Origin: Phytohabitans houttuyneae
GTDB taxonomy: Bacteria; Actinomycetota; Actinomycetes; Mycobacteriales; Micromonosporaceae
Direction of reading: 5' to 3'
Assembly: GCF_011764425.1 (NCBI RefSeq)
Contig: NZ_BLPF01000001.1
Location: 1,169,001 to 1,233,000, forward strand
DNA: 64,000 bases
In this document: one piece after another, positions 1-64,000 of the stretch
How the letters are laid out: every line of letters begins with the position of its first letter
Position numbering within the stretch: position 1 is the first letter of the stretch
Made by a program: the position numbers and the translations under genes
Notes under the pieces: model-generated
Told to the model about the DNA's origin: nothing
Seen by the model: only the letters and a program-made list of their open reading frames with translations
Databases searched by the model: none

Positions 1-94
1 CCATATCGACGCCTCGACTTCGGAGTTTCGTCGCCTGGAGTCCTTTCGCGGTCACCGCCTCACCCTCCGTGGTCGCCAGCTCAACCCGGGAGCC

Positions 95-192
95 CGCTCC
101 GGCAGATCTTGGCAAGTTGGCGTCGAAATATCGCGCTAACTCACCAAGATCTCGAAGCGCACACCGCCTCCACCAGATCGGCAGTCACCGAC
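95..192 (+). repeat. dispersed repeat X, copy 1
   Basis: A roughly 98-bp segment that is nearly the reverse complement of 53161-53258. Shared words include GCAGATCTTGGCAAGTTGG and GCTAACTCACCAAGATC, then GAAGCGCACACCGCC and CAGTCACCGAC. It has no coding potential. Its edges carry the CCAAGATCT word that also begins repeat Y, so X and Y may be parts of one family. Confidence 0.75.
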
Positions 193-408
193 CGCGACGA
201 CGGCGCCGAACTGCGGGCGGACTCGCGCACTCCCCGCCTCGAAAGATCTGCAGAAGCACGTGCGGGGAAGATCGGGCAGGTGAATCTCGCATCTTGCCTG
301 GTCAATGCCTTGCCCCGTAAGCCGGCCGCTGCGGCGCGGACACCGTGAGCTGGGAAAACCCCGGAAGCTCTCGCACGGCAAGCGATCCCAAACTCCGAAA
401 GTCGAGCG

Positions 409-525
409 ACGCCAACTCACCAAGATCTGCGGGAGCGGGGTGAGCTGGACCGACGCGGAGGGTGAGGCCGCGGGAGCAACGGTCCGGACCACGACGGGCG
501 TCGCGGTAGCTCGCGTCTGCTTCGG
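409..525 (+). repeat. dispersed repeat Y, copy 1
   Basis: About 117 bp matching 53317-53433 in the same orientation. It starts ACGCCAACTCACCA-GATCTG and contains the core GGTGAGGCCGCGGGAGCAAC followed by GGTCCGGACCAC (core 461-513). A third, core-only copy lies at 29815-29866. The core holds the short palindrome GGTCCGGACC. Confidence 0.8.
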
Positions 526-806
526 GTTGCGGTCCAGCTCCCATGCCTCTCAGGTTGACTTGATCAAGGCGGTTGCCTATCCGCTGGCGCGGCTCATGTC
601 CGCGATCGGGCAGTCTGACCGAGCCGCTCCCCGCGGTCAGCCGAGCTCGCGGGTGCAACGCTCTGACCTGCGGGTTAGCGCTTTCCTCGCAATTCGTGGG
701 AGCGCTCCTATTGACCTGGGCCGCTATGTGGTGCGAGTCTCAGAGGGCTCCGGGCGTTAACACAGCCGAAACCCGTTAACGCGGCGGAGTTTTCTTCGAC
801 GGCTTG

Positions 807-820
807 TCGAAGCGCTTCGA
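807..820. promoter_or_regulatory. LacI-type operator O1
   Basis: Perfect 14-bp palindrome TCGAAGCGCTTCGA with the central CG typical of LacI-family operators. It lies 75 nt before the glycosidase start. The identical sequence recurs 55 bp downstream. The likely ligand is the LacI-family protein encoded at 3737-4816 in the same operon. Confidence 0.8.
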
Positions 821-861
821 GCAGACAGACCTCCGCGGATCTCCCCCGCGACGTTGGCTCC

Positions 862-875
862 TCGAAGCGCTTCGA
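862..875. promoter_or_regulatory. LacI-type operator O2
   Basis: Second perfect copy of TCGAAGCGCTTCGA, ending 20 nt before the glycosidase start, where it would block transcription or overlap the transcription start. The 55-bp spacing from O1 is about five helical turns, so two dimers could sit on the same DNA face. Confidence 0.8.
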
Positions 876-894
876 AGTCCATAGAGGACGGGTG

Positions 895-3744
895 ATGGCG
901 ATGACAGAGGCGTTTCGCGACCCCGACCGGCCACTCGCGACGCGGGTGGCCGACCTGCTGGGCCGCCTCAGCCTGGCCGAAAAGGTCGCACTGCTCCACC
1001 AGTACCAAGCGCCGATCCCCCGCCTGGGGATCGGCGCCTTCCGCACCGGCACGGAGGCGCTGCACGGCCTCGCGCGCGTCGGTCCTGCCACCGTGTTTCC
1101 GCAGGCCGTGGGGCTGGCCAGTACGTGGGACACCGACCTGGTCCGCGCGGTCGGCGCGGCCGTCGGTGACGAGGTGCGCGGGTTCCACCACAAGGATCCG
1201 GCCCGGGTCGGGCTCAACGTGTGGGCGCCCGTGGTCAACCCGCTGCGCGACCCGCGCTGGGGCCGCAACGAGGAGGGGTTCGCCGAAGACCCCTGGCTCA
1301 CCGGCGTGATGGGCACGGCCTACGCGTCCGGACTGCGCGGAGACCACCCCGCCTACCTGCGCACCGCGCCGACGCTCAAGCACTTCCTGGGGTACAACAA
1401 CGAGACCGACCGCCACCTCACCTCCAGCAACCTGCCGCCGCGAGTGCTGCACGAGTACGAGCTACCGGCGTTCCGCGCGCCGATCGAGGCGGGCGCGGCG
1501 GTGGCGGCGATGGCCTCGTACAACCTGGTGAACGGGCGACCGGCCCACCTCAGCCCGCTCATCAACAGCGAGCTGCGCCGGTGGACCGGCGGCGAGGTGC
1601 TGGTCGTCAGCGACGCCTCGGCCGCCTCGAACATCGCCGGCGACCAGGGTTACCACGCCGACCACGTGGCGGGGTACGCGGCGGCGGTGCGGGCCGGCAT
1701 CGACAGCTTCACCGAGGACGACGACGACTCGGGGCCTACCGTCACGCGGCTCACCGAGGCGCTGGCGCGCGGACTGCTCGACGAGTCCGATGTGGACCTG
1801 GCCGTGCGGCGGGTGCTGACCACGCGGTTCCGACTCGGTGAGTTCGACCCGGCCGAGCGCAACCCGTACGCGGCGGTGACCGCCGACGTCATCAACTGTG
1901 CCGCGCATCAGGAGCTGGCGCGGGAGGCGGCGCGGCAGTCGATGGTCCTGCTGAAGAACGAGGACGGGCTCCTCCCCCTGCACGGCGGCACCGTCGCGGT
2001 CATCGGGCCGCTCGCCGACACGCTGCACGAAGACTGGTACAGCGGCACGCTTCCCTACGCGGTCACCGCCTACGGCGGGCTGGCCGCGCGCGTGCACGCC
2101 ACCTTCCACGAGGGCGTGGACCGCGTCGCGCTGCGCGGGCCGGACGGCTACGCGTGGGCGGACGACGGGCAGGCCCTGCGGGCGGACGGCGACGCGCCCG
2201 GCCGCCACGCGTGGTTCGACCTCTTCGACTGGGGCGATGGCGTCGTCGCGCTGCGGGCCGTGGCCAACTCCATGCACGTGGGCGCCGACGACAACGGGGT
2301 ACTCGTGAACGACCGCGCCCAGCCCGGCGGCTGGGTGGTGCGCGAGACGTTCCGCTTCGTCGAGCGGGGTGCGGGCCAGGTCGTGCTGCACCACCTCGCG
2401 ACCGGGCGGTACGTGGCGACCGGCGCCGACGGCGTGCTGCGGGCCACCGCGGAGGAGGCGGAGGGCGGTACCCCGTTCACCGTCGAGCTCGTGGCGGACG
2501 GCGCGCGCGACGCCGCGGCGGCCGCCGCCGACGCGGACGTGGCGGTCGTGGTGGTCGGCAACCACCCGATGATCAATGGGCGGGAGACCGAAGACCGCGC
2601 GAGCCTCGCGCTGCCGCCCGCGCAGGAGGCGCTGATCCGCGCGGTGTACGCCGCCAACCCCCGCACGGTGCTCGTGGTGAGCAGCAGCTACCCGTACGGG
2701 ATCGGCTGGGCGGACGAGCACGTGCCGGCGGTGCTGTGGTCCTCGCACGGCGGCCAGGAGTACGGCAACGCGCTCGCCGACGTGCTCCTCGGCGCGGCCG
2801 ACCCGGGCGGGCGGCTGACCCAGACGTGGTACCGGGACGCGGCCGAGCTGCCCGACCTGCTCGACTACGACGTGATCGCCTGCGACGCCACGTACCTGTA
2901 CTACCGCGGCGCGCCGCTGTACCCGTTCGGGCACGGGCTGAGCTACACGACGTTCGCGTACGACGACCTCCAGCTGTCCACTGTGGAGGTCGACGCGGAC
3001 GGCACGGTCGAGGTGTCGGTCGGCGTCACCAACACCGGCGACCGGGCGGGTGCTGAGGTCGTGCAGCTGTACACGCGGCAGCGCCGCTCCTCCGTCAAGC
3101 AGCCGCTGCGCCAGCTCCGCGGGTTCCAGAAGATCGCGCTGGAGCCCGGCGAGCGTGCCACCGTCAGCTTCACGCTGCGGGCCGCGGACCTCTCGTTCTG
3201 GGATGTCACGCGCGGCGCGCGGGTGGTGGAGACCGCTCGCCACACCGTCCAGATCGGACGGTCCAGTGCGGACATCGCGCTTACCGCGACGCTCGCGGTG
3301 CGCGGCGAGGAGGTCGGCCCCCACCGCCCGCTCGACCGTCCCCTGTGGGCGGTTGACCACGACGACTACGCCGGCACCGTGCTGCTCGACGACGAGCCGC
3401 GCCGCGTGGACGCGGTGGGCGCGTCCGAGCCGGCCGGCTGGATCGGCTTCCAGCGGGTCGACTTCGGTGCGGGCGCGGAGACGGTCGCGGCGCGGGTCAC
3501 GAGCCGCACGCGGGAGGCGGCCGGCGCCCGCGTCACGCTGCGCCTCGACGACCCCCTGTCTGGGCCGGTGGCCGGCAGCATCGTCGTGCCCACCGCAAAC
3601 GGCCGCCACGACTGGGTCGAGGTGCGCGCGCCGGTGAGCGGCGCGCGTGGCGTGCGGGACCTCTACCTGTCGTTCGAGGCACCAGGCGCTACGGTGAGCT
3701 GTCTGACGTTCACCAGTGGCGGGATGGAGGCGTCGAGTGACTGA
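895..3744 (+). CDS. glycoside hydrolase family 3 (beta-xylosidase/beta-glucosidase type)
   Basis: 949-residue GH3 enzyme that would hydrolyse terminal beta-linked sugars from oligosaccharides. Order: N-terminal GH3 barrel (NVWAPVVNPLRDPRWGRNEE near 110-130; nucleophile Asp about 240 in VVSDASAAS), the alpha/beta sandwich (DVAVVVVGNHP, GRETEDRASL), an inserted beta-trefoil/fascin-like stretch of about 90 residues (FRFVERGAG, HLATGRYVATG), a fibronectin III-like domain (GVTNTGDRAGAEVVQLY) and a C-terminal CBM6-like domain (FQRVDFGAGA, GVRDLYLSF). No signal peptide is seen, so it probably acts inside the cell on imported oligosaccharides. ATG 895 is chosen because GAGGA lies 6 nt upstream; GTG 892 and ATG 901 are alternatives. 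It overlaps the lacI-type gene by 8 nt. The exact substrate cannot be read from sequence. Confidence 0.92.
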   Translation: MAMTEAFRDPDRPLATRVADLLGRLSLAEKVALLHQYQAPIPRLGIGAFRTGTEALHGLARVGPATVFPQAVGLASTWDTDLVRAVGAAVGDEVRGFHHKDPARVGLNVWAPVVNPLRDPRWGRNEEGFAEDPWLTGVMGTAYASGLRGDHPAYLRTAPTLKHFLGYNNETDRHLTSSNLPPRVLHEYELPAFRAPIEAGAAVAAMASYNLVNGRPAHLSPLINSELRRWTGGEVLVVSDASAASNIAGDQGYHADHVAGYAAAVRAGIDSFTEDDDDSGPTVTRLTEALARGLLDESDVDLAVRRVLTTRFRLGEFDPAERNPYAAVTADVINCAAHQELAREAARQSMVLLKNEDGLLPLHGGTVAVIGPLADTLHEDWYSGTLPYAVTAYGGLAARVHATFHEGVDRVALRGPDGYAWADDGQALRADGDAPGRHAWFDLFDWGDGVVALRAVANSMHVGADDNGVLVNDRAQPGGWVVRETFRFVERGAGQVVLHHLATGRYVATGADGVLRATAEEAEGGTPFTVELVADGARDAAAAAADADVAVVVVGNHPMINGRETEDRASLALPPAQEALIRAVYAANPRTVLVVSSSYPYGIGWADEHVPAVLWSSHGGQEYGNALADVLLGAADPGGRLTQTWYRDAAELPDLLDYDVIACDATYLYYRGAPLYPFGHGLSYTTFAYDDLQLSTVEVDADGTVEVSVGVTNTGDRAGAEVVQLYTRQRRSSVKQPLRQLRGFQKIALEPGERATVSFTLRAADLSFWDVTRGARVVETARHTVQIGRSSADIALTATLAVRGEEVGPHRPLDRPLWAVDHDDYAGTVLLDDEPRRVDAVGASEPAGWIGFQRVDFGAGAETVAARVTSRTREAAGARVTLRLDDPLSGPVAGSIVVPTANGRHDWVEVRAPVSGARGVRDLYLSFEAPGATVSCLTFTSGGMEASSD

Positions 3745-4816
3745 ACACGGTGGCGCCAAGCGCGCCGACATGGTCACCATCACCGATGTGGCCAGGCACG
3801 CGGGCGTCGCGGTGAGCACCGTGTCGTACGTGTTGAGTGGCAAGCGGGCCATCTCCGCGACCACGCGGCAGCGCGTGCTGGCCAGCATCCGCGCGCTCGG
3901 CTACCACCCGAACGCGGGCGCGCGGGCCCTCGCCAGCAAGCGGGCCAACGTGATCGCGCTCGTGCTGCCGCTGCGCTCGGGCATGCACCTGCCGGTGCTG
4001 ATGCAGTTCGCGACGGCGGTGGTGACGACGGCCCGCCAGTTCGACCACGACGTGCTGCTGGTGACCGCCGACGAGGGCCCGGCCGGGCTGCGGCGGATCG
4101 CGGCCAGCGCGATGGTCGACGGCATCGTGCTGATGGACGTGGAGATGCACGACCCGCGCGTGCCGCTGCTGCGCGACCTGGAGCGGCCGAGCGTGCTCAT
4201 CGGCTTTCCCGCCGAGGCGGAAAACCTCACCTGCGTCGACCTCGACTTCTACCGTGCCGGCGCCTCCTGCGTCGACCACCTCGCCTCGCTGGGCCACCGC
4301 GAGATCGCGCTGCTGGGCGCGCCCGCGGTGGTGTACGAGCGGGACACCGGCTTCGCGCACCGCACGCGGGCCGGCTTCACCGAGACCGCCGAGCGGTACG
4401 GGATCACGGCGACCGCCCAGCCGTGCGAGGAGAGCTTCGACGCGGTGCGGCAGGAGCTCGCCGGCCTGCTCGACCGCCAACCCCGCCTCACCGGCATCGT
4501 GGTGCACAACGAGGCGGCCGTGGCGCACCTGCTCGCCGCGCTCCCGCTGCTCGGGCGGCAGGTGCCGCACGACATCTCGGTGATGGCGATCTGCCCGGAC
4601 GAGGTGGCCGAGCGGGCCAGCCCCGCGCTCACGTCGGTGCTCATCCCCGCCGAAGACGTGGGGCACCAGGCGGTCACGCTGCTCATGCGCAAGCTGGAGG
4701 GTCAGCAGGTGCCGGCCGCTACGCTGCTCGACCCGCGGCTGACCGTGCGCGCATCCACCTCAGCCGTAGATCCCGATTCAACCCCAATCGGTGCAAACAC
4801 TGCTGTAATGGGGTAA
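3737..4816 (+). CDS. LacI-family transcriptional regulator
   Basis: 359-residue repressor. The N-terminal helix-turn-helix and hinge are typical (VTITDVARHAGVAVSTVSYV, then GYHPNAGARALASKR), followed by a periplasmic-binding-protein-like sensor domain. GTG 3737 is preferred: GGAGG sits 6 nt upstream, and it overlaps the glycosidase stop by 8 nt, implying coupled translation. It very likely binds the two TCGAAGCGCTTCGA palindromes upstream of the glycosidase and so controls its own operon. The inducer is unknown, presumably a sugar released by the glycosidase. Confidence 0.93.
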   Translation: MTEHGGAKRADMVTITDVARHAGVAVSTVSYVLSGKRAISATTRQRVLASIRALGYHPNAGARALASKRANVIALVLPLRSGMHLPVLMQFATAVVTTARQFDHDVLLVTADEGPAGLRRIAASAMVDGIVLMDVEMHDPRVPLLRDLERPSVLIGFPAEAENLTCVDLDFYRAGASCVDHLASLGHREIALLGAPAVVYERDTGFAHRTRAGFTETAERYGITATAQPCEESFDAVRQELAGLLDRQPRLTGIVVHNEAAVAHLLAALPLLGRQVPHDISVMAICPDEVAERASPALTSVLIPAEDVGHQAVTLLMRKLEGQQVPAATLLDPRLTVRASTSAVDPDSTPIGANTAVMG

Positions 4817-5400
4817 TGGAAGACGCGCGTTCGCTGGTACCCCGAGCCCCTTGGTGGCTGTTTCTGGTCACCGGCATCCTGTGGATCGTCTTCGCCTGGA
4901 TCGTGCTCCGCTTTGACAACGCCTCGGTGGCGGCGGTCTCGGTCCTGGCCGGCCTTGTCGTGCTCTTCGCGGCCGCGTCGGAGCTGATGATGGCCTTCCT
5001 CGCGCCCGGCTGGCGGTGGCTGCACGCGCTGCTCGCCGTGCTCTTCGCCATCACCGGCATCGTCATCCTCTTCCGCCCCGGCACCGGCTTCGCGTGGCTG
5101 GCCGCGTTCGTCGGCTGGTACCTGCTCATCAAGGGCTTCTTCGACGTCGTGACGGGCTTCGCCACCAAGTCGGAAAACGAGGCCTGGTGGCTGTCCGTCC
5201 TGGTCGGCGTCGTGGAGATCCTGCTCGGCTTCTGGGCGGCCGGCAGCTGGGTACGGTCGGCGTTTCTGCTTGTCGCGCTGGTAGCCGGGGTGGCACTCGC
5301 GCACGGCGTCGCGGACATCGTGCTCGCCTTCCGCCTGCGCGGCAACACCTCCCGATTCACCGGCCGAGGTGCGGCGGCGCCCGGCCCGGCGGCCCCCTAA
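4816..5400 (+). CDS. HdeD/DUF308-family membrane protein
   Basis: 194 residues with about six hydrophobic helices (e.g. WWLFLVTGILWIVFAWIVL, VSVLAGLVVLFAAASELMM) arranged as in HdeD/DUF308 proteins, which E. coli uses in acid resistance. The start codon shares one base with the lacI-type stop (TAATG), so the three genes form one operon. Why a sugar-hydrolase operon carries it is unclear; it may only be co-transcribed. Confidence 0.8.
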   Translation: MEDARSLVPRAPWWLFLVTGILWIVFAWIVLRFDNASVAAVSVLAGLVVLFAAASELMMAFLAPGWRWLHALLAVLFAITGIVILFRPGTGFAWLAAFVGWYLLIKGFFDVVTGFATKSENEAWWLSVLVGVVEILLGFWAAGSWVRSAFLLVALVAGVALAHGVADIVLAFRLRGNTSRFTGRGAAAPGPAAP

Positions 5401-5437
5401 TCCCGCCAGGCGCGGCCGGTCACGCACCTGACCAACG

Positions 5438-5475
5438 CCGCGGCGGTCCGCGATTCGATCTCCGGACCGCCGCGG
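5438..5475 (+). terminator. hairpin after the hdeD-like gene
   Basis: Perfect 13-bp inverted repeat, CCGCGGCGGTCCG (5438-5450) against CGGACCGCCGCGG (5463-5475), with a 12-nt loop. It lies 38 nt after the stop codon. No U-tract follows, as is usual for terminators in high-GC actinomycetes. Confidence 0.65.
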
Positions 5476-5497
5476 CCTCCATTCCGCGCCAGCGGCT

Positions 5498-5535
5498 GAC
5501 CGCATGCTCCCGCGGGCACCGCTGCGGTCCGCGGC
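5498..5535 (+). repeat. dispersed repeat C, short copy
   Basis: Starts GACCGCATGCTCCCGCGGGC and continues ACCGCTGCGGTC. The same sequence opens longer copies at about 52540-52640 and, inverted, at about 63100-63205. The internal CCCGCGGG and the GACCGCA/TGCGGTC ends make it hairpin-forming. Confidence 0.7.
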
Positions 5536-5556
5536 CCAAGCCCGAGCCATCCGGTG

Positions 5557-5616
5557 TTGATCAGGGACCGGGTGGGCGTGTCGCACGGCGCGCCGCCCCA
5601 TCTACTCCCTGATCAA
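5557..5616. repeat. 60-bp dyad repeat B, copy 1
   Basis: Inverted ends TTGATCAGGGA and TCCCTGATCAA enclose GGTGGGCGTGTCG and GGCG-rich DNA. It sits between the convergent hdeD-like gene and the 445-residue gene, so it may act as a two-way terminator. Near-identical 60-bp copies lie at 9351-9410 and 40475-40534. Confidence 0.8.
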
Positions 5617-5626
5617 CCGCCGGGGG

Positions 5627-6964
5627 TCAGCGCGCCAGCTGCCAGCAGGCGTCGCGCGTGATGGCCAGGTGGTCCGGGTCCAGGCCGGCGAAGAGCCAGG
5701 TGTAGCGGTCGGCGGGCGGGCGCACCGGCGCGTCGCGGATCTCGGTGAGCGGGCCGCCGACGGCCGGGCCGACCTTGACCAGCGCGAGGCCGGCTTCGAA
5801 CGCGGGCAGGGAGTCGGCGTCGATCACCTCCCGCGCACGGGCCCGGAGGTCGGCGGCGTGCAGGAGCCCCTCGCCGTCCGGCACGAGCGTGAGGCCGTCG
5901 GGGCGGCCGCGGCGGCCGGAGGCCATGAGGTTGGCGAAAAGGGTCAGGCAGGTGTGCCGGACGATGTCCGCGTGGCCGGCCGGCAGCTGTGCGAACACCG
6001 GGACCAGCCGGCTCGCCACCTCGACGGGCCGGGGGCGGCCGCCCGCGTCGGGCGCCTTGTCGAGCAGGCCGCGCAGGCGTTCGGCGGCGATGGTCACGCC
6101 GATGAGCGCCTCACAACCCGTGACGAGCGGCGTGGGCACCAGGAACTCGACCGCCGCGCGCGCCGCCTCCCGGCCCTCGGGCACCGGGCGGGTGTCGGGC
6201 GCCCCGTCCGGCCGGACGGGTGCGGCGGGCGGCTCGGCGTGTGGGTGCCAGACCACGCTCGCGTACCACTCTCGCGGCTCGCCCTCACCCGGCCTGGACG
6301 TGAACAGCGTGACGCTGCCGCCGCCACCGTCGCGCCACAGCGTGTACCGCACGACGCCCGGCGGGCCGTCGAAGGTCAGCGAGCGGGGCACCGACCCGAA
6401 CACGCAGCCGTAGTCGCCCAGCTGGCCCAGGTAGCCCGTGAGCGGGCCGCCCGAGCGCCGCCAGGCCGCGTGCTCGGCCACGCCGTCGCGCTGCCGCTGG
6501 GCCAGGACGAGCGTGGCGTCCTCGGGCACCGGAAAGCCTTCCGGGAAGCCGGGAGGCAGTCCACGATCGTCCAGCTTGGACAGTTGCTCCATTCCACTGT
6601 AGAGGTCGGCGGCCCCGTCGTAGGGGAACGGTGGCTCGGGCCGCCGCCGGGGGCTCAGCCGCCCGTCGACCCCGGCCTGCGCCAGCCGGTCCAGGATGAT
6701 GCGGACGACCAGCGCCGAATACCGGACCTCGTCCCGCATGTCGAGGTGCAGCACCGCCACGCCGTCCTCGTCGAGCACCGCGCACCAGGCGGCCATCGAC
6801 GCGTCCGGCTCGTACGGGCTGCGGATGTCACCGATCTCCGCCGCGGCGGCGCGCAGTGCTCCGGCGGCCGCGGCCGGGTCGCTCGCGTCGTACACGGCGA
6901 GGGCGGTCGCGGATGCGTTGGCGGCCACGTACTCGACAAGCGATGGCTCGTCCGCGTGCGGCAT
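5627..6964 (-). CDS. hypothetical protein, 445 aa
   Basis: I do not recognise a family. The protein is acidic to neutral and soluble, with no signal peptide or membrane helix. The N-terminal 150 residues look like a compact domain (MAAWCAVLDEDGVAVLHLDM). The middle has a YLGQLGDYGCVFGSVPRS segment and a WRDGGGGSVTLFTSRPGE strand-rich stretch. The C-terminal 150 residues are helical (TLFANLMASGRRGRPDGLTL). ATG 6964 is the only good start. It is transcribed alone, with the 60-bp dyad repeat just past its stop. Confidence 0.6.
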   Translation of the reverse strand: MPHADEPSLVEYVAANASATALAVYDASDPAAAAGALRAAAAEIGDIRSPYEPDASMAAWCAVLDEDGVAVLHLDMRDEVRYSALVVRIILDRLAQAGVDGRLSPRRRPEPPFPYDGAADLYSGMEQLSKLDDRGLPPGFPEGFPVPEDATLVLAQRQRDGVAEHAAWRRSGGPLTGYLGQLGDYGCVFGSVPRSLTFDGPPGVVRYTLWRDGGGGSVTLFTSRPGEGEPREWYASVVWHPHAEPPAAPVRPDGAPDTRPVPEGREAARAAVEFLVPTPLVTGCEALIGVTIAAERLRGLLDKAPDAGGRPRPVEVASRLVPVFAQLPAGHADIVRHTCLTLFANLMASGRRGRPDGLTLVPDGEGLLHAADLRARAREVIDADSLPAFEAGLALVKVGPAVGGPLTEIRDAPVRPPADRYTWLFAGLDPDHLAITRDACWQLAR

Positions 6965-7024
6965 GGCGCCGATGCTCCCACAGATCGCCGGCGCCCGACG
7001 TCCCGCCCGGGCCGGGCGGCGGGA

Positions 7025-7782
7025 TCACAGGATGTCGCGGCGCCGGCCCACGACCGCGGCCACCGTGGCGAGCGCCAGTGCGTACCCCGTCCACAGCAGC
7101 ACCGCCAACCACGCCGGCGGCAGCCCGCCCGCGGCGGTGCCCGCGCTCTCGGCCGCTCCCCCGCTGATCGCCACGCGCAGGCCGGTCAGCGAATACCGCT
7201 GGTATCCGTCGACGAGGCTCGTCACGACCGGCTCGATGACGAAGAGCACGAACAGCGCGGCCGACACCGCGACCACCTGGCTGCGGATCAGCGCGCCGAA
7301 CGCCGCGCCCAGCATCGCCGACAGCGCCGCGAAGCAGACGCCGCCCACGAGGATGCCGGCCACCCGCGCGGCGGACAGGGTCACCGGCACGTCGCGCGCG
7401 GCGAGCAGCGGGAAGCTCACCGCGGCGGTGGCGGCCACGCTCGCGACGCCCATCAGCGCGCCGGCCGCGGTGTTCGCGAGGATCTGGGCGACCGTCACGC
7501 GCAGCCGGTCGGGGTTGGTGAGCAGGGTGGGGAGGATCGTGCCGTGCCGGTACTCCCCGCGGTCGTCACGATGCCCAGCAGCAGTGCCAAAATGCCGGCC
7601 ACGATGCCGCCCGAGGAGAGCACGAGCCGGCCACCGACGTCGCCGCCGATGTCCGATGTGGAGCTGAGCAGCACGATCAGCGCGGCCATCAGCACGCTGA
7701 GCCCGACCGAGACGGCCAGCAGCGCCGGAACGACCCGGGTGGTGCGCAGCTTGAGCAGCTCCGCGGCGACCTGCCTGCTCAT
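7025..7782 (-). CDS. ABC-2 type permease (frameshifted in this sequence)
   Basis: Membrane subunit of the exporter whose ATPase is just upstream; ATG 7782 overlaps the ATPase stop (ATGA). The first frame runs to LLGIVTTAG and then turns to nonsense at the GGGG run (7555-7558 on the + strand). One extra G gives TTAGEYRHGTILPTLL and joins perfectly to the second frame (VTVAQILANTAAGALMG), restoring about 252 residues with six helices. TAGEYRHGT is the usual motif after the second helix in this permease family. The gap is therefore probably a sequencing error. Confidence 0.85.
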
Positions 7783-8675
7783 CGGTCGGCCTCCCCCGTG
7801 ACGTGCAGGAAGATGTCCTCCAGCGTGCGGGGATGCGCGGCCATCTCGTAGATGGCGATGCGGTGCTCCGCCGCCGTCGCGCCGACCGACTCGGCGGTCG
7901 TCCGGTGCGCGACGAGCCACCCGGGCCCGTCCCCCGTCGCCGTCACGCCGCGCGCCGCCAGTGCCTCGGACAACCGCCCGGGGTCGGCGCTGCGCACCCG
8001 CACCGGGGCGCCGGCCGCGGCGGTCAGCTCGGCCACCGGACCCTGCGCGACAAGCCGCCCCTTGTGCAGCACCAGGACCTCGTCGACCACCTGGGCGACC
8101 TCGGACAGCACGTGGCTGGAGACGAGGACGGTGCGCCCCTCGTCGCGGCGGTCGCGCAGAAAGTCGCGGAGCCAGCGGATGCCCTGCGGGTCCAGGCCGT
8201 TGGCGGGCTCGTCGAGGACGAGGACGCGCGGGTCGCCGAGCAGCGCCGTGGCGAGGCTGAGGCGCTGCCGCATGCCCAGCGAATAGCCACGAACCCGCCG
8301 GCCGGCCGCCTCGCCGAGCCCGACCAGGCGCAGCAGCGCGTCGACACGGCTCCGCGCCACGCCCGCGGCCCGGGCGAAGACCCGCAGGTGGTCGCGGCCG
8401 GTGCGGCCGGGGTGGAACTGCGCCGCGTCGAGCACCGCGCCGATCACGCGGGCCGGGTCGGGCAGAGCCGCGTACGGCCGGCCCTCCACCGTCGCGCGTC
8501 CCGCAGTCGGCGTGGTGAGGCCGAGCAGGGTGCGCAGCGTGGTGGTCTTTCCGGAGCCGTTGGGCCCGAGGAACCCGACGATGCTTCCCCGCGGCACCGC
8601 GAAGCTCAGCCCGTCGACGGCGACCGTCCGGCCGAACCGCTTGGTGAGCGAGTCGACCTCGATCACCGCGTCCAC
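7779..8675 (-). CDS. ABC transporter ATP-binding protein
   Basis: 298-residue ATPase of a DrrA/CcmA-like exporter. Walker A GPNGSGKTT, signature YSLGMRQRLSLA, Walker B RVLVLDEPANGLDP and switch His in VLVSSHVLSEV are intact. A C-terminal extension of about 80 residues (PVRVRSADPGRL to HPRTLEDIFLHVTG) is typical of antibiotic or lantibiotic exporters. GTG 8675 is chosen because AGGAGG lies about 10 nt upstream; it overlaps the preceding small gene by 13 nt. It pairs with the permease that follows; substrate unknown. Confidence 0.9.
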   Translation of the reverse strand: MDAVIEVDSLTKRFGRTVAVDGLSFAVPRGSIVGFLGPNGSGKTTTLRTLLGLTTPTAGRATVEGRPYAALPDPARVIGAVLDAAQFHPGRTGRDHLRVFARAAGVARSRVDALLRLVGLGEAAGRRVRGYSLGMRQRLSLATALLGDPRVLVLDEPANGLDPQGIRWLRDFLRDRRDEGRTVLVSSHVLSEVAQVVDEVLVLHKGRLVAQGPVAELTAAAGAPVRVRSADPGRLSEALAARGVTATGDGPGWLVAHRTTAESVGATAAEHRIAIYEMAAHPRTLEDIFLHVTGEADR

Positions 8676-8938
8676 GGCTCTTCCACCTCCTTGAGGAGCC
8701 GCTCCAGCGCGCCCGTGCGCTCGCGCAGCTCCGCCAGGTCGGCCTGCATCGTCTCCAGCCGCTGCGCGGTCTCGCGCTGGGTGGCGGCGGCCTGCTCGGC
8801 GAGCGTCCGGTACGCCTGCTCGCGCGCCACCGACTGGCGCGCCCGCCACGTGGCACCGAGCTGGACGATCACCACGACGAGGATGACCAGCAGGAAAATG
8901 ATCGCCAGGGCGCCCATCACCGTTTCTTGCCAGGTCAT
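8663..8938 (-). CDS. small one-helix membrane protein with coiled coil
   Basis: 91 residues: one N-terminal membrane helix (GALAIIFLLVILVVVIVQLG), then a charged heptad-like coiled coil (YRTLAEQAAATQRETAQRLE to LERLLKEVEEPW). ATG 8938 overlaps the ArsR-type stop (ATGA), and its 3' end overlaps the ATPase start. No family recognised. It could be an accessory or sensor subunit of the exporter, or could pass membrane state to the regulator. Confidence 0.7.
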   Translation of the reverse strand: MTWQETVMGALAIIFLLVILVVVIVQLGATWRARQSVAREQAYRTLAEQAAATQRETAQRLETMQADLAELRERTGALERLLKEVEEPWTR

Positions 8939-9276
8939 GACGGCTCCTTCGAATTGTCAGGTACGGTCAGCGTCCGCACGGCCGCGGCGATCGACTCCGG
9001 CGTCAGCACCAACGCGAACGGGGTCGCCTCGACGTAGCGGATCGCGTGCCCCTCCTCGGCCAGCTCCATGTGGCTGGTCACCAGCCCGGCGGCGGTGAGC
9101 TTGCCGAGGTGGGCGTGCACGAGAGGGCGGCTGAGGCCGACCTGCCGGGCCAGCTCCGTGACGTATCGCCGCCCGCCGGCCAGCTCGGCGAGGATGCGCA
9201 GCCGCTGTGGACTGGCCAGCGCGGCCATCAGCCGCACCAGCTCGTCACCGTTCGGTCTCAACTCCTCATTACCCAT
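8935..9276 (-). CDS. ArsR-type winged-helix regulator
   Basis: 113 residues with a clear winged helix (LASPQRLRILAELAGGRRYV, LARQVGLSRPLVHAHLGKL, AAGLVTSHMEL). There are no Cys residues, so it is not a metal-thiol sensor; the C-terminus (YVEATPFALVLTPESIAAAV) resembles HTH proteins that control ABC exporters. First gene of the four-gene operon. No clear ribosome site precedes ATG 9276; an AT-rich TAAATTGTTGTTGAC lies directly before it, so the mRNA may be leaderless. Confidence 0.85.
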   Translation of the reverse strand: MGNEELRPNGDELVRLMAALASPQRLRILAELAGGRRYVTELARQVGLSRPLVHAHLGKLTAAGLVTSHMELAEEGHAIRYVEATPFALVLTPESIAAAVRTLTVPDNSKEPS

Positions 9277-9350
9277 GTCAACAACAATTTACGCACCAAA
9301 GCGCACGCTGTCCAGCCCGCGCGGGCCCGCGCTCTGCGGGCCCGGGGCCG

Positions 9351-9410
9351 TTGATCAGGGAGTTGGTGGGCGTGTCGGCCGGCGTGTCCCCCCACGAAGT
9401 CCCTGATCAA
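9351..9410. repeat. 60-bp dyad repeat B, copy 2
   Basis: Ends TTGATCAGGGA and TCCCTGATCAA, internal TTGGTGGGCGTGTCGGCC and GGCGTGTCCCCCCAC. It lies between the TSUP gene stop and the ArsR-type promoter, where it can act as terminator for the former. Confidence 0.8.
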
Positions 9411-9447
9411 CAGGGAGGGGGCGGGGCGGAGGGGGCGGGTGGGAGGC

Positions 9448-10362
9448 TCAGGCCGCGTCGAGGGCTGGCACGCGCTCCTCGGCCGCGGGAGCGGCAGCGG
9501 AGGCGGCGCGGGTGCGGCGCAGGATGCGGACGGCCAGGTACAGCGCGCCGGCCCAGGCGGCCACGATCGCCAGGTACACGACGGGGCGCAGGGCGGACGG
9601 CGCGTCGACGGCACGCATGATGGTGCGGGAGTTGGTCAGCACGATCAGCCCGCCCACCGCCGCGCCGAGCAGCTGGGCCGGCACGATGCGGATCAGCCAG
9701 GCGGCCAGCGGCGCGGCGATCAGGCCGCCCACCAGCAGCGCGGCCACGGTCGGCAGCACGAAGCCCTCCGAGCCGAGCCCGATCAGGAAGCCGACGCTGG
9801 CCGCGCCCGCCACCACGAACTCCGAGGTGTCGACGGAGCCGATCACCTTGCGCGGCTCCATCCGCCCGGAGACCAGCAGCGACGGGGTGGCGACCGGGCC
9901 CCAGCCACCGCCGCCGGTGGCGTCGACGAAGCCCGCCACCAGGCCCAGCGGGGTCAGGAAGCGGGAGCGCAGCGGACGCCGGGAGCGGCGCTCGGCCAGC
10001 GGGCGGGTGAAGCGGATCAGCAGGTAGACACCGAGGGCGAGCAGGATGCCGGCCATCCACGGTGCGGCCGCCTCGGTGGAGATCGAGCTCAGGAACGTCG
10101 CGCCGACGAAGGCGCCGACGCCGCCGGGCAGCGCGATGCGGCGCACCACGCGCCAGTCGACGTTGCCGAAGCGCCAGTGGGCCGCGCCCGAGGCGAGGGT
10201 GGTGCCCAGCTCGGCCAGGTGCACCGAGGCGGAGGCGGACGCGGGGGCGAGGCCGGCGACCAGGAGGAGCGAGGAGGAGGTGACGCCGTACGCCATACCG
10301 AGGGCGCCGTCGACGAGCTGCGCGGCCAGCCCCACCAGGGCGAGGACGATCAGCTTCCGCAC
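9448..10362 (-). CDS. TSUP (TauE/SafE) family sulfite/organosulfur exporter
   Basis: 304 residues, about eight membrane helices in two halves. The TSUP signature is seen twice (VDGALGMAYGVTSSSLLLVAG near the N-terminus; GFVDATGGGGWGPVATPSLL in the middle). The family moves sulfite, sulfoacetate or other sulfur anions across the membrane. GTG 10362 follows GAGGAGG at good spacing. The Rrf2 regulator immediately upstream, transcribed the same way, suggests control by cysteine or sulfur status; a matching motif lies before both genes. Confidence 0.88.
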   Translation of the reverse strand: MRKLIVLALVGLAAQLVDGALGMAYGVTSSSLLLVAGLAPASASASVHLAELGTTLASGAAHWRFGNVDWRVVRRIALPGGVGAFVGATFLSSISTEAAAPWMAGILLALGVYLLIRFTRPLAERRSRRPLRSRFLTPLGLVAGFVDATGGGGWGPVATPSLLVSGRMEPRKVIGSVDTSEFVVAGAASVGFLIGLGSEGFVLPTVAALLVGGLIAAPLAAWLIRIVPAQLLGAAVGGLIVLTNSRTIMRAVDAPSALRPVVYLAIVAAWAGALYLAVRILRRTRAASAAAPAAEERVPALDAA

Positions 10363-10396
10363 TTGTCCACCTCCTCGGTAATTCCGGTCAACTTAG

Positions 10397-10411
10397 TCGA
10401 GAATCAAGGAA
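10397..10411. promoter_or_regulatory. candidate Rrf2 operator before the TSUP gene
   Basis: TCGAGAATCAAGGAA, 35 nt upstream of the TSUP start, closely matches TCGAGATTAAGGAA at 10921-10934 before the Rrf2 gene. Rrf2 proteins typically bind AT-rich sites of this type. The pairing is inferred from the shared word. Confidence 0.5.
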
Positions 10412-10453
10412 ATGGAGGGCGGCGTCAAGCCGGTACCGGAAAATGGGAGCTGG

Positions 10454-10903
10454 TCAGGCCCAGGCGCTCGGGTCCGCGACAAGCTCGCGCACCCGCTCGG
10501 GGAGCTTGGCGGTCGCCACGTCGGCGACCGTGACGAGCTCGAGGATCTGCCGCTCGCTGGCCCGCAGCGCGATCCACACCTCCTGCAGCGCGGCGGCCGC
10601 GCCGTGGTAGCCGAGATCCTCGGGGCGCTGCCCGCGCACGTGCGCGAGCGGGCCGTCGATGATGCGGATCACGTCGGCGAGGGTGATCTCGCCGGCCGGG
10701 CGGGCCAGCCAGTAGCCACCCTCCGGGCCGCGCTGGGCGTGCACCACCCCGCCGCGGCGCAGCTGCAGCAGGATGCTCTCGAGAAACTTGGGCGGGATCT
10801 CCTGCGCCTTCGCGATGCGCTCGGCGGTCAGCGGGCCCTCGACGGCGGTGGCGAGCTCGACGACGGCGCGCAGCGCGTAGTCGACCCGGGCAGACAGTCG
10901 CAT
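10454..10903 (-). CDS. Rrf2-family regulator (cysteine-free)
   Basis: 149 residues beginning MRLSARVDYALRAVVELA with the Rrf2 winged helix (RIAKAQEIPPKFLESILLQL, RRGGVVHAQRGPEGGYWL) and the usual IDGPLAHVRG helix. The three Fe-S cysteines of IscR/NsrR are absent, and there is no Cys at all, so it should resemble CymR-type regulators rather than cluster sensors. ATG 10903 gives the canonical N-terminus; ATG 10912 is possible. It probably represses the TSUP gene and itself. Confidence 0.9.
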   Translation of the reverse strand: MRLSARVDYALRAVVELATAVEGPLTAERIAKAQEIPPKFLESILLQLRRGGVVHAQRGPEGGYWLARPAGEITLADVIRIIDGPLAHVRGQRPEDLGYHGAAAALQEVWIALRASERQILELVTVADVATAKLPERVRELVADPSAWA

Positions 10904-10920
10904 GTTTCCCATTATCCCGG

Positions 10921-10934
10921 TCGAGATTAAGGAA
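10921..10934. promoter_or_regulatory. candidate Rrf2 operator before rrf2
   Basis: TCGAGATTAAGGAA, about 18 nt upstream of the Rrf2 start, matching 10397-10411. On the gene strand a GATAAT (possible -10) lies between this site and the start codon, fitting autoregulation. Confidence 0.5.
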
Positions 10935-10949
10935 CGGGTACGCCGGGGG

Positions 10950-11828
10950 TCACTCTCCCACGCGGCGCAGCAGTCCCTCCTGCACGGCGGTCGCGACGTG
11001 CCGCCCCTCCTCGGTGAACATCCGCCCGGTGGCAAGCCCTCGGGCGCCGGAGGCGGAAGGGCTCCAGCAGTCGTAGAGGAACCACTCGTCGGCGCGGAAT
11101 GTCCGGTGGAACCAGAGCGCGTGGTCGAGGCTCGCCCCCACCACTCCCCCCGGGCCCCACACCTCGCCGTGCACCGAGAGCACGGAGTCCAGGAGCGTCA
11201 GGTCGGACGCGTACGTGAGCGCGCACGCGTGCAGCAGCGGGTCGTCCGGGAGCTGGCCGTCGATGCGCATCCACACCCGCTGGTGCGGGTCGGGTGGCCG
11301 GTCGCCGGGTGCCACCCAGCCGGGCTCGCCGACGTACCGCACGTCGATCGGGCGCGGGATGGCCGCCCAGATGCCGGCGCGGTCGGGGTAGCGGGCGAGG
11401 CGGTCGGCCATCGTCGGCACGTCGTCCGGCGCGGGCACGCCGGGCGGGACGGGCGCGTGGTGGTCGAGCCCCTCCTCCTGGCGGTGGAAGGACGCCGACA
11501 TGAAGAAGATCGTGCGCCCGCCCTGCAGCGCCACCGAGCGGCGGACGGAGAAGGAGCGGCCGTCGCGGATGCTCTCCACCTGGTACTCGATCGGCTCGGT
11601 CGGGTCGCCCGGCCGCACGAAGTAGCCGTGCAGCGAGTGGACCAGCCGCGCCGGGTCGACGGTGCGGCCGGCCGCGACGAGGGCCTGGCCGGCGACCTGG
11701 CCGCCGAAGACCCGCTGGGGGCCGACCCGCGGGCTGACCCCCCGGAAGCGGAACGGACCCAGCTCCTTCAGGTCGAGCACCTCAAGGAGCTGGTCGACCG
11801 CTACCTGCCCGACGACCGCGTCACTCAC
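10950..11828 (-). CDS. tesB: acyl-CoA thioesterase II
   Basis: 292-residue double hot-dog thioesterase that cleaves acyl-CoA to free acid and CoA. TesB features: RVFGGQVAGQALVAAGRTV, HSLHGYFVRPGD, and the second half with ALTYASDLTLLD, SLDHALWFHRTFRADEW and GRMFTEEGRHVATAVQEGL, which carry the usual Asp/Thr/Gln triad. GTG 11828 lies 18 nt after the pyk stop, so the two are probably co-transcribed, an arrangement common in actinomycetes. Confidence 0.93.
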   Translation of the reverse strand: MSDAVVGQVAVDQLLEVLDLKELGPFRFRGVSPRVGPQRVFGGQVAGQALVAAGRTVDPARLVHSLHGYFVRPGDPTEPIEYQVESIRDGRSFSVRRSVALQGGRTIFFMSASFHRQEEGLDHHAPVPPGVPAPDDVPTMADRLARYPDRAGIWAAIPRPIDVRYVGEPGWVAPGDRPPDPHQRVWMRIDGQLPDDPLLHACALTYASDLTLLDSVLSVHGEVWGPGGVVGASLDHALWFHRTFRADEWFLYDCWSPSASGARGLATGRMFTEEGRHVATAVQEGLLRRVGE

Positions 11829-11846
11829 GGCCGCCGCCGGGAGAGG

Positions 11847-13301
11847 TCACCGACCGCTGCTTCGGGCCGCCGTCGCCGCGTCGACCAAGGAACCGAGCTG
11901 GTGCACGCGCAGCGTGTTGGTGGAGCCGGGCGCGTTGGGCGGGCTGCCGGCGACGATCACCACGTAGTCACCCGGGTTGGCCCGGCCGATGCCCAGCAGC
12001 GCCAGGTCGACCTGCCGGAACATGTCGTCGGTGTGCTGCACGAACGGCACCAGGAACGTCTCCACACCCCACGAGAGGGCCAGCTGGCTGCGCACCTCGG
12101 GCACCGGCGTGAAGGCGAGCAGCGGCAGCTCGCAGTGCAGCCGGGAGAGGCGGCGGACGGTGTCGCCGGTCTGCGAGAACGCGACGAGCGCCTTGGCGCC
12201 GATGTTGCGGGCGATCTGCGAGGCCGCCACGGTGAGCGCGCCGCCGTGGGTGCGGGGGTCGTGCTGGAGGCGGGGGACGCCGATCGAGCCGGACTCGGTG
12301 GTCGTCACGATCTTGGCCATCGTGCTGACGGTGAGCACCGGGTACTTACCCACGCTTGTCTCGCCCGAGAGCATGACCGCGTCGGCGCCGTCGAGCACCG
12401 CGTTGGCCACGTCCGACGCCTCGGCGCGGGTGGGGCGCGAATTTTCGATCATCGAGTCGAGCATCTGGGTGGCGACGATGACCGGCTTGGCGTTTTCCCG
12501 GCAGAGCTGCACGGCCCGCTTCTGCACCAGCGGCACCTGGTCGAGCGGCAGCTCCACGCCGAGGTCTCCGCGGGCCACCATCACGCCGTCGAACGCGTCG
12601 ACGATCGCCTCCAGGTGGGTCACCGCCTCCGGCTTTTCCACCTTGGCGAGGACCGGGCGGCGCAGGCCCTCCTCGTCCATGATCGCGTGGACAAGCTTGA
12701 TGTCGTCGGGCGAACGCACGAACGACAGCGCCACCAGGTCGACACCGAGGCCGAGCGCGAAGCGCAGGTCTGCGCTGTCCTTTTCGGACAGTGCCGGCAC
12801 GCTCACCGCCACGTTGGGCAGGGAGACGCCCTTGTGGTTGGAGACCTGGCCGCCCTCGACCACGAGGCAGCGGATGTCGTTGCCGTGGACGGCGGTGACC
12901 TCGACCGCGACCTTGCCGTCGTCGATCAGCAGGCGGTCGCCGACCTTCACCTCGTGGGGCAGCTTGCGGTACGTGCAGGAGACGCGGTCGGCCGTGCCCA
13001 TGACGTCGTCACCGGTGATCACCACGGTGTCGCCGGTGCGCCAGTCGACCGGGCTCTCGGCGAACTTGCCGAGGCGGATCTTGGGGCCCTGCAGGTCGGC
13101 GAGGATGGCGACGGCGCGCCCCGCGGCCTCGGCCGCCTCGCGCACCCGCAGGTACACCGACTCGTGGTCCTCGTGGCTGCCGTGGCTGAAGTTGAGGCGG
13201 GCCACGTCCATTCCTGCGTCTACGAGGCCCCGGATGCGCTCCGGAGAAGCAGTGGCGGGGCCGAGAGTGCAGACAATCTTTGCGCGGCGTGTCACGGTCA
13301 T
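11847..13301 (-). CDS. pyk: pyruvate kinase
   Basis: 484 residues; converts phosphoenolpyruvate and ADP to pyruvate and ATP, the last step of glycolysis. Starts MTVTRRAKIVCTLGPAT with GGAGGG upstream. Contains the substrate and cation residues in RLNFSHGS, the lysine region LAKVEKPEAV and the MVARGDLGVELP signature, then the C-terminal regulatory domain. Location next to the DHA phosphorelay is logical, because PEP is that system's phosphate donor. Confidence 0.97.
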   Translation of the reverse strand: MTVTRRAKIVCTLGPATASPERIRGLVDAGMDVARLNFSHGSHEDHESVYLRVREAAEAAGRAVAILADLQGPKIRLGKFAESPVDWRTGDTVVITGDDVMGTADRVSCTYRKLPHEVKVGDRLLIDDGKVAVEVTAVHGNDIRCLVVEGGQVSNHKGVSLPNVAVSVPALSEKDSADLRFALGLGVDLVALSFVRSPDDIKLVHAIMDEEGLRRPVLAKVEKPEAVTHLEAIVDAFDGVMVARGDLGVELPLDQVPLVQKRAVQLCRENAKPVIVATQMLDSMIENSRPTRAEASDVANAVLDGADAVMLSGETSVGKYPVLTVSTMAKIVTTTESGSIGVPRLQHDPRTHGGALTVAASQIARNIGAKALVAFSQTGDTVRRLSRLHCELPLLAFTPVPEVRSQLALSWGVETFLVPFVQHTDDMFRQVDLALLGIGRANPGDYVVIVAGSPPNAPGSTNTLRVHQLGSLVDAATAARSSGR

Positions 13302-13469
13302 CAGGCTAGTCCCTCCGCCGGATCGGCTGTCCGGCCGACCCCTGTCGGACGTTTGGTGGCGGCGGGCGTCAGCGACCGTCACCGCGCAGCTTAGTACCGC
13401 CGCTCCCACGATGACGCCCGGCACCAAAGGGGCGCACGAGTCCTCCTAAAGATGCCCTGAAGCCCCTGC

Positions 13470-13730
13470 TCAACGCGCCTCCGTGAGCACCGCGGCCACA
13501 GCGTCCACGGCCTCGGCCGCGTCCGGCCCGGTGGCGCGCAGGGTGACGGTGGTGCCGGCCGTGGCACCCAGCGCCATCACGGCGAGCACGCCGCGGGCGT
13601 TGGCGACCTTCCCCGCGTACTCGATCTCGACCTGCGCCTGGAACCGCGCCGCCGCCTGGACCACCTGGCCGGCCGGGCGCGCGTGCAGGTGGGCCGGGAG
13701 CACGACGGCGGCCTCAGAGCTTGCGGACAT
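13470..13730 (-). CDS. ptsH: HPr phosphocarrier protein
   Basis: 86 residues. Phosphate-accepting His16 in HLHARPAG; the family's second half is present (ANARGVLAVMALGATAGTTV). The regulatory serine of Firmicute HPr is replaced (ARGVL instead of KSIM), so HPr-kinase control is not expected. It passes phosphate from EI (16711-18303) to DhaM. Its start overlaps the dhaM 3' end by 17 nt, giving a dhaM-ptsH operon. Confidence 0.93.
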   Translation of the reverse strand: MSASSEAAVVLPAHLHARPAGQVVQAAARFQAQVEIEYAGKVANARGVLAVMALGATAGTTVTLRATGPDAAEAVDAVAAVLTEAR

Positions 13731-14106
13731 CCCGCGCCTCCTCCGCCGCCGCGACGGCGGTCGCCAGGTCGGCGCCGGTGGCCGCGATGACCGCGGCGGC
13801 CATCGCGCCCTCCACGAACGGCGCGTCGACGATCACGGCGCCGGGCACGGGGTGGTCGTCGAGCACCGCGCGCGTGGTCAGGACAGAGCTGCCCAGGTCG
13901 GGGAGCACGAGCACGCCCGCTCCGCCGTCCGCCTTTTCGATCGCGGCGCGCACCAGGTCGTAGCTGGTGCCGATGCCGCCCTCGTCGGTGCCGCCCGCCG
14001 TCTCGATCGTGAGCGAACCCCCACCCACCTGCAGCAGCAGCTCCCGCAGTCCAGCGGCGAGCTGGGCGCTGTGCGAGACGAGTACGATGCCCACGGTTCC
14101 CGTCAT
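13714..14106 (-). CDS. dhaM: PTS-dependent dihydroxyacetone kinase subunit DhaM
   Basis: 130 residues equal to the EIIA(Man)-like domain only. GIVLVSHSAQLAAGL holds the phospho-His (His12), and VLPDLGSSVLTTRAVL is the other conserved loop. E. coli DhaM carries fused HPr- and EI-like domains; here those functions are separate neighbouring genes. It re-phosphorylates ADP held on DhaL. ATG 14106; divergent from iclR, with an operator-like palindrome between them. Confidence 0.93.
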   Translation of the reverse strand: MTGTVGIVLVSHSAQLAAGLRELLLQVGGGSLTIETAGGTDEGGIGTSYDLVRAAIEKADGGAGVLVLPDLGSSVLTTRAVLDDHPVPGAVIVDAPFVEGAMAAAVIAATGADLATAVAAAEEARDVRKL

Positions 14107-14135
14107 GACCGAAAATGGTATGTTCAGAAACACCG

Positions 14136-14150
14136 TTCGGCAATAGCGAA
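14136..14150. promoter_or_regulatory. candidate IclR operator, dhaM/iclR gap
   Basis: TTCGGCAATAGCGAA, an imperfect palindrome centred on AAT, in the 78-nt gap between dhaM and iclR. It matches TTCAGCAATGCTGAA before dhaK (15020-15034) in length, centre and both ends. It is the likely binding site of the adjacent IclR regulator, controlling both divergent units. Confidence 0.65.
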
Positions 14151-14184
14151 CCGCCCCGATGCGTCGGGGGTGAAGGGCGGCACG

Positions 14185-14970
14185 ATGGTCCAGTCGGTAG
14201 CGCGCGCGATCGAGATCCTGCGCGTGCTCGGCACGGCCGCGCGGGGCGCCGGCGTGACCGAGGTGGCCGAGCGGATCGGCGTCGCCAAGCCGACCGCCCA
14301 CGCGCTGCTGCGCACCCTCGAGGCCGGCCAGCTCGTCGCGCAGGACAGCGAGACCGGCAAGTACCGGCTCGGTCCCGCCCTCCTCGAGCTCGGCAACGCC
14401 TACCTGGAGACGCACGAGCTGCGGGTGCGCTCGGTGGCCTGGGCCGACGGCCTGGCCACCCGGGCCAACGAGGCCGTGTGGGTGGGCGTGCTCTCCGCGG
14501 ACCACGTGCTGGTCGTGCACCACGCGTTCCGCCCCGAGGGCGCCGTGCAGATCCTCGAGGTGGGCGCGGTCATCCCCTGGCACACCTGCGCGCTGGGCAA
14601 GGCCATCGTCGCCCACCTGCCCGAGGCCGACCGCGCCGCCTTGCTGCGGGGACCCTTGGCCGCGCTCACCGGCGCCACGCGGACGGAGCCGTCCGCGCTG
14701 GTCCAGGACCTTGAGGGGGTACGGGCGACGGGTTACGCCGTCGAGGACGGCGAGGCGGCCATCGGCGACGCCGGCATCGCCGCACCGGTCTTCGACCACA
14801 CCGGAGAGGTCGTGGGCGCGATCGGGGCGATCGGTCCGGTCGAGCGGCTGCTGGACGAGCAGACCCGGGACGGGCTGGCCGTGGCGGTGCGCGAGACCGC
14901 TCGCCACCTCTCCCGCGACCTCGGCGCCGGCCGCCCCGCGACCCGCCGCTGGGTCGCCGCGGCGTCCTGA
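14185..14970 (+). CDS. IclR-family regulator of the DHA cluster
   Basis: 261 residues: winged helix (SVARAIEILRVLGTAARGAG, VAERIGVAKPTAHALLRTLE) and the IclR effector domain (WADGLATRANEAVWVGVL, IPWHTCALGKAIVAHLP, AIGAIGPVERL). ATG 14185 is preferred; GTG 14170 is possible. It sits between dhaM-ptsH and dhaK-dhaL-ptsI, with a shared palindrome before each unit, so glycerol or dihydroxyacetone status is the probable signal, as for GylR-like members. Confidence 0.92.
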   Translation: MVQSVARAIEILRVLGTAARGAGVTEVAERIGVAKPTAHALLRTLEAGQLVAQDSETGKYRLGPALLELGNAYLETHELRVRSVAWADGLATRANEAVWVGVLSADHVLVVHHAFRPEGAVQILEVGAVIPWHTCALGKAIVAHLPEADRAALLRGPLAALTGATRTEPSALVQDLEGVRATGYAVEDGEAAIGDAGIAAPVFDHTGEVVGAIGAIGPVERLLDEQTRDGLAVAVRETARHLSRDLGAGRPATRRWVAAAS

Positions 14971-15019
14971 GCCGAGTGCTTGACACGCGGTTGTGAGCCG
15001 GACTACGTTCCGAACACAC

Positions 15020-15034
15020 TTCAGCAATGCTGAA
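15020..15034. promoter_or_regulatory. candidate IclR operator before dhaK
   Basis: TTCAGCAATGCTGAA: perfect 6-bp arms around AAT, 33 nt before the dhaK start. A further short palindrome, GTTCCGAAC, lies just upstream (about 15007-15015). It matches the site at 14136-14150. Confidence 0.7.
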
Positions 15035-15066
15035 CAGCGTCTCAGCCCTCCGGAAGGAGTGCGGCG

Positions 15067-16065
15067 GTGAAGAAGTTCATCAATGATCCCGCGGCGGTCG
15101 TCCGCGAAGCGCTGGCCGGCGTCGCGGCCGCCCACCCCGACCTCCGCGTCGACATCGAGCAGCAGATCGTCGTCCGGGCGGACGCGCCCGTCGCCGGCAA
15201 GGTCGGCGTGCTCTCCGGCGGCGGCTCGGGACACGAGCCACTCCACGGTGGATTCGTCGGGCTGGGCATGCTCGACGCCGCCGTGCCCGGCGAGGTGTTC
15301 ACGTCGCCTGTGCCCGACCAGATCCTCGCCGCGACCCAGGCCGTCAACGCCGGCGCGGGCGTGGTCCACATCGTGAAGAACTACACCGGCGACGTCATGA
15401 ACTTCCAGATGGCCGCCGAGCTCGCCGGTGACGAGGGCATCGAGGTGCAGACGGTGCTCGTCGACGACGACGTCGCGGTCGAGGACTCCACGTGGACCGC
15501 CGGCCGCCGCGGCACCGGCGCCACCGTGATCGTCGAGAAGGTGGCCGGCGCGCTGGCCGAGACCGGCGCCTCCGCCGCCGCGGTGGCGGCCGCCGGCTCG
15601 CGGGTCAACGAGCAGTCCGCCTCGTTCGCGGTCGCGCTCACGGCCTGCACCACGCCGGCCGCCGGCAAGCCCGGCTTCGAACTGCCGGACGACGAGATCG
15701 AGGTCGGCGTCGGCATCCACGGCGAGCCGGGGCGGCGGCGGGAGAAGCTGCGCCCGGCCCGCGAGATCGCGGCGATGACCGTCGAGGCGATCCTGGGCGC
15801 CAAGCCGCTGTCCGCCGGTAGCGAGGCGATCGTGCTGGTCAACGGCCTCGGCGGCACCCCGCTCATCGAGCTGTACCTGCTGTACGGCGAGGTCGCCGCG
15901 CTGCTCGACAAGGCCGGCGTCCGCGTCGCGCGCAACCTCGTGGGCAACTACGTGACCAGCCTGGACATGGCCGGCATGTCCGTTACCGTGTGTCGGGCGG
16001 ACCCGGAGATCCTGCGGCTGTGGGACGCGCCGGTCCGCACCCCGGCGCTGCGCTGGGGCGTGTAG
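15067..16065 (+). CDS. dhaK: dihydroxyacetone kinase subunit DhaK
   Basis: 332 residues; binds dihydroxyacetone covalently. The substrate His is His218 in GVGIHGEPGRRR, the same number as in E. coli. The first-domain motifs GVLSGGGSGHEPLHGGFVG and IVKNYTGDVMNF are intact. GTG 15067 follows GGAAGGAG. Forms the kinase with DhaL, encoded 28 nt downstream. Confidence 0.96.
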   Translation: MKKFINDPAAVVREALAGVAAAHPDLRVDIEQQIVVRADAPVAGKVGVLSGGGSGHEPLHGGFVGLGMLDAAVPGEVFTSPVPDQILAATQAVNAGAGVVHIVKNYTGDVMNFQMAAELAGDEGIEVQTVLVDDDVAVEDSTWTAGRRGTGATVIVEKVAGALAETGASAAAVAAAGSRVNEQSASFAVALTACTTPAAGKPGFELPDDEIEVGVGIHGEPGRRREKLRPAREIAAMTVEAILGAKPLSAGSEAIVLVNGLGGTPLIELYLLYGEVAALLDKAGVRVARNLVGNYVTSLDMAGMSVTVCRADPEILRLWDAPVRTPALRWGV

Positions 16066-16093
16066 GTCTGGCCCGCTCCGCAGGGAGGTAACC

Positions 16094-16714
16094 GTGGACG
16101 TCGCGCTCGCCCGCTCGTGGATCATCGAGGTCTCCGCCGCGGTGACCGAGCAGGCCGACTACCTGACCCAGCTGGACTCCGCGATCGGCGACGCCGACCA
16201 CGGTGTCAACCTCAAGCGCGGCTTCACCGCGGCGGTGGCGGCGCTGGAGGGCGCCGACCCCAAGACCGTCGGCGACGTCCTGGTAAAGACCGGCACGACG
16301 CTGGTGTCCAAGGTGGGAGGTGCGGCCGGACCGCTGTACGGCACGGCGTTCCGCGCCATCGGCAAGGCGCTCCCCGCCGACAGCTCCACAGTGGACGCCG
16401 CCGAGCTCGGCGCGGCGCTGCGGGCGGGCCTCGCCGCCGTGCAGAAGCTCGGCGCGGCGGTGCCCGGCGACAAGACGATCGTCGACGCGTACGGGCCGGC
16501 CGTCGCCGCGTTCGAGAAGGCGGCCGACGACGGCCTGACGGCGGCCGCGCGGGCCGCGGCGGACGCTGCCGCCGAGGGCATGCGCGCCACGACCGAGCTG
16601 CACGCCCGCAAGGGCCGCGCCTCCTACCTGGGGCCCCGCAGCGTCGGGCACCAGGACCCCGGCGCGACCTCCACCTGGCTGATCTTCCAGGCGCTGGCGG
16701 ACGTCACGTCGTGA
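16094..16714 (+). CDS. dhaL: dihydroxyacetone kinase ADP-binding subunit DhaL
   Basis: 206 residues. The Mg-ADP ligands lie in LDSAIGDADHGVNLKRGF, followed by GGAAGPLYGTAF and the C-terminal YLGPRSVGHQDPGATS. It holds ADP as a cofactor that DhaM re-phosphorylates, and transfers the phosphate to the substrate on DhaK. GTG 16094 follows GGGAGG. Its stop overlaps the ptsI start (GTGA). It contains one exact TCCACAGTGGA word. Confidence 0.95.
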   Translation: MDVALARSWIIEVSAAVTEQADYLTQLDSAIGDADHGVNLKRGFTAAVAALEGADPKTVGDVLVKTGTTLVSKVGGAAGPLYGTAFRAIGKALPADSSTVDAAELGAALRAGLAAVQKLGAAVPGDKTIVDAYGPAVAAFEKAADDGLTAAARAAADAAAEGMRATTELHARKGRASYLGPRSVGHQDPGATSTWLIFQALADVTS

Positions 16715-18303
16715 ACGCACCCCGCGGCTACACCGGCGTGCTGGGGGCGCCCGGGGTCGGACTGGGACGGATCCGGTGGGCAGCCACCGCACCGTCCGAA
16801 GTAGACGGGGGGAATGGGTACGCCGGTGCCGGCTTGTCTTCCGGGGTGGGGGGCGGCACCGGCCTCCCCGCTGACCTGGGTGCGGCCTTCGACGCGGTGG
16901 CGGCGCGGCTGCGCGAGCGGGCCGAGGCGCTGCGTGCCGGCGGGCACACCGAGCCGGCCGACATCGTGGAGACGATGGCGCTGATCGCCGACGACCCGGA
17001 CCTGCGTGGCGCGGCGGCGACCGGGCTGGCCGCCGGGCAGGCGCCCGTGGACGCGGTGACGGCGGCGGCCTCGACGTACGCCGACCTGCTGGCCGCCCTC
17101 CCCGACCCGACGCTGGCCGGCCGCGCGGCCGACGTACGCCAGGTGGGTCGCCGCGTCGCGGCCGTCCTGCGCGGCGATCCGGCGGCCACATTGGACGGTC
17201 CGGTCATCCTCGCCGGTCACGAGCTCGGCGCCGACGACCTGCTGGAGGTCGCGGACGACCTGGCCGGCGCCGCCTCGCTGCTCGGCGGGCCCAACGCGCA
17301 CGTCGCGATCGTCGCCCGCGCGCTGGGCGTACCGCTGGTCTTCGGCGTTACCCCGGACGCACCCGACGGCACGCCGGCGGTACTGGACGGCGCGACGCTC
17401 ATCGTGGACCCCACGCCCGAGCAGGAGCACGCCGCCCGCGAGGCCGTGCGCGCGGCCGAGCGGCACCGCGCCGACCTGGCCGCCGGCCGCGCCCTGCCCG
17501 CCGTCACGCGCGACGGCCGGACCGTCACCCTGCTGGCCAACGTCGCGACCGCCGAGGAGTCCCGCGCGGCCGTCGCCGCCGGTGCGGAGGGCGCCGGGCT
17601 GGTCCGGACCGAGCTGCCGTTCCTCACCGCGGCGGACTGGCCGGACGAGGCCGCGCACGCCGCCGCGCTCCGCCCGGTGCTGGACCCCCTCGCCGGTCTG
17701 GTGGCGACCGTGCGGACGCTGGACTTCGCGCCTGACAAGCTGCCGCCGTTTCTCACCGCGGCGGGCGCCCGCCAGCTCCCGCCGGAGGCGCTCGCCACCC
17801 AGCTTCGCGCGGTCGTCGCCGCCGGCGCCGCCACCCGCCTGCGGGTGATGCTCCCGATGGTCGAGTCCGCGGATCAGGTCGAGGCGGCCCGCGCGCTGCT
17901 GCCCGGCGCCGTGCCGTGCGGCGCGATGGTCGAGACGGCGGCGGCGGTGGAGGGCATCGACGGCATCGCGGCCGCCGCCGACTTCCTCTCCATCGGCACC
18001 AACGACCTCACCGCGTCCCTGCTCGGCCTGGACCGCCTGGACCCCGCGCTGACCCCGGCCCGCGCCGCCGACCGCCCGGTACTGCGCGCCATCGCCGCGA
18101 CGGTGGCCGCCGCCGGGCGCCACGACCGTCCGCTCTCCGTCTGCGGTGACGCGGCCGCCGACCCGCACGCCGTCCCGCTGCTGATCGGGGTCGGCTGCCG
18201 CATCCTGTCCGTGACGCCGTCCGCGTTGGACGCCGTCCGCGCGCGGATCCGCACCCTCGACACGGCCGAGTGCGCCAAAGCCGCGGCGGCCGTGCTGGGC
18301 TGA
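16711..18303 (+). CDS. ptsI: PTS enzyme I (PEP-protein phosphotransferase)
   Basis: 530 residues, slightly shorter than the usual ~570. It takes phosphate from PEP onto His197 (GGPNAHVAIVARALGVPLVFG) and gives it to HPr. The PEP domain shows GAGLVRTELPFL, RTLDFAPDKLPPF, GTNDLTASLLGLDR and the catalytic Cys478 in SVCGDAAADP. The N-terminus has a Gly-rich insertion (GGNGYAGAGLSSGVGGG). Last gene of iclR-dhaK-dhaL-ptsI; it provides a dedicated donor for DhaM. Confidence 0.95.
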   Translation: MNAPRGYTGVLGAPGVGLGRIRWAATAPSEVDGGNGYAGAGLSSGVGGGTGLPADLGAAFDAVAARLRERAEALRAGGHTEPADIVETMALIADDPDLRGAAATGLAAGQAPVDAVTAAASTYADLLAALPDPTLAGRAADVRQVGRRVAAVLRGDPAATLDGPVILAGHELGADDLLEVADDLAGAASLLGGPNAHVAIVARALGVPLVFGVTPDAPDGTPAVLDGATLIVDPTPEQEHAAREAVRAAERHRADLAAGRALPAVTRDGRTVTLLANVATAEESRAAVAAGAEGAGLVRTELPFLTAADWPDEAAHAAALRPVLDPLAGLVATVRTLDFAPDKLPPFLTAAGARQLPPEALATQLRAVVAAGAATRLRVMLPMVESADQVEAARALLPGAVPCGAMVETAAAVEGIDGIAAAADFLSIGTNDLTASLLGLDRLDPALTPARAADRPVLRAIAATVAAAGRHDRPLSVCGDAAADPHAVPLLIGVGCRILSVTPSALDAVRARIRTLDTAECAKAAAAVLG

Positions 18304-18318
18304 GGGTCCACGCCGGGG

Positions 18319-19904
18319 TCACTGCATCTGCGCCACCACGTCGTCGGCGGTCAGGCGGCCGCGGTCCTCCGCCGGCGCGGCCGAGCGCAGTGCCGTCGCC
18401 GCCGGTGGGTTCGGCGGGCGGCGCCAGTGCCAGTCGGTCACCGCCTGGTAGGCGGCCACGACCGAGAGCAGGCGGTCCTCGGCGTACGGCGCGCCGCCCA
18501 GGATCGTGCCGATCGGCACGCCGGCCGCGGTGAAGCCGATCGGGAAGCCGATCTCCGGCAGGCCGAGGATGTCGAAGGGTACCGGGCCGGTCTGCACCAC
18601 CACGTCGCAGCGCTCGAAGACCTGGTCCAGCACCCGCTCCAGCAGCAGGAGCTTGGCCCGCTGCCCGGTGACGAACTCGTTGGCGCCCAGCAGCGCGCCC
18701 TGCAGCCAGCCGGTCACGGACACGCCGAAGCCGCGCAGGTCGGCGCGGAGGTACGGCATGAACGGCTCGCTGCGCTCGGGCAGGCGGACGTTGTTGAACG
18801 CGTTGCCGGTCAGCAGGTCCCACTCGTCGGGGAGCGGCACGTCGACGAGCCGTACCCCGTCGATCTTGTCCACAGTGGAGAGGAACGCCTGCCGGGCCAG
18901 CGCGGTCGCCGACGTGCCGTCCGCGTAGCCGGGCAGCACGCCGACGCGCGTGCTCCACCGCGCGCGGAGCCGGCGCCCCGAGTACACCGGCGTCGCGGCC
19001 TCGACGAGGTCCGGCACCCTCGGCAGCCCCTGCGTGCGCGGGTCGGCCGGGTCCTCCCCCGCCATCGCGGTCAGCATGATGGCCGCGTCCCTCGCGTCGC
19101 GGGCGAGCGGGCCCGGGTGGTCGCGCGTATAGCTGAGCGGGATGATCCCGGCCAGCGACACGCGACCCATCGTGGGCTTGAGACCGGTCAGGTTCTGCGC
19201 GTTCGACGGCGCCGTGATCGACCCGCCGGTCTGCGTGCCGGTACCCGACGTCGCCAGCCGCCCGGCCACCGACGTGGCCGTGCCGGTCGACGAACCGCCC
19301 GGGTCCGTGCCGGGGATCGTGGGCGTCCAGGCGTTGACCGTCGTGATGCGACCGTCCGGTGTGGTCGCCCGCGTGGTGGCCAGCGGACCCATCTGCGTCT
19401 TGCCGAGCACGATCGCGCCGTTCGCCTTGAGGCGGGCCACGGCGGTCGCGTCGTACGGCGGCACGAAGTCCTGGAAGAGGTGCGAGTTGGCGGTGGTCCG
19501 CACGCCGGCTGTCCAGTAGTTGTCCTTGATGGCGAGCGGGATGCCGTGCAGCGGCCCGGTGTGCCGCCGCCGGCCGGCCGCCTTCGCCGCCGCCCGCGCC
19601 TGGTCGGCGAGCACGGTGTTGAAGGCCTGGTACACCGGCTCGTACGTGTCGATGCGTGCCAGGTACGCCTCGACGAGGTCGAGCGGGGTGAGCCTGCCGT
19701 TTTTGATCATCCAGGCAGCTTCGGCGAGCGTCAGCTCGGTGGGGTCGGCCAGCGCCTCCGGCCTCGGCCGGACGTACGCGCCGGAGCCGAAGCGGGCGGG
19801 TCCACCGGCCCAGGCGACCCGGGGATGGCGGAAGCTCCCGCGGCGGCGACCGCGGCGACGGCGGCGGTGCGGGCGAGGAAGGCACGTCTGTCCACTGTGG
19901 TCAT
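18319..19904 (-). CDS. Tat-exported amidase (frameshifted in this sequence)
   Basis: Amidase-signature enzyme of about 528 residues once repaired. The N-terminus MTTVDRRAFLARTAAVAAVA is a twin-arginine-like signal (DRRAFL), so it is probably exported. The Ser-cis-Ser-Lys triad lies in GIPLAIKDNYWTAG and DPGGSSTGTATSVA...GTGTQTGGSITAPS. The signal frame and the body frame do not meet; one extra base in the CCCCGGG tract (+ strand 19818-19824) gives SAIPGVAWAGGPARFGS and joins them. ATG 19904 overlaps the stop of the small upstream gene (ATGA). Substrate unknown. Confidence 0.82.
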
Positions 19905-20200
19905 CTGCGCCACTCCGAACTGATCGAGGGGTAGAGCATCGGGGCGGGCTGCTGCGACAGCGCGGCGGCGTGTGCCGGGTCGCTGCCCGCGGGTGCCGGC
20001 AGCTGGTACGCCGCCAGCGCGGTGACGCTGCCCCGGACGAACGAGCGCAGCGAGGCGAACACCGAGTCGCGGCCGGGCGCGCCGGTCGCCGGGTCGGACA
20101 CGGTGCCGGGCGGCAGCTGGTCCAGGTCGATTCCGAGAGAGGCGAGGCGAGCCCGGATCATCACGTCGAGCTCGGCATCCGTGGGTGGTGTGGGAGCCAT
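19901..20200 (-). CDS. small hypothetical protein preceding the amidase
   Basis: 99 residues, no family recognised. No signal sequence; helical N-terminus (TDAELDVMIRARLASLGIDL) and a middle helix (SVFASLRSFVRGSVTALAAY), ending MLYPSISSEWRR. ATG 20200; the 3' end overlaps the amidase start by 4 nt, implying translational coupling. It may be a small partner or a chaperone that rides out with the Tat substrate; that is inference. Confidence 0.65.
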   Translation of the reverse strand: MAPTPPTDAELDVMIRARLASLGIDLDQLPPGTVSDPATGAPGRDSVFASLRSFVRGSVTALAAYQLPAPAGSDPAHAAALSQQPAPMLYPSISSEWRR

Positions 20201-20361
20201 GGTTGATCACTTTCGGAGGGCGCTGTGTCGCGCCGGTATCCCCAAGATCACGCGGACGTGTCTTATCAAATCCGGCCGTTCGGCTGTCGGGTACCCGCCA
20301 TATCAATGCATCGATACTCCCCTCTGTTTGTCGTCCCCATTCCCACCCACGAAGGAGCGCG

Positions 20362-21429
20362 ATGGGAACATTTCGAAAGCTCGCCGCGGCCTGCGCCGCG
20401 GCAGCCCTGGCCACCGCCGGACTCGCCGCACCGGCGCGGGCGGCAGTCCCTGACGGGCACGGCTTCGTGCTGTGGAACGGCGCGGCGACCGTGCCGGGCG
20501 GCACCTGGCCCCCCGCGACCATCGTCACGCCGGGCGGCTCCGGCCTCTACCGGATCATCTTCCCGGGACAGGCCGCGCGGGGCGGCGTCGTACACGTCAC
20601 CGCCGTCAACGGCGGCCCGGCGTGGTGCCAGGCGCTGCGCTGGGGCCCGACCGGCGCGGACGAGGTCGTCTACGTCCGCTGCTACAAGCCGGGCGGCACC
20701 CCGGCCGACACGCCCTTCAGCGCCGTCTTCGCCAGCAGCACGCCGCCGGACGGCCTGCCCGGGCAATACGGGTACGTCCACGCGGACCTCGCCGGCACCG
20801 TCATCAGCCAGTACAACTCGGCGTCGGCGCTGAACTCCGTCGTGCCGCTCGGCCCGCCCGGCCAGTACCGCGTGCGCCTGCCCGGCCTCGCCACGCCCGG
20901 CCCGGTCGACGGCAGCGTCCAGGTGACCGCCGCACACCCGAACGTCGGCGCGCACTGCGAGGTGGCCCGGCTGGCCTCGAGCCCGGCCGGCCAGGACGTG
21001 ATCGTGCTCTGCTTCGACGGGACGGGCACGCCGCTCAACACCTGGTTCACGCTCAGCTACCAGTACGAGAGGTCGCTCTTCGGCTCGGCCGTCCCGCCGA
21101 AGTACTTCGGCTACCTCTGGAACATGCCGCCGCCCCCGGCGCCCAACGTCGGACCGCCGCCGACGAACTTCAACTCGCAGCTCGGCCCGGGCGCCAACGC
21201 CGCCGCCCCCGCCGGCCTGGGGCTGACGCTCGTCGGCTTCCGCGCGCTCGCGCAGCGGCCGGACAACGTGCAGGCGACACCGTTCGGGCGCGCGGGTGAG
21301 TTCTGCAACCTGCAGGCGGCCTGGGGATACAGCGGCACGACCGTGCTGGTCCGCAACGTGGCCTGCTACACCCCGGCCGGCGCCCGCGCCGACTCGGGCT
21401 CGTTCACCAGCTACAACTCCGAGTTCTAG
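20362..21429 (+). CDS. secreted repeat-module protein, copy 1
   Basis: 355 residues with a clear Sec signal (MGTFRKLAAACAAAALATAG, cleavage likely after ARA). The mature part is built from about three degenerate modules of 100-110 residues, each with a Y-R-(V/I)-x-(L/F)-PG-(L/Q) strand, VxVTA, a paired Cys near WCQALRW...VRCY or CEVARL...VLCF, and an ending like FTLSYQ. The last module stops at NSEF. Strand-rich; the Cys pairs suggest disulfides. No enzyme motif. AAGGAG precedes ATG 20362. A close paralogue follows 7 nt later. Confidence 0.8.
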   Translation: MGTFRKLAAACAAAALATAGLAAPARAAVPDGHGFVLWNGAATVPGGTWPPATIVTPGGSGLYRIIFPGQAARGGVVHVTAVNGGPAWCQALRWGPTGADEVVYVRCYKPGGTPADTPFSAVFASSTPPDGLPGQYGYVHADLAGTVISQYNSASALNSVVPLGPPGQYRVRLPGLATPGPVDGSVQVTAAHPNVGAHCEVARLASSPAGQDVIVLCFDGTGTPLNTWFTLSYQYERSLFGSAVPPKYFGYLWNMPPPPAPNVGPPPTNFNSQLGPGANAAAPAGLGLTLVGFRALAQRPDNVQATPFGRAGEFCNLQAAWGYSGTTVLVRNVACYTPAGARADSGSFTSYNSEF

Positions 21430-21436
21430 GAGCGTC

Positions 21437-22507
21437 ATGGGAACTCTTCGAAGGCTGGCCGCCGTCTGCCTCGCGGCGGCCCTGGCCACCGCCGGATTCG
21501 CCGCGCCGGCGCAGGCGGCCGTACCCGACGGGCACGGCTTCGTGCAGTGGGACGGCGCCGCGACGGTGCCCTCCGGCACCTGGCCCCCGACCACGGCGGT
21601 CACCGCGTTCGGCGGTGGCTTCTACGAGATCGTCTTCCCCGGCCAGGCGGCCAAGGGCGGCGTCGTGCACGTCACCGCGATCAACGGGCGCCCGGTGTGG
21701 TGCCAGGCGCTGAAGTGGGGCTTCTCCGGCTCCGACCAGATCGTCTACATCGGCTGCTTCCGGCCGGGCGGCTTCGGGATCGACACGCCGTTCACCGCGG
21801 TCTTCACCAGCAGCTCGCCGCCGGACAGCGTGCGCGGCCTCTACGGGTACGTGCACGCGGACGACACCGCGACGATCGTGAGCGAGTACAACTCGGTGCT
21901 CGGCGGCGGAAACGTGGTGGCGCCGGCGGGTGCAACGGGCGCGTACATCGTGCGCTTCCCCGCGCTGGGCACGGCCGGTCCCAACGACGGCAGCCTCCAG
22001 GTCACCGCGGTCAACAGCAGCACCGGCGCGCACTGCCAGATCGCGAAGTGGGACTCCAACCCGGCCTCGCAGGACGTGCTCGTGCTCTGTGTCGACGGGA
22101 CGGGCACACCGCTCAAGACCGGCTTCACGCTGAGCTACCAGCGGGACCGGTCGCTGCTCGGTTCGGCGTACCCGCCGAAGTTCTTCGGCTACGTGTGGAA
22201 CATGCAGCCGCCCCCGGCGCCGAACCTCGGCCCGCCGTCGACGAACTTCAACTCGCAGGTCGGCAGCGGCGCCAACCTGCTCAACTTCGCCGGTACGGGC
22301 CTCACGCTGGCCCGCTTCCCCGCGCTGGCCCAGCCGCCGGACACGGTACAGGTGTCGGCGAACGGGCAGCGTGGCGAGTTCTGCAACCTGCAGGCCCCGT
22401 GGGGGTACAACGGCACGACGGTGATGGTGCGCAACGTCGCGTGCTACACGCCGCTCGGGTCACGCCTCGACACCGGCTCGTTCACCAGCTACAACTCCGA
22501 GTTCTGA
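21437..22507 (+). CDS. secreted repeat-module protein, copy 2
   Basis: 356 residues, a tandem duplicate of the previous gene with the same signal type (MGTLRRLAAVCLAAALATAG, AQA|AVPDGHG), the same three modules and the same SFTSYNSEF end. The starts (AVPDGHGFVxWxGAATVP) and module boundaries align without gaps, but many surface positions differ, so this is an older duplication. Probably co-transcribed; a strong terminator follows. Confidence 0.8.
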   Translation: MGTLRRLAAVCLAAALATAGFAAPAQAAVPDGHGFVQWDGAATVPSGTWPPTTAVTAFGGGFYEIVFPGQAAKGGVVHVTAINGRPVWCQALKWGFSGSDQIVYIGCFRPGGFGIDTPFTAVFTSSSPPDSVRGLYGYVHADDTATIVSEYNSVLGGGNVVAPAGATGAYIVRFPALGTAGPNDGSLQVTAVNSSTGAHCQIAKWDSNPASQDVLVLCVDGTGTPLKTGFTLSYQRDRSLLGSAYPPKFFGYVWNMQPPPAPNLGPPSTNFNSQVGSGANLLNFAGTGLTLARFPALAQPPDTVQVSANGQRGEFCNLQAPWGYNGTTVMVRNVACYTPLGSRLDTGSFTSYNSEF

Positions 22508-22517
22508 CCGCACGCAC

Positions 22518-22547
22518 GTCGGGGGCCGCTTGCCGGCGGCCCCCGAC
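22518..22547 (+). terminator. terminator of the secreted-protein operon
   Basis: Perfect 12-bp stem, GTCGGGGGCCGC (22518-22529) with GCGGCCCCCGAC (22536-22547), 6-nt loop, starting 11 nt after the second secreted gene. Confidence 0.85.
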
Positions 22548-22555
22548 CCCGCCTA

Positions 22556-22718
22556 GGCCCTGTTTGAAAAGGATTGTCGAGGCGAGCCGGAGGCCAGGCG
22601 GCGGTCCGGCAAGTCGGGCGCAAGGTCGCATACCGGTGTTGTATGCGGCCTTACGCCCGGCGCCGCCGGGCGTCGTCTGGGCCCGGCGCAGCCCGGCAAG
22701 GATTTTCCAAACAGGGCC
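22556..22718. mobile_element. MITE-like element (163 bp) abutting gltD
   Basis: Inverted ends GGCCCTGTTTG (22556-22566) and CAAACAGGGCC (22708-22718), the next ~10 bp also partly matching, flanked by TA on both sides (22554-22555 and 22719-22720) as a target duplication. No coding capacity. The ends resemble those of IS5-group elements of actinomycetes, so it would be moved by a transposase encoded elsewhere. The interior is hairpin-rich (GGCGCCGCCGGGC). Its last base forms the gltD stop codon. Confidence 0.8.
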
Positions 22719-24196
22719 TAGACCGCCAGCGGCTGGGCCGCGGGTGTGACCGGCGCCGGGAGCGAGCCCTGCCCGCCGAGGTACGAGTGGATGGCGGCCG
22801 CCGCGGCGCGCCCCTCGGCGATCGCCCACACGATGAGCGAGGCGCCGCGGTGCATGTCGCCGGCCACGAAGACGCCGTCGCTGCCGGTGGCCTGCCAGTC
22901 GGGGCTGGTTTCGACCGCGCCGCGCCTGTTGCGGGCGACGCCGAGCTGGTCGAGCAGCGGCTGCTCCTCGGTGCCGTCGAAGCCGATCGCCAGCAGCACC
23001 AGGTCGGCCGGGAGCTCGCGCTCCGAGCCGGGCACGAAGGTCAGGATCCGCCGGCCGTCGACCTTTTCCACGGCGACCTCGGCGACCCGGACCGCGCGCA
23101 CGTTGCCCGCGCCGTCGTCGACGAACTCCTGGACCGCGACCGCGAACACGCGCTCGCCGCCCTCCTCGTGCGCCGGGTAGTCACGCAGGATCCACGGCCA
23201 CGTGGGCCACGGGTCGCGCTCCTCGTCGCGGGCGCCCGGCGGCTGCGGGTACAGGTCGAGCTGGATGATCCCGGCCGCGCCTTGGCGGTGGGCGACGCCC
23301 AGGCAGTCGGCCGCGGTGTCGCCGCCGCCGATGATGACGACGTGCTTGCCCGCCGCGTCGATCGGCGTCGAGTCGGCCAGGCCCGCCACCACACGGTTGG
23401 CCGGCACGAGGTGCTCCATCGCCAGGTGTACGCCGCGCAGCTCCCGCCCCGGCGTCTCCGGCGTGTCCCGCCCGGCCAGCGCACCGCAGGCGAGCAGCAC
23501 CGCGTCGTGGGACTCGCGCAGCGAGGAAGCCGTCACATCGACGCCCACGTTGACCCCGGTGCGGAAGGCGACGCCCTCGGCCTCCATCTGCGCGAGGCGG
23601 CGGTCGATGTGCTGCTTTTCCAGCTTGAAGTCCGGGATGCCGTACCGCATCAGGCCGCCGATCGCGTCGTCCCGCTCGTACACCGTCACCTGGTGTCCGG
23701 CGCGGGCCAGCTGCTGCGCGGCGGCGAGCCCGGCGGGGCCGGAGCCCACGACCGCGACCCGCTTGCCCGACGGCGGCGGCACGGCCTGCGGTGTCACGTA
23801 ACCCAGCTCGAAGGCCCGGTTGATGATCTCGACCTCGACCTGCTTGATCGTGACCGGCTCGCCGCCCGCGATGCCGAGCACGCACGCCGCCTCGCACGGC
23901 GCCGGGCACAGCCGCCCGGTGAACTCCGGGAAGTTGTTTGTGGCGTGCAGCGACTCGATCGCCGAGGCCCAGCCGCCGGTGCGGACCAGGTCGTTCCAGT
24001 CGGGGATGCGGTTGCCCAGCGGGCAGCCGTCGTGGCAGAACGGGATGCCGCAGTCCATGCACCGCGTCGCCTGCTCGCGGATCAGCCCGTCTTCGGCGAC
24101 CGGGTAGACCTCGCGCCAGTCCTGGATGCGGACCGGGACCGGGCGCCGGCTCGGCAGCCGGCGCCCGTACCGCAGAAAGCCCTGAGGGTCAGGCAC
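22718..24196 (-). CDS. gltD: glutamate synthase (NADPH) small subunit
   Basis: 492 residues. Supplies electrons from NADPH to GltB. N-terminal 4Fe-4S cysteines lie in [17 protein letters not shown] and CPAPCEAAC. The FAD site is [17 protein letters not shown] and the NADPH site [15 protein letters not shown]; the C-terminus has [20 protein letters not shown]. It starts 8 nt inside the gltB 3' end. The stop TAG is made of the TA target duplication plus the terminal G of the adjacent MITE, so the original C-terminus may have been altered. Confidence 0.96.
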
Positions 24197-27100
24197 GTGC
24201 GACCTCCATCACCGCTTCGTCGATGTCGCGACCGGCGGCTTCGGCGGTGCGGATGGCTTCCATGACGCGCTTGTAGTCGCGCGGCACCACGGCGGTGAAC
24301 TCCTCGACCGCCTCGGACCAGCGCTTGAGCAGGTACTCGGCGACGGCCGAGTCGGTCTCCGCGAAGTGCCGCTCGACGAGCGTGCGGAGCGTGGTCTGCT
24401 CCTCGTCGCTGAGCGGCTCCAGCTCGACCAGCTCGGGGTTGACCCGGCTCTTGTCGAGCCGCCACACGAACGCGGTGCCGCCCGACATGCCGGCCGCGAA
24501 GTTGCGCCCCGTGTCGCCGAGGACGACGACGGTGCCGCCGGTCATGTACTCGCAGCCGTGGTCGCCGACACCCTCCACAATGGCCACCGCGCCGGAGTTG
24601 CGGACGGCGAACCGCTCGCCGACCCGCCCGCGGAGGAAGACCTCGCCGTCCGTCGCTCCATAGAGGATGGTGTTGCCGGCGATGATCTGCTCCTCGGCCA
24701 CGAACGGCGCGGTGCTGAACGGCCGCACCACGATCCGGCCGCCGGACAGGCCCTTGCCCACGTAGTCGTTGGCGTCGCCGAACAGGCGCAGCGTCACGCC
24801 GCGCGGCAGGAACGCGCCGAACGACTGGCCGGCCGTGCCGTGCAGCGTCACGTCGATGGTGTCGTCGGGCAGGCCTGCACCGCCGTACCTGCGGGCGACC
24901 TCGCCGCCCAGCATGGCGCCGACGCTGCGGTGCTCGTTGCGCACCGACACCACGGCCCGCACCTGCTCGCGCCGCTCCAGCGCGGGCGCGGCGAGCGTGA
25001 TCAGCTCGTTGTCGAGCGCGCGGTCGAGGCCGTGGTCCTGGCCGCGGATGCGGCGCCGTGCCGCGCCCTCGGGCAGCTGGGGCACGTGCAGCACCGGGCC
25101 GAGGTCGAGGCCGCGCGCCTTCCAGTGGTCGACGGCGGGCGCGATGTCGAGCATCTCGGCGTGGCCGATCGCCTCGTCGAGCGAGCGGAAGCCCAGCTCG
25201 GCCAGGTAGCCGCGGACCTCTTCGGCGAGGTAGAGGAAGAAGGTCTCCACGAACTCGGGCTTGCCCGTGTACCGCTCGCGCAGCACCGGGTTTTGCGTGG
25301 CGATGCCGACCGGGCAGGTGTCCAGGTGGCAGACCCGCATCATGATGCAGCCGGAGACGATAAGCGGCGCGGTGGCGAACCCGTACTCCTCGGCGCCGAG
25401 CAGCGCGGCAACGATCACGTCACGGCCGGTCTTGAGCTGGCCGTCGACCTGCACGGTGACGCGGTCGCGCAGGCGGTTGAGCAGCAGCGTCTGCTGCGCC
25501 TCGGCCAGCCCCAGCTCCCACGGCGTGCCGGCGTGCTTGAGCGAGTTGAGCGGGGACGCGCCGGTGCCGCCGTCGTGGCCGGAGATCAGGATCACGTCCG
25601 CCTTGAGCTTGGCGACGCCCGCGGCGACGGTGCCGACACCGACCTCCGAGACGAGCTTCACGTGTACCCGCGCCGCGGGGTTGACGCACTTGAGGTCGTG
25701 CACCAGCTGCGCGAGGTCTTCGATGGAGTAGATGTCGTGGTGCGGCGGCGGCGAGATGAGGCCGACGCCCGGCGTGGCGTACCGCGTCTTGGCGATCCAC
25801 GGCCACACCTTGTTGCCCGGCAGCTGGCCGCCCTCACCCGGCTTGGCGCCCTGCGCCATCTTGATCTGCAGGTCGTCGGCGTTTACCAGGTATTCGCTGG
25901 TGACGCCGAACCGTCCACTCGCGACCTGCTTGACGGACGAGCGCCGGGCCGGGTCGTAGAGGCGCTCGACGTCCTCGCCGCCCTCGCCGGTGTTGGACTT
26001 GCCACCCAGGCTGTTCATCGCGATGGCGAGCGTCTCGTGCGCCTCGGCGGAGATCGACCCGTACGACATCGCGCCGGTGGCGAAGCGCTTGACGATCTCG
26101 CTCGCCGGCTCGACCTCGTCCAGCGGCACCGCCGGGCGGACACCGGTGCGCAGCGTGAAGAGCCCGCGCAGCGAGCCCGCCTCGGCCGCCAGCTTGTCTA
26201 CTGTGGACGTGTACTTCTGGAAGACGCTGTACTGCCGGCTCCGGGTCGAATGCTGCAGCAGGAACACCGTCTCTGGGTTGAAAAGGTGCAGCTCGCCCTC
26301 GCGGCGCCACTGGTACTCCCCGCCGACCTCCAGCCGGCGGTGGGTGCGCTCGGCCTGGTTGGCCGGGTACGCCCGGGCGTGGCGGGCCTTGACCTCGTCG
26401 TGGATCCCGGCGAGCGTGACACCGCCGATCTTGCCGGGCGTGCCGGCGAAGTACCGCTCGACGAGCCGCGAGTCGAGGCCGACCGCCTCGAAGACCTGCG
26501 CGCCGCAGTACGACGAGACCGTCGAGATGCCCATCTTCGACATGATCTTCAGGACGCCCTTGCCGAGCGCCTTGACGTAGTTGCGCACCGCCGTGGCCGG
26601 CTCCAGGCCGGGCAGTGCGCCGGTCGCGATGAGGTCCTCGACCGACTCGAAGGCCAGGTACGGGTTGACGGCCGCCGCACCGTATCCGATGAGGACGGCC
26701 GCGTGGTGCACCTCGCGGCAGTCTCCACTCTCGACGATCAGCGCCACCTGGGTGCGGGTCTGCTCCCGCACCAGGTGCTGGTGCACGGCGGCGGTCAGCA
26801 GCAGCGACGGGATCGGCGCGAGCGTGGCGTTGGAGTCGCGGTCGGAGAGGACCAGGATGCGCACGCCGTCTTCGATCGCCTCGGAGACGTGGCGGCAGAT
26901 CTGGGTGAGCCGCGCCTTGATGCCGGCGGCGCCGTCGCGCAGCGGGTACAGCCCGGAGACCCGCACCGCCTTGAAGCCGGGCAGGTCGCCGTCTTCGTCG
27001 ACGGAGAGGATCTTCGCGAGCTCGTCGTTGTCGATGACGGGGTACGGCAGGACGATCTGCCGGCAGCTGGCCGGGCCCGGGTCGAGCAGGTTGCCCTCCG

Positions 27101-28757
27101 GGCCGATCGTGGACTGCAGGCTGGTGACCAGCTCTTCCCGGATCGCGTCCAGCGGCGGGTTGGTGACCTGGGCGAAGAGCTGGTGGAAGTAGTCGTACAG
27201 CAGGCGCGGCCGGGTCGACAGCGGCGAGATCGGCGTGTCGGTGCCCATCGAGCCCAGCGGCTCGGCGCCGGTGCGGGCCATCGGCGCGAGCAGGATCTTC
27301 AGCTCTTCCTCGGTGTACCCGAAGGTCTGCTGCCGCCGCTGCACCGAGTCGTGGGTGTAGACGATGTGCTCGCGCTCGGGCAGGTCGGCGAGGTCGATGA
27401 GGCCGGCGTGCAGCCAGTCGTCGTAGGGCTGCGCCGCGGCCAGCTCGGCCTTGATCTCGTCGTCCTGCACGATACGGCCGGCGGCGGTGTCGACGAGGAA
27501 CATCCGGCCGGGCTGCAGGCGGCCCTTGGCCACCACGGTCGACGGGTCGAGGTCGAGCACGCCCGCCTCGCTGCCCAGCACCACCAGGCCGTCACTGGTC
27601 TGCCACCAGCGGCCCGGGCGCAGACCGTTGCGGTCCAGGACCGCGCCGACCACCGTGCCGTCGGTGAACGCCACCGCGGCCGGGCCGTCCCACGGCTCCA
27701 TCAGGCTGGCGTGGAAGCGGTAGAACGCCCGCCGCGCCGGCTCCATGTCCTGGTCGTTTTCCCACGCCTCCGGAACCATCATCAGCATCGCGTGCGGCAA
27801 GCTGCGCCCGGCCAGGTGCAACAGCTCCAGCACCTCGTCGACGTTTGCCGCGTCGGACGCGTCCGGCGTGCAGATCGGGAAGAGCCGCTTGAGGTTGCCC
27901 GGGATCACGGCGGAAGCCAGCAGCGCCTCGCGCGCGTTCATCCAGTTTTTGTTGCCACGGATGGTGTTGATCTCGCCGTTGTGCGCGATGAACCGGTACG
28001 GATGCGCCAGCGGCCACGACGGAAACGTGTTCGTCGAGAAACGCGAGTGCACCAGCGCGATCGCACTGGCGACCCGCTCGTCGGTCAGGTCGGGGAAGAA
28101 CGACGGCACCTGCGCGGGCGTGAGCATGCCCTTGTACGTGATCGTGCGCGACGACAGCGACGGGAAGTAGGCCCCCACGCCGCGCTCGGCGCTCTCCCGC
28201 TCGGTCTGCTTGCGCACGCAGAACGCGACCCGGTCCAGGTCGAGCCCGCCCAGTGGGCTCCCCGCCGGGCCGCCCGGCGTGTCGGTGAGGCGGTGCGCGG
28301 CAAGGAACACCTGCCGGATCCGCGGCCGCGCCGCCTCGGCCGTCTCGCCCAGGTCGTCCGGGTCGACCGGCACGTCGCGCCAGCCCAGCAGGTCGGCGCC
28401 TTCCACCAGCGCGTACTTTTCCAGCACCCGCACCGCGCGGGCCGCCGCCTCCTCGTCGTGCGGGAGGAAGACCAGGCCGGTCGCGTACTGCCCGGGGGGC
28501 GGGAGGGGGAAGTCGACGACGGCCCGGAAGAACTCGTCCGGCACCTGCAGCATGATGCCGGCGCCGTCACCCGTGTTGGGCTCCGCGCCGCGGGCGCCCC
28601 GGTGGTCGAGCCGGCAGAGCGCCGACAGGCCCTTGGCGACGACGTCGTGGGATCGATGGCCCGACAGATCCGCCACGAAGGCCACGCCACAGGCGTCGTG
28701 CTCGTACGCCGGGTCGTAGAGCCCTTCGGAGGTGCGATGAGGGTGCGGATGAACCAC
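24189..28757 (-). CDS. gltB: glutamate synthase large subunit
   Basis: About 1,522 residues. Converts glutamine plus 2-oxoglutarate to two glutamates. After a short propeptide the N-terminal nucleophile Cys appears in [12 protein letters not shown] (Cys23 from GTG 28757). Then come the central domain, the FMN barrel ([40 protein letters not shown]), the 3Fe-4S cysteines [15 protein letters not shown] and the C-terminal beta-helix ([28 protein letters not shown]). GTG 28757 has GGAGG close upstream; ATG 28823 would add 22 residues. Confidence 0.95.
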
Positions 28758-28874
28758 CGGGCCTCCTGTCGTCGCTCGCGCTACGTGGAATAGGTCGGGA
28801 CGACGTCGGCCCTGCTGAGTCATTCGAGTCTACGTTAGGGGTTCCTGAACTCCACCAGCGGAGATTGATCACAC

Positions 28875-29738
28875 GTGGCTGAACTGTTCGAGCGGTTGGA
28901 ACGCTTCTACGACGCTGTCCCCCGCGACGGCGCCCACACCGAAAACTTCGGTGGACTCGTGCTCTTCGTCCGTGACGGACCGGGCTGGCCGTTCTACGCG
29001 CGCCCCCGCCTGGACGCGGGAGAACCGCCCTCCGCCGCTGACATTACATCGGTTCGGGCCAGACAGCGGGCGATCGGTGCGCCGGAGGCCCTCGAGTGGG
29101 TACACGAAGTGACGCCGGACCTACTGGCTGTGGCCCGTTCCGCGGGCTTGGCGGTGCTGGAGGCGCCGCTGCTGGTGCTGGAGCCGTCGGCGCTGGTCAC
29201 ACCCCCGGGCGTGGATGTCCGGTTTCTCGACCCGGCGGCGCCGTCGTTCGCCGTCGACGTGGCGGTGCGGCGGGCTGTCGGCGCCGTCGGGTTCGGTACG
29301 CCCGGCACCTCGACGGGCACCGCCGGTCCCACGGAACGGGACGCCGCGGTGCTCCCGGTCTCGGCCGAGGAGCTGGCGGACGAGCGCCGAATGATGGAAA
29401 GCGGCCGTCGCGCTTCGGTTCTGGGATATTTGTCACCGTCCGCGGACGGGTCGTCGGCCGAGGACCCGGACCTCGAAGGCGTCCTGGCCAGTGGGATCCT
29501 CCAGCGCGTCGACGACGTCGCCGAGATCGCCGGCGTGGCGACCCTGCCGACGGCACGGCGCCGGGGGCTGGGCGCCGCGGTGACGGCCGCCCTCGCGAAA
29601 CACGCGCTGGACACCGGTGTGGACCTCGTCTTCCTCTCGGCGGGCAGCGACGACATCGCCCGGGTCTACGCGCGGGTCGGCTTCCAGCGCGTCGGGACGG
29701 CCTGCATAGCCACCCCCTCCCTCTTCCCGACGGCCTGA
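28875..29738 (+). CDS. GNAT-family N-acetyltransferase
   Basis: 287 residues. The C-terminal GNAT fold is clear: AEIAGVATLPTARRRGLGAA (acetyl-CoA loop RRRGLG), then a helix and DLVFLSAGSDDIARVYARVG with FQRVG. The N-terminal ~120 residues form a family-specific domain, as in other actinomycete GNATs. GTG 28875 is divergent from gltB across a 117-nt gap. Substrate unknown. Confidence 0.85.
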   Translation: MAELFERLERFYDAVPRDGAHTENFGGLVLFVRDGPGWPFYARPRLDAGEPPSAADITSVRARQRAIGAPEALEWVHEVTPDLLAVARSAGLAVLEAPLLVLEPSALVTPPGVDVRFLDPAAPSFAVDVAVRRAVGAVGFGTPGTSTGTAGPTERDAAVLPVSAEELADERRMMESGRRASVLGYLSPSADGSSAEDPDLEGVLASGILQRVDDVAEIAGVATLPTARRRGLGAAVTAALAKHALDTGVDLVFLSAGSDDIARVYARVGFQRVGTACIATPSLFPTA

Positions 29739-29743
29739 CCGGT

Positions 29744-29774
29744 GTGCCCGCCGCCATCCGGTGGCGGCGGGCAC
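29744..29774 (+). terminator. terminator after the GNAT gene
   Basis: Stem GTGCCCGCCGCC (29744-29755) with GGCGGCGGGCAC (29763-29774), 7-nt loop, 5 nt after the stop codon. Confidence 0.8.
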
Positions 29775-29814
29775 GCCCCGCGTCTCTTGCCGGTCTGAGC
29801 TCCCGCACCGCGGG

Positions 29815-29866
29815 GGTGAGGCCGCGGGAGCAACGGTCCGGACCACCGCGGACATCGCGGTAGCTC
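29815..29866 (+). repeat. dispersed repeat Y, core-only copy
   Basis: GGTGAGGCCGCGGGAGCAAC, GGTCCGGACCAC and ATCGCGGTAGCTC in the same order as at 461-513 and 53369-53421. Only the core is conserved; the flanks differ. It lies in the 174-nt gap between the convergent GNAT gene and AfsR-like gene. Confidence 0.8.
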
Positions 29867-29912
29867 AATGTCTGGCTTTGTCGTTCTTTGGGATTTCGAT
29901 CGGCGAGCGCGC

Positions 29913-32882
29913 TCAGACCGGGGGGATCAAGGCCCGGACGGGCAGTGGGCTGCGGTCGGCCAGCGCCGCGCGGAGGGCGGCGGCGGTCGCCTCGGTGTCG
30001 GGGCGTTCGCAGGCCGGGACGGGTGCGCCGATCTCCTCGCGGATGCGGCCGGCGTCGGCCAGGAGCTCCGCGGCGCGCGTGGGGTCGTCGCGGCGATGGA
30101 CCTCGGCGAGGGCCTCCAGCACGCTCGCGGTGCGCCAGCGGTCGCCGACCTTGCGGTGGGTGGCGAGGCTCAGCGCGAGGTGCTCCTCGGCGCGGTCGGC
30201 CCGGCCGGTGCGCAGCTCGACAAGGCCGCGCAGGTTGTGCGCCCACCCGACGCCCTCGGGGAAGCCGAGCGCCGCGTACCGCTCCAGGGCCGCGTCGAGC
30301 AGGCTCGTGGCGCGGTCGGTGTCGCCGCGGTAGAGGGCGACGGCGCCGAGGTTCATGAGGGCGGAGGCGGCGGCCTCGGCGTCGCCCAGGCGCTCGAACC
30401 AGCGGCGGCAGGCGCGCAGGCGCAGCTCGGCGCGATCGAAGTCGCCGGCAAGCCAGGCGGTGAAGCCGCGCAGCTGCACGGCGCGCGCCTCGCCCAGCTC
30501 GTCGCCGCACTCGACGTAGATGGCGGCGGCCTTGTCGAGGTGGGCGGCGGATGCTTCGTACTGCGCGCGCTCGCGGGCCACCGAGCCCAGGATCATCTCG
30601 ACGCGCGCCTCCGCCCGGCGGTCGCCGAGGGCGCGGTAGGCGGCGCGGGCGGTGCCGGCGTACTCAGCGGCGGCGGGGTAGTCGCACAGCAGCATCGCGA
30701 GCATGGCGGCGTCGGCCGCCGCGGCGCCGCGCAGCAGGGCGGGGGCGCGGGGGTGGCGGGCGAGCGCGGCGGCGAGCCAGCCGCGGGCCTCGCGGTAGTG
30801 GCCCTCGACCCGGCAGAACATCGCGAGGGCGGTGGCCAGGCGCAGGTCGCCGTAGGGCACGGCGGTCGGGCGGGCCTCGGCCAGCCACGCCATCGCCGCC
30901 CGCAGGTTGGCCGCGTCGGCGCGGAGGCGGGACAGCCCGGCCTCCTGGGCGTGGCCGCGCAGGTCGGCGTCGGCCGACTCGGCCACGCGCAGGTAGTGGG
31001 CGGCGTGCGCGGTGCGCGCGGCGGGAACCTCGGCGTGCAGCCGGGCGAGGGCGTGGCGGCGGATGGGCATCAGCAGCCGGTACCGCCCCGCGTTGGCCTC
31101 CACGAGCGACGCGTTGACGACCTGGTCGAGCGCTGTGGGATCGGCCCCGGTGCCGGCGCGCACGGCGTCGGCCGCCGCGGCGTCGAAGCTGCCCGCGAAG
31201 ACCGCCAGCCGGTCGAAGAACCGCTGCACGTCGGGCGTGAGCTGCTCCAGGCTGGACTCGACGGCGGCGGCCACGGTGCGGTGGCGGGGCGGTGTCGTGG
31301 GGTCCGGGCTGTGCAGCAGCCGCTGGTCGGTGCGGATGCGGGCGACGATCTCGGACACGCTCAGCAACGGTGTGCGCGCGGCGGCCAGCTCGATCGCGAG
31401 CGGCAGCCCGTCGAGCTCGGCGCAGAGCTGCGCCACCGCGTCGGCACTGCCCTCCGGCACCGGACGCCCGGACCGCGCCTGCGCCCGCTCCAGGAACAGG
31501 CGGGTCGCGGCGTGGGTGGCCAGATCGGCGAGCGTGAGACCGGCGGCGGTCGCGGGCAGCGGCAGCGGCGGCACGGGCACGACCGACTCGTCCTCGGCCC
31601 GCAGCGGCGCCCGGCTCGTGGCGAGGATCCGCAGCCCCGGGCAGCGGGCCAGCAGCTCGCGGGCCATCTCGCCGCACCCGGTGACGAGGTGCTCGCAGTT
31701 GTCCAGCACGAGCAGGACATCGTGCGTGCCGATCTCCTCGGCGATGGCGTCGAGCGGGTCGAGGCCCGGGTCCTCGCGCAGGCCGAGGGTCTCCGCGACG
31801 GTGCTCGGCACCAGCCCCGGCCGCTCGACGACGCTGAGGTCGACGAACCACGCCACCGGCCCGTCTTCCGCCCGCGCCGCGGCGATGGCCAGCCGGGTCT
31901 TGCCCGCGCCGCCGGGGCCGACGAGCGTGACGAGCCGGTGCGCGGCCAGCCGCGCGCCGATGTCGTCCAGCAGCGCCTCGCGGCCGAGCAGGCTGGTCAG
32001 TGGCACCGGTAGTGCCACCCGCCGCGGTGCGCGGGGCTCGGGGCGGGGCGCCTCGGGCAGCTCGGCGATGTCGCCCCGCTCGGCCGCCGCGGCGAGGGCG
32101 CGCAGCCGCTCGCCGGGCTCGACGCCGAGCTGGTCGGCGAAGGTGCGCACGGCGCGCTGGAACACCGACCGGGCGGCGGCCCGCCCGTGGCTCAGCAGCG
32201 TCGCGGTCAGCAGCAGCTCCCACCGGCGCTCGCGCAGCGGGTGCCGAGCCACGCCGGCCTCGAGCTCGGCGGCCGCCACCTCGGCAGCCGCCGTGGCCTG
32301 GATGCCGGCCAGCACCGCGGCACGGTCGGCAACCGGCGCGCCGCTGGCCCGGATCGCGTCGGCGGCCCGCCTCAGCAGGCAGTCCCACCGCTCCTCGCGG
32401 GCCCGGGTGCGGCTGTCGCGCAGACGCTTGGCCTCCGTGGCGGCCCAGCCGGCGAGCGTGACGCCGTCGAGCGGCACCTCGGAACGCCACCGGGCCAGCG
32501 CGCGGTCGTAGTGGGCGACGGCGGCGGACAGGTCGCCGGCTGCGCGGCGGGAGCGGGCGCGGCGCAGCTCGTCCTGGTAGCGCAGAGCGTCCACGTACCG
32601 CCCGGCGACGCGCATGCCGGAGGCACGGGTCTGCAGCGCGCCGCGGAGGCCGGCCCGGGCCAGCCCACCGGCGAGCGCGGCCGCGTCGCGGTCGAGGGTC
32701 ACCGGGTCGATGCCGGCCTCGCTCAGCTGGGCCCAGCCGACGATCTCGCCGCCGCGCAGGCCGAGGACGGCGAGCAGCCGGCGCGCGCCGGTGGCAAGCG
32801 GCACCGGCCCGCCCTGACCGGCGAGCTCAACCGGCCCCAGCAGGCGCACCTGCCCTTGGCGTACGCGAAGGCCATCCGTCAT
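29913..32882 (-). CDS. AfsR/SARP-like multidomain regulator (degenerate DNA-binding end)
   Basis: 989 residues. Order: a short SARP-like N-terminus (VRLLGPVELAGQGGPVPL), a bacterial transcriptional activation domain (about 90-250), an NB-ARC-type ATPase (Walker A VGPGGAGKTRLA near 310; Walker B DVLLVLDNCEH; ILATSRAPLR) and C-terminal TPR repeats (RAELRLRACRRWFERLGDAE, ATSLLDAALERYAALG). The winged helix before the activation domain looks shortened (about 80 residues, WAQLSEAGIDPVTLDRDAAA), so DNA binding is doubtful. Such proteins usually control secondary metabolism, but no such cluster is in this window. ATG 32882. Confidence 0.85.
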   Translation of the reverse strand: MTDGLRVRQGQVRLLGPVELAGQGGPVPLATGARRLLAVLGLRGGEIVGWAQLSEAGIDPVTLDRDAAALAGGLARAGLRGALQTRASGMRVAGRYVDALRYQDELRRARSRRAAGDLSAAVAHYDRALARWRSEVPLDGVTLAGWAATEAKRLRDSRTRAREERWDCLLRRAADAIRASGAPVADRAAVLAGIQATAAAEVAAAELEAGVARHPLRERRWELLLTATLLSHGRAAARSVFQRAVRTFADQLGVEPGERLRALAAAAERGDIAELPEAPRPEPRAPRRVALPVPLTSLLGREALLDDIGARLAAHRLVTLVGPGGAGKTRLAIAAARAEDGPVAWFVDLSVVERPGLVPSTVAETLGLREDPGLDPLDAIAEEIGTHDVLLVLDNCEHLVTGCGEMARELLARCPGLRILATSRAPLRAEDESVVPVPPLPLPATAAGLTLADLATHAATRLFLERAQARSGRPVPEGSADAVAQLCAELDGLPLAIELAAARTPLLSVSEIVARIRTDQRLLHSPDPTTPPRHRTVAAAVESSLEQLTPDVQRFFDRLAVFAGSFDAAAADAVRAGTGADPTALDQVVNASLVEANAGRYRLLMPIRRHALARLHAEVPAARTAHAAHYLRVAESADADLRGHAQEAGLSRLRADAANLRAAMAWLAEARPTAVPYGDLRLATALAMFCRVEGHYREARGWLAAALARHPRAPALLRGAAAADAAMLAMLLCDYPAAAEYAGTARAAYRALGDRRAEARVEMILGSVARERAQYEASAAHLDKAAAIYVECGDELGEARAVQLRGFTAWLAGDFDRAELRLRACRRWFERLGDAEAAASALMNLGAVALYRGDTDRATSLLDAALERYAALGFPEGVGWAHNLRGLVELRTGRADRAEEHLALSLATHRKVGDRWRTASVLEALAEVHRRDDPTRAAELLADAGRIREEIGAPVPACERPDTEATAAALRAALADRSPLPVRALIPPV

Positions 32883-33016
32883 TGCGCGTAGTGTGCTCCT
32901 CGCGCGCAGCGACGGTCAGCATCCGTTCGGTCCGACTTCAGCCCCCGGCGCGTGCGGCCCTGGTTGTCCGCCCGGCCACGTGACTGCCCCCTTCGGGCAG
33001 ATTCGGCGTGGCCGCG

Positions 33017-34213
33017 TCAGGACGGTGGTTTCCACGCCGCCGCGGCGGTGGCGGCGCTGCCCATCAATCGAGGGCTGATGGTACCCAGAGCGGCGTCGCG
33101 GGCACGCAGCGCGAGCCGGCCGCGGGCCTGCAGCACCGCGGACATCCGCCGGGTCTGCCGCACGACGGTGGCGGCACGGGGGCGGCGCAGCCGGGAGTAC
33201 GCGGCGATCGCCTCCCGCGCCTGCCGGCCGGGCGTCGCGTCGCGCAGCACCGAGCGGAGCGTCGCCGCGTCCTCCAGCGCGAGGCAGGCGCCCTGCCCGA
33301 GGTGGTGCGGCATGGCGTGCGCGGCGTCGCCGAGCAGCGCGAAGCCGCCCGGTCCGGAGGCGAACCCGTACTCGCGGGGCAGCGGCCGCAGCTCCCGCAC
33401 CTCCTGCTGCACGAGGTCGTCGGGCTCGGTGGCGGCGAGCAGGTCGCCGATCGGCGCGTGCCACGCCGAGAGCCACCGCCGCAGCAACGCGAGCTGCGTG
33501 GCGGGCGGCTCCGGCCGCGGTGCGCCGGCGGCGGTGGCGACCCAGTAGATCCCGCCGCGCGTGGAGCCGCCGGACGAGCCGCGCTGGCCGAGCTGCGCGG
33601 CGATGAATCGGTAGCCCGCGCCGAGCGTCTCCCCCACCACCGGGCGGCCCTCGTTGAGCAGGGGCACGCGGTACCAGGGGATGACCGCGCGCCAGGCCGC
33701 GCACCCCGAACTGACCACAGTGGACTCAGGCGCCAGCTGCCGCCGCACCGCGCTGTCGACGCCGTCGGCCGCGACGACGACGTCGCCCTCCCACACGGTG
33801 CGGCCGTCACCCACGGCGGGCCGCTCCCGCTCGCCGGCGCGGGCGGTGCGGACGGCCACGCCGGTGCGCAGGTCGACCTGGTCGCCGAGCCCGGCAACGA
33901 GCGCGTCGTGCAGGTCTTCGCGGTGCACGATCACCGGGCCGCGCCCGCTCGCCCCGCGCGGCTGCACGAGCCACTGCCCGTCCGGCCGCCGGATGCCGCT
34001 GTCCGGCAGCGGGGTGGCGATCGCGTCGAGACCGTCGGCGAGGCCGAGGGCGCCGAGGGCGCGCACCGCGTTCGGCCAGAGGATCAGGGCGGTGCGCTCG
34101 GCCCGGACCCGGTCGTCGCGCTCCAGGACCGTCACCTGCCAGCCGGACCTGGCAAGCGCGCCCGCCACGGCCAGGCCGCCGATGCCCGCTCCGACGACCA
34201 CAGCCGTACGCAT
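33017..34213 (-). CDS. FAD-dependent monooxygenase
   Basis: 398 residues, group A flavin hydroxylase fold: N-terminal AVVVGAGIGGLAVAGALARS dinucleotide site, VVVAADGVDSAVRRQL (DG motif) and GGFALLGDAAHAMPHHLGQG (GD motif that binds the flavin ribityl). No signal peptide. It lies 26 nt after the lgt stop on the same strand. The family oxidises aromatic or polyketide-like substrates; the actual one is unknown. Confidence 0.9.
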   Translation of the reverse strand: MRTAVVVGAGIGGLAVAGALARSGWQVTVLERDDRVRAERTALILWPNAVRALGALGLADGLDAIATPLPDSGIRRPDGQWLVQPRGASGRGPVIVHREDLHDALVAGLGDQVDLRTGVAVRTARAGERERPAVGDGRTVWEGDVVVAADGVDSAVRRQLAPESTVVSSGCAAWRAVIPWYRVPLLNEGRPVVGETLGAGYRFIAAQLGQRGSSGGSTRGGIYWVATAAGAPRPEPPATQLALLRRWLSAWHAPIGDLLAATEPDDLVQQEVRELRPLPREYGFASGPGGFALLGDAAHAMPHHLGQGACLALEDAATLRSVLRDATPGRQAREAIAAYSRLRRPRAATVVRQTRRMSAVLQARGRLALRARDAALGTISPRLMGSAATAAAAWKPPS

Positions 34214-34239
34214 GGGTGACGCCCCTTAGCTCTCGTGCC

Positions 34240-35504
34240 TCAGCGGTCGTCGGTGGATCGGACCGCGCGGTCCGGCGGGTCGGAGTCGCCGTCGCCGGCC
34301 GCGCCATTGTCACCGCCGGTCGAGGCGCCGGAGTCGGACGTGCCGTCCGCCTTCGCGCCGTCCGCGTCGTCGTCCGCGCCGTCCAGGTCGTCGTCCGCGC
34401 CGCTGTCCTCGCTGACCGCCACGTCGCCGGTCTGCTCGGCCGGCTCGTCGTCCGCGAAGTCGTCGAGCAGGTCGCCCGAGTCTCCCGGCACCTCGTCGTC
34501 GGGCGGCAACTCGCCGGTCTCCTGGTATCTCAGGTACTGCTCCTCGGTGACCATGCGGTAGCCGCTCGGCTTGGCCGCCGCCCGCTCGGCCGCGCTGTCC
34601 GACACGTCGCGCTGGGAGACGTCGCCGCCGCCCGCGCCCACCGGCGCCAGCGCGGGCGCGTCCTTCGGCACGAGGAACTCCTGCGGCCCGCGGGTGCGCA
34701 CGAAGTACAGCAGGGCGCCGAGGAAGACCAGCACCGAGACCCACACGTTGACCCGCGCCCCGGCGATCACGTTGGCCTCGTCGGTGCGCATGAGCTCGAT
34801 CCAGAACCGCCCGGCCGTGTAGCCCATCACGTAGAGCGCGAACGCGCGGCCCTTGCCGAGCTTGAACCGGCGGTCGACGAGCAGCACCATCGCCGCGACC
34901 CCGACGTTCCACAGCGCCTCGTAGAGGAACGTGGGGTGGTACAGGTCGGGCTCGAGGATGGGGTCGCCGTTTTGGTCCTTGAGGGCGTGGCCCGGGTTTT
35001 CCGGGTCCATCTGGTGGATCTTGAGGCCCCAGGGCAGGGTGGTGACACCGCCGTACAGCTCGTTGTTGAACCAGTTGCCGACCCGTCCCACGGCCTGCGC
35101 GAGCGGCAGGCCCGGCGCGACCGCGTCGGCGACGACCGTCAGCGGGATGCCCAGCTGGCGGCAGGCGATCCAGCCGCCCAGCACGCCACCGGCGACCGCG
35201 CCCCAGACGCCGAGGCCGCCCTCCCAGATCTTGAACGCGTCGGCCGGGCTGCCACCCTCGCCGAAGTAGTCCCCGGCGAGGTGATCACGTGGTAGAGCCG
35301 CGCGCCGACGATGCCGAACGGCACCGCCCACACCGCGATGTCGAGGACCGCCCAGGGCGGCCCGCCGCGGCGGCGCAGCCGGAACTCGGTCACCACGCAG
35401 GCGACGGCGATGCCGAGGACGATGCAGAGCGCGTATGCCCGGATCGGGACCGGACCGAGCTCCCAGACCGCTGAGCTGGGGCTCGGGATGGCGGCGATTG
35501 TCAC
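34240..35504 (-). CDS. lgt: prolipoprotein diacylglyceryl transferase (frameshifted in this sequence)
   Basis: Moves diacylglycerol from phosphatidylglycerol to the lipobox Cys of pre-lipoproteins; integral membrane enzyme. About 421 residues when repaired, with the signature GRVGNWFNNELYGG, HPTFLYEALWNVG and GRFWIELMRTDE. The frame breaks after IVGARLYHVITSPG at a GGGG run (35271-35274, + strand CCCC); one more G gives SPGDYFGEGGSP and restores it. The last ~110 residues are an acidic hydrophilic tail (DDLDGADDDADGAK), common in actinobacterial Lgt. GTG 35504. The gene is normally essential or important, so a real null is unlikely. Confidence 0.93.
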
Positions 35505-35623
35505 GGGTGCACACGCTACCGCCGTGGGCCGCGCTCGCGTTAGCCCGGTCACGCCCAAATCGGGCACAGTACGACGTGAACGACGGCTGACTTCTCCGTT
35601 ATGCAGTCGTACGCTCTTTTGAC

Positions 35624-36124
35624 ATGAGCTCTTTGACCTCCGCGGTGGCCGCCGTCATCACCGACGCCGCCGGCCGCGTGCTGCTCTGCCAGCAAAGTCA
35701 GGGGCACCGGTTGTGGTGCCTGCCCGGCGGTCGCATCCGCCAGGCCGAGAGCCCGGTCCACGCGGCGATCCGCGACATCCGCGAAGAGACCGGACTGGAA
35801 ACCCACATGGTCGACCTTGTCGGCGTCTACGAGCTGACCGGCAACACGTGTGGGGAAGACCTGCCCGACGTGCTCAAGTACGTCTTCCGCGGCCAGATCG
35901 ACGGCGGCGAGGCGAGCGTCAACTCGCCCGGCCGGATCTGCTGGCTGTCGTGGCACGACCCCGCGGCCCTGCCCGCTCCGATGACGCCCGTCGCCCGTGC
36001 GGCGATCGCGGACGCCGTGGCCGGCATGTCCGGGGTGCTCCGCCAGGTCCAGCGCGACAGCGAGCCGGACATCCCCGACGCGGCCGAGCCTGAGCCCGCT
36101 TCGCTCGCCGCGGCGGCCATCTGA
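35624..36124 (+). CDS. Nudix hydrolase
   Basis: 166 residues. Nudix box GGRIRQAESPVHAAIRDIRE then ETGLE, where the first Glu of the usual REUxEE is Asp (RDIREE). Hydrolyses a nucleoside diphosphate linked to another group; substrate not predictable. The C-terminus is Pro/Glu/Ala-rich. ATG 35624, divergent from lgt across a 119-nt gap; the toxin-antitoxin pair follows 40 nt later. Confidence 0.88.
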   Translation: MSSLTSAVAAVITDAAGRVLLCQQSQGHRLWCLPGGRIRQAESPVHAAIRDIREETGLETHMVDLVGVYELTGNTCGEDLPDVLKYVFRGQIDGGEASVNSPGRICWLSWHDPAALPAPMTPVARAAIADAVAGMSGVLRQVQRDSEPDIPDAAEPEPASLAAAAI

Positions 36125-36142
36125 GAGATTTGGTAGACTAAG

Positions 36143-36159
36143 CCTCCTAGCTAAGGAGG
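36143..36159 (+). promoter_or_regulatory. dyad overlapping the antitoxin ribosome site
   Basis: CCTCCT-AGCTA-AGGAGG: the second arm is the Shine-Dalgarno of the antitoxin gene. A TAGACT (possible -10) precedes it at 36134-36139. The dyad could be the operator bound by the antitoxin, or an RNA hairpin hiding the ribosome site, or both. Confidence 0.6.
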
Positions 36160-36164
36160 TTTGG

Positions 36165-36422
36165 ATGTCACGTGAGCCCGCGGCGCAGTTCAATATCCAC
36201 GATGCCAAGACGAACCTCTCCCGCATCATCGAGCGGGTCGAGCGCGGCGAAGAAGTGATCATCAGCCGCGCCGGCACGCCTGTGGCGAAGCTGGTCCCGC
36301 TGACCCGCGGAGTTCACCGCATCGGCCGTGGCTCGCTGCGCGACCGGCTGGTCCTGGCCGAGGACTGGGACTCCGACTCCGTCAACAGGGCGGTCGCCGA
36401 CGAGTTCGAGACATCTCGATGA
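36165..36422 (+). CDS. Phd/YefM-family antitoxin
   Basis: 85 residues with the family fold: FNIHDAKTNLSRIIERVERG and EEVIISRAGTPVAKLVPL, the C-terminus contacting the toxin (LAEDWDSDSVNRAVADEFE). ATG 36165 follows a perfect AAGGAGG. It overlaps the toxin gene by 4 nt (ATGA). It is expected to neutralise the PIN toxin and repress the pair's promoter. Confidence 0.92.
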   Translation: MSREPAAQFNIHDAKTNLSRIIERVERGEEVIISRAGTPVAKLVPLTRGVHRIGRGSLRDRLVLAEDWDSDSVNRAVADEFETSR

Positions 36423-36790
36423 GAGTGCTGCTCGACACGCACGTCGTTCTCTGGTGGCTGGCCGACGACCCGACCCTCTCCGACGAGATCAAGCACCTCC
36501 TCGACACCGAGCCGGATGCCTACGTGAGCACGGCGACGCTGTGGGAGGTCTCCATCAAGCAGACGCTCGGCAAGCTGGCCCCCGCCGACCTGCCCGAGCG
36601 CGTGCGCGACGCCGGCTTCCGGCCGCTCCCGATCACCGTCGACCACGCCATCGCCGCCGGCCGGCTGCCGGAGATCCACCGGGATCCCTTCGACCGGATG
36701 CTGGTGGCGCAGGCCCGTTGCGAAGACCTGACGCTGGTGACCCGCGACCCCTACATCCACAAGTACGACGTGGCGCTGCTCAGCGCCTGA
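36419..36790 (+). CDS. PIN-domain toxin (VapC-like RNase)
   Basis: 123 residues. Acidic metal ligands of the PIN fold are present: Asp6 (VLLDTHVVLWW), Glu43 (STATLWEVSIK), Asp89/Asp92 (IHRDPFDRMLVAQA) and Asp110 (LVTRDPYI). Presumably cleaves RNA when free of antitoxin. Its last codons (ALLSA-stop) lie on the opposite strand of a relic trpA 3' end (36780-36833). Confidence 0.92.
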   Translation: MRVLLDTHVVLWWLADDPTLSDEIKHLLDTEPDAYVSTATLWEVSIKQTLGKLAPADLPERVRDAGFRPLPITVDHAIAAGRLPEIHRDPFDRMLVAQARCEDLTLVTRDPYIHKYDVALLSA

Positions 36791-36833
36791 CCGCCCGCAC
36801 ACCGCGGGCCAGGTCCGTGCCGAGCGCACGCAG
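36780..36833 (-). pseudogene. relic of a second trpA 3' end
   Basis: Read on the minus strand these 54 nt encode [17 protein letters not shown] followed by a stop, against [17 protein letters not shown]-stop at the end of trpA 18 nt further on. The DNA is about 85% identical, differing partly at silent positions. The piece overlaps the toxin's final codons. It looks like a foreign or ancient trpA end left when the toxin-antitoxin DNA arrived. Confidence 0.8.
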
Positions 36834-36850
36834 CTACGACGGGGCGCCGC

Positions 36851-37651
36851 TCAGCGCTTGACCGCCCGCACGCCGCGGGCCAGGTCGGCGCTGAGCGCGC
36901 GCAGCGACGCCAGGCCAGCGGCCTCGTCGGGCGCGTCCAGCACGCACCGGACCAGCGCGCTGCCCACGATGACCCCGTCGGCGAAGGAGCCGACCTCGGC
37001 GGCCTGCGCCCCGTCTCGTACCCCCAGGCCCACGCCGACAGGGATGTCGGAGACCGCCCGGACGCGGGCGACCAGCGCGGGCGCCGCGGTCGACGTCGTC
37101 TCACGCGCGCCGGTCACGCCCATGACCGCGGTCGCGTAGACGAAGCCGCGGCAGTGGGCGACCGTCATCGCCAGCCGCTCGTCGGTCGACGAGGGCGAGA
37201 CAAGAAACGTGCGGTCGAGCTGGTGCGCGTCCGAGGCCGCCAGCCACTCCTGCGCCTCGTCCGGGATGAGGTCGGGCGTGACAAGCCCGGCGCCGCCCGC
37301 GGCGGCGAAGTCGCGGGCGAAGGCGTCGACGCCGTACCGCTCGATCGGGTTCCAGTACGTCATCAGCACGACCGGCACGCCGGTGCGCGCGACCGCCTCG
37401 ATCGCGCGGAGCGTGTCCTTCGTGCGGACACCACCGGCTAGCGCGATCTCGCTCGCCCGCTGGATCACCGGGCCGTCCATGACCGGGTCCGAGTACGGCA
37501 GCTCGACCTCGATCACGTCGATGCCCGCCTCGGCCATCGCGATCATGGCGGCGATGCTGCCCTCGACCGTCGGGAAGCCCGCCGGCATGCAGCCCACCGA
37601 GACGGCCCGGCCCTCGGCGCGGGCCTTCTCGAAGACCTCGCTGATGCTCAT
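36851..37651 (-). CDS. trpA: tryptophan synthase alpha subunit
   Basis: 266 residues. Cleaves indole-3-glycerol phosphate to indole and glyceraldehyde-3-phosphate. Catalytic Glu and Asp are in [18 protein letters not shown]; phosphate-site loops VMGVTGARE and GVGLGVRDG are present. ATG 37651 overlaps the trpB stop by 4 nt. Last gene of trpC-trpB-trpA. Confidence 0.97.
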
Positions 37652-38868
37652 TTGCCGAGGATCCCGAAGTAGGAACCGGCGGTCTCCACGTCCTTGTCCC
37701 CCCGACCAGACAGGTTGACGATGATGGTCGGCTCGCGGCCGAGCTCCTCGGCGAGCGCGGGCGCGATGGCCAGCGCACCGCCCAGGCCGTGCGCGCTCTC
37801 GATCGCCGGGATGATGCCCTCGGTGCGGCAGAGCAGCTGGAACGCGTCCATCGCCTCGGCGTCGGTGACCGGCAGGTAGCGCGCCCGCCCGGTCTCGTGC
37901 AGCCAGGCGTGCTCAGGCCCCACGCTGGGGTAGTCGAGGCCGGCGGAGATCGAGTACGACTCGACCGTCTGCCCGTCCTCGTCCTGCAGCACGTACGTCC
38001 GGGCGCCGTGCAGCACGCCCGGCGAGCCGCCGCTGAACCGGGCCGAGTGCCGGTCGGTGGTGACGCCCTCGCCGCCGCCCTCGAACCCGTACAGCCGGAC
38101 GCTCTCGTCACCCACGAACGCGTGGAAGATGCCGATCGCGTTGGACCCGCCGCCCACGCACGCGGCGACCGCGTCGGGCAGCGCGCCGGTCTGGTCGAGG
38201 CACTGCTGGCGGGCCTCCACGCCGATGCCGCGCACGAAGTCGCGCACCATCCCCGGGAACGGGTGCGGGCCGGCCGCCGTGCCCAGCAGGTAGTGCGTGC
38301 TGTCCACACTGGACACCCAGTCGCGGAGCGCCTCGTTGATCGCGTCCTTGAGCGTGCGCGAGCCGGTCTTCACCGGGATGACGGTGGCGCCGAGCATCTG
38401 CATGCGGGCGACGTTGAGCGCCTGGCGCTCGGTGTCGACCTCGCCCATGTAGACGACGCACTCCAGGTCGAAGAGCGCCGCCGCGGTGGCGGTGGCGACC
38501 CCGTGCTGCCCGGCCCCGGTCTCGGCGATCACGCGCGTCTTGCCCATCCGCTTGGTGAGCAGCGCCTGGCCGAGCACGTTGCGCACCTTGTGCGCGCCGG
38601 TGTGGTTGAGGTCTTCGCGCTTGAGGAAGATCCGCGCGCCGGCCGCGGCCGAGAAGCGGTCGGCGCGGTAGAGCATCGACGGCACGCCCGCGTAGTCGCG
38701 CAGCAGCCGCCCGAACTCCGCCTGGAACGCCTCGTCCGCCATCGCGTGCCGGTACGCCGCGTCGAGCTGGTCCAGTGCCGCGATCAGCGCCTCGGGCACG
38801 AAACGCCCGCCGTACCGCCCGAAGTGGCCGCTGACGTCGGGCAGCAGGCCGGCCGCCGACGCGTTCAC
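37648..38868 (-). CDS. trpB: tryptophan synthase beta subunit
   Basis: 406 residues. Condenses indole with serine using PLP; the lysine is in [18 protein letters not shown] and the phosphate loop is [18 protein letters not shown] 38868 overlaps the trpC stop (4 nt). Full-length TrpB1 type. Confidence 0.98.
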
Positions 38869-39734
38869 CGGACCGGCCTTGGGGTGGCGGGGTGGTTGCC
38901 CGCGTTGACCAGAGCGGCCACCGCGTCGCGGGGGCTCTTCTGGGTGACCAGGCCCTCACCGACGAGGACCGCGTCGGCGCCGGCCGACGCGTACCGGATC
39001 AGGTCGTGCGGCCCGCGCACACCCGACTCGGCGATCTTGACGATGCTGCTGGGCAGGCCGGGCGCGATCCGCTCGAAGACGGAGCGGTCGACCTCGAGCG
39101 TGCGCAGGTTGCGCGCGTTGACACCGATCACCTGGGCGCCGGCCTCGAGCGCGCGGTCGGCCTCCTCTTCGGTGTGCACCTCGACCAGCGCGGTCATGCC
39201 GAGCGACTCGATCCGCTCCAGCAGGCCGGTCAGCACCTTCTGCTCCAGCGCCGCCACGATGAGCAGCACGAGGTCGGCGCCGTGCGCGCGGGCCTCGTGG
39301 ACCTGGTAGCTGGAGACGACGAAGTCCTTGCGCAGCACCGGCACACCGACCGCGGCTCGCACCGAGACGAGGTCGTCCAGCGAGCCGCCGAACCAGCGCC
39401 CCTCGGTGAGCACGCTGATGCAACGGGCGCCGCCCGCCGCGTACTCCGTGGCCAGGTCGGCCGGGTCCGGGATCTCGGCCAGCTGCCCCTTGGACGGGGA
39501 CGAGCGCTTGACCTCGGCGATCACGCCGACGCCGGGGCGGCGCAGGGCCGCGTAGGCGTCGAGCGGTGGCGGCGCGGCGGCCGCGAGCTCCTTGATCCGC
39601 TCCAGCGACACCCGCTGTTGTCGCAGCTCGACGTCCTCCCGCACACCGGCGAGGATTTCGTCGAGCACACTCGCGGGTCCCCCGACGGCCGGCTTGCCGC
39701 CCTCGTCTTCCGCGTTCGCATGCTCAGCAGTCAC
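38865..39734 (-). CDS. trpC: indole-3-glycerol phosphate synthase
   Basis: 289 residues from GTG 39734, which has AAAGGGGAG 8 nt upstream. Barrel motifs [45 protein letters not shown]-like ([15 protein letters not shown]) and [13 protein letters not shown] are intact. The first 20 residues are variable. It heads trpCBA; its upstream region carries the 101-bp tandem array instead of a simple promoter gap. Confidence 0.96.
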
Positions 39735-39841
39735 CAACGGACTCCCCTTTCCGGGTGTCATTCGCCCGATGCTAGGGGGCGCCACGGACGTGGCGGAGTC
39801 CGGGGTATGGCACGCCTCACGGGTTGGACTGGGGCATAATG

Positions 39842-40459
39842 CCCGAGCCGGTCGGCAAGATCCGCCCCGAGGAGCGCAGCGACGAGGGCGGATCGCGCTG
39901 AGCGCGGGGCATCAGCGAGCGAAGCGAGCGCGGCCAACACAGCCCGAGCCGGTCGGCAAGATCCGCCCCGAGGAGCGCAGCGACGAGGGCGGATCGCGCT
40001 GAGCGCGGGGCATCAGCGAGCGAAGCGAGCGCGGCCAACACAGCCCGAGCCGGTCGGCAAGATCCGCCCCGAGGAGCGCAGCGACGAGGGCGGATCGCGC
40101 TGAGCGCGGGGCATCAGCGAGCGAAGCGAGCGCAGCCAACACAGCCCGAGCCGGTCGGCAAGATCCGCCCCGAGGAGCGCAGCGACGAGGGCGGATCGCG
40201 CTGAGCGCGGGGCATCAGCGAGCGAAGCGAGCGCAGCCAACACAGCCCGAGCCGGTCGGCAAGATCCGCCCCGAGGAGCGCAGCGACGAGGGCGGATCGC
40301 GCTGAGCGCGGGGCATCAGCGAGCGAAGCGAGCGCAGCCAACACAGCCCGAGCCGGTCGGCAAGATCCGCCCCGAGGAGCGCAGCGACGAGGGCGGATCG
40401 CGCTGAGCGCGGGGCATCAGCGAGCGAAGCGAGCGCGGCCAACACAGCCCGAGCCGGTC
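39842..40459. repeat. tandem array, six 101-bp units plus a partial
   Basis: Units start at 39842, 39943, 40044, 40145, 40246 and 40347, with a 12-bp stub at 40448-40459. They are almost identical; the only difference seen is GCGCGGCC (units 1, 2, 6) against GCGCAGCC (units 3-5). Each unit contains the perfect inverted repeat GATCCGCCC...GGGCGGATC with an 18-nt loop, plus AGCGAGCGAAGCGAGCG. The frames running through it are accidental, since they simply repeat with the unit. It lies about 110 bp upstream of trpC. There are no spacers, so it is not CRISPR. Confidence 0.95.
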
Positions 40460-40474
40460 CGCCCTCCCGTGCGG

Positions 40475-40534
40475 ATGATCAGGGAGTTGGTGGGCGTGGC
40501 GGGCGGCGTGGCGGCCCACGGGGTCCCTGATCAA
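40475..40534. repeat. 60-bp dyad repeat B, copy 3
   Basis: TGATCAGGGA at the left, TCCCTGATCAA at the right, internal TTGGTGGGCGTGGCGGGC. It borders the 101-bp array on the side away from trpC. Same element as 5557-5616 and 9351-9410. Confidence 0.8.
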
Positions 40535-40717
40535 CCGCCGGCGGGCGTGGTGGTGTCGCATGTTCGCCGCGTCACGTTCCGGCCATGCGATGACCATCTG
40601 CCGGGATGGTTCGTGGACACTTGATCGGCGGGTCACAGACCCGAAACAGACCTCCCGCACGATCATCTTCAGGCAGACTGTTCGACGGTGCCCGTCACCT
40701 GAACCCGGAGCGCGACC

Positions 40718-41002
40718 ATGAGCACACAGTCCACAAACGGCCTCGTCGAGATTCCTCGTTCGGTCCTTTCAATGGCTGTCGGCATGATCGACACGGTGGA
40801 GCGGGTGGTGATCGGCGACGCCAAGGTGCGCACCGCCCGCCGCAACGCGTGGGAGGCCATCTGCGCCGACCGCGCCCGCGCCCTCCACCACGACGAGGTG
40901 CGCCGCCTGGTGAGTCAGCTCAGCGTCGGGTCCTCGCCGCGGTCCAAGGCGTCCCAGGCCGCCGTCGGCCCGTCCGCCGGCCGCCGCGCCGCGCGCTCGT
41001 AA
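40718..41002 (+). CDS. small conserved-looking hypothetical protein
   Basis: 94 residues, mostly helical ([37 protein letters not shown]), basic Ala/Arg-rich end. No family named. ATG 40718 with CCCGGAG upstream. It runs against the TIGR02234-type gene and overlaps its 3' end by 88 bp. Codon use fits its neighbours, so I consider it real. Confidence 0.65.
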   Translation: MSTQSTNGLVEIPRSVLSMAVGMIDTVERVVIGDAKVRTARRNAWEAICADRARALHHDEVRRLVSQLSVGSSPRSKASQAAVGPSAGRRAARS

Positions 41003-41412
41003 CGCGTCCCCAGCCCGGGCCACGACGGCCCGCGCGCCGCGGTCAGCGCGCCGCCCGCGGCCAGCGCCAGCCCACCCGCCACGCACGCAAGGGCCCACGT
41101 CGTGGTCCGGCTGAGACCGTAAGCGCCACCCACCGCAACACCAAGACCGACAAACAGCAGCAGTACGCCGATCCACCGTCGCGCCCACCGACGAGTGGCC
41201 ACGACCGCGCCCGACCCGGCAAGACCAACCACTGCCAGCGGCGGCAGCCACGGCAGCAGGTCGCCCCCGGTGCGCGGGGTGCGCAGCGGCGGCAGCGGCT
41301 CCGGCCGGGTCACCACGTCGACCACCCAGGTGCGGGTCGCCGCGAAGAGCGCCAGGCCCGCGCCGGCGAGGCACAGGATGACGGTGTACGCCAGCTGGCG
41401 TCGCTCGTTCAT
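40915..41412 (-). CDS. Trp-cluster membrane protein (TIGR02234 type)
   Basis: 165 residues with four membrane helices ([77 protein letters not shown]). Size, topology and place right after trpE match the TIGR02234 family found in actinobacterial trp operons; function unknown. GTG-free ATG 41412 overlaps the trpE stop (ATGA). Confidence 0.9.
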
Positions 41413-42919
41413 CGTGCGGCTTTCAACGTCTCCGCGGCGGCGATGGCCGCGAGGACGGCGGCTGCCTTGCTCTGGGTCTCCCGCTCCTCCGCCGCGGGGT
41501 CGGAGTCGGCGACGATGCCGGCACCGGCCTGCACGTAGGCCCGCCCGCGCCGGATCAGCGCGGTGCGGATGGCGATCGCCATGTCCATGTCGCCGCCGAA
41601 GCCGAAGTAGCCGACCGTCCCCCGTACAGGCCGCGGCGGGTCGGCTCCAGCTCCTCGATGATCTCCATCGCCCGCACCTTGGGCGCGCCGGAGAGGGTGC
41701 CGGCCGGGAAGGTGGCGGCCAGCGCGTCGAACGCGGTCTGGTCCTCGCGCAGCTCGCCGACCACGGTGGAGACGATGTGCATCACGTGGCTGTACCGCTC
41801 GATGGTCGCGAACTCCGGCACCTCCACCGTGCCCGGGCGGCACACGCGGCCCAGGTCGTTGCGGCCGAGGTCGACGAGCATCACGTGCTCGGCCCGCTCC
41901 TTGGGGTCGCCGATCAGCTCGGCGGCGAGGCCACCGTCCTCCTCGGGGGTGGTGCCGCGCGGCCGCGTGCCGGCGATCGGATGGAGCAGTGCCCGCCGCC
42001 CCTTGACTTTGAGGTGCGCCTCCGGCGAGGAGCCGACGATGTCGAAGTCGTCGAAGCGCAGCAGGTACATGTAAGGGCTGGGGTTTGTCGTGCGCAGCAC
42101 GCGGTAGACGTCGAGCGGGTCGGCGGTGGTCTCGCGCTCGAAGCGCTGCGCCACCACGATCTGGAAGCACTCGCCCGCGCGGATCGCCTCCTTGGCCACC
42201 TCGACCGCCTTGGGGTACGCGCCCGCCTCCGTGCGGCTGCGCACCTCCCCGATCGGCGGACTGTCCACTGTGGAGATCATCGGCGGGATGGGGCGGGACA
42301 GCGCCGTGGTCATCGCGTCGAGGCGGCCGACCGCGTGGTGGTACGCGGCGTCGTGCTCGCCCTCCTCGATGATCGCGTTGGCGACGAGGATCGCCGCGCC
42401 CTCGTAGTGGTCGAGCACCACCAGGTCGGTGGCGAGCATCATGCCGAGCTCGGGCAGCTCCAGGTCGTCCTCGGTGAGGGTGGGGAGGCGCTCGAAGCGG
42501 CGCACCAGGTCGTACCCCAGATAGCCCACCATGCCCCCGGTGAGCGGTGGGAGGCCGGCGGGCATCTCGTTGTTGGTGAGCGCGGCCACGGTCCGCTGGA
42601 GGACGTCGACCACCCCGCCCTCGGTGGGCACGCCGGCGGGCGGTGTGCCCAGCCACGCGGCGCGCCCGTCCCGCTCGACGAGGGTGGCCGCGCTCCGCAC
42701 ACCGATGAACGAGTACCGCGACCACGCCGTCCCCGCCGAGCCGGCACCCTGCTCCGCCGACTCCAGCAGGAAGGTGCCGGGTCCGCCGGCAAGCTTGCGG
42801 TACACCCCGATGGGCGTCTCCCCGTCGGCCAGCAGCCGCCGCGTGACCGGGACGACGCGGCGCGTAGCGGCGAGGGTGCGAAAGGTGGCAAGGTCCGGAC
42901 TGACCGCTCCGGTCGTCAT
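41409..42919 (-). CDS. trpE: anthranilate synthase component I (frameshifted in this sequence)
   Basis: About 503 residues when repaired. Makes anthranilate from chorismate with TrpG. The feedback site LLES is present ([10 protein letters not shown]), as are [21 protein letters not shown] and [12 protein letters not shown]. The frame breaks after TRRGLYGG at a GGGGG run (41619-41623, + strand CCCCC). One extra G gives [20 protein letters not shown], the exact family continuation, to the end KAAR. ATG 42919 overlaps the hisI stop. Likely a sequencing gap rather than auxotrophy. Confidence 0.95.
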
Positions 42920-43335
42920 GTGGTCTCCCCCGTCTCGGTCTGTGGCTCTGCCGGCGGCTGCCTTACCGGAAGCTCGTCGAAGAAGCAGGTGTGGTTGCCG
43001 GTGTGGCAGGCGGCGCCCACCTGCTCGACGGTGACCAGCACGGTGTCGCCGTCACAGTCCAGCGAAACACCTTTCACGTACTGGTGGTGGCCCGACGTCT
43101 CCCCCTTCACCCAGTACTCCTGGCGGCTGCGGGACCAGTAGGTGGCCCGGCCGGTGGTGAGGGTGCGGTGCAGCGCCTCGTCGTCCATCCACGCCATCAT
43201 CAGCACGTCGCCGGTGCCGTGCTCGCGCACGACGGCGGCGACGAGACCCGCCTCGTTTCGGCGCAGGCGCGCGGCAATCACCGGGTCGAGGGAGGACGGT
43301 CGGGCGGGCCGGGTAGGCGGTTCAGGTACGGGCAC
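42916..43335 (-). CDS. hisI: phosphoribosyl-AMP cyclohydrolase
   Basis: 139 residues; third step of histidine synthesis. Family motifs [45 protein letters not shown] and the zinc/metal residues in [13 protein letters not shown] are intact. GTG 43335 is the best start ([15 protein letters not shown]); no strong ribosome site is visible. First gene of hisI-trpE-TIGR02234, linking His and Trp synthesis. Confidence 0.95.
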
Positions 43336-43591
43336 GGTGTCCAATTGTTCCGCAAGGGATTTGGTGCTCTTCGAGGGGCTGTGCGAAGGACCTCTGGACG
43401 GTAGGTTGTCGGTGCGCCGCCAGGGTCTACGGCGGGGTGCCCGGTTGTCAGGCCGGGCCAGAATCGCAACGATTCGGCGCGACGTTCGCCTTGCCGTGGA
43501 CTGCGCACGCCGAAGATCACGTACGGGCGCACCGGGCACCCCGGCATCCGCTCGCCGGGGCGCAGCCGAGCGGACGGAGGACACCACAGTC

Positions 43592-46500
43592 ATGCAGCCC
43601 ACCCCGATGCCAGGTTCCGAGCACTCCGACACCGAGACGACAGCCGCGATCCCCGTAGTTCCGTCCGGGCTCCTGCCCGGGCAGCGGCAGCCCTCCGAGC
43701 AGACCTCCGCCATCAACGAAGCCACGACCGAGATCCCCATCATCGTCCCGCGCGACCGGGCCGAGGACGCGCCCCTCCCCCGCTAGCCAGCCAGCTGATC
43801 GACGCCTCCGCACCCGCTCCGGCCACGCCCGGCCCGTACGACGCCCCTACGGCCCCTGACGCCGTCGCCACCCAGACCCCGTACGCCACCACCCCGTCGG
43901 ACGCCTCACCCTCCGAGGCCCTCGCCGACGCGGACGCCTCCGCTGACGCCTCCATTGACGTGGACGCCTCCGTTGACGCGGACGCCTCCGTTGACGCGGA
44001 CGCCTCGGTCGATGCGGAGGCCCCGGTGGAGACTGACGCCTCTGCCGACGCGGACGCCGCCGTTGACACCGACGCCACGACGGACGCCGAGGCCGCGGAG
44101 CTTGATGCCGTAGGTGACACGGTCGCCGCGGACGAAGCCGAGGCGACGGATGCCGCCGGTGACGCGGTCGATGCGGAGGCCGAAGCTTCTCCGGAGGCGG
44201 AGGCTCCCGTGGAGGCGGCGCCGGACCTGGAGGCCGACTCCGACGCGGACCCCGAGCTCGACGCGGTGACCCAGGACGATGCCGAGGCGGACGCTGACGC
44301 GGAGCCCGAGGCGGCGGTAGCGCCCGCCGTCGAGCCCGACGCGGTGACCGAAGACGATGCCGAGGCGGACGCTGAGCCCGAGACGGTGGTAGAGCCCGAC
44401 GCCGCGGCCGAAGGCGACCTGGAAGCCGATAGTGAAGCCACGCCCGACGCAGCGGCCGAGACCGAGCCCGACGCTACGACGGACGCCGAAGCTGCTTTCG
44501 ACCCGGAGGCGGACGTCGCTACCGAGCCGGACGCCGCCATTGAGCCGGACGCCGGCGCCGAGCCAGACGCCGAGGCCGAGGCCGATAGCGACGCCGTGCT
44601 CGACGCGGGTGCGGACGCGACGGACATCGACACCCCCGAAGCCGACGCGGAAGACACGGGCAGTCCGGCAGCCACGACGGAAGTCGAGGCGGACGCGGCG
44701 CCCGACGCCTCGGATGACGCGCTCACCGCGCCGCCGGTCGACTTCGAGCCCGACGCCGAGTCAGGCGAGACAGGCGAGACCCCCGACGCCGAGGCAGCCG
44801 CGGTCGAGGCCGACGAGGTCGACGCCGCCGGCGACGAGGCCGGGACCGCCGCGGAGCCGGACGCCGACGTGTCGTCAGACACCGAGCCCGGCACCGACGC
44901 GGAGGCCGACACCGACTCCCTCGCGGAGGCCGGTGCGGCCCCAGACGCCGACGTGGATTCGGCGGACGAGCCGACCGCGGTCCTCACGACCGACGCTGAG
45001 TCCACAGAGGACGCCGCTCCCGACGCAGAAGGTGCGGTCGAAGCCGACGGCGACGCCGTGCTCGACACGGACGCAGAAGCCGCCGGCGACGCCGACGGTG
45101 CGCCCGACGAGGATGCCGAAGCCGCGCTCGACGCGGACGCCGAGGCTCCAGGCGAGACGGACGCCGAGGCTGCAAGCGACACGGACGCCGAGGCTGCAGG
45201 CGACGCGGACGCCGAGGCTGCAGGCGACGCGGACGCCGAGGCTGCAGGCGACGCGGACGCCGAGGCTGTAGGTGACGCGGACGTGGACGGCGCTGGCGAC
45301 GCGGACGCTGAGGGTGTCGGCGACGCCGACGCGACGGTCGAGCCGGCCGAGTCGGAGGCCGCCTCGTCCGATGACGAGGTGACCGCGGACGAGGAGCAAG
45401 CGGAGCCGGAGGCCGTGGCCGCCGCTGCGCCTGAGGCTGAGATCAGCGCCGAGCCGGAGTTGGAAGTCGCCACCGTGGGCGAGGCCGCCGAGGCGCAGGA
45501 GGCCGGCGAGGCGGAGCCGTCGGGTGATGTGGCCCCAGAGGCCGCCGACGCGACCGAGCCGGACGCCGAGGCTCTGGTCGACGACGAGCCCGATGCTGCC
45601 GCTGAGCCCGAGGCCGAGACCGTGCCAGAGGCCGAGACAGCGGTCGAGCTTGAGGACGCCGGAGCGACCACCGACGCTGCCCCCGAGGCTGAGGCCGAAA
45701 CGGACGCCAGCGTGGAGGAGCCGGACGCCGCAGCGGAGGAGGAGCCGGAAGCCGCTGTGGAGCCGGAGCCCGAAGCCGTGACGGAGGCCGCCGCTGAGGA
45801 CGAGACGGAGGCCGACGCTGAGGGAGAGTCCGCAACGGACGCTGCCGCCGGCGAGGAGGCCGAGGTCGAAGCCGCCGCTGACGATGAGCCTGCGGCCGAG
45901 GTGGGTGACGGGGACACCGTCGCCGAGGACGAGACCGACGCGGCCTCTGATGACGAGGCCGACGCGGTCGCGGGCGACGACGCCATTGAGGCCGCCGACG
46001 CGGACGCCCTGGTCGCAGCCGAGGCCGGCCCGACGGACGACACGGTCGCAGCCGAGACGGCAGGCACCGAGACGGCACTGGACGCGGACGCCGACCAAGT
46101 CGACGACGACCCAGCAGCAGACAGCCTGGAGGCCGAAGCCGGCTTCGAGCCAGCGGCGGACGCCGACGCAACCGGCGACGACACCGCAGCCGACAGCCTC
46201 GATGCCGAAGCCGGCGAGGTGGTCGTAGCCGGCAGCCCGCAGGCCGAAGGCGACGACGACGCCGGGGACGCGACCGAGGCCACCGACACGCCCGCAGCCG
46301 GCGGGCTGGACGACGACTACGTGCCCGTGGCCGACGGGCTGGAGGCTGACGCTTACCCCGGCGATGGCGGCGGTGAGGCCGCGGGTGATGGTGTTGGCGC
46401 CGATTCGGACCTGGACCTCGACCAGCCGGCCGAGGTTGGCGCGTACGCCGCGCTGTCCGGGCCGCTCTCGCCTGCTGATGCTCCCGCCGAGGCCGTTCCC

Positions 46501-47334
46501 AGCATCAACGGGGCGGCCGTCACCGACGCGTGGGGTGAGCCGGCGGAGCGGGTGGCTGAGGAGACACTCAACGAGGAGGAAGTCATTCAACCTACAGATG
46601 CCGCCGCCGAGCGGGAGGTTAGCCCGTCCACGGGGGTCGTGGACAAGGATTGGTCCAACCCGGAGCCGGTCGTCGCGACGTTGACGCCCCCGGTGCCGCC
46701 GGTTGGTGACGACCATGACTGGACCAGCCCGCCGCCGGACGGCGTTCCCGCGGTCGGCATTCTCGCGGCACCCGACGCGGAGACCGACGCCGCAGAAAGC
46801 GACGCCGCGACGACCGACGCCGACGAAAGCGACGCCGTAGAGACCGACGCCGCAGAGAGCGGCGCAGAGAGCGATGCCGCGGAGAGCGACGCCGTAGAGA
46901 TCGACGCAGAGAGCGACGCCGCAGAAACGGACGCCGACGAGAGCGGCGACGCTCAGCCTGCCGAGGTCTCGGCGGCCGCCGCGCTCGCCGTGCTCGGTGA
47001 GGGTGAGGCGCACACCGGCGAGATCCAGGAGACCACCCAGCTCAGGCCGGGTGATCTGGTGGAGACGCAGATCGCGGTGTGGAGCGAGGAAGCGGCCCTG
47101 CGGTTCCGCGAGGACTGGCAGCTGATCAAGTCGAACTTCGTCGACGATCCGGTCGCCGCCGTCGCCCAGGCGCAGGCCCTCGTCGCCAGCGCGGTGCACG
47201 CGCTGGGTGAGCGGCTGCTCGCCGAGCAGGTCGACCTCGACCCGAGCCGGCAGTCGGACGCGCCCGACACAGAGGCGTTGCGGGTGGCCATGCGCCAGTA
47301 CCGCGACTTCCTCGACCGGGTGCTCGCTCTCTGA
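43592..47334 (+). CDS. giant Asp/Ala/Glu repeat protein (frameshifted in this sequence)
   Basis: About 1,247 residues after repair. The N-terminal 65 residues ([20 protein letters not shown] onward) reach a TAG at 43784; one extra C in the CCCCC run 43777-43781 gives [20 protein letters not shown] and joins the long frame. About 1,000 residues are low-complexity Asp/Ala/Glu/Thr/Val, including (DASVDA)n near 43960 and a 24-bp unit coding DADAEAAG repeated about six times at 45139-45290. The last ~100 residues are a normal folded domain ([39 protein letters not shown]) of a type known in actinobacterial proteins of unknown role. Strongly acidic, disordered, no signal peptide. GGAGG precedes ATG 43592. 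Confidence 0.8.
45139..45290 (+). repeat. 24-bp in-frame tandem repeat
   Basis: GACGCGGACGCCGAGGCTGC plus AGGC, six or so copies coding DADAEAAG. Neighbouring copies differ at one to three bases. Being a multiple of 3, copy-number changes would lengthen or shorten the protein without breaking the frame. Confidence 0.85.
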
Positions 47335-47377
47335 CCGAAACAGAACCAGAGCTCTTTGACCGAAACAGAAACAGCAG

Positions 47378-47411
47378 AAAGGGGGCCAGCCACAACGGCT
47401 GGCCCCCTTTT
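47378..47411. terminator. bidirectional terminator
   Basis: Stem AAAGGGGGCCAGCC (47378-47391), loop ACAAC, GGCTGGCCCCCTTT (47397-47410), followed by T; A-run on one side and T-run on the other. It serves the Asp-rich gene (+) and the convergent aldo-keto reductase gene (-). Confidence 0.92.
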
Positions 47412-47421
47412 CGAATCCGCC

Positions 47422-48423
47422 TCAGTGGCCGACGAACCGCATCGCGCCCTCGGCGTACCGGGCGCCGGCGACCGCGTCGCGCGGTACCGCCTCCGTCAGG
47501 CGGGTCACCTGCTCGGGCGTGAGCGCGAGGTCGGCGGCCGCGGTGTTCTCCTCCAGGTAGCGCAGCCGCTTCGTGCCCGGGATGGCCACCACGTCCTCGC
47601 CCCGCGCGAGCACCCACGCCAGCGCGGCCTGCGCCGGTGTACAGCCGATCTCGGCGGCCACCTTGCGCACCTCGTCGGCGAGCGCGAGGTTCGTCGGCAG
47701 CGCCTCGGCGGAGAAGCGGGGCGCGCCCGTGGCGCGGTAGTCGCCCTCCTGCCGCAGCTGCTCGGTGCCGCTGATCGTGCCGGTCAGCATGCCGCGACCC
47801 ACCGGGGAGTACGCGACAAGCGTCACCCCCAGCTCCCGGCAGACCGCCAGCATCTCGTCCTCGACCTCGCGGCTGAACAGCGAGTACTCCATCTGCACCG
47901 CCGCGATCGGGTGCACCGCGTGCGCGGCCCGCAGCGTCGCCGGGCTCACCTCGGACAGGCCGAGATGGCGCACCTTGCCGTCCGCCACCAGCGCGGCCAT
48001 CGCGCCGACCGTGTCCTCGATCGGCGTCGCGGGGTCGCGGCGGTGCAGGTAGTACAGGTCGATCGTGTCGACGCCCAGCCGCGAGAGCGACGCCTCACAA
48101 GCCGCGCGGGCCCACGACGGGCTGCTGTCCACGCGCGTGCCCGGCGTGGCCGAGTGGGACGCGCCCTCGGGCAGCCGGATGCCGAACTTCGTCGCCAGGA
48201 ACACCTCGTCCCGCCGCGCCCGCACCACCGGCCCGAGGAGCCGCTCGTTGGCGCCCGCGCCGTACGCGTCCGAGGTGTCGAGATGGTTGACGCCCAGGTC
48301 GAGCGCGCGGTGCAGGACGCGGGTGGACTCGGCGTCGTCGGCCGGACCGTACGCCATGCTCATGCCCATGCAGCCGAGCCCGATCGCGGCCACCGGCGCG
48401 CCGGCGATGTGGCGGGTCAGCAC
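47422..48423 (-). CDS. aldo/keto reductase
   Basis: 333 residues. NADPH-dependent carbonyl reductase, (beta/alpha)8 barrel. Asp-Tyr-Lys-His tetrad in HLDTSDAYGAGANE, FLATKFGIR and DLYYLHRRD; cofactor end VVAIPGTKRLRYLEEN. Closest in pattern to the YhdN/AKR13 group. GTG 48423 overlaps the merR-type stop by 7 nt, so the two are co-transcribed. Confidence 0.92.
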   Translation of the reverse strand: MLTRHIAGAPVAAIGLGCMGMSMAYGPADDAESTRVLHRALDLGVNHLDTSDAYGAGANERLLGPVVRARRDEVFLATKFGIRLPEGASHSATPGTRVDSSPSWARAACEASLSRLGVDTIDLYYLHRRDPATPIEDTVGAMAALVADGKVRHLGLSEVSPATLRAAHAVHPIAAVQMEYSLFSREVEDEMLAVCRELGVTLVAYSPVGRGMLTGTISGTEQLRQEGDYRATGAPRFSAEALPTNLALADEVRKVAAEIGCTPAQAALAWVLARGEDVVAIPGTKRLRYLEENTAAADLALTPEQVTRLTEAVPRDAVAGARYAEGAMRFVGH

Positions 48424-48779
48424 AGTCCCTGCTCCATCTTCCCGTACACCTCAATCTTGTAGTTGAGGACCTTCAGGTCCTCCTCCAGCTCCGCGATGCG
48501 GGCCTGCACGCGGTCGCGGTGCTCCTCGAAGATGTGGCGGCGGTCGGCGAGCGTGGCGTCTCCCTCGCGCGCGAGCTCCGCGTACCGCCGCATGTCCCGC
48601 ACCGGCATACCCGTGCGCCGCAGGCGGGTCAGCAGGATCAGCCAGTCGAGGTCCTGCTGGGTGTACCGCCGGCGCCCGGCCGAGTCGCGCCCCACCGGCT
48701 CGACGAGGCCTTCCTGCTCGTACCACCGCAGCGTGTAGGTGGTGAGGCCGACCTGTTCAGCGGCCTCGCTGACCGTCAT
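48417..48779 (-). CDS. MerR-family regulator
   Basis: 120 residues: winged helix (TVSEAAEQVGLTTYTLRWYE, EGLVEPVGRDSAGRRRYTQQ) and a dimer coiled coil (FEEHRDRVQARIAELEEDLK). No effector cysteines except the last residue. ATG 48779 is chosen since GGAGG lies 7 nt upstream; ATG 48785 would be too close. Adjacent MerR-AKR pairs usually respond to electrophiles or aldehydes; that is inference. Confidence 0.9.
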   Translation of the reverse strand: MTVSEAAEQVGLTTYTLRWYEQEGLVEPVGRDSAGRRRYTQQDLDWLILLTRLRRTGMPVRDMRRYAELAREGDATLADRRHIFEEHRDRVQARIAELEEDLKVLNYKIEVYGKMEQGLC

Positions 48780-48792
48780 CGTCATGCCTCCA

Positions 48793-48820
48793 GACTTCCA
48801 GTTAGAGCCCACTCGAAGTC
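48793..48820. promoter_or_regulatory. candidate MerR operator
   Basis: 28-bp dyad GACTTCnAGT-N8-ACTnGAAGTC, directly upstream of merR, next to a TTGACT (-35 like, minus strand, 48817-48822). The perfect outer arms and long spacing fit a MerR-type site. Positioning of the matching -10 is not convincing, so the promoter itself is uncertain. Confidence 0.5.
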
Positions 48821-48828
48821 AAGGCGAC

Positions 48829-48857
48829 TTGAGTTAGCGCACGATTTCATCTAGCGT
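48829..48857 (+). promoter_or_regulatory. promoter of the ABC-TetR operon
   Basis: TTGAGT (48829-48834), 17-bp spacer, TAGCGT (48852-48857): a sigma-70-like pair 35 nt before the ATPase start. The -10 box is enclosed by the inverted repeat described next. Confidence 0.55.
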
Positions 48858-48880
48858 TGAGTTCATCAGATGATGAAATC
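48843..48880. promoter_or_regulatory. candidate TetR operator
   Basis: Inverted repeat GATTTCATC (48843-48851) / GATGAAATC (48872-48880), with an inner TTCATC-AGAT-GATGAA (48862-48877). It covers the -10 box, as expected for repression by the TetR protein encoded third in this operon. Confidence 0.65.
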
Positions 48881-48892
48881 TTGGGAGGCATC

Positions 48893-49636
48893 ATGGCCAG
48901 CGCGATCGAGGTTCAGGACCTCGTCGTGGAGCGCGGAAAGCGGCGGGTGCTGCACGGGCTCACGTGCACGATCCCGCGCGGCAGCGTCACGGGACTCCTC
49001 GGTCCCAGCGGCAGCGGCAAGACCACCCTCATGCGGGCGATCGTCGGCGTCCAGATCGTCAGGTCGGGCTCGATCACCGTGCTCGGCGAGCCGGCCGGCG
49101 CGCCCCCGTTGCGCCGCAAGGTCGGCTACCTCACCCAGGCCCCGAGTGTGTACGCGGACCTGACCGTCCGGGAAAACGCCCGCTACTTCGCCTCGCTGTA
49201 CGGGTACGACGCGGCCACCGCCGACCGCGCGATCACCGACGTCGGGCTGGCCAAGGCGGCGGGCCAGCTTGTCGCCACCCTCTCCGGCGGGCAGCGCAGC
49301 CGCGCGTCGCTGGCCTGCGCGATCATGGGTGAGCCCGAGCTGCTGGTGCTCGACGAGCCCACGGTCGGGCAGGATCCCGTGCTCCGCGACGAGCTGTGGA
49401 AGCAGTTTCACGACCTCGCCGGCCGGGGCGCCACGATCCTCGTCTCCAGCCACGTGATGGACGAGGCGGGGCGGTGCGAGCGGCTCCTGCTCATCCGCGA
49501 GGGCGCGCTGATCGCCGACGACACCCCGGCGGCGGTGCGCGAGCGGGCCGGCACCGACGACCTCGACGAGGCTTTCCTCCGCCTGATCAAGGCGCAGGGT
49601 GAGACACCGGCACCGGCACAGGAGGAGACGGCATGA
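48893..49636 (+). CDS. ABC transporter ATP-binding protein
   Basis: 247 residues. Walker A LLGPSGSGKTTLMRAI, signature ATLSGGQRSRASLA, Walker B LLVLDEPTVGQDP, switch His in VSSHVMDEAG. ATG 48893 follows GGGAGG. Pairs with the overlapping ABC-2 permease; with the TetR gene downstream this is a typical self-regulated drug or stress exporter. Confidence 0.93.
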   Translation: MASAIEVQDLVVERGKRRVLHGLTCTIPRGSVTGLLGPSGSGKTTLMRAIVGVQIVRSGSITVLGEPAGAPPLRRKVGYLTQAPSVYADLTVRENARYFASLYGYDAATADRAITDVGLAKAAGQLVATLSGGQRSRASLACAIMGEPELLVLDEPTVGQDPVLRDELWKQFHDLAGRGATILVSSHVMDEAGRCERLLLIREGALIADDTPAAVRERAGTDDLDEAFLRLIKAQGETPAPAQEETA

Positions 49637-50370
49637 GCCCGCGCATTCTCGGCGCCACGATCGTGCGCATCCTGCGCCAACTGCTGCACGACCCGCGCAC
49701 CATCGGCATGCTCATCCTCGTGCCGGCACTGCTGCTCGCGCTGCTCTACTTCATGTACGACGACCAGCCCGCCGTCTTCGACCGCGTCGCGCTGGTGATG
49801 CTCGGCGTGTTCCCGTTCGTCATCATGTTCCTGGTGACCAGCATCGCGATGCTCCGCGAGCGCACGACCGGCACGCTCGAGCGGCTGCTCACCACCCCGC
49901 TGGGCAAGCTCGACCTGCTGTTCGGCTACGGGATCGCGTTCGGCCTCGCGGCCGCGGTGCAGGCCTCGGTCGCCGCCGCATTGGCGTACTGGCTCTTCGA
50001 CCTCGACACCGCCGGCAGCACCTGGCTGGTCATCCTCATCGCGGTCGTCAACGCGGTGCTCGGCGTGGCGCTCGGCTTGTTCTGCAGCGCTTTCGCCCGC
50101 ACCGAGTTCCAGGCCGTACAGTTCATGCCAGTCGTGGCGGTCCCGCAGATACTTCTGTGTGGACTGTTCGTGTCCCGGGAACAGATGGCGGGTTGGCTGG
50201 AGGCGATCAGCAACGTGCTGCCACTGTCGTACGCGGTGGAGGCGCTCCAGGAGGTCGGCGCCAGCTCCGATCCCACCGCCACGCTCTGGCGCGACCTCGG
50301 CGTCGTCAGCGGTTGTGTGGTGGTGGCCCTCGTGCTGGCGGCGGCCACGCTGCGGCGGCGCACGGCCTGA
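49633..50370 (+). CDS. ABC-2 type permease
   Basis: 245 residues, six helices (e.g. TIGMLILVPALLLALLYFMY, LVMLGVFPFVIMFLVTSIAM). The ABC-2 hallmark RERTTGTLERLLTTPL and the FVSREQMAGWLEAISNVLPL loop are present. ATG 49633 overlaps the ATPase stop (ATGA). Confidence 0.93.
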   Translation: MSPRILGATIVRILRQLLHDPRTIGMLILVPALLLALLYFMYDDQPAVFDRVALVMLGVFPFVIMFLVTSIAMLRERTTGTLERLLTTPLGKLDLLFGYGIAFGLAAAVQASVAAALAYWLFDLDTAGSTWLVILIAVVNAVLGVALGLFCSAFARTEFQAVQFMPVVAVPQILLCGLFVSREQMAGWLEAISNVLPLSYAVEALQEVGASSDPTATLWRDLGVVSGCVVVALVLAAATLRRRTA

Positions 50371-50393
50371 TACGTACCGAAGTAAGGATGCAC

Positions 50394-51017
50394 ATGGCAC
50401 GACGGACCGGACGCCGTCCCGGCAACCCGGACACCCGCGAGTCGATCCTCGGCGCCGCGCGGGAGGCGTTCGCCGAGCGCGGGTTCGAGTCCGCGTCCAT
50501 CAGAGGCATCGCGACCAGCGCCGGCGTGGATCCGGCGCTGGTCCACCACTACTTCGGCACCAAGGAACAGCTCTTCAAGGCGTGCATGAACTTCCCGATC
50601 GACCCGGCCGAGGTGCTCCCGCAGGTGCTCTCCGGCGGGCCGGACGAGGTCGGCGAGCGGCTGGTGCGGTTCTTCCTGCGCATCTGGGACTCACCGGCCG
50701 GGGCGGCGGGCGTGGCGCTGATGCGGTCGGCGGTCTCCAACGACTGGACGGCGCGGCTGCTGCGCGAGTTCGTGACCACGCAGATGATCCGCCACGTGCT
50801 GCCCAGCCTCACCACGATCGACCAGGCGGACGCGCCGCTGCGCGCCAGCCTGGTCGCGACCCAGATGGCCGGGCTGGCCATGGTCCGGTACGTGCTGAAG
50901 CTCGAGCCGCTCGCCTCCGCCCCGCACGAGGTCGTCGTCGCGGCGATCGGCCCCAACGTGCAGCGGTACGTGACCGGTGACCTCGGCGCGGCGGCGGCCG
51001 CCGCTCAGCGCGAGTAG
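50394..51017 (+). CDS. TetR-family regulator
   Basis: 207 residues. HTH near 14-60 ([40 protein letters not shown]), then the ligand-binding helices of the TetR C-terminal group common in actinomycetes ([20 protein letters not shown]). ATG 50394 is favoured by AAGTAAGG 6 nt upstream. It ends 13 nt inside the convergent S4 gene. Probably represses the exporter operon from the dyad at 48843-48880. Confidence 0.92.
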
Positions 51018-51613
51018 AACTCCACGACCAGCTGCTCGTCGCAGATCACCGGCACCTCGCGGCGCGCCGGCTCGCGCAGCAGCGTGGTGGTGAGCGCGGC
51101 GATGTCGGTCGACAGGTAGGGCGCGGTGGGGCCGTCCACGTGCGCGCCCGCGGCCGCGATCTCAAACGGCGGCTTCTGGCGGCTCGACTCGCGCACCTGG
51201 ACGACCTGGCCGGGCCTCACCCGGTACGAGGGGCGGTCGACCTTGGCACCGTCGACGGTGATGTGGCCGTGCGCGACGACCTGGCGCGCCTGGTAGATCG
51301 TGCGAGCCAGCCCGGCGCGGAAGACCACCGCGTCGAGCCGGCGTTCGAGCAGCGAGACGAGCATGTCGCCGGTCTTGGCGGTGCCGCGGTGCGCCTCCTC
51401 GAAGGTGCGCCGCATCTGCTTCTCGCTGATGTTGTACTGGAAGCGCAGCCGCTGCTTCTCCAGCAGCCGCACCTGGTAGTCCGATGTCTTGCGGCGCGAC
51501 CGTCCGTGCACACCCGGCGGGTAGGGACGGCGCTCGAAGTACTTGGTGTCTTTACGCGTGAGCGGGAAGCCGAGCGCCCGCGAGATGCGCGCCTTGGGTC
51601 GTGCCTGGTTCAC
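51005..51613 (-). CDS. rpsD: ribosomal protein S4, cysteine-free form
   Basis: 202 residues. S4 fold with the RNA-binding domain [20 protein letters not shown] and [20 protein letters not shown], and the conserved end [14 protein letters not shown]. The N-terminus ([20 protein letters not shown]) lacks the zinc-binding cysteines of C+ S4 proteins. It is not beside other ribosomal genes or rpoA. It may be the sole S4 (as in Streptomyces, where rpsD also stands alone) or a zinc-sparing paralogue. GTG 51613; two iron boxes lie 18-52 nt upstream. Confidence 0.93.
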
Positions 51614-51631
51614 GTAGACGTCTCCGTTCCA

Positions 51632-51650
51632 GTAGGTTAGCCTGCCCTTA
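51632..51650. promoter_or_regulatory. iron box 1 (IdeR/DtxR type)
   Basis: GTAGGTTAGCCTGCCCTTA matches the 19-bp palindrome TTAGGTTAGGCTAACCTAA at 14 positions. It overlaps box 2 by 4 bp in the 70-nt gap between rpsD and the DUF2470-type gene. Confidence 0.7.
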
Positions 51651-51665
51651 CTAAGCCTAACCTAA
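51647..51665. promoter_or_regulatory. iron box 2 (IdeR/DtxR type)
   Basis: On the minus strand TTAGGTTAGGCTTAGTAAG, 14 of 19 positions matching the same palindrome, with the left half perfect. Two overlapping boxes are usual at strongly iron-regulated promoters; both divergent genes could be controlled. Confidence 0.75.
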
Positions 51666-51683
51666 CCGCCGGAGGTCCCCGCC

Positions 51684-52444
51684 ATGCAGCCCAGCCCCGC
51701 CGAGGTCGCCCGCACCCTGGCCGCCGGCCGGCTCCCCGGCAACGCCCACATCGCCTGCCGCCCCAGCCCACACCGGGTGCGGCACGCCACCGACGCGGCC
51801 GGCCGGGTGCTGATGCTGGTACCGGCGGGCGGCGACCTCGCCGAGTCGCTGCGGCCCGGCGAGGGCGCCGACGACGTGGCCGTGGTGCTCGACGTACAGG
51901 ACGCACCCCCGGTGGCCGGCTCCCCTCGCTGGGGCGGGTGTGGGTCTCGGGCTGGGCGGCGCCGCTAGCGGGCGTCGAGGCACGCCAGGCCGCGCAGGAC
52001 TTCGTCGACATCGACCCGCTCGGCGACCTGCTCGACGTGGGGCGCGGCCAGGTCATCTTCCGCATGGAGCCGGCCGAGGTCCGCCTTGAGACCGGCGGTC
52101 GCATGAGGGACATCGACCCGGACGAGTACGCCGCGGCCGAGCCCGACCCCCTCCAGGCCGTCGAGTGGGACCTGCTGACCGACCTGGCCGACCACCACGT
52201 GCCGGAGATGGCCGACTTCATCCGGCGCCAGCTGGCCGACAGCGGCCACATCAGCCCGTCCGGCCCGCCACCGCGCGTGGTCCGCCTCGACCGCTACGGC
52301 TTCGTGGTCGCCCTGGGCGCGCCCGGCCGCGAGTACCGCGCCCGCCTCGCCTTCCCCCGCGCGGTCGCGGACCGCGCCGACCTGGCCCGCCTGCTCCACC
52401 CGGTGCTCTGCCGCCGCTGCTCCGAACGCACCGCCGCCGCGTAA
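51684..52444 (+). CDS. DUF2470-type protein (frameshifted in this sequence)
   Basis: About 253 residues after repair. The N-terminal frame (PSPAEVARTLAAGRLPGNAH) ends wrongly after SPRWGG. One extra G in the GGGG run 51932-51935 gives SPRWGRVWVSGWAAPLAG and joins the second frame, which holds DFVDIDPLGDLLDVGRGQVI and, at the C-terminus, HVPEMADFIRRQL and VVRLDRYGFVVAL, as in DUF2470 proteins. Relatives occur with haem or iron use genes (HugZ-like). The iron boxes upstream support an iron-related role. Confidence 0.8.
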
Positions 52445-52458
52445 GGCCGCCGAAGCCC

Positions 52459-52511
52459 GCGACCGGGGCGCCCGGCAAGCTTGGGAGGGCCGTGCCGGGC
52501 ACCCCGGTCGC
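52459..52511 (+). terminator. terminator after the DUF2470-type gene
   Basis: Long stem GCGACCGGGGCGCCCGGC (52459-52476) with GCCGGGCACCCCGGTCGC (52494-52511), one mismatch, 17-nt loop, followed by GATCAAAAA. Confidence 0.85.
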
Positions 52512-52539
52512 GATCAAAAAGCTCATCTGCCCGCGTCCG

Positions 52540-52640
52540 CGTCAGCTGCGGACCGCATGCTCCCGCGGGCACCGCTGCGGTCGGCGGCTCGCTGGCGCTC
52601 GCCGAACCCCCGACCTCCACTGCCAGGCCCACGCGCCAAG
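52540..52640 (+). repeat. dispersed repeat C, long copy
   Basis: GCGTCAGCTGCGGACCGCATGC, then TCCCGCGGGCACCGC and GCGCTCGCCGA, CCGACCTCCACTGCC. The same order appears inverted at about 63100-63205; the first ~35 bp also occur at 5498-5535. Confidence 0.75.
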
Positions 52641-53160
52641 CCCACCAGCCGCGCGCCGCCCCTCGCACTCCGGCCAGGCGTGATCATCTGTCCCCAGCCG
52701 TGACCACGATTTGAGCAGCAGGATTTGGGCGATTTGTCGCTGCACCACCATGATCACCACGAGGCGGGTGGTTCCTTACCCAGTTCGGGGCAGTGAAGGG
52801 TGTTGAAGATCGGTGCCGGCCGGTCGGTCACCGCGACTGTCCAATGCGGAGTTGTTGAGCTGTCGCACAGGTGCCCCTCGGAGTCCAGTCCGAGGCCCTT
52901 GGCTGCGACCTCGTGCCCGTCACCCGCCCGGCGCGTTTCCCGGACCTGCCCGGCCAATCCGGCATCGGACACGCAGAAGGACGACGAACGACGACGTCCT
53001 GACCACGACCCTGACATATCCACCGAACCGCCGGGCTGATCACCGCGGACAAGGCTACGTATCAGCTTGACTGGTGGCTCGCCGAGCGGCGCGTGCGGCC
53101 ACTGCGACCATCCAACCGCGACCGAGCCACCCAGCCCTTGGCTAAACCGACTTCGTCGCG
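52641..53160. other. non-coding stretch
   Basis: No convincing gene. Short open frames on both strands lack ribosome sites and family likeness, and base composition is lower in GC than in the genes nearby. It may be a decayed insertion, but no transposase remnant could be identified. Repeats C and X flank it. Confidence 0.5.
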
Positions 53161-53258
53161 GTCGGTGACTGCCGATCAGGGGCGGGCGGTGTGCGCTTCA
53201 CGATCTTGGTGAGTTAGCCCGCCATTTCGACGCCAACTTGCCAAGATCTGGCGGAGCG
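53161..53258 (-). repeat. dispersed repeat X, copy 2 (inverted)
   Basis: Reverse complement of 95-192 with roughly one change in ten. Words GTCGGTGACTGC, GGTGTGCGCTTC, GATCTTGGTGAGTTAGC and CGCCAACTTGCCAAGATCTG. Confidence 0.75.
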
Positions 53259-53316
53259 GCAACAGCGGGCCACAGCGGCGGCTCACATCCAACTCGGGGC
53301 GAACTACGCCATATCT

Positions 53317-53433
53317 ACGCCAACTCACCACGATCTGCGGGAGCGAGGTTTGCTGGGCCACCGCGGAGGGTGAGGCCGCGGGAGCAACGGTCCGGACCAC
53401 GACGGGCATCGCGGTAGCTCGCATCTGGTTCGG
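53317..53433 (+). repeat. dispersed repeat Y, copy 2
   Basis: Same order as 409-525: ACGCCAACTCACCACGATCTG, CGGAGGGTGAGGCCGCGGGA, GCAACGGTCCGGACCACGAC, GGGCATCGCGGTAGCTCG. Note that Y keeps its orientation relative to copy 1 whereas X is flipped. Confidence 0.8.
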
Positions 53434-53466
53434 GTTTGGAGCTACTGAAGGTGGCAGCGGGCCGCG

Positions 53467-55230
53467 CTAGCGGGTTTGTTCCAGCCAGGAGGCGTAGAGG
53501 CGGGCGTAGACGGAGTCGCGGTCCTGGAGCAGCTTCGTGTGGGGGCCGCGCTGCACGATGCGGCCCTTGTCGACCACGATGACCTCGTCGGCCGCCTGGG
53601 CCGTGGAGAGGCGGTGGGCGATCGCCACCGTCGTGCGGCCGCGGGTGACGGCGTCGAGCGTGCGCTGCAGGCGGACCTCCGTCGCCGGGTCGACGGCGCT
53701 GGTCGCCTCGTCGAGGACGAGTAGGTCGGGGTCGGCCACGTACGCGCGGGCCAGCGCCACCAGCTGCCGCTCCCCCACGCTCAGCGCCTCGCCCCGCTCG
53801 CCGACCTGGGTGGCAAGGCCGGTCGGGAGGCCCTCGACCCAGTCGGCGAGGCCCAGCTCGGCGAAGGCCAGCGCCAAGCCGTCGGATCCCAGGCCGGGGC
53901 GGCCGAACCGGACGTTGTCGGCGACCGTGGCGTCGAAGAGGAAGCCGTCCTGCGGCACCATGACCACGCGGCTGCGCAGGGAGTCGAAGCGTACGCGGTC
54001 CAGCGGTACGTCCGACAGGAGCACCTCGCCCGTCGACGGGTCCATCAGCCGGGTGAGCAGCTTCGCGAACGTGGTCTTGCCGCTGCCCGTCTCGCCCACC
54101 ACCGCGACGCGCGACTTGGGGGCGATCTCGATGTCCACATCGGACAGGACGGTGGGGCCGCCGGGGTAGGCGTACGAGACGTTGGCGAAGCGGATGCCGA
54201 GCGGGCCGGGCGGCAGCTCGACGCCGTCGGTCGCCGGGTCGGCGACGTCCGGTTCGAGGTCGAGCACGTCGAGGACGCGGCGCCAGCCGGCGATCGCGTT
54301 CTGCGCCTCGTTGAGCACCTCGGTGGCGATCTGCACCGGCTGCACGAAGAGGGCGACCAGGAAGAGGAACGCGGTCAGCTGCCCCACCGTCAGCGTGCCG
54401 TCGGCGCCGAGCAGCACGCCGACCACCACCACCGCGCCGAGCGCAAGGCCGGAGGCCAGCTCGCCGGTGGAGAAGCTGGTCACGCTCAGCGTCATCGCGC
54501 GGCTCTGCGCCCGCCGCTGGGCGTCGATCGTCGCGTCGAGCTTGACGGCGGTACGGCCGGAGACGCCGTACGCGCGGATGACCGCCGCACCCACCACGCT
54601 CTCCGAGATGGCGGCGAGCATGGCGCCCATGCGCTGGCGCACGACGCCGTACGCACCGGCGAGGCGCTTCTGGAAGCCCCTGATCACCGCGACCGCGGGC
54701 AGGAACGCGACGAAGACGACGAGCGTGAGCTGCCAGGAGTACACGGCCATGACGACCGTGGTGACCACGACCTGGCCGGTGCTGATCAGCAGGATCACGC
54801 CGCCCCACTGGAGGAACTGGGTGATCTGGTCGACGTCGCTGGTCACCCGGGATACGAGTGAGCCGCGCCGCTCCGACTGCTGGTGCAGCATCGACAGGTC
54901 GTGGACGTGGCGGAAGGTGCGCACCCGCACGTTGGCCAGCGCGGTCTCGCTGACCGTGAAGAGGCGGCGCATCATCAGGTACCCGCAGATGGTGGTGACG
55001 ACGAGGACCGCGGCGGTGAGCCCGACGACGGTGGCCACCACGCCGATGTCGGGGCCGCCTGGCGCGCGGAGCCCGCGGTCGATGCCCTGCTGGATCGCGA
55101 CGGGCACCGCTGCCCGGCCCACCATCGAGACGACGGCGAGGGCGAGCGTGCCGGCGAGGCCCGTGCGCAGCTCGGGCGAGAGCGCCAGCCCGCGCCGCAT
55201 CGTCGCCCAGGTGGAGGCGGAGTCGCTCAC
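53467..55230 (-). CDS. ABC exporter half-transporter, catalytic subunit
   Basis: 587 residues: six-helix exporter domain (e.g. QGIDRGLRAPGGPDIGVVAT, VVTTVVMAVYSWQLTLVVFV), then an ATPase domain with Walker A VVGETGSGKTTFAKLL, Walker B LLVLDEATSAVD (catalytic Glu present) and switch His in AIAHRLST. Its own signature is altered (ALSVGERQLVALARA). GTG 55230 follows GGGAGG. It follows the 55352-57163 gene; together they form a heterodimer, with this subunit carrying the working Walker B. Confidence 0.93.
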   Translation of the reverse strand: MSDSASTWATMRRGLALSPELRTGLAGTLALAVVSMVGRAAVPVAIQQGIDRGLRAPGGPDIGVVATVVGLTAAVLVVTTICGYLMMRRLFTVSETALANVRVRTFRHVHDLSMLHQQSERRGSLVSRVTSDVDQITQFLQWGGVILLISTGQVVVTTVVMAVYSWQLTLVVFVAFLPAVAVIRGFQKRLAGAYGVVRQRMGAMLAAISESVVGAAVIRAYGVSGRTAVKLDATIDAQRRAQSRAMTLSVTSFSTGELASGLALGAVVVVGVLLGADGTLTVGQLTAFLFLVALFVQPVQIATEVLNEAQNAIAGWRRVLDVLDLEPDVADPATDGVELPPGPLGIRFANVSYAYPGGPTVLSDVDIEIAPKSRVAVVGETGSGKTTFAKLLTRLMDPSTGEVLLSDVPLDRVRFDSLRSRVVMVPQDGFLFDATVADNVRFGRPGLGSDGLALAFAELGLADWVEGLPTGLATQVGERGEALSVGERQLVALARAYVADPDLLVLDEATSAVDPATEVRLQRTLDAVTRGRTTVAIAHRLSTAQAADEVIVVDKGRIVQRGPHTKLLQDRDSVYARLYASWLEQTR

Positions 55231-55351
55231 GACGCCTCCCGGTTCGCTCGCTCGCGCGGCGCCAAAGGCGACGCCTTCCCTCGCCACCCCGAAACCCCGA
55301 CTACGTCGGCGGGGCGACTCAGTCCAGACGCCGCCGCGCAAGCTCGCTCGC
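55231..55351. repeat. insert-like palindromic spacer between the two ABC genes
   Basis: 121 nt where the two genes of such pairs usually touch. On the minus strand it begins GAGCGAGCGAGCTTGCGCGG and ends GCCGCGCGAGCGAGCGAAC, with CGACGTAGTCGGGGTTTCGG and GGCGTCGCCTTTGGCGCC inside. The GAGCGA(A)GCGAG word also occurs in every unit of the 101-bp array. It looks like a small dispersed element. Confidence 0.5.
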
Positions 55352-57163
55352 TCACGGCACGACCTCCTCGAAGGCCCGCTCGCGCTCCCGCTCCGCCTCG
55401 GCCTTCTCGTAGGCGGTGACCAGGTCGGCGTACCCGGCGACGGTGGCCAGCAGCTCCGTGTGCGTGCCGGTGGCGACCACCCGGCCGTGCTCGATGTAGA
55501 CCACCTCGTCGGCGAGTGCGATGGTGGCGCGGCGGTACGCCACCACGAGGATCGTGGCCGGCGGGTCGGCCGAGCGCAGCGAGCCGAGGATCGCGGCCTC
55601 CACGCGCGGGTCGACGGCGCTCGTGGCGTCGTCGAGCACGAGCAGCGCGGGGCGGCCGGCGAGCGCGCGGGTGAGCGTGAGCCGCTGCCGCTGCCCGCCG
55701 GAGAGGGTGGCGCCGCGCTCGCCCACATGAGTGACGAGCCCTTCGGGCAGGCGGGCCACGAAGCCGTCGGCCTGCGCCATCCGCAGCGCGGCCCACACGT
55801 CCTCGTCGGCGACGCCGGGGCGGTCGAGCGTGACGTTGGCCCGCACGGTGTCGTCGAAGACGAACGGCACCTGCGGCACCAGCGCGATCGTCTCGGCCAG
55901 CGACGCGGCGGTCAGCGTGGTCAGCGGGGTGTCGTCGAGCCGCACGGTGCCGGAGGCGGGGTCGACGAGGCGCGCGGCCAGCGACGCGATCGTGGACTTG
56001 CCGGAGCCGGTGGGGCCGACGAGCGCGACGGTGCGCCCCGCGGGCACCGTGAAGCTCACGTCGTGCAGGACCTGGCTCTCCTCGTACCCGAAGGAAACGG
56101 ACTCGAAGCGCAGGGTCGCGGGCGTGCCGCGGGCGGCGCGGACGCCGGTGCCGTAGGGCATCTCGCCCTCGGCCCGCAGCACGCGCTGCACCCGGTCCCA
56201 CCCCGCGACGCTGCGCGGCAGCTCAGCCAGGACCCAGCCGATCGCCCGCACCGGAAAGGCCAGGACGGTGAACAGGAACGCGACGCTCACCAGCTCGGTG
56301 ACCGTCACCGCGCCCTGCCGCAGCCGCCAGGCGCCGACCAGCAGGACCGCGAGCGTGCCGAGGCTGGGCAGCGTCTCCAGCATCGGGTCGAAGACGCCGC
56401 GCAGCCGCCCCACCGCGATCAGCGAGTCGCGCAGCTCGGCGGCGCGGCCGGCGAAGCGGGCGGTCTCCTCGGCCTCGCGTCCCATCGTCTTGACCACCAG
56501 CGCGCCGTCGAAGCTCTCGTGCGCGATCGCGCTCACCTCGCCGCGCAGCGCCTGAGCCCGCGTCTGGCGGGGTGCCATGCGGCGGGAGTAGACGACGTTG
56601 AGGGCGAAGAGCGCGGGGAAGATGGCCGCGCCGACCAGCGCGAGGACCCAGTCGGTGGCGAAGAGCGACACGAACGCGCCGGCCAGCATGATGAGCGTGC
56701 CCACCGCGAACGGCAGCGGCGCGATCGGAAACCAGGTGGCCTCGACGTCGGAGTTGGCGTTGGACAGCAGCGTGCCGGTGGCGTTGCGCTGGTGCCACGC
56801 GACCGGCAGGTCGAGGTAGCGGCGGGTGACCTGGCGGCGGTACGAGGCCTGGAGGCGGTACTGCATGAAGGCGGCGCCCAGCCGTCGACCGAAGATCGCG
56901 GCCACCTTGAGCACGCTGAGCGCGATCAGCGCCGCCGCGACGAGGAAGAGCAGGCCGGTGTCCGCGCGCCCGTCCTCCAGCGAGGGCACCACGACGTCGC
57001 CGACGATCGCGCCGACGATGTACGCCCCGGCGATCGTGAGCAGGCCGAACGTGCCGCTGCCGACCACGGATATGGCGAAGATGCGGGGCTCCACGCGGAT
57101 CGCGTGCCCCAGGATGCGCAGGCCCTTGGCCAACACATCCCGGCTGGTACTGTCCGCCACCAC
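55352..57163 (-). CDS. ABC exporter half-transporter, degenerate-site subunit
   Basis: 603 residues. Six-helix domain (ATWFPIAPLPFAVGTLIMLA, WVLALVGAAIFPALFALNVV) and ATPase domain with good Walker A VGPTGSGKSTIASLA and canonical signature ATLSGGQRQRLTL. But the Walker B catalytic Glu is Asp (LLVLDDATSAVD) and the switch His is Tyr (LVVAYRRATIALAD). These two losses mark the non-hydrolysing site of heterodimeric exporters such as TM287/288 and BmrCD. Ends in a charged tail (EKAEAERERERAFEEVVP). GTG 57163, or the next GTG. Confidence 0.93.
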   Translation of the reverse strand: MVADSTSRDVLAKGLRILGHAIRVEPRIFAISVVGSGTFGLLTIAGAYIVGAIVGDVVVPSLEDGRADTGLLFLVAAALIALSVLKVAAIFGRRLGAAFMQYRLQASYRRQVTRRYLDLPVAWHQRNATGTLLSNANSDVEATWFPIAPLPFAVGTLIMLAGAFVSLFATDWVLALVGAAIFPALFALNVVYSRRMAPRQTRAQALRGEVSAIAHESFDGALVVKTMGREAEETARFAGRAAELRDSLIAVGRLRGVFDPMLETLPSLGTLAVLLVGAWRLRQGAVTVTELVSVAFLFTVLAFPVRAIGWVLAELPRSVAGWDRVQRVLRAEGEMPYGTGVRAARGTPATLRFESVSFGYEESQVLHDVSFTVPAGRTVALVGPTGSGKSTIASLAARLVDPASGTVRLDDTPLTTLTAASLAETIALVPQVPFVFDDTVRANVTLDRPGVADEDVWAALRMAQADGFVARLPEGLVTHVGERGATLSGGQRQRLTLTRALAGRPALLVLDDATSAVDPRVEAAILGSLRSADPPATILVVAYRRATIALADEVVYIEHGRVVATGTHTELLATVAGYADLVTAYEKAEAERERERAFEEVVP

Positions 57164-57305
57164 TCCCCCGTAAGCCCTATTTGGTCTTCTCTATCCTTAC
57201 CGGAGGAAACGCCTGGTGGCGACCGGTTATGCGCTGTGTCAGCGGTCACACGTGGGCGGACGGCGCCGGCCGCGCCACCAGACGACCTCGGCTAGCTTGG
57301 GGCAC

Positions 57306-57934
57306 ATGGCCCGCTATGCCCAGAGTGAACGGCGGCTCCTCGCCGACCTGCTCCTCGCGGTCGGTCCCGACGCACCGACCCTGTGCCAGGGGTGGACCAC
57401 GCGTGACCTCGCCGCCCACCTCGTGATGCGGGAACGCCGCCCCGACGCCGCCGCCGGAATCCTGCTCGGCCCGCTGCGCGGCCACTCCGAGCGGGTGCGC
57501 GAGGCACTGGCGGCGCGCTCGTACCCGGAGCTGGTGGGCATGGTGCGGGCCGCGCCGTGGTGGAGCCCGGTGAGCAACCCGCTCGCCGACGCCGCCGCGA
57601 ACACGCTCGAGTTCTTCATCCACCACGAGGACGTCCGCCGGGGCCAGCCGGGGTGGCGGCCGCGCGAGCTTCCCCGCGAGCAGCAGGAAGCCCTGTGGCG
57701 GCGGGCGCGGGGGACGGCCCGGCTCGCGCTGCGCCGGGTGCGCGCCGCGGTGCGCATCCAGGCTCCGGGGTACGGGAGGCGACGGCCGGCAGCGGCGGCG
57801 ACCAGGTACGGCTGGTGGGGTCGCCGGGCGAGCTGGCGATCTTCCTGAGCGGCCGGCAGCGGGCCGCGCGCGTGCAGGTGGACGGGGCGCCGGAGCTGGC
57901 CGCGTTCCTGCGCACGGCCAAGCTGGGCGTGTGA
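57306..57934 (+). CDS. TIGR03085-type protein (frameshifted in this sequence)
   Basis: About 209 residues after repair. Starts MARYAQSERRLLADLLLAVG and has GWTTRDLAAHLVMRERRPDA and FFIHHEDVRRGQPGW, the usual features of this actinobacterial DinB-like/mycothiol-enzyme-related family. The frame is lost after RIQAPGYG; one extra G in GGG 57774-57776 gives APGYGEATAGSGGDQVRLVG and restores the end ELAIFLSGRQRAARVQVDG. Function unknown; possibly a metal-dependent thiol-binding protein. Confidence 0.82.
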
Positions 57935-57937
57935 GGC

Positions 57938-58408
57938 TCAGTCGTCGTCGAGCGTGGCCTGCGGCCTGCCGCCGGCGCAGGTGACGTGCACTTCGACCCG
58001 ACCGCTGCCCTGCCCCTTGCCGCCCCGGTCGAACCGCACCTCGGCCTCGTCGGTCAGCTCCCGGTCGTAGTCGACGGTCGCGTAACCCTGCGGCGGTGCC
58101 ACCGAATCGATCTTGACCAGCCCACCCTCGCAGTGCGCCGTGATCGTGCTGCCGGCCGGGCGCAGGACCGTCGCGGGCGGGGCGGTGCGGCTCGGCCGCG
58201 TGCTCGCGCTCCGCGACGGGCTGAGGCTCGCGGACGGCACCGGCGAGGCCAGGGCCTCCGCGACCTCCTCCTGCGTGAGGGTGGCCGCGGCCGTGCCGCT
58301 GATGCCCTCGCCGATCACCCGCACCGCGCCGAGGCCGACCACCGTCGCGGCGGCGGCCGCGACGAGCCAACCCACCATGGCGAACGCGGTACGGCTTCCC
58401 ACGCACAC
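57938..58408 (-). CDS. anchored or secreted small protein
   Basis: 156 residues: one N-terminal membrane helix (TAFAMVGWLVAAAAATVVGL), a Ser/Pro/Thr linker (PSASLSPSRSASTRPSRTAP), and an extracellular beta-like domain with two Cys (TITAHCEGG, VEVHVTCAGGRPQ) that could form a disulfide. No family recognised. It is divergent from the two-component operon across about 100 nt, which hints that it may be a target or sensor partner of that system. GTG 58408 or GTG 58402. Confidence 0.7.
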   Translation of the reverse strand: MCVGSRTAFAMVGWLVAAAAATVVGLGAVRVIGEGISGTAAATLTQEEVAEALASPVPSASLSPSRSASTRPSRTAPPATVLRPAGSTITAHCEGGLVKIDSVAPPQGYATVDYDRELTDEAEVRFDRGGKGQGSGRVEVHVTCAGGRPQATLDDD

Positions 58409-58426
58409 GACTATGCCGTGCCGCGC

Positions 58427-58456
58427 GTTAAGGCGAGCGCCGGGCGACGCTAAAGG
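58427..58456. promoter_or_regulatory. candidate response-regulator direct repeat
   Basis: GTTAAGG (58427-58433) and GCTAAAGG (58449-58456) start 22 bp apart, two helical turns, in the divergent gap before the response-regulator gene. The inverted form of a related word occurs twice, again 22 bp apart, before the PepSY gene (60414-60450). A GGTTAACG palindrome follows at 58459-58466. Confidence 0.4.
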
Positions 58457-58506
58457 ACGGTTAACGCCACTCCTGTGCCACGCGGGTGAGGGATAGGTTG
58501 CTTGAC

Positions 58507-59193
58507 GTGGCCCGCCTGCTGCTCATCGAGGACGATCTCGCCATCCGCACGCCGCTGATCCGGGCGCTGCGCGAGCGCGGGCACGCGGTGGCCGCCGCAC
58601 ACACCGCCATGGACGGCCTGCAGACCACGCTGCAGGAGCGCCCCGACCTCGTGGTGCTCGACCTCGGGCTGCCCGACCTCGACGGCCTCGAGCTGCTGCG
58701 GATGCTGCGCGGCGTGAGCACGGTGCCCGTCATCATCGCCACCGCCCGCGACGACGAGGCCGAGATCGTGCGCGGCCTCGACGCGGGTGCCGACGACTAC
58801 GTGGTCAAGCCGTTCACCGCGGCCCAGCTCGACGCGCGGGTACGGGCCGTGCTCCGCCGCGGCGCCGGCGACCCGGGCGAGTCCGCAGTGGTCGTCGGCG
58901 AGCTGCGGGTCGACCCGCGCTCCCGGGAGGCGACGCTGGGCGGGACGGCGCTGGACCTGACCCCGCGCGAGTTCGACCTGCTGCACCACCTCGCGGCGCG
59001 CGCCGGGCAGGTGGTCACGAAGCGGGAGCTGCTGACCGAGGTGTGGCAGGTGCCGTACGGCGGGGCCGACAAGACCGTCGACGTGCACCTCTCGTGGCTG
59101 CGCCGCAAGCTCGGCGAGACCGCGCTGGAGCCTCGGTACCTGCACACGGTGCGCGGCGTGGGCGTGCGCCTGTCACCGCCGGCGGCTCCATGA
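58507..59193 (+). CDS. OmpR-family response regulator
   Basis: 228 residues. Receiver domain with phospho-Asp52 (DLVVLDLGLPDLDG), acidic pocket LLIEDDLAIR, Thr in IIATARDD and Lys in DYVVKPFTAAQL. Winged-helix output domain LTPREFDLLHHLAARAGQVV, KTVDVHLSWLRRKLG, HTVRGVGVRL. GTG 58507. Overlaps the kinase gene (ATGA). Confidence 0.95.
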   Translation: MARLLLIEDDLAIRTPLIRALRERGHAVAAAHTAMDGLQTTLQERPDLVVLDLGLPDLDGLELLRMLRGVSTVPVIIATARDDEAEIVRGLDAGADDYVVKPFTAAQLDARVRAVLRRGAGDPGESAVVVGELRVDPRSREATLGGTALDLTPREFDLLHHLAARAGQVVTKRELLTEVWQVPYGGADKTVDVHLSWLRRKLGETALEPRYLHTVRGVGVRLSPPAAP

Positions 59194-60428
59194 GGCGCCG
59201 GCTGGCCCTGCTGGTCACGGCGACGGCGTGCCTTGTGCTGGTGGCGTTCCTCGTACCGCTGGCGGTGCTGATCCGCGCGGTGGCGGAGGACCGCGCGCTG
59301 GTCGCCGCCACCGCCGACCTGCAGGGCCTGGTGCCGCTCGCCGCCACGACCGCGACCCCGGACCTGGCGACGCTCGCGTCGGGCGCCGACCGCCCGGTCA
59401 CCGTGTACCTGCCGGACGGTACGCCGGTGGGCGCGCCCGCGCCGCGTACCCCCGCGGTGGAGCTCGCCGCCCGCGGCCGCAGCCTGACCGCGGAGGCCGA
59501 GGGCGGTCGCGAGATCGTGGTGGGTGTGCAGGGTCGGGCGGACGGCACGGTGGTGCTGCGCACGTTCGTGCCGGACGAGGAGCTGAGCCGCGGCGTGACC
59601 CGCGCGTGGCTGCTGCTGGCGGGGCTGGGCATGGCGCTGCTGCTGGTCGGCCTCTTCGTCGCCGACCGCCTGGCCCGCACGCTGGTCACCTCGATCACCG
59701 AACTGTCCACTGTGTCCCACCGCCTCGCCGGTGCCGAGCTCGACGCCCGCGCCACCCCCTCCGGCCCGGCCGAGCTGCGCGACGTGGCCGGCGCGCTCAA
59801 CCATCTCGCCGGCCGCATCCAGGACCTGCTGCGCGAGGAGCGCGAGCAGGTGGCCGACCTTTCGCACCGCCTGCGTACCCCGCTCACGGCACTGCGCCTG
59901 GAGGCCGAGGCGCTGGGCGACCCCGCCGAGGCGGCCCGCGTGACGGCCGGCGTCGACGCGGTGGAACGCGCGGTGAGCGGCCTCATCATCGCCGCCCGCC
60001 GGGCCACGCCGAGCCCGTTCCCGGCCGAGTGCGACGCGGCGGCGGTGGTGCGCGAGCGCGTGGCGTTCTGGTCGGTGCTCGCCGAGGACACCGGCCGCGA
60101 GGTGCGGCTCGACCTCGTCGACGGCCCGCTCCCGGTCCCGGTCGCCGCGGAGGACCTGGCCGCCGCGGTGGACGCCTTACTGGGCAATGTCTTCGCCCAC
60201 ACGCCGGACGGCACGCCCTTCGCGGTGAGCCTCCGCCAGGACGGCGTGCTGTCGATCGCCGACGAAGGCCCCGGCCTGCCCGCCGGCGCCGGTGAACGCG
60301 GTGAGAGCACCGCCGGCTCCACCGGCCTCGGCCTGGACATCGCCCGCCGGGCCGGCCACACCCTCCGGCTGTCCACGTCGCACACCGGCGGCGCGCTGGT
60401 GACGCTGGAGCTCTTAGCGCGCCCTTAG
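59190..60428 (+). CDS. sensor histidine kinase
   Basis: 412 residues. Two membrane helices (about 7-30 and 148-170) enclose a ~115-residue external sensor (VTVYLPDGTPVGAPAPRTPA). HAMP follows (ITELSTVSHRLAGAELDARA). Phospho-acceptor His226 is in DLSHRLRTPLTALRLEAEAL. The ATPase part has NVFAHTP (N box), ADEGPGLP (G1) and STGLGLDIARRAG (G2). ATG 59190 overlaps the regulator stop. Signal unknown, perhaps envelope stress, since the PepSY protein follows. Confidence 0.94.
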   Translation: MRRRLALLVTATACLVLVAFLVPLAVLIRAVAEDRALVAATADLQGLVPLAATTATPDLATLASGADRPVTVYLPDGTPVGAPAPRTPAVELAARGRSLTAEAEGGREIVVGVQGRADGTVVLRTFVPDEELSRGVTRAWLLLAGLGMALLLVGLFVADRLARTLVTSITELSTVSHRLAGAELDARATPSGPAELRDVAGALNHLAGRIQDLLREEREQVADLSHRLRTPLTALRLEAEALGDPAEAARVTAGVDAVERAVSGLIIAARRATPSPFPAECDAAAVVRERVAFWSVLAEDTGREVRLDLVDGPLPVPVAAEDLAAAVDALLGNVFAHTPDGTPFAVSLRQDGVLSIADEGPGLPAGAGERGESTAGSTGLGLDIARRAGHTLRLSTSHTGGALVTLELLARP

Positions 60429-60450
60429 GGTTCTCACAGCGCGCCCCTAG
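60414..60450. promoter_or_regulatory. candidate response-regulator direct repeat before the PepSY gene
   Basis: AGCGCGCCCTTAG (60416-60428) and AGCGCGCCCCTAG (60438-60450) are direct repeats exactly 22 bp apart, as OmpR-type regulators prefer. The first overlaps the end of the kinase gene. This suggests the neighbouring two-component system drives the PepSY gene. Confidence 0.55.
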
Positions 60451-60488
60451 CAAGCAACGCGCGAACCTCCATGTCAAGGAGGTGCGTC

Positions 60489-61079
60489 ATGGCACGCAAG
60501 TCATTGCTGGTAGTGGTCGCCGGAGCGGCGGCCGTGGGCATCATCGCGACGGGGGCGGCCGCGGGCGCGGCGCTCACGGGCGGTTCGGACGACGGCTTCG
60601 GCGCGTCGGTCTCGTCGTCGCCGTCGGACGACTTCACCACGCCGTCCGACGACAGTTCGACGCCGTCCGATGATAGTTCGACGCCGTCCGATGACAGTTC
60701 GACGCCGTCCGACGACAGCTCGACACCGTCCGATGACAGCTCGACGCCGTCGGACGACTTCACGACGGCGCCCTCGGACGACCCGACCTCGGGCGGCCCT
60801 ACCTCGAAGGCGCCGGCCGCGGACGCGGTCAGCCGCGACCGGGCGATCGACATCGCGCTCGCCACGACCGGCGGCGGCACTGTCGTCGACACCGAACGGG
60901 AGTGGGAGCACGGCCGGCCGGCCTGGAAGATCGAGATTGTGAAGGGCGGCGTGGAGCACAAGGTCTACGTCGACCGCGCGACCGGCGGCATCGTCAAGTA
61001 CGACCGTGACGACGACAGCAGCGGCAGCGGTGGCGACGACGACAGCAGCGGCAAGGGCCGCGGCGGGGACGACGACTGA
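60489..61079 (+). CDS. PepSY-domain protein with Ser/Asp heptad repeat
   Basis: 196 residues. N-terminal signal or anchor (KSLLVVVAGAAAVGIIATGA), then eight PSDDSST-like heptads (21-bp units, 60620-60780), then a PepSY domain (DRAIDIALATTGGGTVVDTE, WKIEIVKGGVEHKVYVDRAT) and an Asp/Ser/Gly-rich tail. PepSY domains are thought to inhibit peptidases or sense the envelope. ATG 60489 follows AAGGAGG. It sits right behind the kinase gene and is a probable target of it. Confidence 0.87.
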   Translation: MARKSLLVVVAGAAAVGIIATGAAAGAALTGGSDDGFGASVSSSPSDDFTTPSDDSSTPSDDSSTPSDDSSTPSDDSSTPSDDSSTPSDDFTTAPSDDPTSGGPTSKAPAADAVSRDRAIDIALATTGGGTVVDTEREWEHGRPAWKIEIVKGGVEHKVYVDRATGGIVKYDRDDDSSGSGGDDDSSGKGRGGDDD

Positions 61080-61095
61080 CAACCGGGCACATATC

Positions 61096-61124
61096 GGCCG
61101 CGCCTCCCTGTGGGGCGCGGCCGA
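61096..61124 (+). terminator. terminator after the PepSY gene
   Basis: Stem CGGCCGCGCC (61096-61105) with GGCGCGGCCG (61115-61124), 9-nt loop, 17 nt after the stop. Confidence 0.75.
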
Positions 61125-61217
61125 AAGCCGCAGAACGGCAGGACACGCCGGGGTGTGAGGCAGCCGGGACTTGGCGAGAAGGCGCCGCGTCAATACTCTT
61201 CAGTAACACTACCTTAA

Positions 61218-61233
61218 CGTGACGGCGGTCACG
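61218..61233. promoter_or_regulatory. palindrome before the acyl-CoA ligase gene
   Basis: CGTGAC-GGCG-GTCACG, 28 nt before the ATG. A TACCTTAACG stretch (possible -10) lies just upstream. It could be the site of a lipid-responsive TetR or GntR regulator encoded elsewhere. Confidence 0.45.
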
Positions 61234-61260
61234 TCGTAGACCTGTGAGGCGGCCCCCGCT

Positions 61261-63087
61261 ATGTCTCTTGAGATCCCGTACCGGTCTATACCGGACATGT
61301 TCCTGAAACGCATCGCGTCCACCCCCGACCGCGATGCGCTCGCCCACCCCGCGCCCGACGACTCCGGTCCGGTGTGGCTCAAGTGGTCCGAGATCGGTCG
61401 CCGCGCCAAGGCGATCGCGGCCGGGCTGGTCGGGCTCGGCGTCGGCACCGAAGACCGCGTCGCGATCATCAGCAACACGCGGCTGGAATGGGTGCTGGCC
61501 GACCTCGGCGTGATGTGCGCCGGCGGCGCGACCACCACCGTGTACCCGACGACGGAGCCGGAAGACGTCGCCTACATCATCGGCGACTCCGGCTCGATCG
61601 TCGTCATCGCCGAAAACGCCACCCAGGCGGGCAAGCTCGCCGGTGCCAGCGTGCCAGCCGTCAAGCACGTCGTGCTGATCGACGGGGCCGCCGACCCGGC
61701 CGCCTCGCCGCCGCAGACCACGCTCGCCGACCTGGAGGCCGCGGGCGCGGAGCGGCTGGCGAGCGAGCCCGACCTGATCGAGAAGATCACCGAGGGCATC
61801 ACCCACGACCACCTGGCGACCCTGATCTACACGTCGGGCACCACCGGGCGCCCGAAGGGCGTCGAGCTGCTGCACGGCGGCTGGTGCTGGGAGGCGGTGG
61901 CGCAGGCGGGACCGGGCCTGATGGAGCCGGACGACCTTCAGTACCTGTGGCTGCCCCTGTCCCACTCCTTCGGCAAGACGCTGATCACGGGGATCATCCA
62001 CGTCGGCATGCCCACGTACGTGGACGGGCGGCTCGACAAGCTCGTCGACAACCTCGCCGTGGTCAAGCCCACGCTGATGTGCGGCGCGCCGCGCATCTTC
62101 GAGAAGGTGTACAACCGCGCGGTGTCGTCGGCGCAGGACGCGGGCGGCGCCAAGGCCAAGATCTTCGCGTGGGCGGTGCGCACCGGCAAGCAGAAGGTGG
62201 CGCTGGAGCAGGCCGGCAAGCCGGTGCCGCGAGGGCTCGAGATCAAGTACAGCCTCGCCAACCGCCTCGTCTTCAGCAAGCTCCAGGCCCGCCTCGGCGG
62301 CCGCATCCGCAAGCTTGTCTCCGGCGCGGCGCCGCTGTCGGTGCCGATCGCGGAGTTCTTCGCGGCGGCGGGGCTGCCGATCGGCGAGGGGTACGGGCTG
62401 ACCGAGACGAGCGCGGGCAACTTCGTCAACCGGCGTGACTGGGTGAAGATCGGCACGTGCGGCCCCGCCCTGGGCGACCTCGAATGCAAGATCGCCGAGG
62501 ACGGCGAGGTGCTCCTGCGCGGCAAGCCGGTCATGCGCGGCTACCACAACCTGCCCGAGGAGACGGCCGCCGCGTTCACCGAGGACGGCTTCTTCCGCAC
62601 CGGCGACATCGGCGAGCTCGACGCGGACGGCTTCCTGCGCATCACCGACCGCAAGAAGGACCTGGTCAAGACGTCCGGCGGCAAGTACATCGCGCCGTCG
62701 CACATCGAGGGCATGTTCAAGGCGCTGTGCCCGTACACGTCGCAGGTGGTCGTGATCACCCAGGGCCGCAACTTCTGCACGATGCTCGTCACCCTCGACC
62801 CCGACGCGATCGTGGGCTGGGCGGCGGGCGGGCCGCTGGCCGGCAAGCCGTACGGGGAGATCTCCGGCTCGCCCGAGGCGCAGGCGATGGTGGCCGGCTA
62901 CGTCGAGGAGCTGAACACCAAGCTCAACCGGTGGGAGACGGTCAAGAAGTTTACGATCCTGCACCGCGACCTGACGATCGAGGACGGCGAGATGACCCCG
63001 TCCATGAAGATCAAGCGCCGCGTGGTGGAGGCCAACTTCGCCGGCGAGATCGAGAAGATGTACGAAGGCACGCTCGCCGAGATCTGA
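61261..63087 (+). CDS. long-chain fatty acid-CoA ligase
   Basis: 608 residues, FadD15-like. Activates fatty acids through an acyl-adenylate to acyl-CoA. Motifs: ATP loop LIYTSGTTGRPKGVEL, GYGLTETSAGNFVNRR, TGDIGELDADGFLRITDRKK and the C-terminal lysine region GEMTPSMKIKRRVVE. ATG 61261. Stands alone; the thioesterase tesB elsewhere in the window does the opposite reaction. Confidence 0.94.
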   Translation: MSLEIPYRSIPDMFLKRIASTPDRDALAHPAPDDSGPVWLKWSEIGRRAKAIAAGLVGLGVGTEDRVAIISNTRLEWVLADLGVMCAGGATTTVYPTTEPEDVAYIIGDSGSIVVIAENATQAGKLAGASVPAVKHVVLIDGAADPAASPPQTTLADLEAAGAERLASEPDLIEKITEGITHDHLATLIYTSGTTGRPKGVELLHGGWCWEAVAQAGPGLMEPDDLQYLWLPLSHSFGKTLITGIIHVGMPTYVDGRLDKLVDNLAVVKPTLMCGAPRIFEKVYNRAVSSAQDAGGAKAKIFAWAVRTGKQKVALEQAGKPVPRGLEIKYSLANRLVFSKLQARLGGRIRKLVSGAAPLSVPIAEFFAAAGLPIGEGYGLTETSAGNFVNRRDWVKIGTCGPALGDLECKIAEDGEVLLRGKPVMRGYHNLPEETAAAFTEDGFFRTGDIGELDADGFLRITDRKKDLVKTSGGKYIAPSHIEGMFKALCPYTSQVVVITQGRNFCTMLVTLDPDAIVGWAAGGPLAGKPYGEISGSPEAQAMVAGYVEELNTKLNRWETVKKFTILHRDLTIEDGEMTPSMKIKRRVVEANFAGEIEKMYEGTLAEI

Positions 63088-63099
63088 TCCGCCGGCGGG

Positions 63100-63205
63100 C
63101 TTGCACGGTGGAGCCGGCAGCGGAGGTCGGGGAAGTCGGCGAGCGCCAGCTCGCCGCCGACCTCCGCGTTGCCCGCGGGAGCATGCGGTCCGCAGGTGAC
63201 GCGTG
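63100..63205 (-). repeat. dispersed repeat C, inverted long copy and hairpin
   Basis: Reverse complement of the 52540-52640 sequence: CCCGCGGGAGCATGCGGTC and GGCGAGCGCCAGC. It includes a nested hairpin, GGAGGTCGG (63122-63130) with CCGACCTCC (63157-63165) around CGGCGAGC/GCTCGCCG, placed between the convergent ligase and aminotransferase genes, so it may terminate both. Confidence 0.75.
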
Positions 63206-63240
63206 CCGGGGCACATCTTCCTTGAGGATCTTTGTGGTCG

Positions 63241-64000
63241 TCAGGTGAGGATGGCCGGCTCGCGCCACTGCGGGCGGCGCGTGCGCTCCAGGTCGTAGCG
63301 GACGGCGGCAAGCCGCTTGACGGCGTCTTCGAGGTCGGACGCGGGCAGTGTGAAGGGCAGCCGCACGAAGCGCTCCAGCGTGCCGTCGACCCCGAAGCGC
63401 GGCCCCGGCGCGAGCCGCACGCCGACCTCCTCGGCCGCGCGGGACAGCGCGCTCGAGACCGGGCCGTCGAGCTCGGCCCAGAGCGTGACGCCGCCGTGCG
63501 GCACGCGGATCTGCCACTCGGGCAGCTCGCGCCGCAGCGCGGTGACCAGCGCGTCGCGCTGCTCGGTCAGCTGGCGGCGGCGCTCGGGCACGATCGTGCC
63601 GGCGCGGTCCAGCAGCTGCACGGCGACGAGCTGGTCGAGCACCGGGCTGGCCATGTCGACGCCGACCCGCAGCGCGGCCAGCCGCTGCACCAGCGGGGCC
63701 GAGGCGCGCACCCAGCCGATGCGCAGGCCACCCCAGTAGGGCTTGCTCATCCCGCCGATCGACACCACGCGCGAGTGGCGGTCGTAGCAGGCGACCGGCG
63801 GCGGCACCTCGACGCCGTCCAGCGGAAGCTCCACAAAGGACTCGTCGATGACCAGGTCGGTGCCGGCGGCGTGCGCGGCCGCCACGACGCGCTCGCGCAG
63901 CGGGGCCGGCATGAGGTGGCCGGTGGGGTTCTGGAACTCGGGGATCAGGTACGCCAGGCGCGGCCGCGTCTGCCGCAGCCCGTCCAGCAGCAGGTCGGCG
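63241..64000 (-). CDS. MocR/PLP-dependent aminotransferase-like protein (5' end outside window)
   Basis: The visible 253 residues are the C-terminal aminotransferase class I part: YLIPEFQNPTGHLMPAPLRE, DLVIDESFVELPLDG, the PLP lysine in SIGGMSKPYWGGLRIGW, and LAPGPRFGVDG near the end. The pattern is that of GntR/MocR fusion regulators (PdxR/YczR group), which often control amino-acid or vitamin genes, but the N-terminal DNA-binding part is not in view, so a plain aminotransferase cannot be excluded. Confidence 0.85.
   Translation of the reverse strand, partial: ADLLLDGLRQTRPRLAYLIPEFQNPTGHLMPAPLRERVVAAAHAAGTDLVIDESFVELPLDGVEVPPPVACYDRHSRVVSIGGMSKPYWGGLRIGWVRASAPLVQRLAALRVGVDMASPVLDQLVAVQLLDRAGTIVPERRRQLTEQRDALVTALRRELPEWQIRVPHGGVTLWAELDGPVSSALSRAAEEVGVRLAPGPRFGVDGTLERFVRLPFTLPASDLEDAVKRLAAVRYDLERTRRPQWREPAILT

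Follow-up and report, generated by a model that had tools for sequence, protein, structure and literature searches.

The six 101-bp units that lie in tandem upstream of trpC in Phytohabitans houttuyneae are members of a palindromic repeat family dispersed across the genus Phytohabitans and are not a trp-specific device. The array very probably arose in this lineage, when a single copy of a non-autonomous, MITE-like palindromic element of ~102 bp was amplified in tandem. Members of the family are inserted, usually in frame, in unrelated protein genes, including some single-copy housekeeping genes. In the window (the whole stretch of 64,000 nucleotides that was analysed), the array and its surroundings comprise the following features, the strand of the units being that of the family consensus orientation:

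38865..39734, minus strand: trpC, with the start codon (39734) set by comparison with relatives
39735..39831, minus strand: remainder of the conserved trpC upstream block (CATACCCC)
39832..39844, no strand: palindrome GGGCATAATGCCC, opening the conserved block upstream of trpC; the right edge of the palindrome already contains the first bases of the array
39842..39942, plus strand: array unit 1 (tandem repeat and family membership)
39869..39886, plus strand: apical motif GAGGAGCGCAGCGACGAG of unit 1, nearly invariant, recurring each 101 bp
39915..39930, plus strand: 3' motif GCGAGCGAAGCGAGCG of unit 1, recurring each 101 bp
39943..40043, plus strand: array unit 2 (tandem repeat)
40044..40144, plus strand: array unit 3 (tandem repeat)
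40145..40245, plus strand: array unit 4 (tandem repeat)
40246..40346, plus strand: array unit 5 (tandem repeat)
40347..40447, plus strand: array unit 6 (tandem repeat)
40448..40459, plus strand: partial seventh unit, CCCGAGCCGGTC (tandem repeat)
40476..40533, no strand: 60-bp dyad of a separate, mostly intergenic repeat family
40718..41002, plus strand: ORF of 94 amino acids divergent from trpC (88-94 amino acids in five congeners)

The array consists of six full units at 39842-40447 and the 12-bp partial unit. Tandem Repeats Finder placed it at 39841-40459, with a period of 101 (no multiple of three), 6.1 copies and 99% matches, and the six units vary only at unit base 91 (G in units 1, 2 and 6, A in units 3 to 5), which bears out the near-identical array of six 101-bp units that had been described. 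The sequence GATCCGCCC occurs 12 times in the window, always within the array, compared to 2.3 occurrences expected in shuffled sequences (0 of 100 shuffles reached 12). The array is located between trpC (minus strand, start 39734) and the divergent 94-aa ORF (start 40718). The original prediction had the array end at the 60-bp dyad and split the trp cluster. The dyad is indeed close, but it starts 16 bp past the partial unit, and the splitting of the cluster is a loose description, given that the same divergent small ORF precedes trpC in five congeners that have no array there.

A BLAST search of the same genome (11.3 Mb, 5 contigs) outside the array yielded matches to the unit of 73-96% identity, the upper values coming from short pieces and the long matches being 73-84% identical. 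Recent amplification, as originally proposed, is supported by the 99-100% likeness of the units compared to 73-86% for other long copies, and by the finding that congeners carry remnants or nothing at trpC. With a covariance model built from 35 copies (match threshold E ≤ 0.001), we identified 38 matches in this genome, 6 of which are the array, and 47 in G002 (P. suffuscus), 31 in G005, 32 in G004, 11 in G003 (P. flavus) and 2 in G001, these counts being roughly calibrated and drawn from at most 150 scored candidates per genome. In the 150-genome family sample, 7 genomes had a match at 1 × 10−5, namely six Phytohabitans and G071 of another genus, whose four matches include a tandem pair with a period of 102. 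A DNA search of 61 genomes, including this one, gave 7 with a match at 1 × 10−4; the matches in G023 and G028 were partial only, and G001 had none. At three loci of G023, which belongs to another genus (L115, L120 and L125), the match is to the element's 3' motif alone, and the called gene extends 4, 7 and 19 bases, respectively, into it before stopping.

Tandem copies occur elsewhere both inside genes, with periods of 102, 105, 102 and 102 (L011, L020, L123 and L182), and between genes or at gene edges, with periods of 99-102 (L179, L180, L181, L183 and L186). The near identity of the 101-bp repeats would be compatible with a number of units produced by misassembly; however, tandem copies with periods of 99-105 are present at other loci and in other assemblies, and the genome, being in 5 contigs, was probably assembled from long reads, so that an artefact of this kind is very unlikely. 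The outcome opposed to the original prediction was a generic REP occurring at hundreds of unrelated loci. This outcome is borne out in part: the loci are unrelated, but they number in the tens, and the family is not a generic REP. Although the unit shares with REP/RAYT-type repeats its palindromic, dispersed and multi-copy nature, it is ~102 bp long, 42 of 67 copies are intragenic, and a search for the Y1 transposase (PF01797) gave 0 matches in this genome, with 5 of 14 control genomes positive. Because the Y1 transposase is absent from the genome, the REP/RAYT assignment was rejected and is considered extremely unlikely.

The unit comprises an outer stem, a conserved GGCYGGC...GCCGGC stem, an inner stem, the apical motif and the 3' motif. 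In the stems, 7 of 21 pairs are changed on both sides, a value reached in 0 of 500 shuffles. The outermost arms vary strongly among copies, yet each complements its own partner (0 of 10,000 permutations for 52 copies, 0 of 20,000 for 28 tandem-free copies, and 1 of 20,000 for 22 tandem-free copies from this genome alone, shared ancestry being retained in all three comparisons). In the control, a direct, non-complementary comparison of the same outer arms, similarity was slightly above chance (75 of 10,000). The hairpin predicted for each unit is real, but the fold energy of a single unit is matched by many shuffles (z = −1.5 on the plus strand and +0.3 on the minus strand) and is uninformative; the evidence for structure is the compensation between copies. 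The nearly invariant apical loop and the covarying stems would also suit a structured RNA (e.g., an RNase target or an mRNA stabiliser) selected for function at every location; however, a mobile hairpin predicts the same covariation, and an Rfam search over 39000-41400 returned no match of any kind. In size, the element falls among palindromic short repeats (of the order of 100-150 bp), with 12 of 23 measured inserts being 102 bp long.

For the empty-site queries, the two flanks of a copy were joined without the element and searched in congeners. These flank-only queries found contiguous orthologs, and the alignments display empty sites; the copies are missing from orthologous sites, as expected of a mobile MITE. 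Of the 23 inserts in called genes, 21 are a multiple of three in length (binomial p = 1 × 10−8 vs. one third, where the preferred length of the element makes the sites non-independent draws), and 15 are 99 or 102 bp long, i.e., in-gene copies mostly add 33 or 34 codons without a stop. The in-gene insert lengths (bp) are:

First set: L010, L017 and L171, 102; L172, 93; L018, 90; L178, 72; L007, 69; L013, 54; L009, 98
Second set: L112, L113, L117, L122, L127, L129, L131, L161 and L170, 102; L118, L119 and L162, 99; L126, 93; L111, 101

The two exceptions to the multiple of three in called genes are L009 (98) and L111 (101), and the values for L178, L007 and L013 (72, 69 and 54) are net lengths from poor alignments. 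Lengths differed between orthologs for L122 (102, 102 and 97) and L117 (102, 102 and 90), and the matches of L161 extend 24 bases beyond their segment. L008 and L173 lie outside called genes and are excluded from the 21 of 23; L008 (101 bp; 101, 101 and 102 against three orthologs) appears, by eye, to break an SDR-like gene. The intergenic L019 is 101 bp long, its ortholog L226 having aligned badly (57); it is filled in this genome (G000) and in G005 but contiguous in G002, and this distribution over three species implies that some insertions predate speciation. Further repeat pieces in the flanks of L021 and L174 led to their omission from the length and arm analysis, L114, L132, L157 and L167 have no usable empty site, and eight sites of the first set yielded no length (L011, L014, L015, L020, L022, L023, L024 and L168); L016, L025-L029 and L175-L177 were outside the empty-site queries. 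Direct repeats at the left and right ends were not matched in any of 10,000 permutations over 43 copies, a figure inflated by tandem copies; without these, z = 2.8 (105 of 20,000 permutations). The end repeats suggest target duplication, modestly so in the tandem-free comparison. Pairing of the middle arm with a complementary target site was also considered and failed: across the 11 empty sites with arm data (L178 has none), z was −0.1, and the ortholog mean z was −1.3.

The host genes, as identified by Pfam and NCBIfam, encode AftD, nonribosomal peptide synthetase adenylation and condensation domains, an enoyl-CoA hydratase, a xylose-isomerase-like barrel and a Baseplate_J-like protein, among others. 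Hosts also include TrmD, PheT, PyrD, NuoM, HisH, LigD and ValS, an aminotransferase, an ABC transporter, a CoA-binding protein that we take to be Rex-like, and FGE-sulfatase-like, O-antigen-ligase-like, FtsK-like and other proteins; the family search of the L111 and L167 hosts gave no match. In several hosts, the element lies beside, outside, the matched domain (e.g., L161 and L118), and the HisH family match ends short of the element. Comparison of the adenylation domain with solved structures shows matches on both sides of the element, with 59 residues where the structures have 25 (34 extra); the hydratase likewise matches on both sides (81 vs. 23), an excess beyond the element alone. In the TrmD alignment, the insert falls between two well conserved blocks. 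We found no second trmD in G005 and no second pheT in G003. In G003, pheT is broken into three pieces, of which one frame covers the first and second across the element and a different frame the third; pheT of G002 and trmD of G004 are likewise split, so that some of these assemblies may carry small indels.

Gene calls were made with a simple codon-usage ORF caller trained on the window. Among the 67 copies examined (those below 35 bits, with fewer than 80 model positions, or without the core motif were left out), 42 lie inside called genes and 25 outside; in this genome, 18 of 27 lie inside. Such genomes are mostly coding, and the in-gene fraction by itself is therefore no enrichment. When tandem units were collapsed, there were 60 events, 20 outside genes, 34 in sense and 6 in antisense orientation (p = 8 × 10−6 for sense vs. 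antisense). The sense frames were used 13, 20 and 1 times (p = 0.002, weighted by the frequency with which each frame is open). None of the six consensus frames contains a stop; the peptides of the two common sense frames are hydrophilic, with charges of −1 and +2, compared to +12 for the rare sense frame, and 5 of the 6 antisense hosts use the +5 frame, with one (L018) using the hydrophobic frame. That 38 of the 40 in-gene events are confined to the three milder of the six frames is the pattern predicted by selection at the protein level. An mRNA function would also predict the sense bias in genes (34 to 6), but a structured RNA leaves the choice among sense frames (13, 20 and 1) unexplained, and, since empty sites are common in orthologs, no site needs the element; selection for such an RNA at every location is decidedly unlikely.

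At trpC, the array starts at the outer edge of a ~110-bp upstream block that is conserved in Micromonosporaceae. The sequence CATACCCC is found upstream of trpC in 76 of 80 relatives, and GGGCATTATGCCC, allowing at most 2 changes, at 64 of 80 trpC loci vs. 13 of 1,600 shuffles. The palindrome GGGCATAATGCCC, ~110 bp upstream of trpC and conserved across Micromonosporaceae, is a candidate operator or promoter element of trpCBA. Being upstream of the conserved promoter-like block, the array is probably outside the trpC transcript, and it is expected to affect trpCBA little, if at all. The position of the array in the trpC upstream region, directly against a palindrome that 64 of 80 relatives share ahead of trpC, would also suit a cis-regulatory device for trpCBA (an insulator, binding-site array or attenuator). 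We consider such a device unlikely, as relatives of the unit occur at tens of unrelated loci, many of them in genes, congeners have remnants or nothing at the trpC spot, and the conserved block sits between the array and the gene and also occurs in relatives that lack the array. The functions first proposed for the array (insulation of trpCBA, a protein-binding array or repeated RNA hairpins) find no support: relatives of the unit lie at tens of unrelated loci in this genome and in each of three congeners, at 11 in a fourth and at 2 in a fifth, and they are inside genes more often than outside (42 of 67).

None of the five congeners examined has an array in front of trpC. At the same spot, P. 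flavus has a truncated element (nhmmer 28.5 bits, E = 2.6 × 10−8), G005 two fragments that agree with the unit at 20 of 20 and 22 of 24 positions, the part between them being missing, and P. suffuscus no more than weak matches over 33 and 40 positions (~80%); in G004 and G001 nothing beyond 11 positions was found. The TrpC identities are 97% for G002 (P. suffuscus), 96% for G005, 95% for G003 (P. flavus), 94% for G004 and 91% for G001, the two named species, of the genus Phytohabitans in the Micromonosporaceae, being the nearest named relatives. These values fit a single insertion in the ancestor of four species and a later amplification here. On the amplification reading, the element would have been inserted in that ancestor just upstream of the conserved trpC promoter-like block, and the copy would have decayed in three species and multiplied to six units in this one, probably through the short direct repeats with which each unit ends, by slippage or unequal exchange. 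The element would be mobilised in hairpin form by a trans-acting enzyme and would spread as selfish DNA. Its survival inside genes would follow from a length that is usually divisible by three and from several open frames whose peptides are bland. With moderate confidence, we regard the family as a translated selfish palindrome of a free-living, high-GC bacterium, kept harmless within proteins by its length and usable frames, that spreads through conserved genes, some of them without a second copy, and adds mostly 33-34 residues; the trpC array would display its behaviour without the coding constraint.

By behaviour, the nearest kind is the Rickettsia palindromic elements (RPE), the likeness being that of short palindromes inserted in frame in unrelated genes. 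The elements described here differ in being GC-rich and from a free-living actinomycete, in the commonness of tandem arrays, and in hosts that include trmD and pheT without a second copy. Wolbachia has elements related to RPE. With regard to a homologous RPE family, the host differs, the nearest named TrpC relatives being Phytohabitans (Micromonosporaceae) and not Rickettsiales. A review describes RPE as ~150 bp long and found in frame in unrelated genes, almost half of the first 44 copies reported lying within ORFs, and in-frame fusions by intragenic MITEs as not unusual (PMC10969869). For QMITE of Coxiella burnetii, some insertions are reported to be in frame, one supplying the last 33 residues of a protein (PMC5896051). 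Our family resembles bacterial MITEs, including QMITE2, in being small, non-autonomous, dispersed and hairpin-forming, but differs in that 42 of 67 copies are intragenic and in that its ends point weakly to target duplication. PARCELs are palindromic, coding, tandem and judged mobile, and carry a 25-residue amphipathic motif (PMC2996958); they form tandem tracts in ORFs without assigned function, whereas here single inserts, mostly of 33-34 residues, are found in conserved enzymes. REPs, which are 20-40 bp long (PMC3733652), are likewise dispersed palindromes, but the present family occurs without a Y1 transposase in the genome.

The likeness to mycobacterial interspersed repetitive units (MIRU) lies in actinobacterial hosts and tandem copies, but the present family is not confined to intergenic positions, with 42 of 67 copies in called genes. 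MIRU are actinobacterial elements of 46-101 bp, located between genes and in tandem at some loci. Among the open-access literature matches listed, whose titles and abstract openings are no proof of absence from print, there was no in-frame palindromic element from Actinobacteria. In-frame palindromic elements are chiefly known from intracellular bacteria of the reduced kind (Rickettsia, with some insertions also in Coxiella), in which they might be accounted for by weak selection. If our reading is correct, a comparable way of life in a free-living actinomycete with an 11-Mb genome, within genes like trmD and pheT, would suggest that coding tolerance is a strategy of the element itself, and the family would offer a testable system for the insertion mechanism and for protein tolerance. 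It would also serve as a warning that inserts of ~34 residues in enzymes of Phytohabitans can be parasite DNA.

Several other observations were made in the window. The 94-aa ORF (40718-41002, plus strand) overlaps the end of a TIGR02234-like gene. The dyad family, TTGATCAGGGA...TCCCTGATCAA, is also represented at ~5558-5626 and 9352-9429 and is found in at least 40 places in the genome; among 23 places examined (20 plus the 3 in the window), 12 are between convergent genes and 3 overlap gene edges, so that this family looks terminator-like or REP-like, unlike the array unit. The trpE gene (41409-42919) reads in two overlapping frames, possibly as a result of a sequencing indel, and a run of G at ~41620 within it has five G here and in P. 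flavus and six in P. suffuscus. Between 44000 and 47000, there are several overlapping short tandem repeats with periods of 15-72, in sequence that is probably coding.
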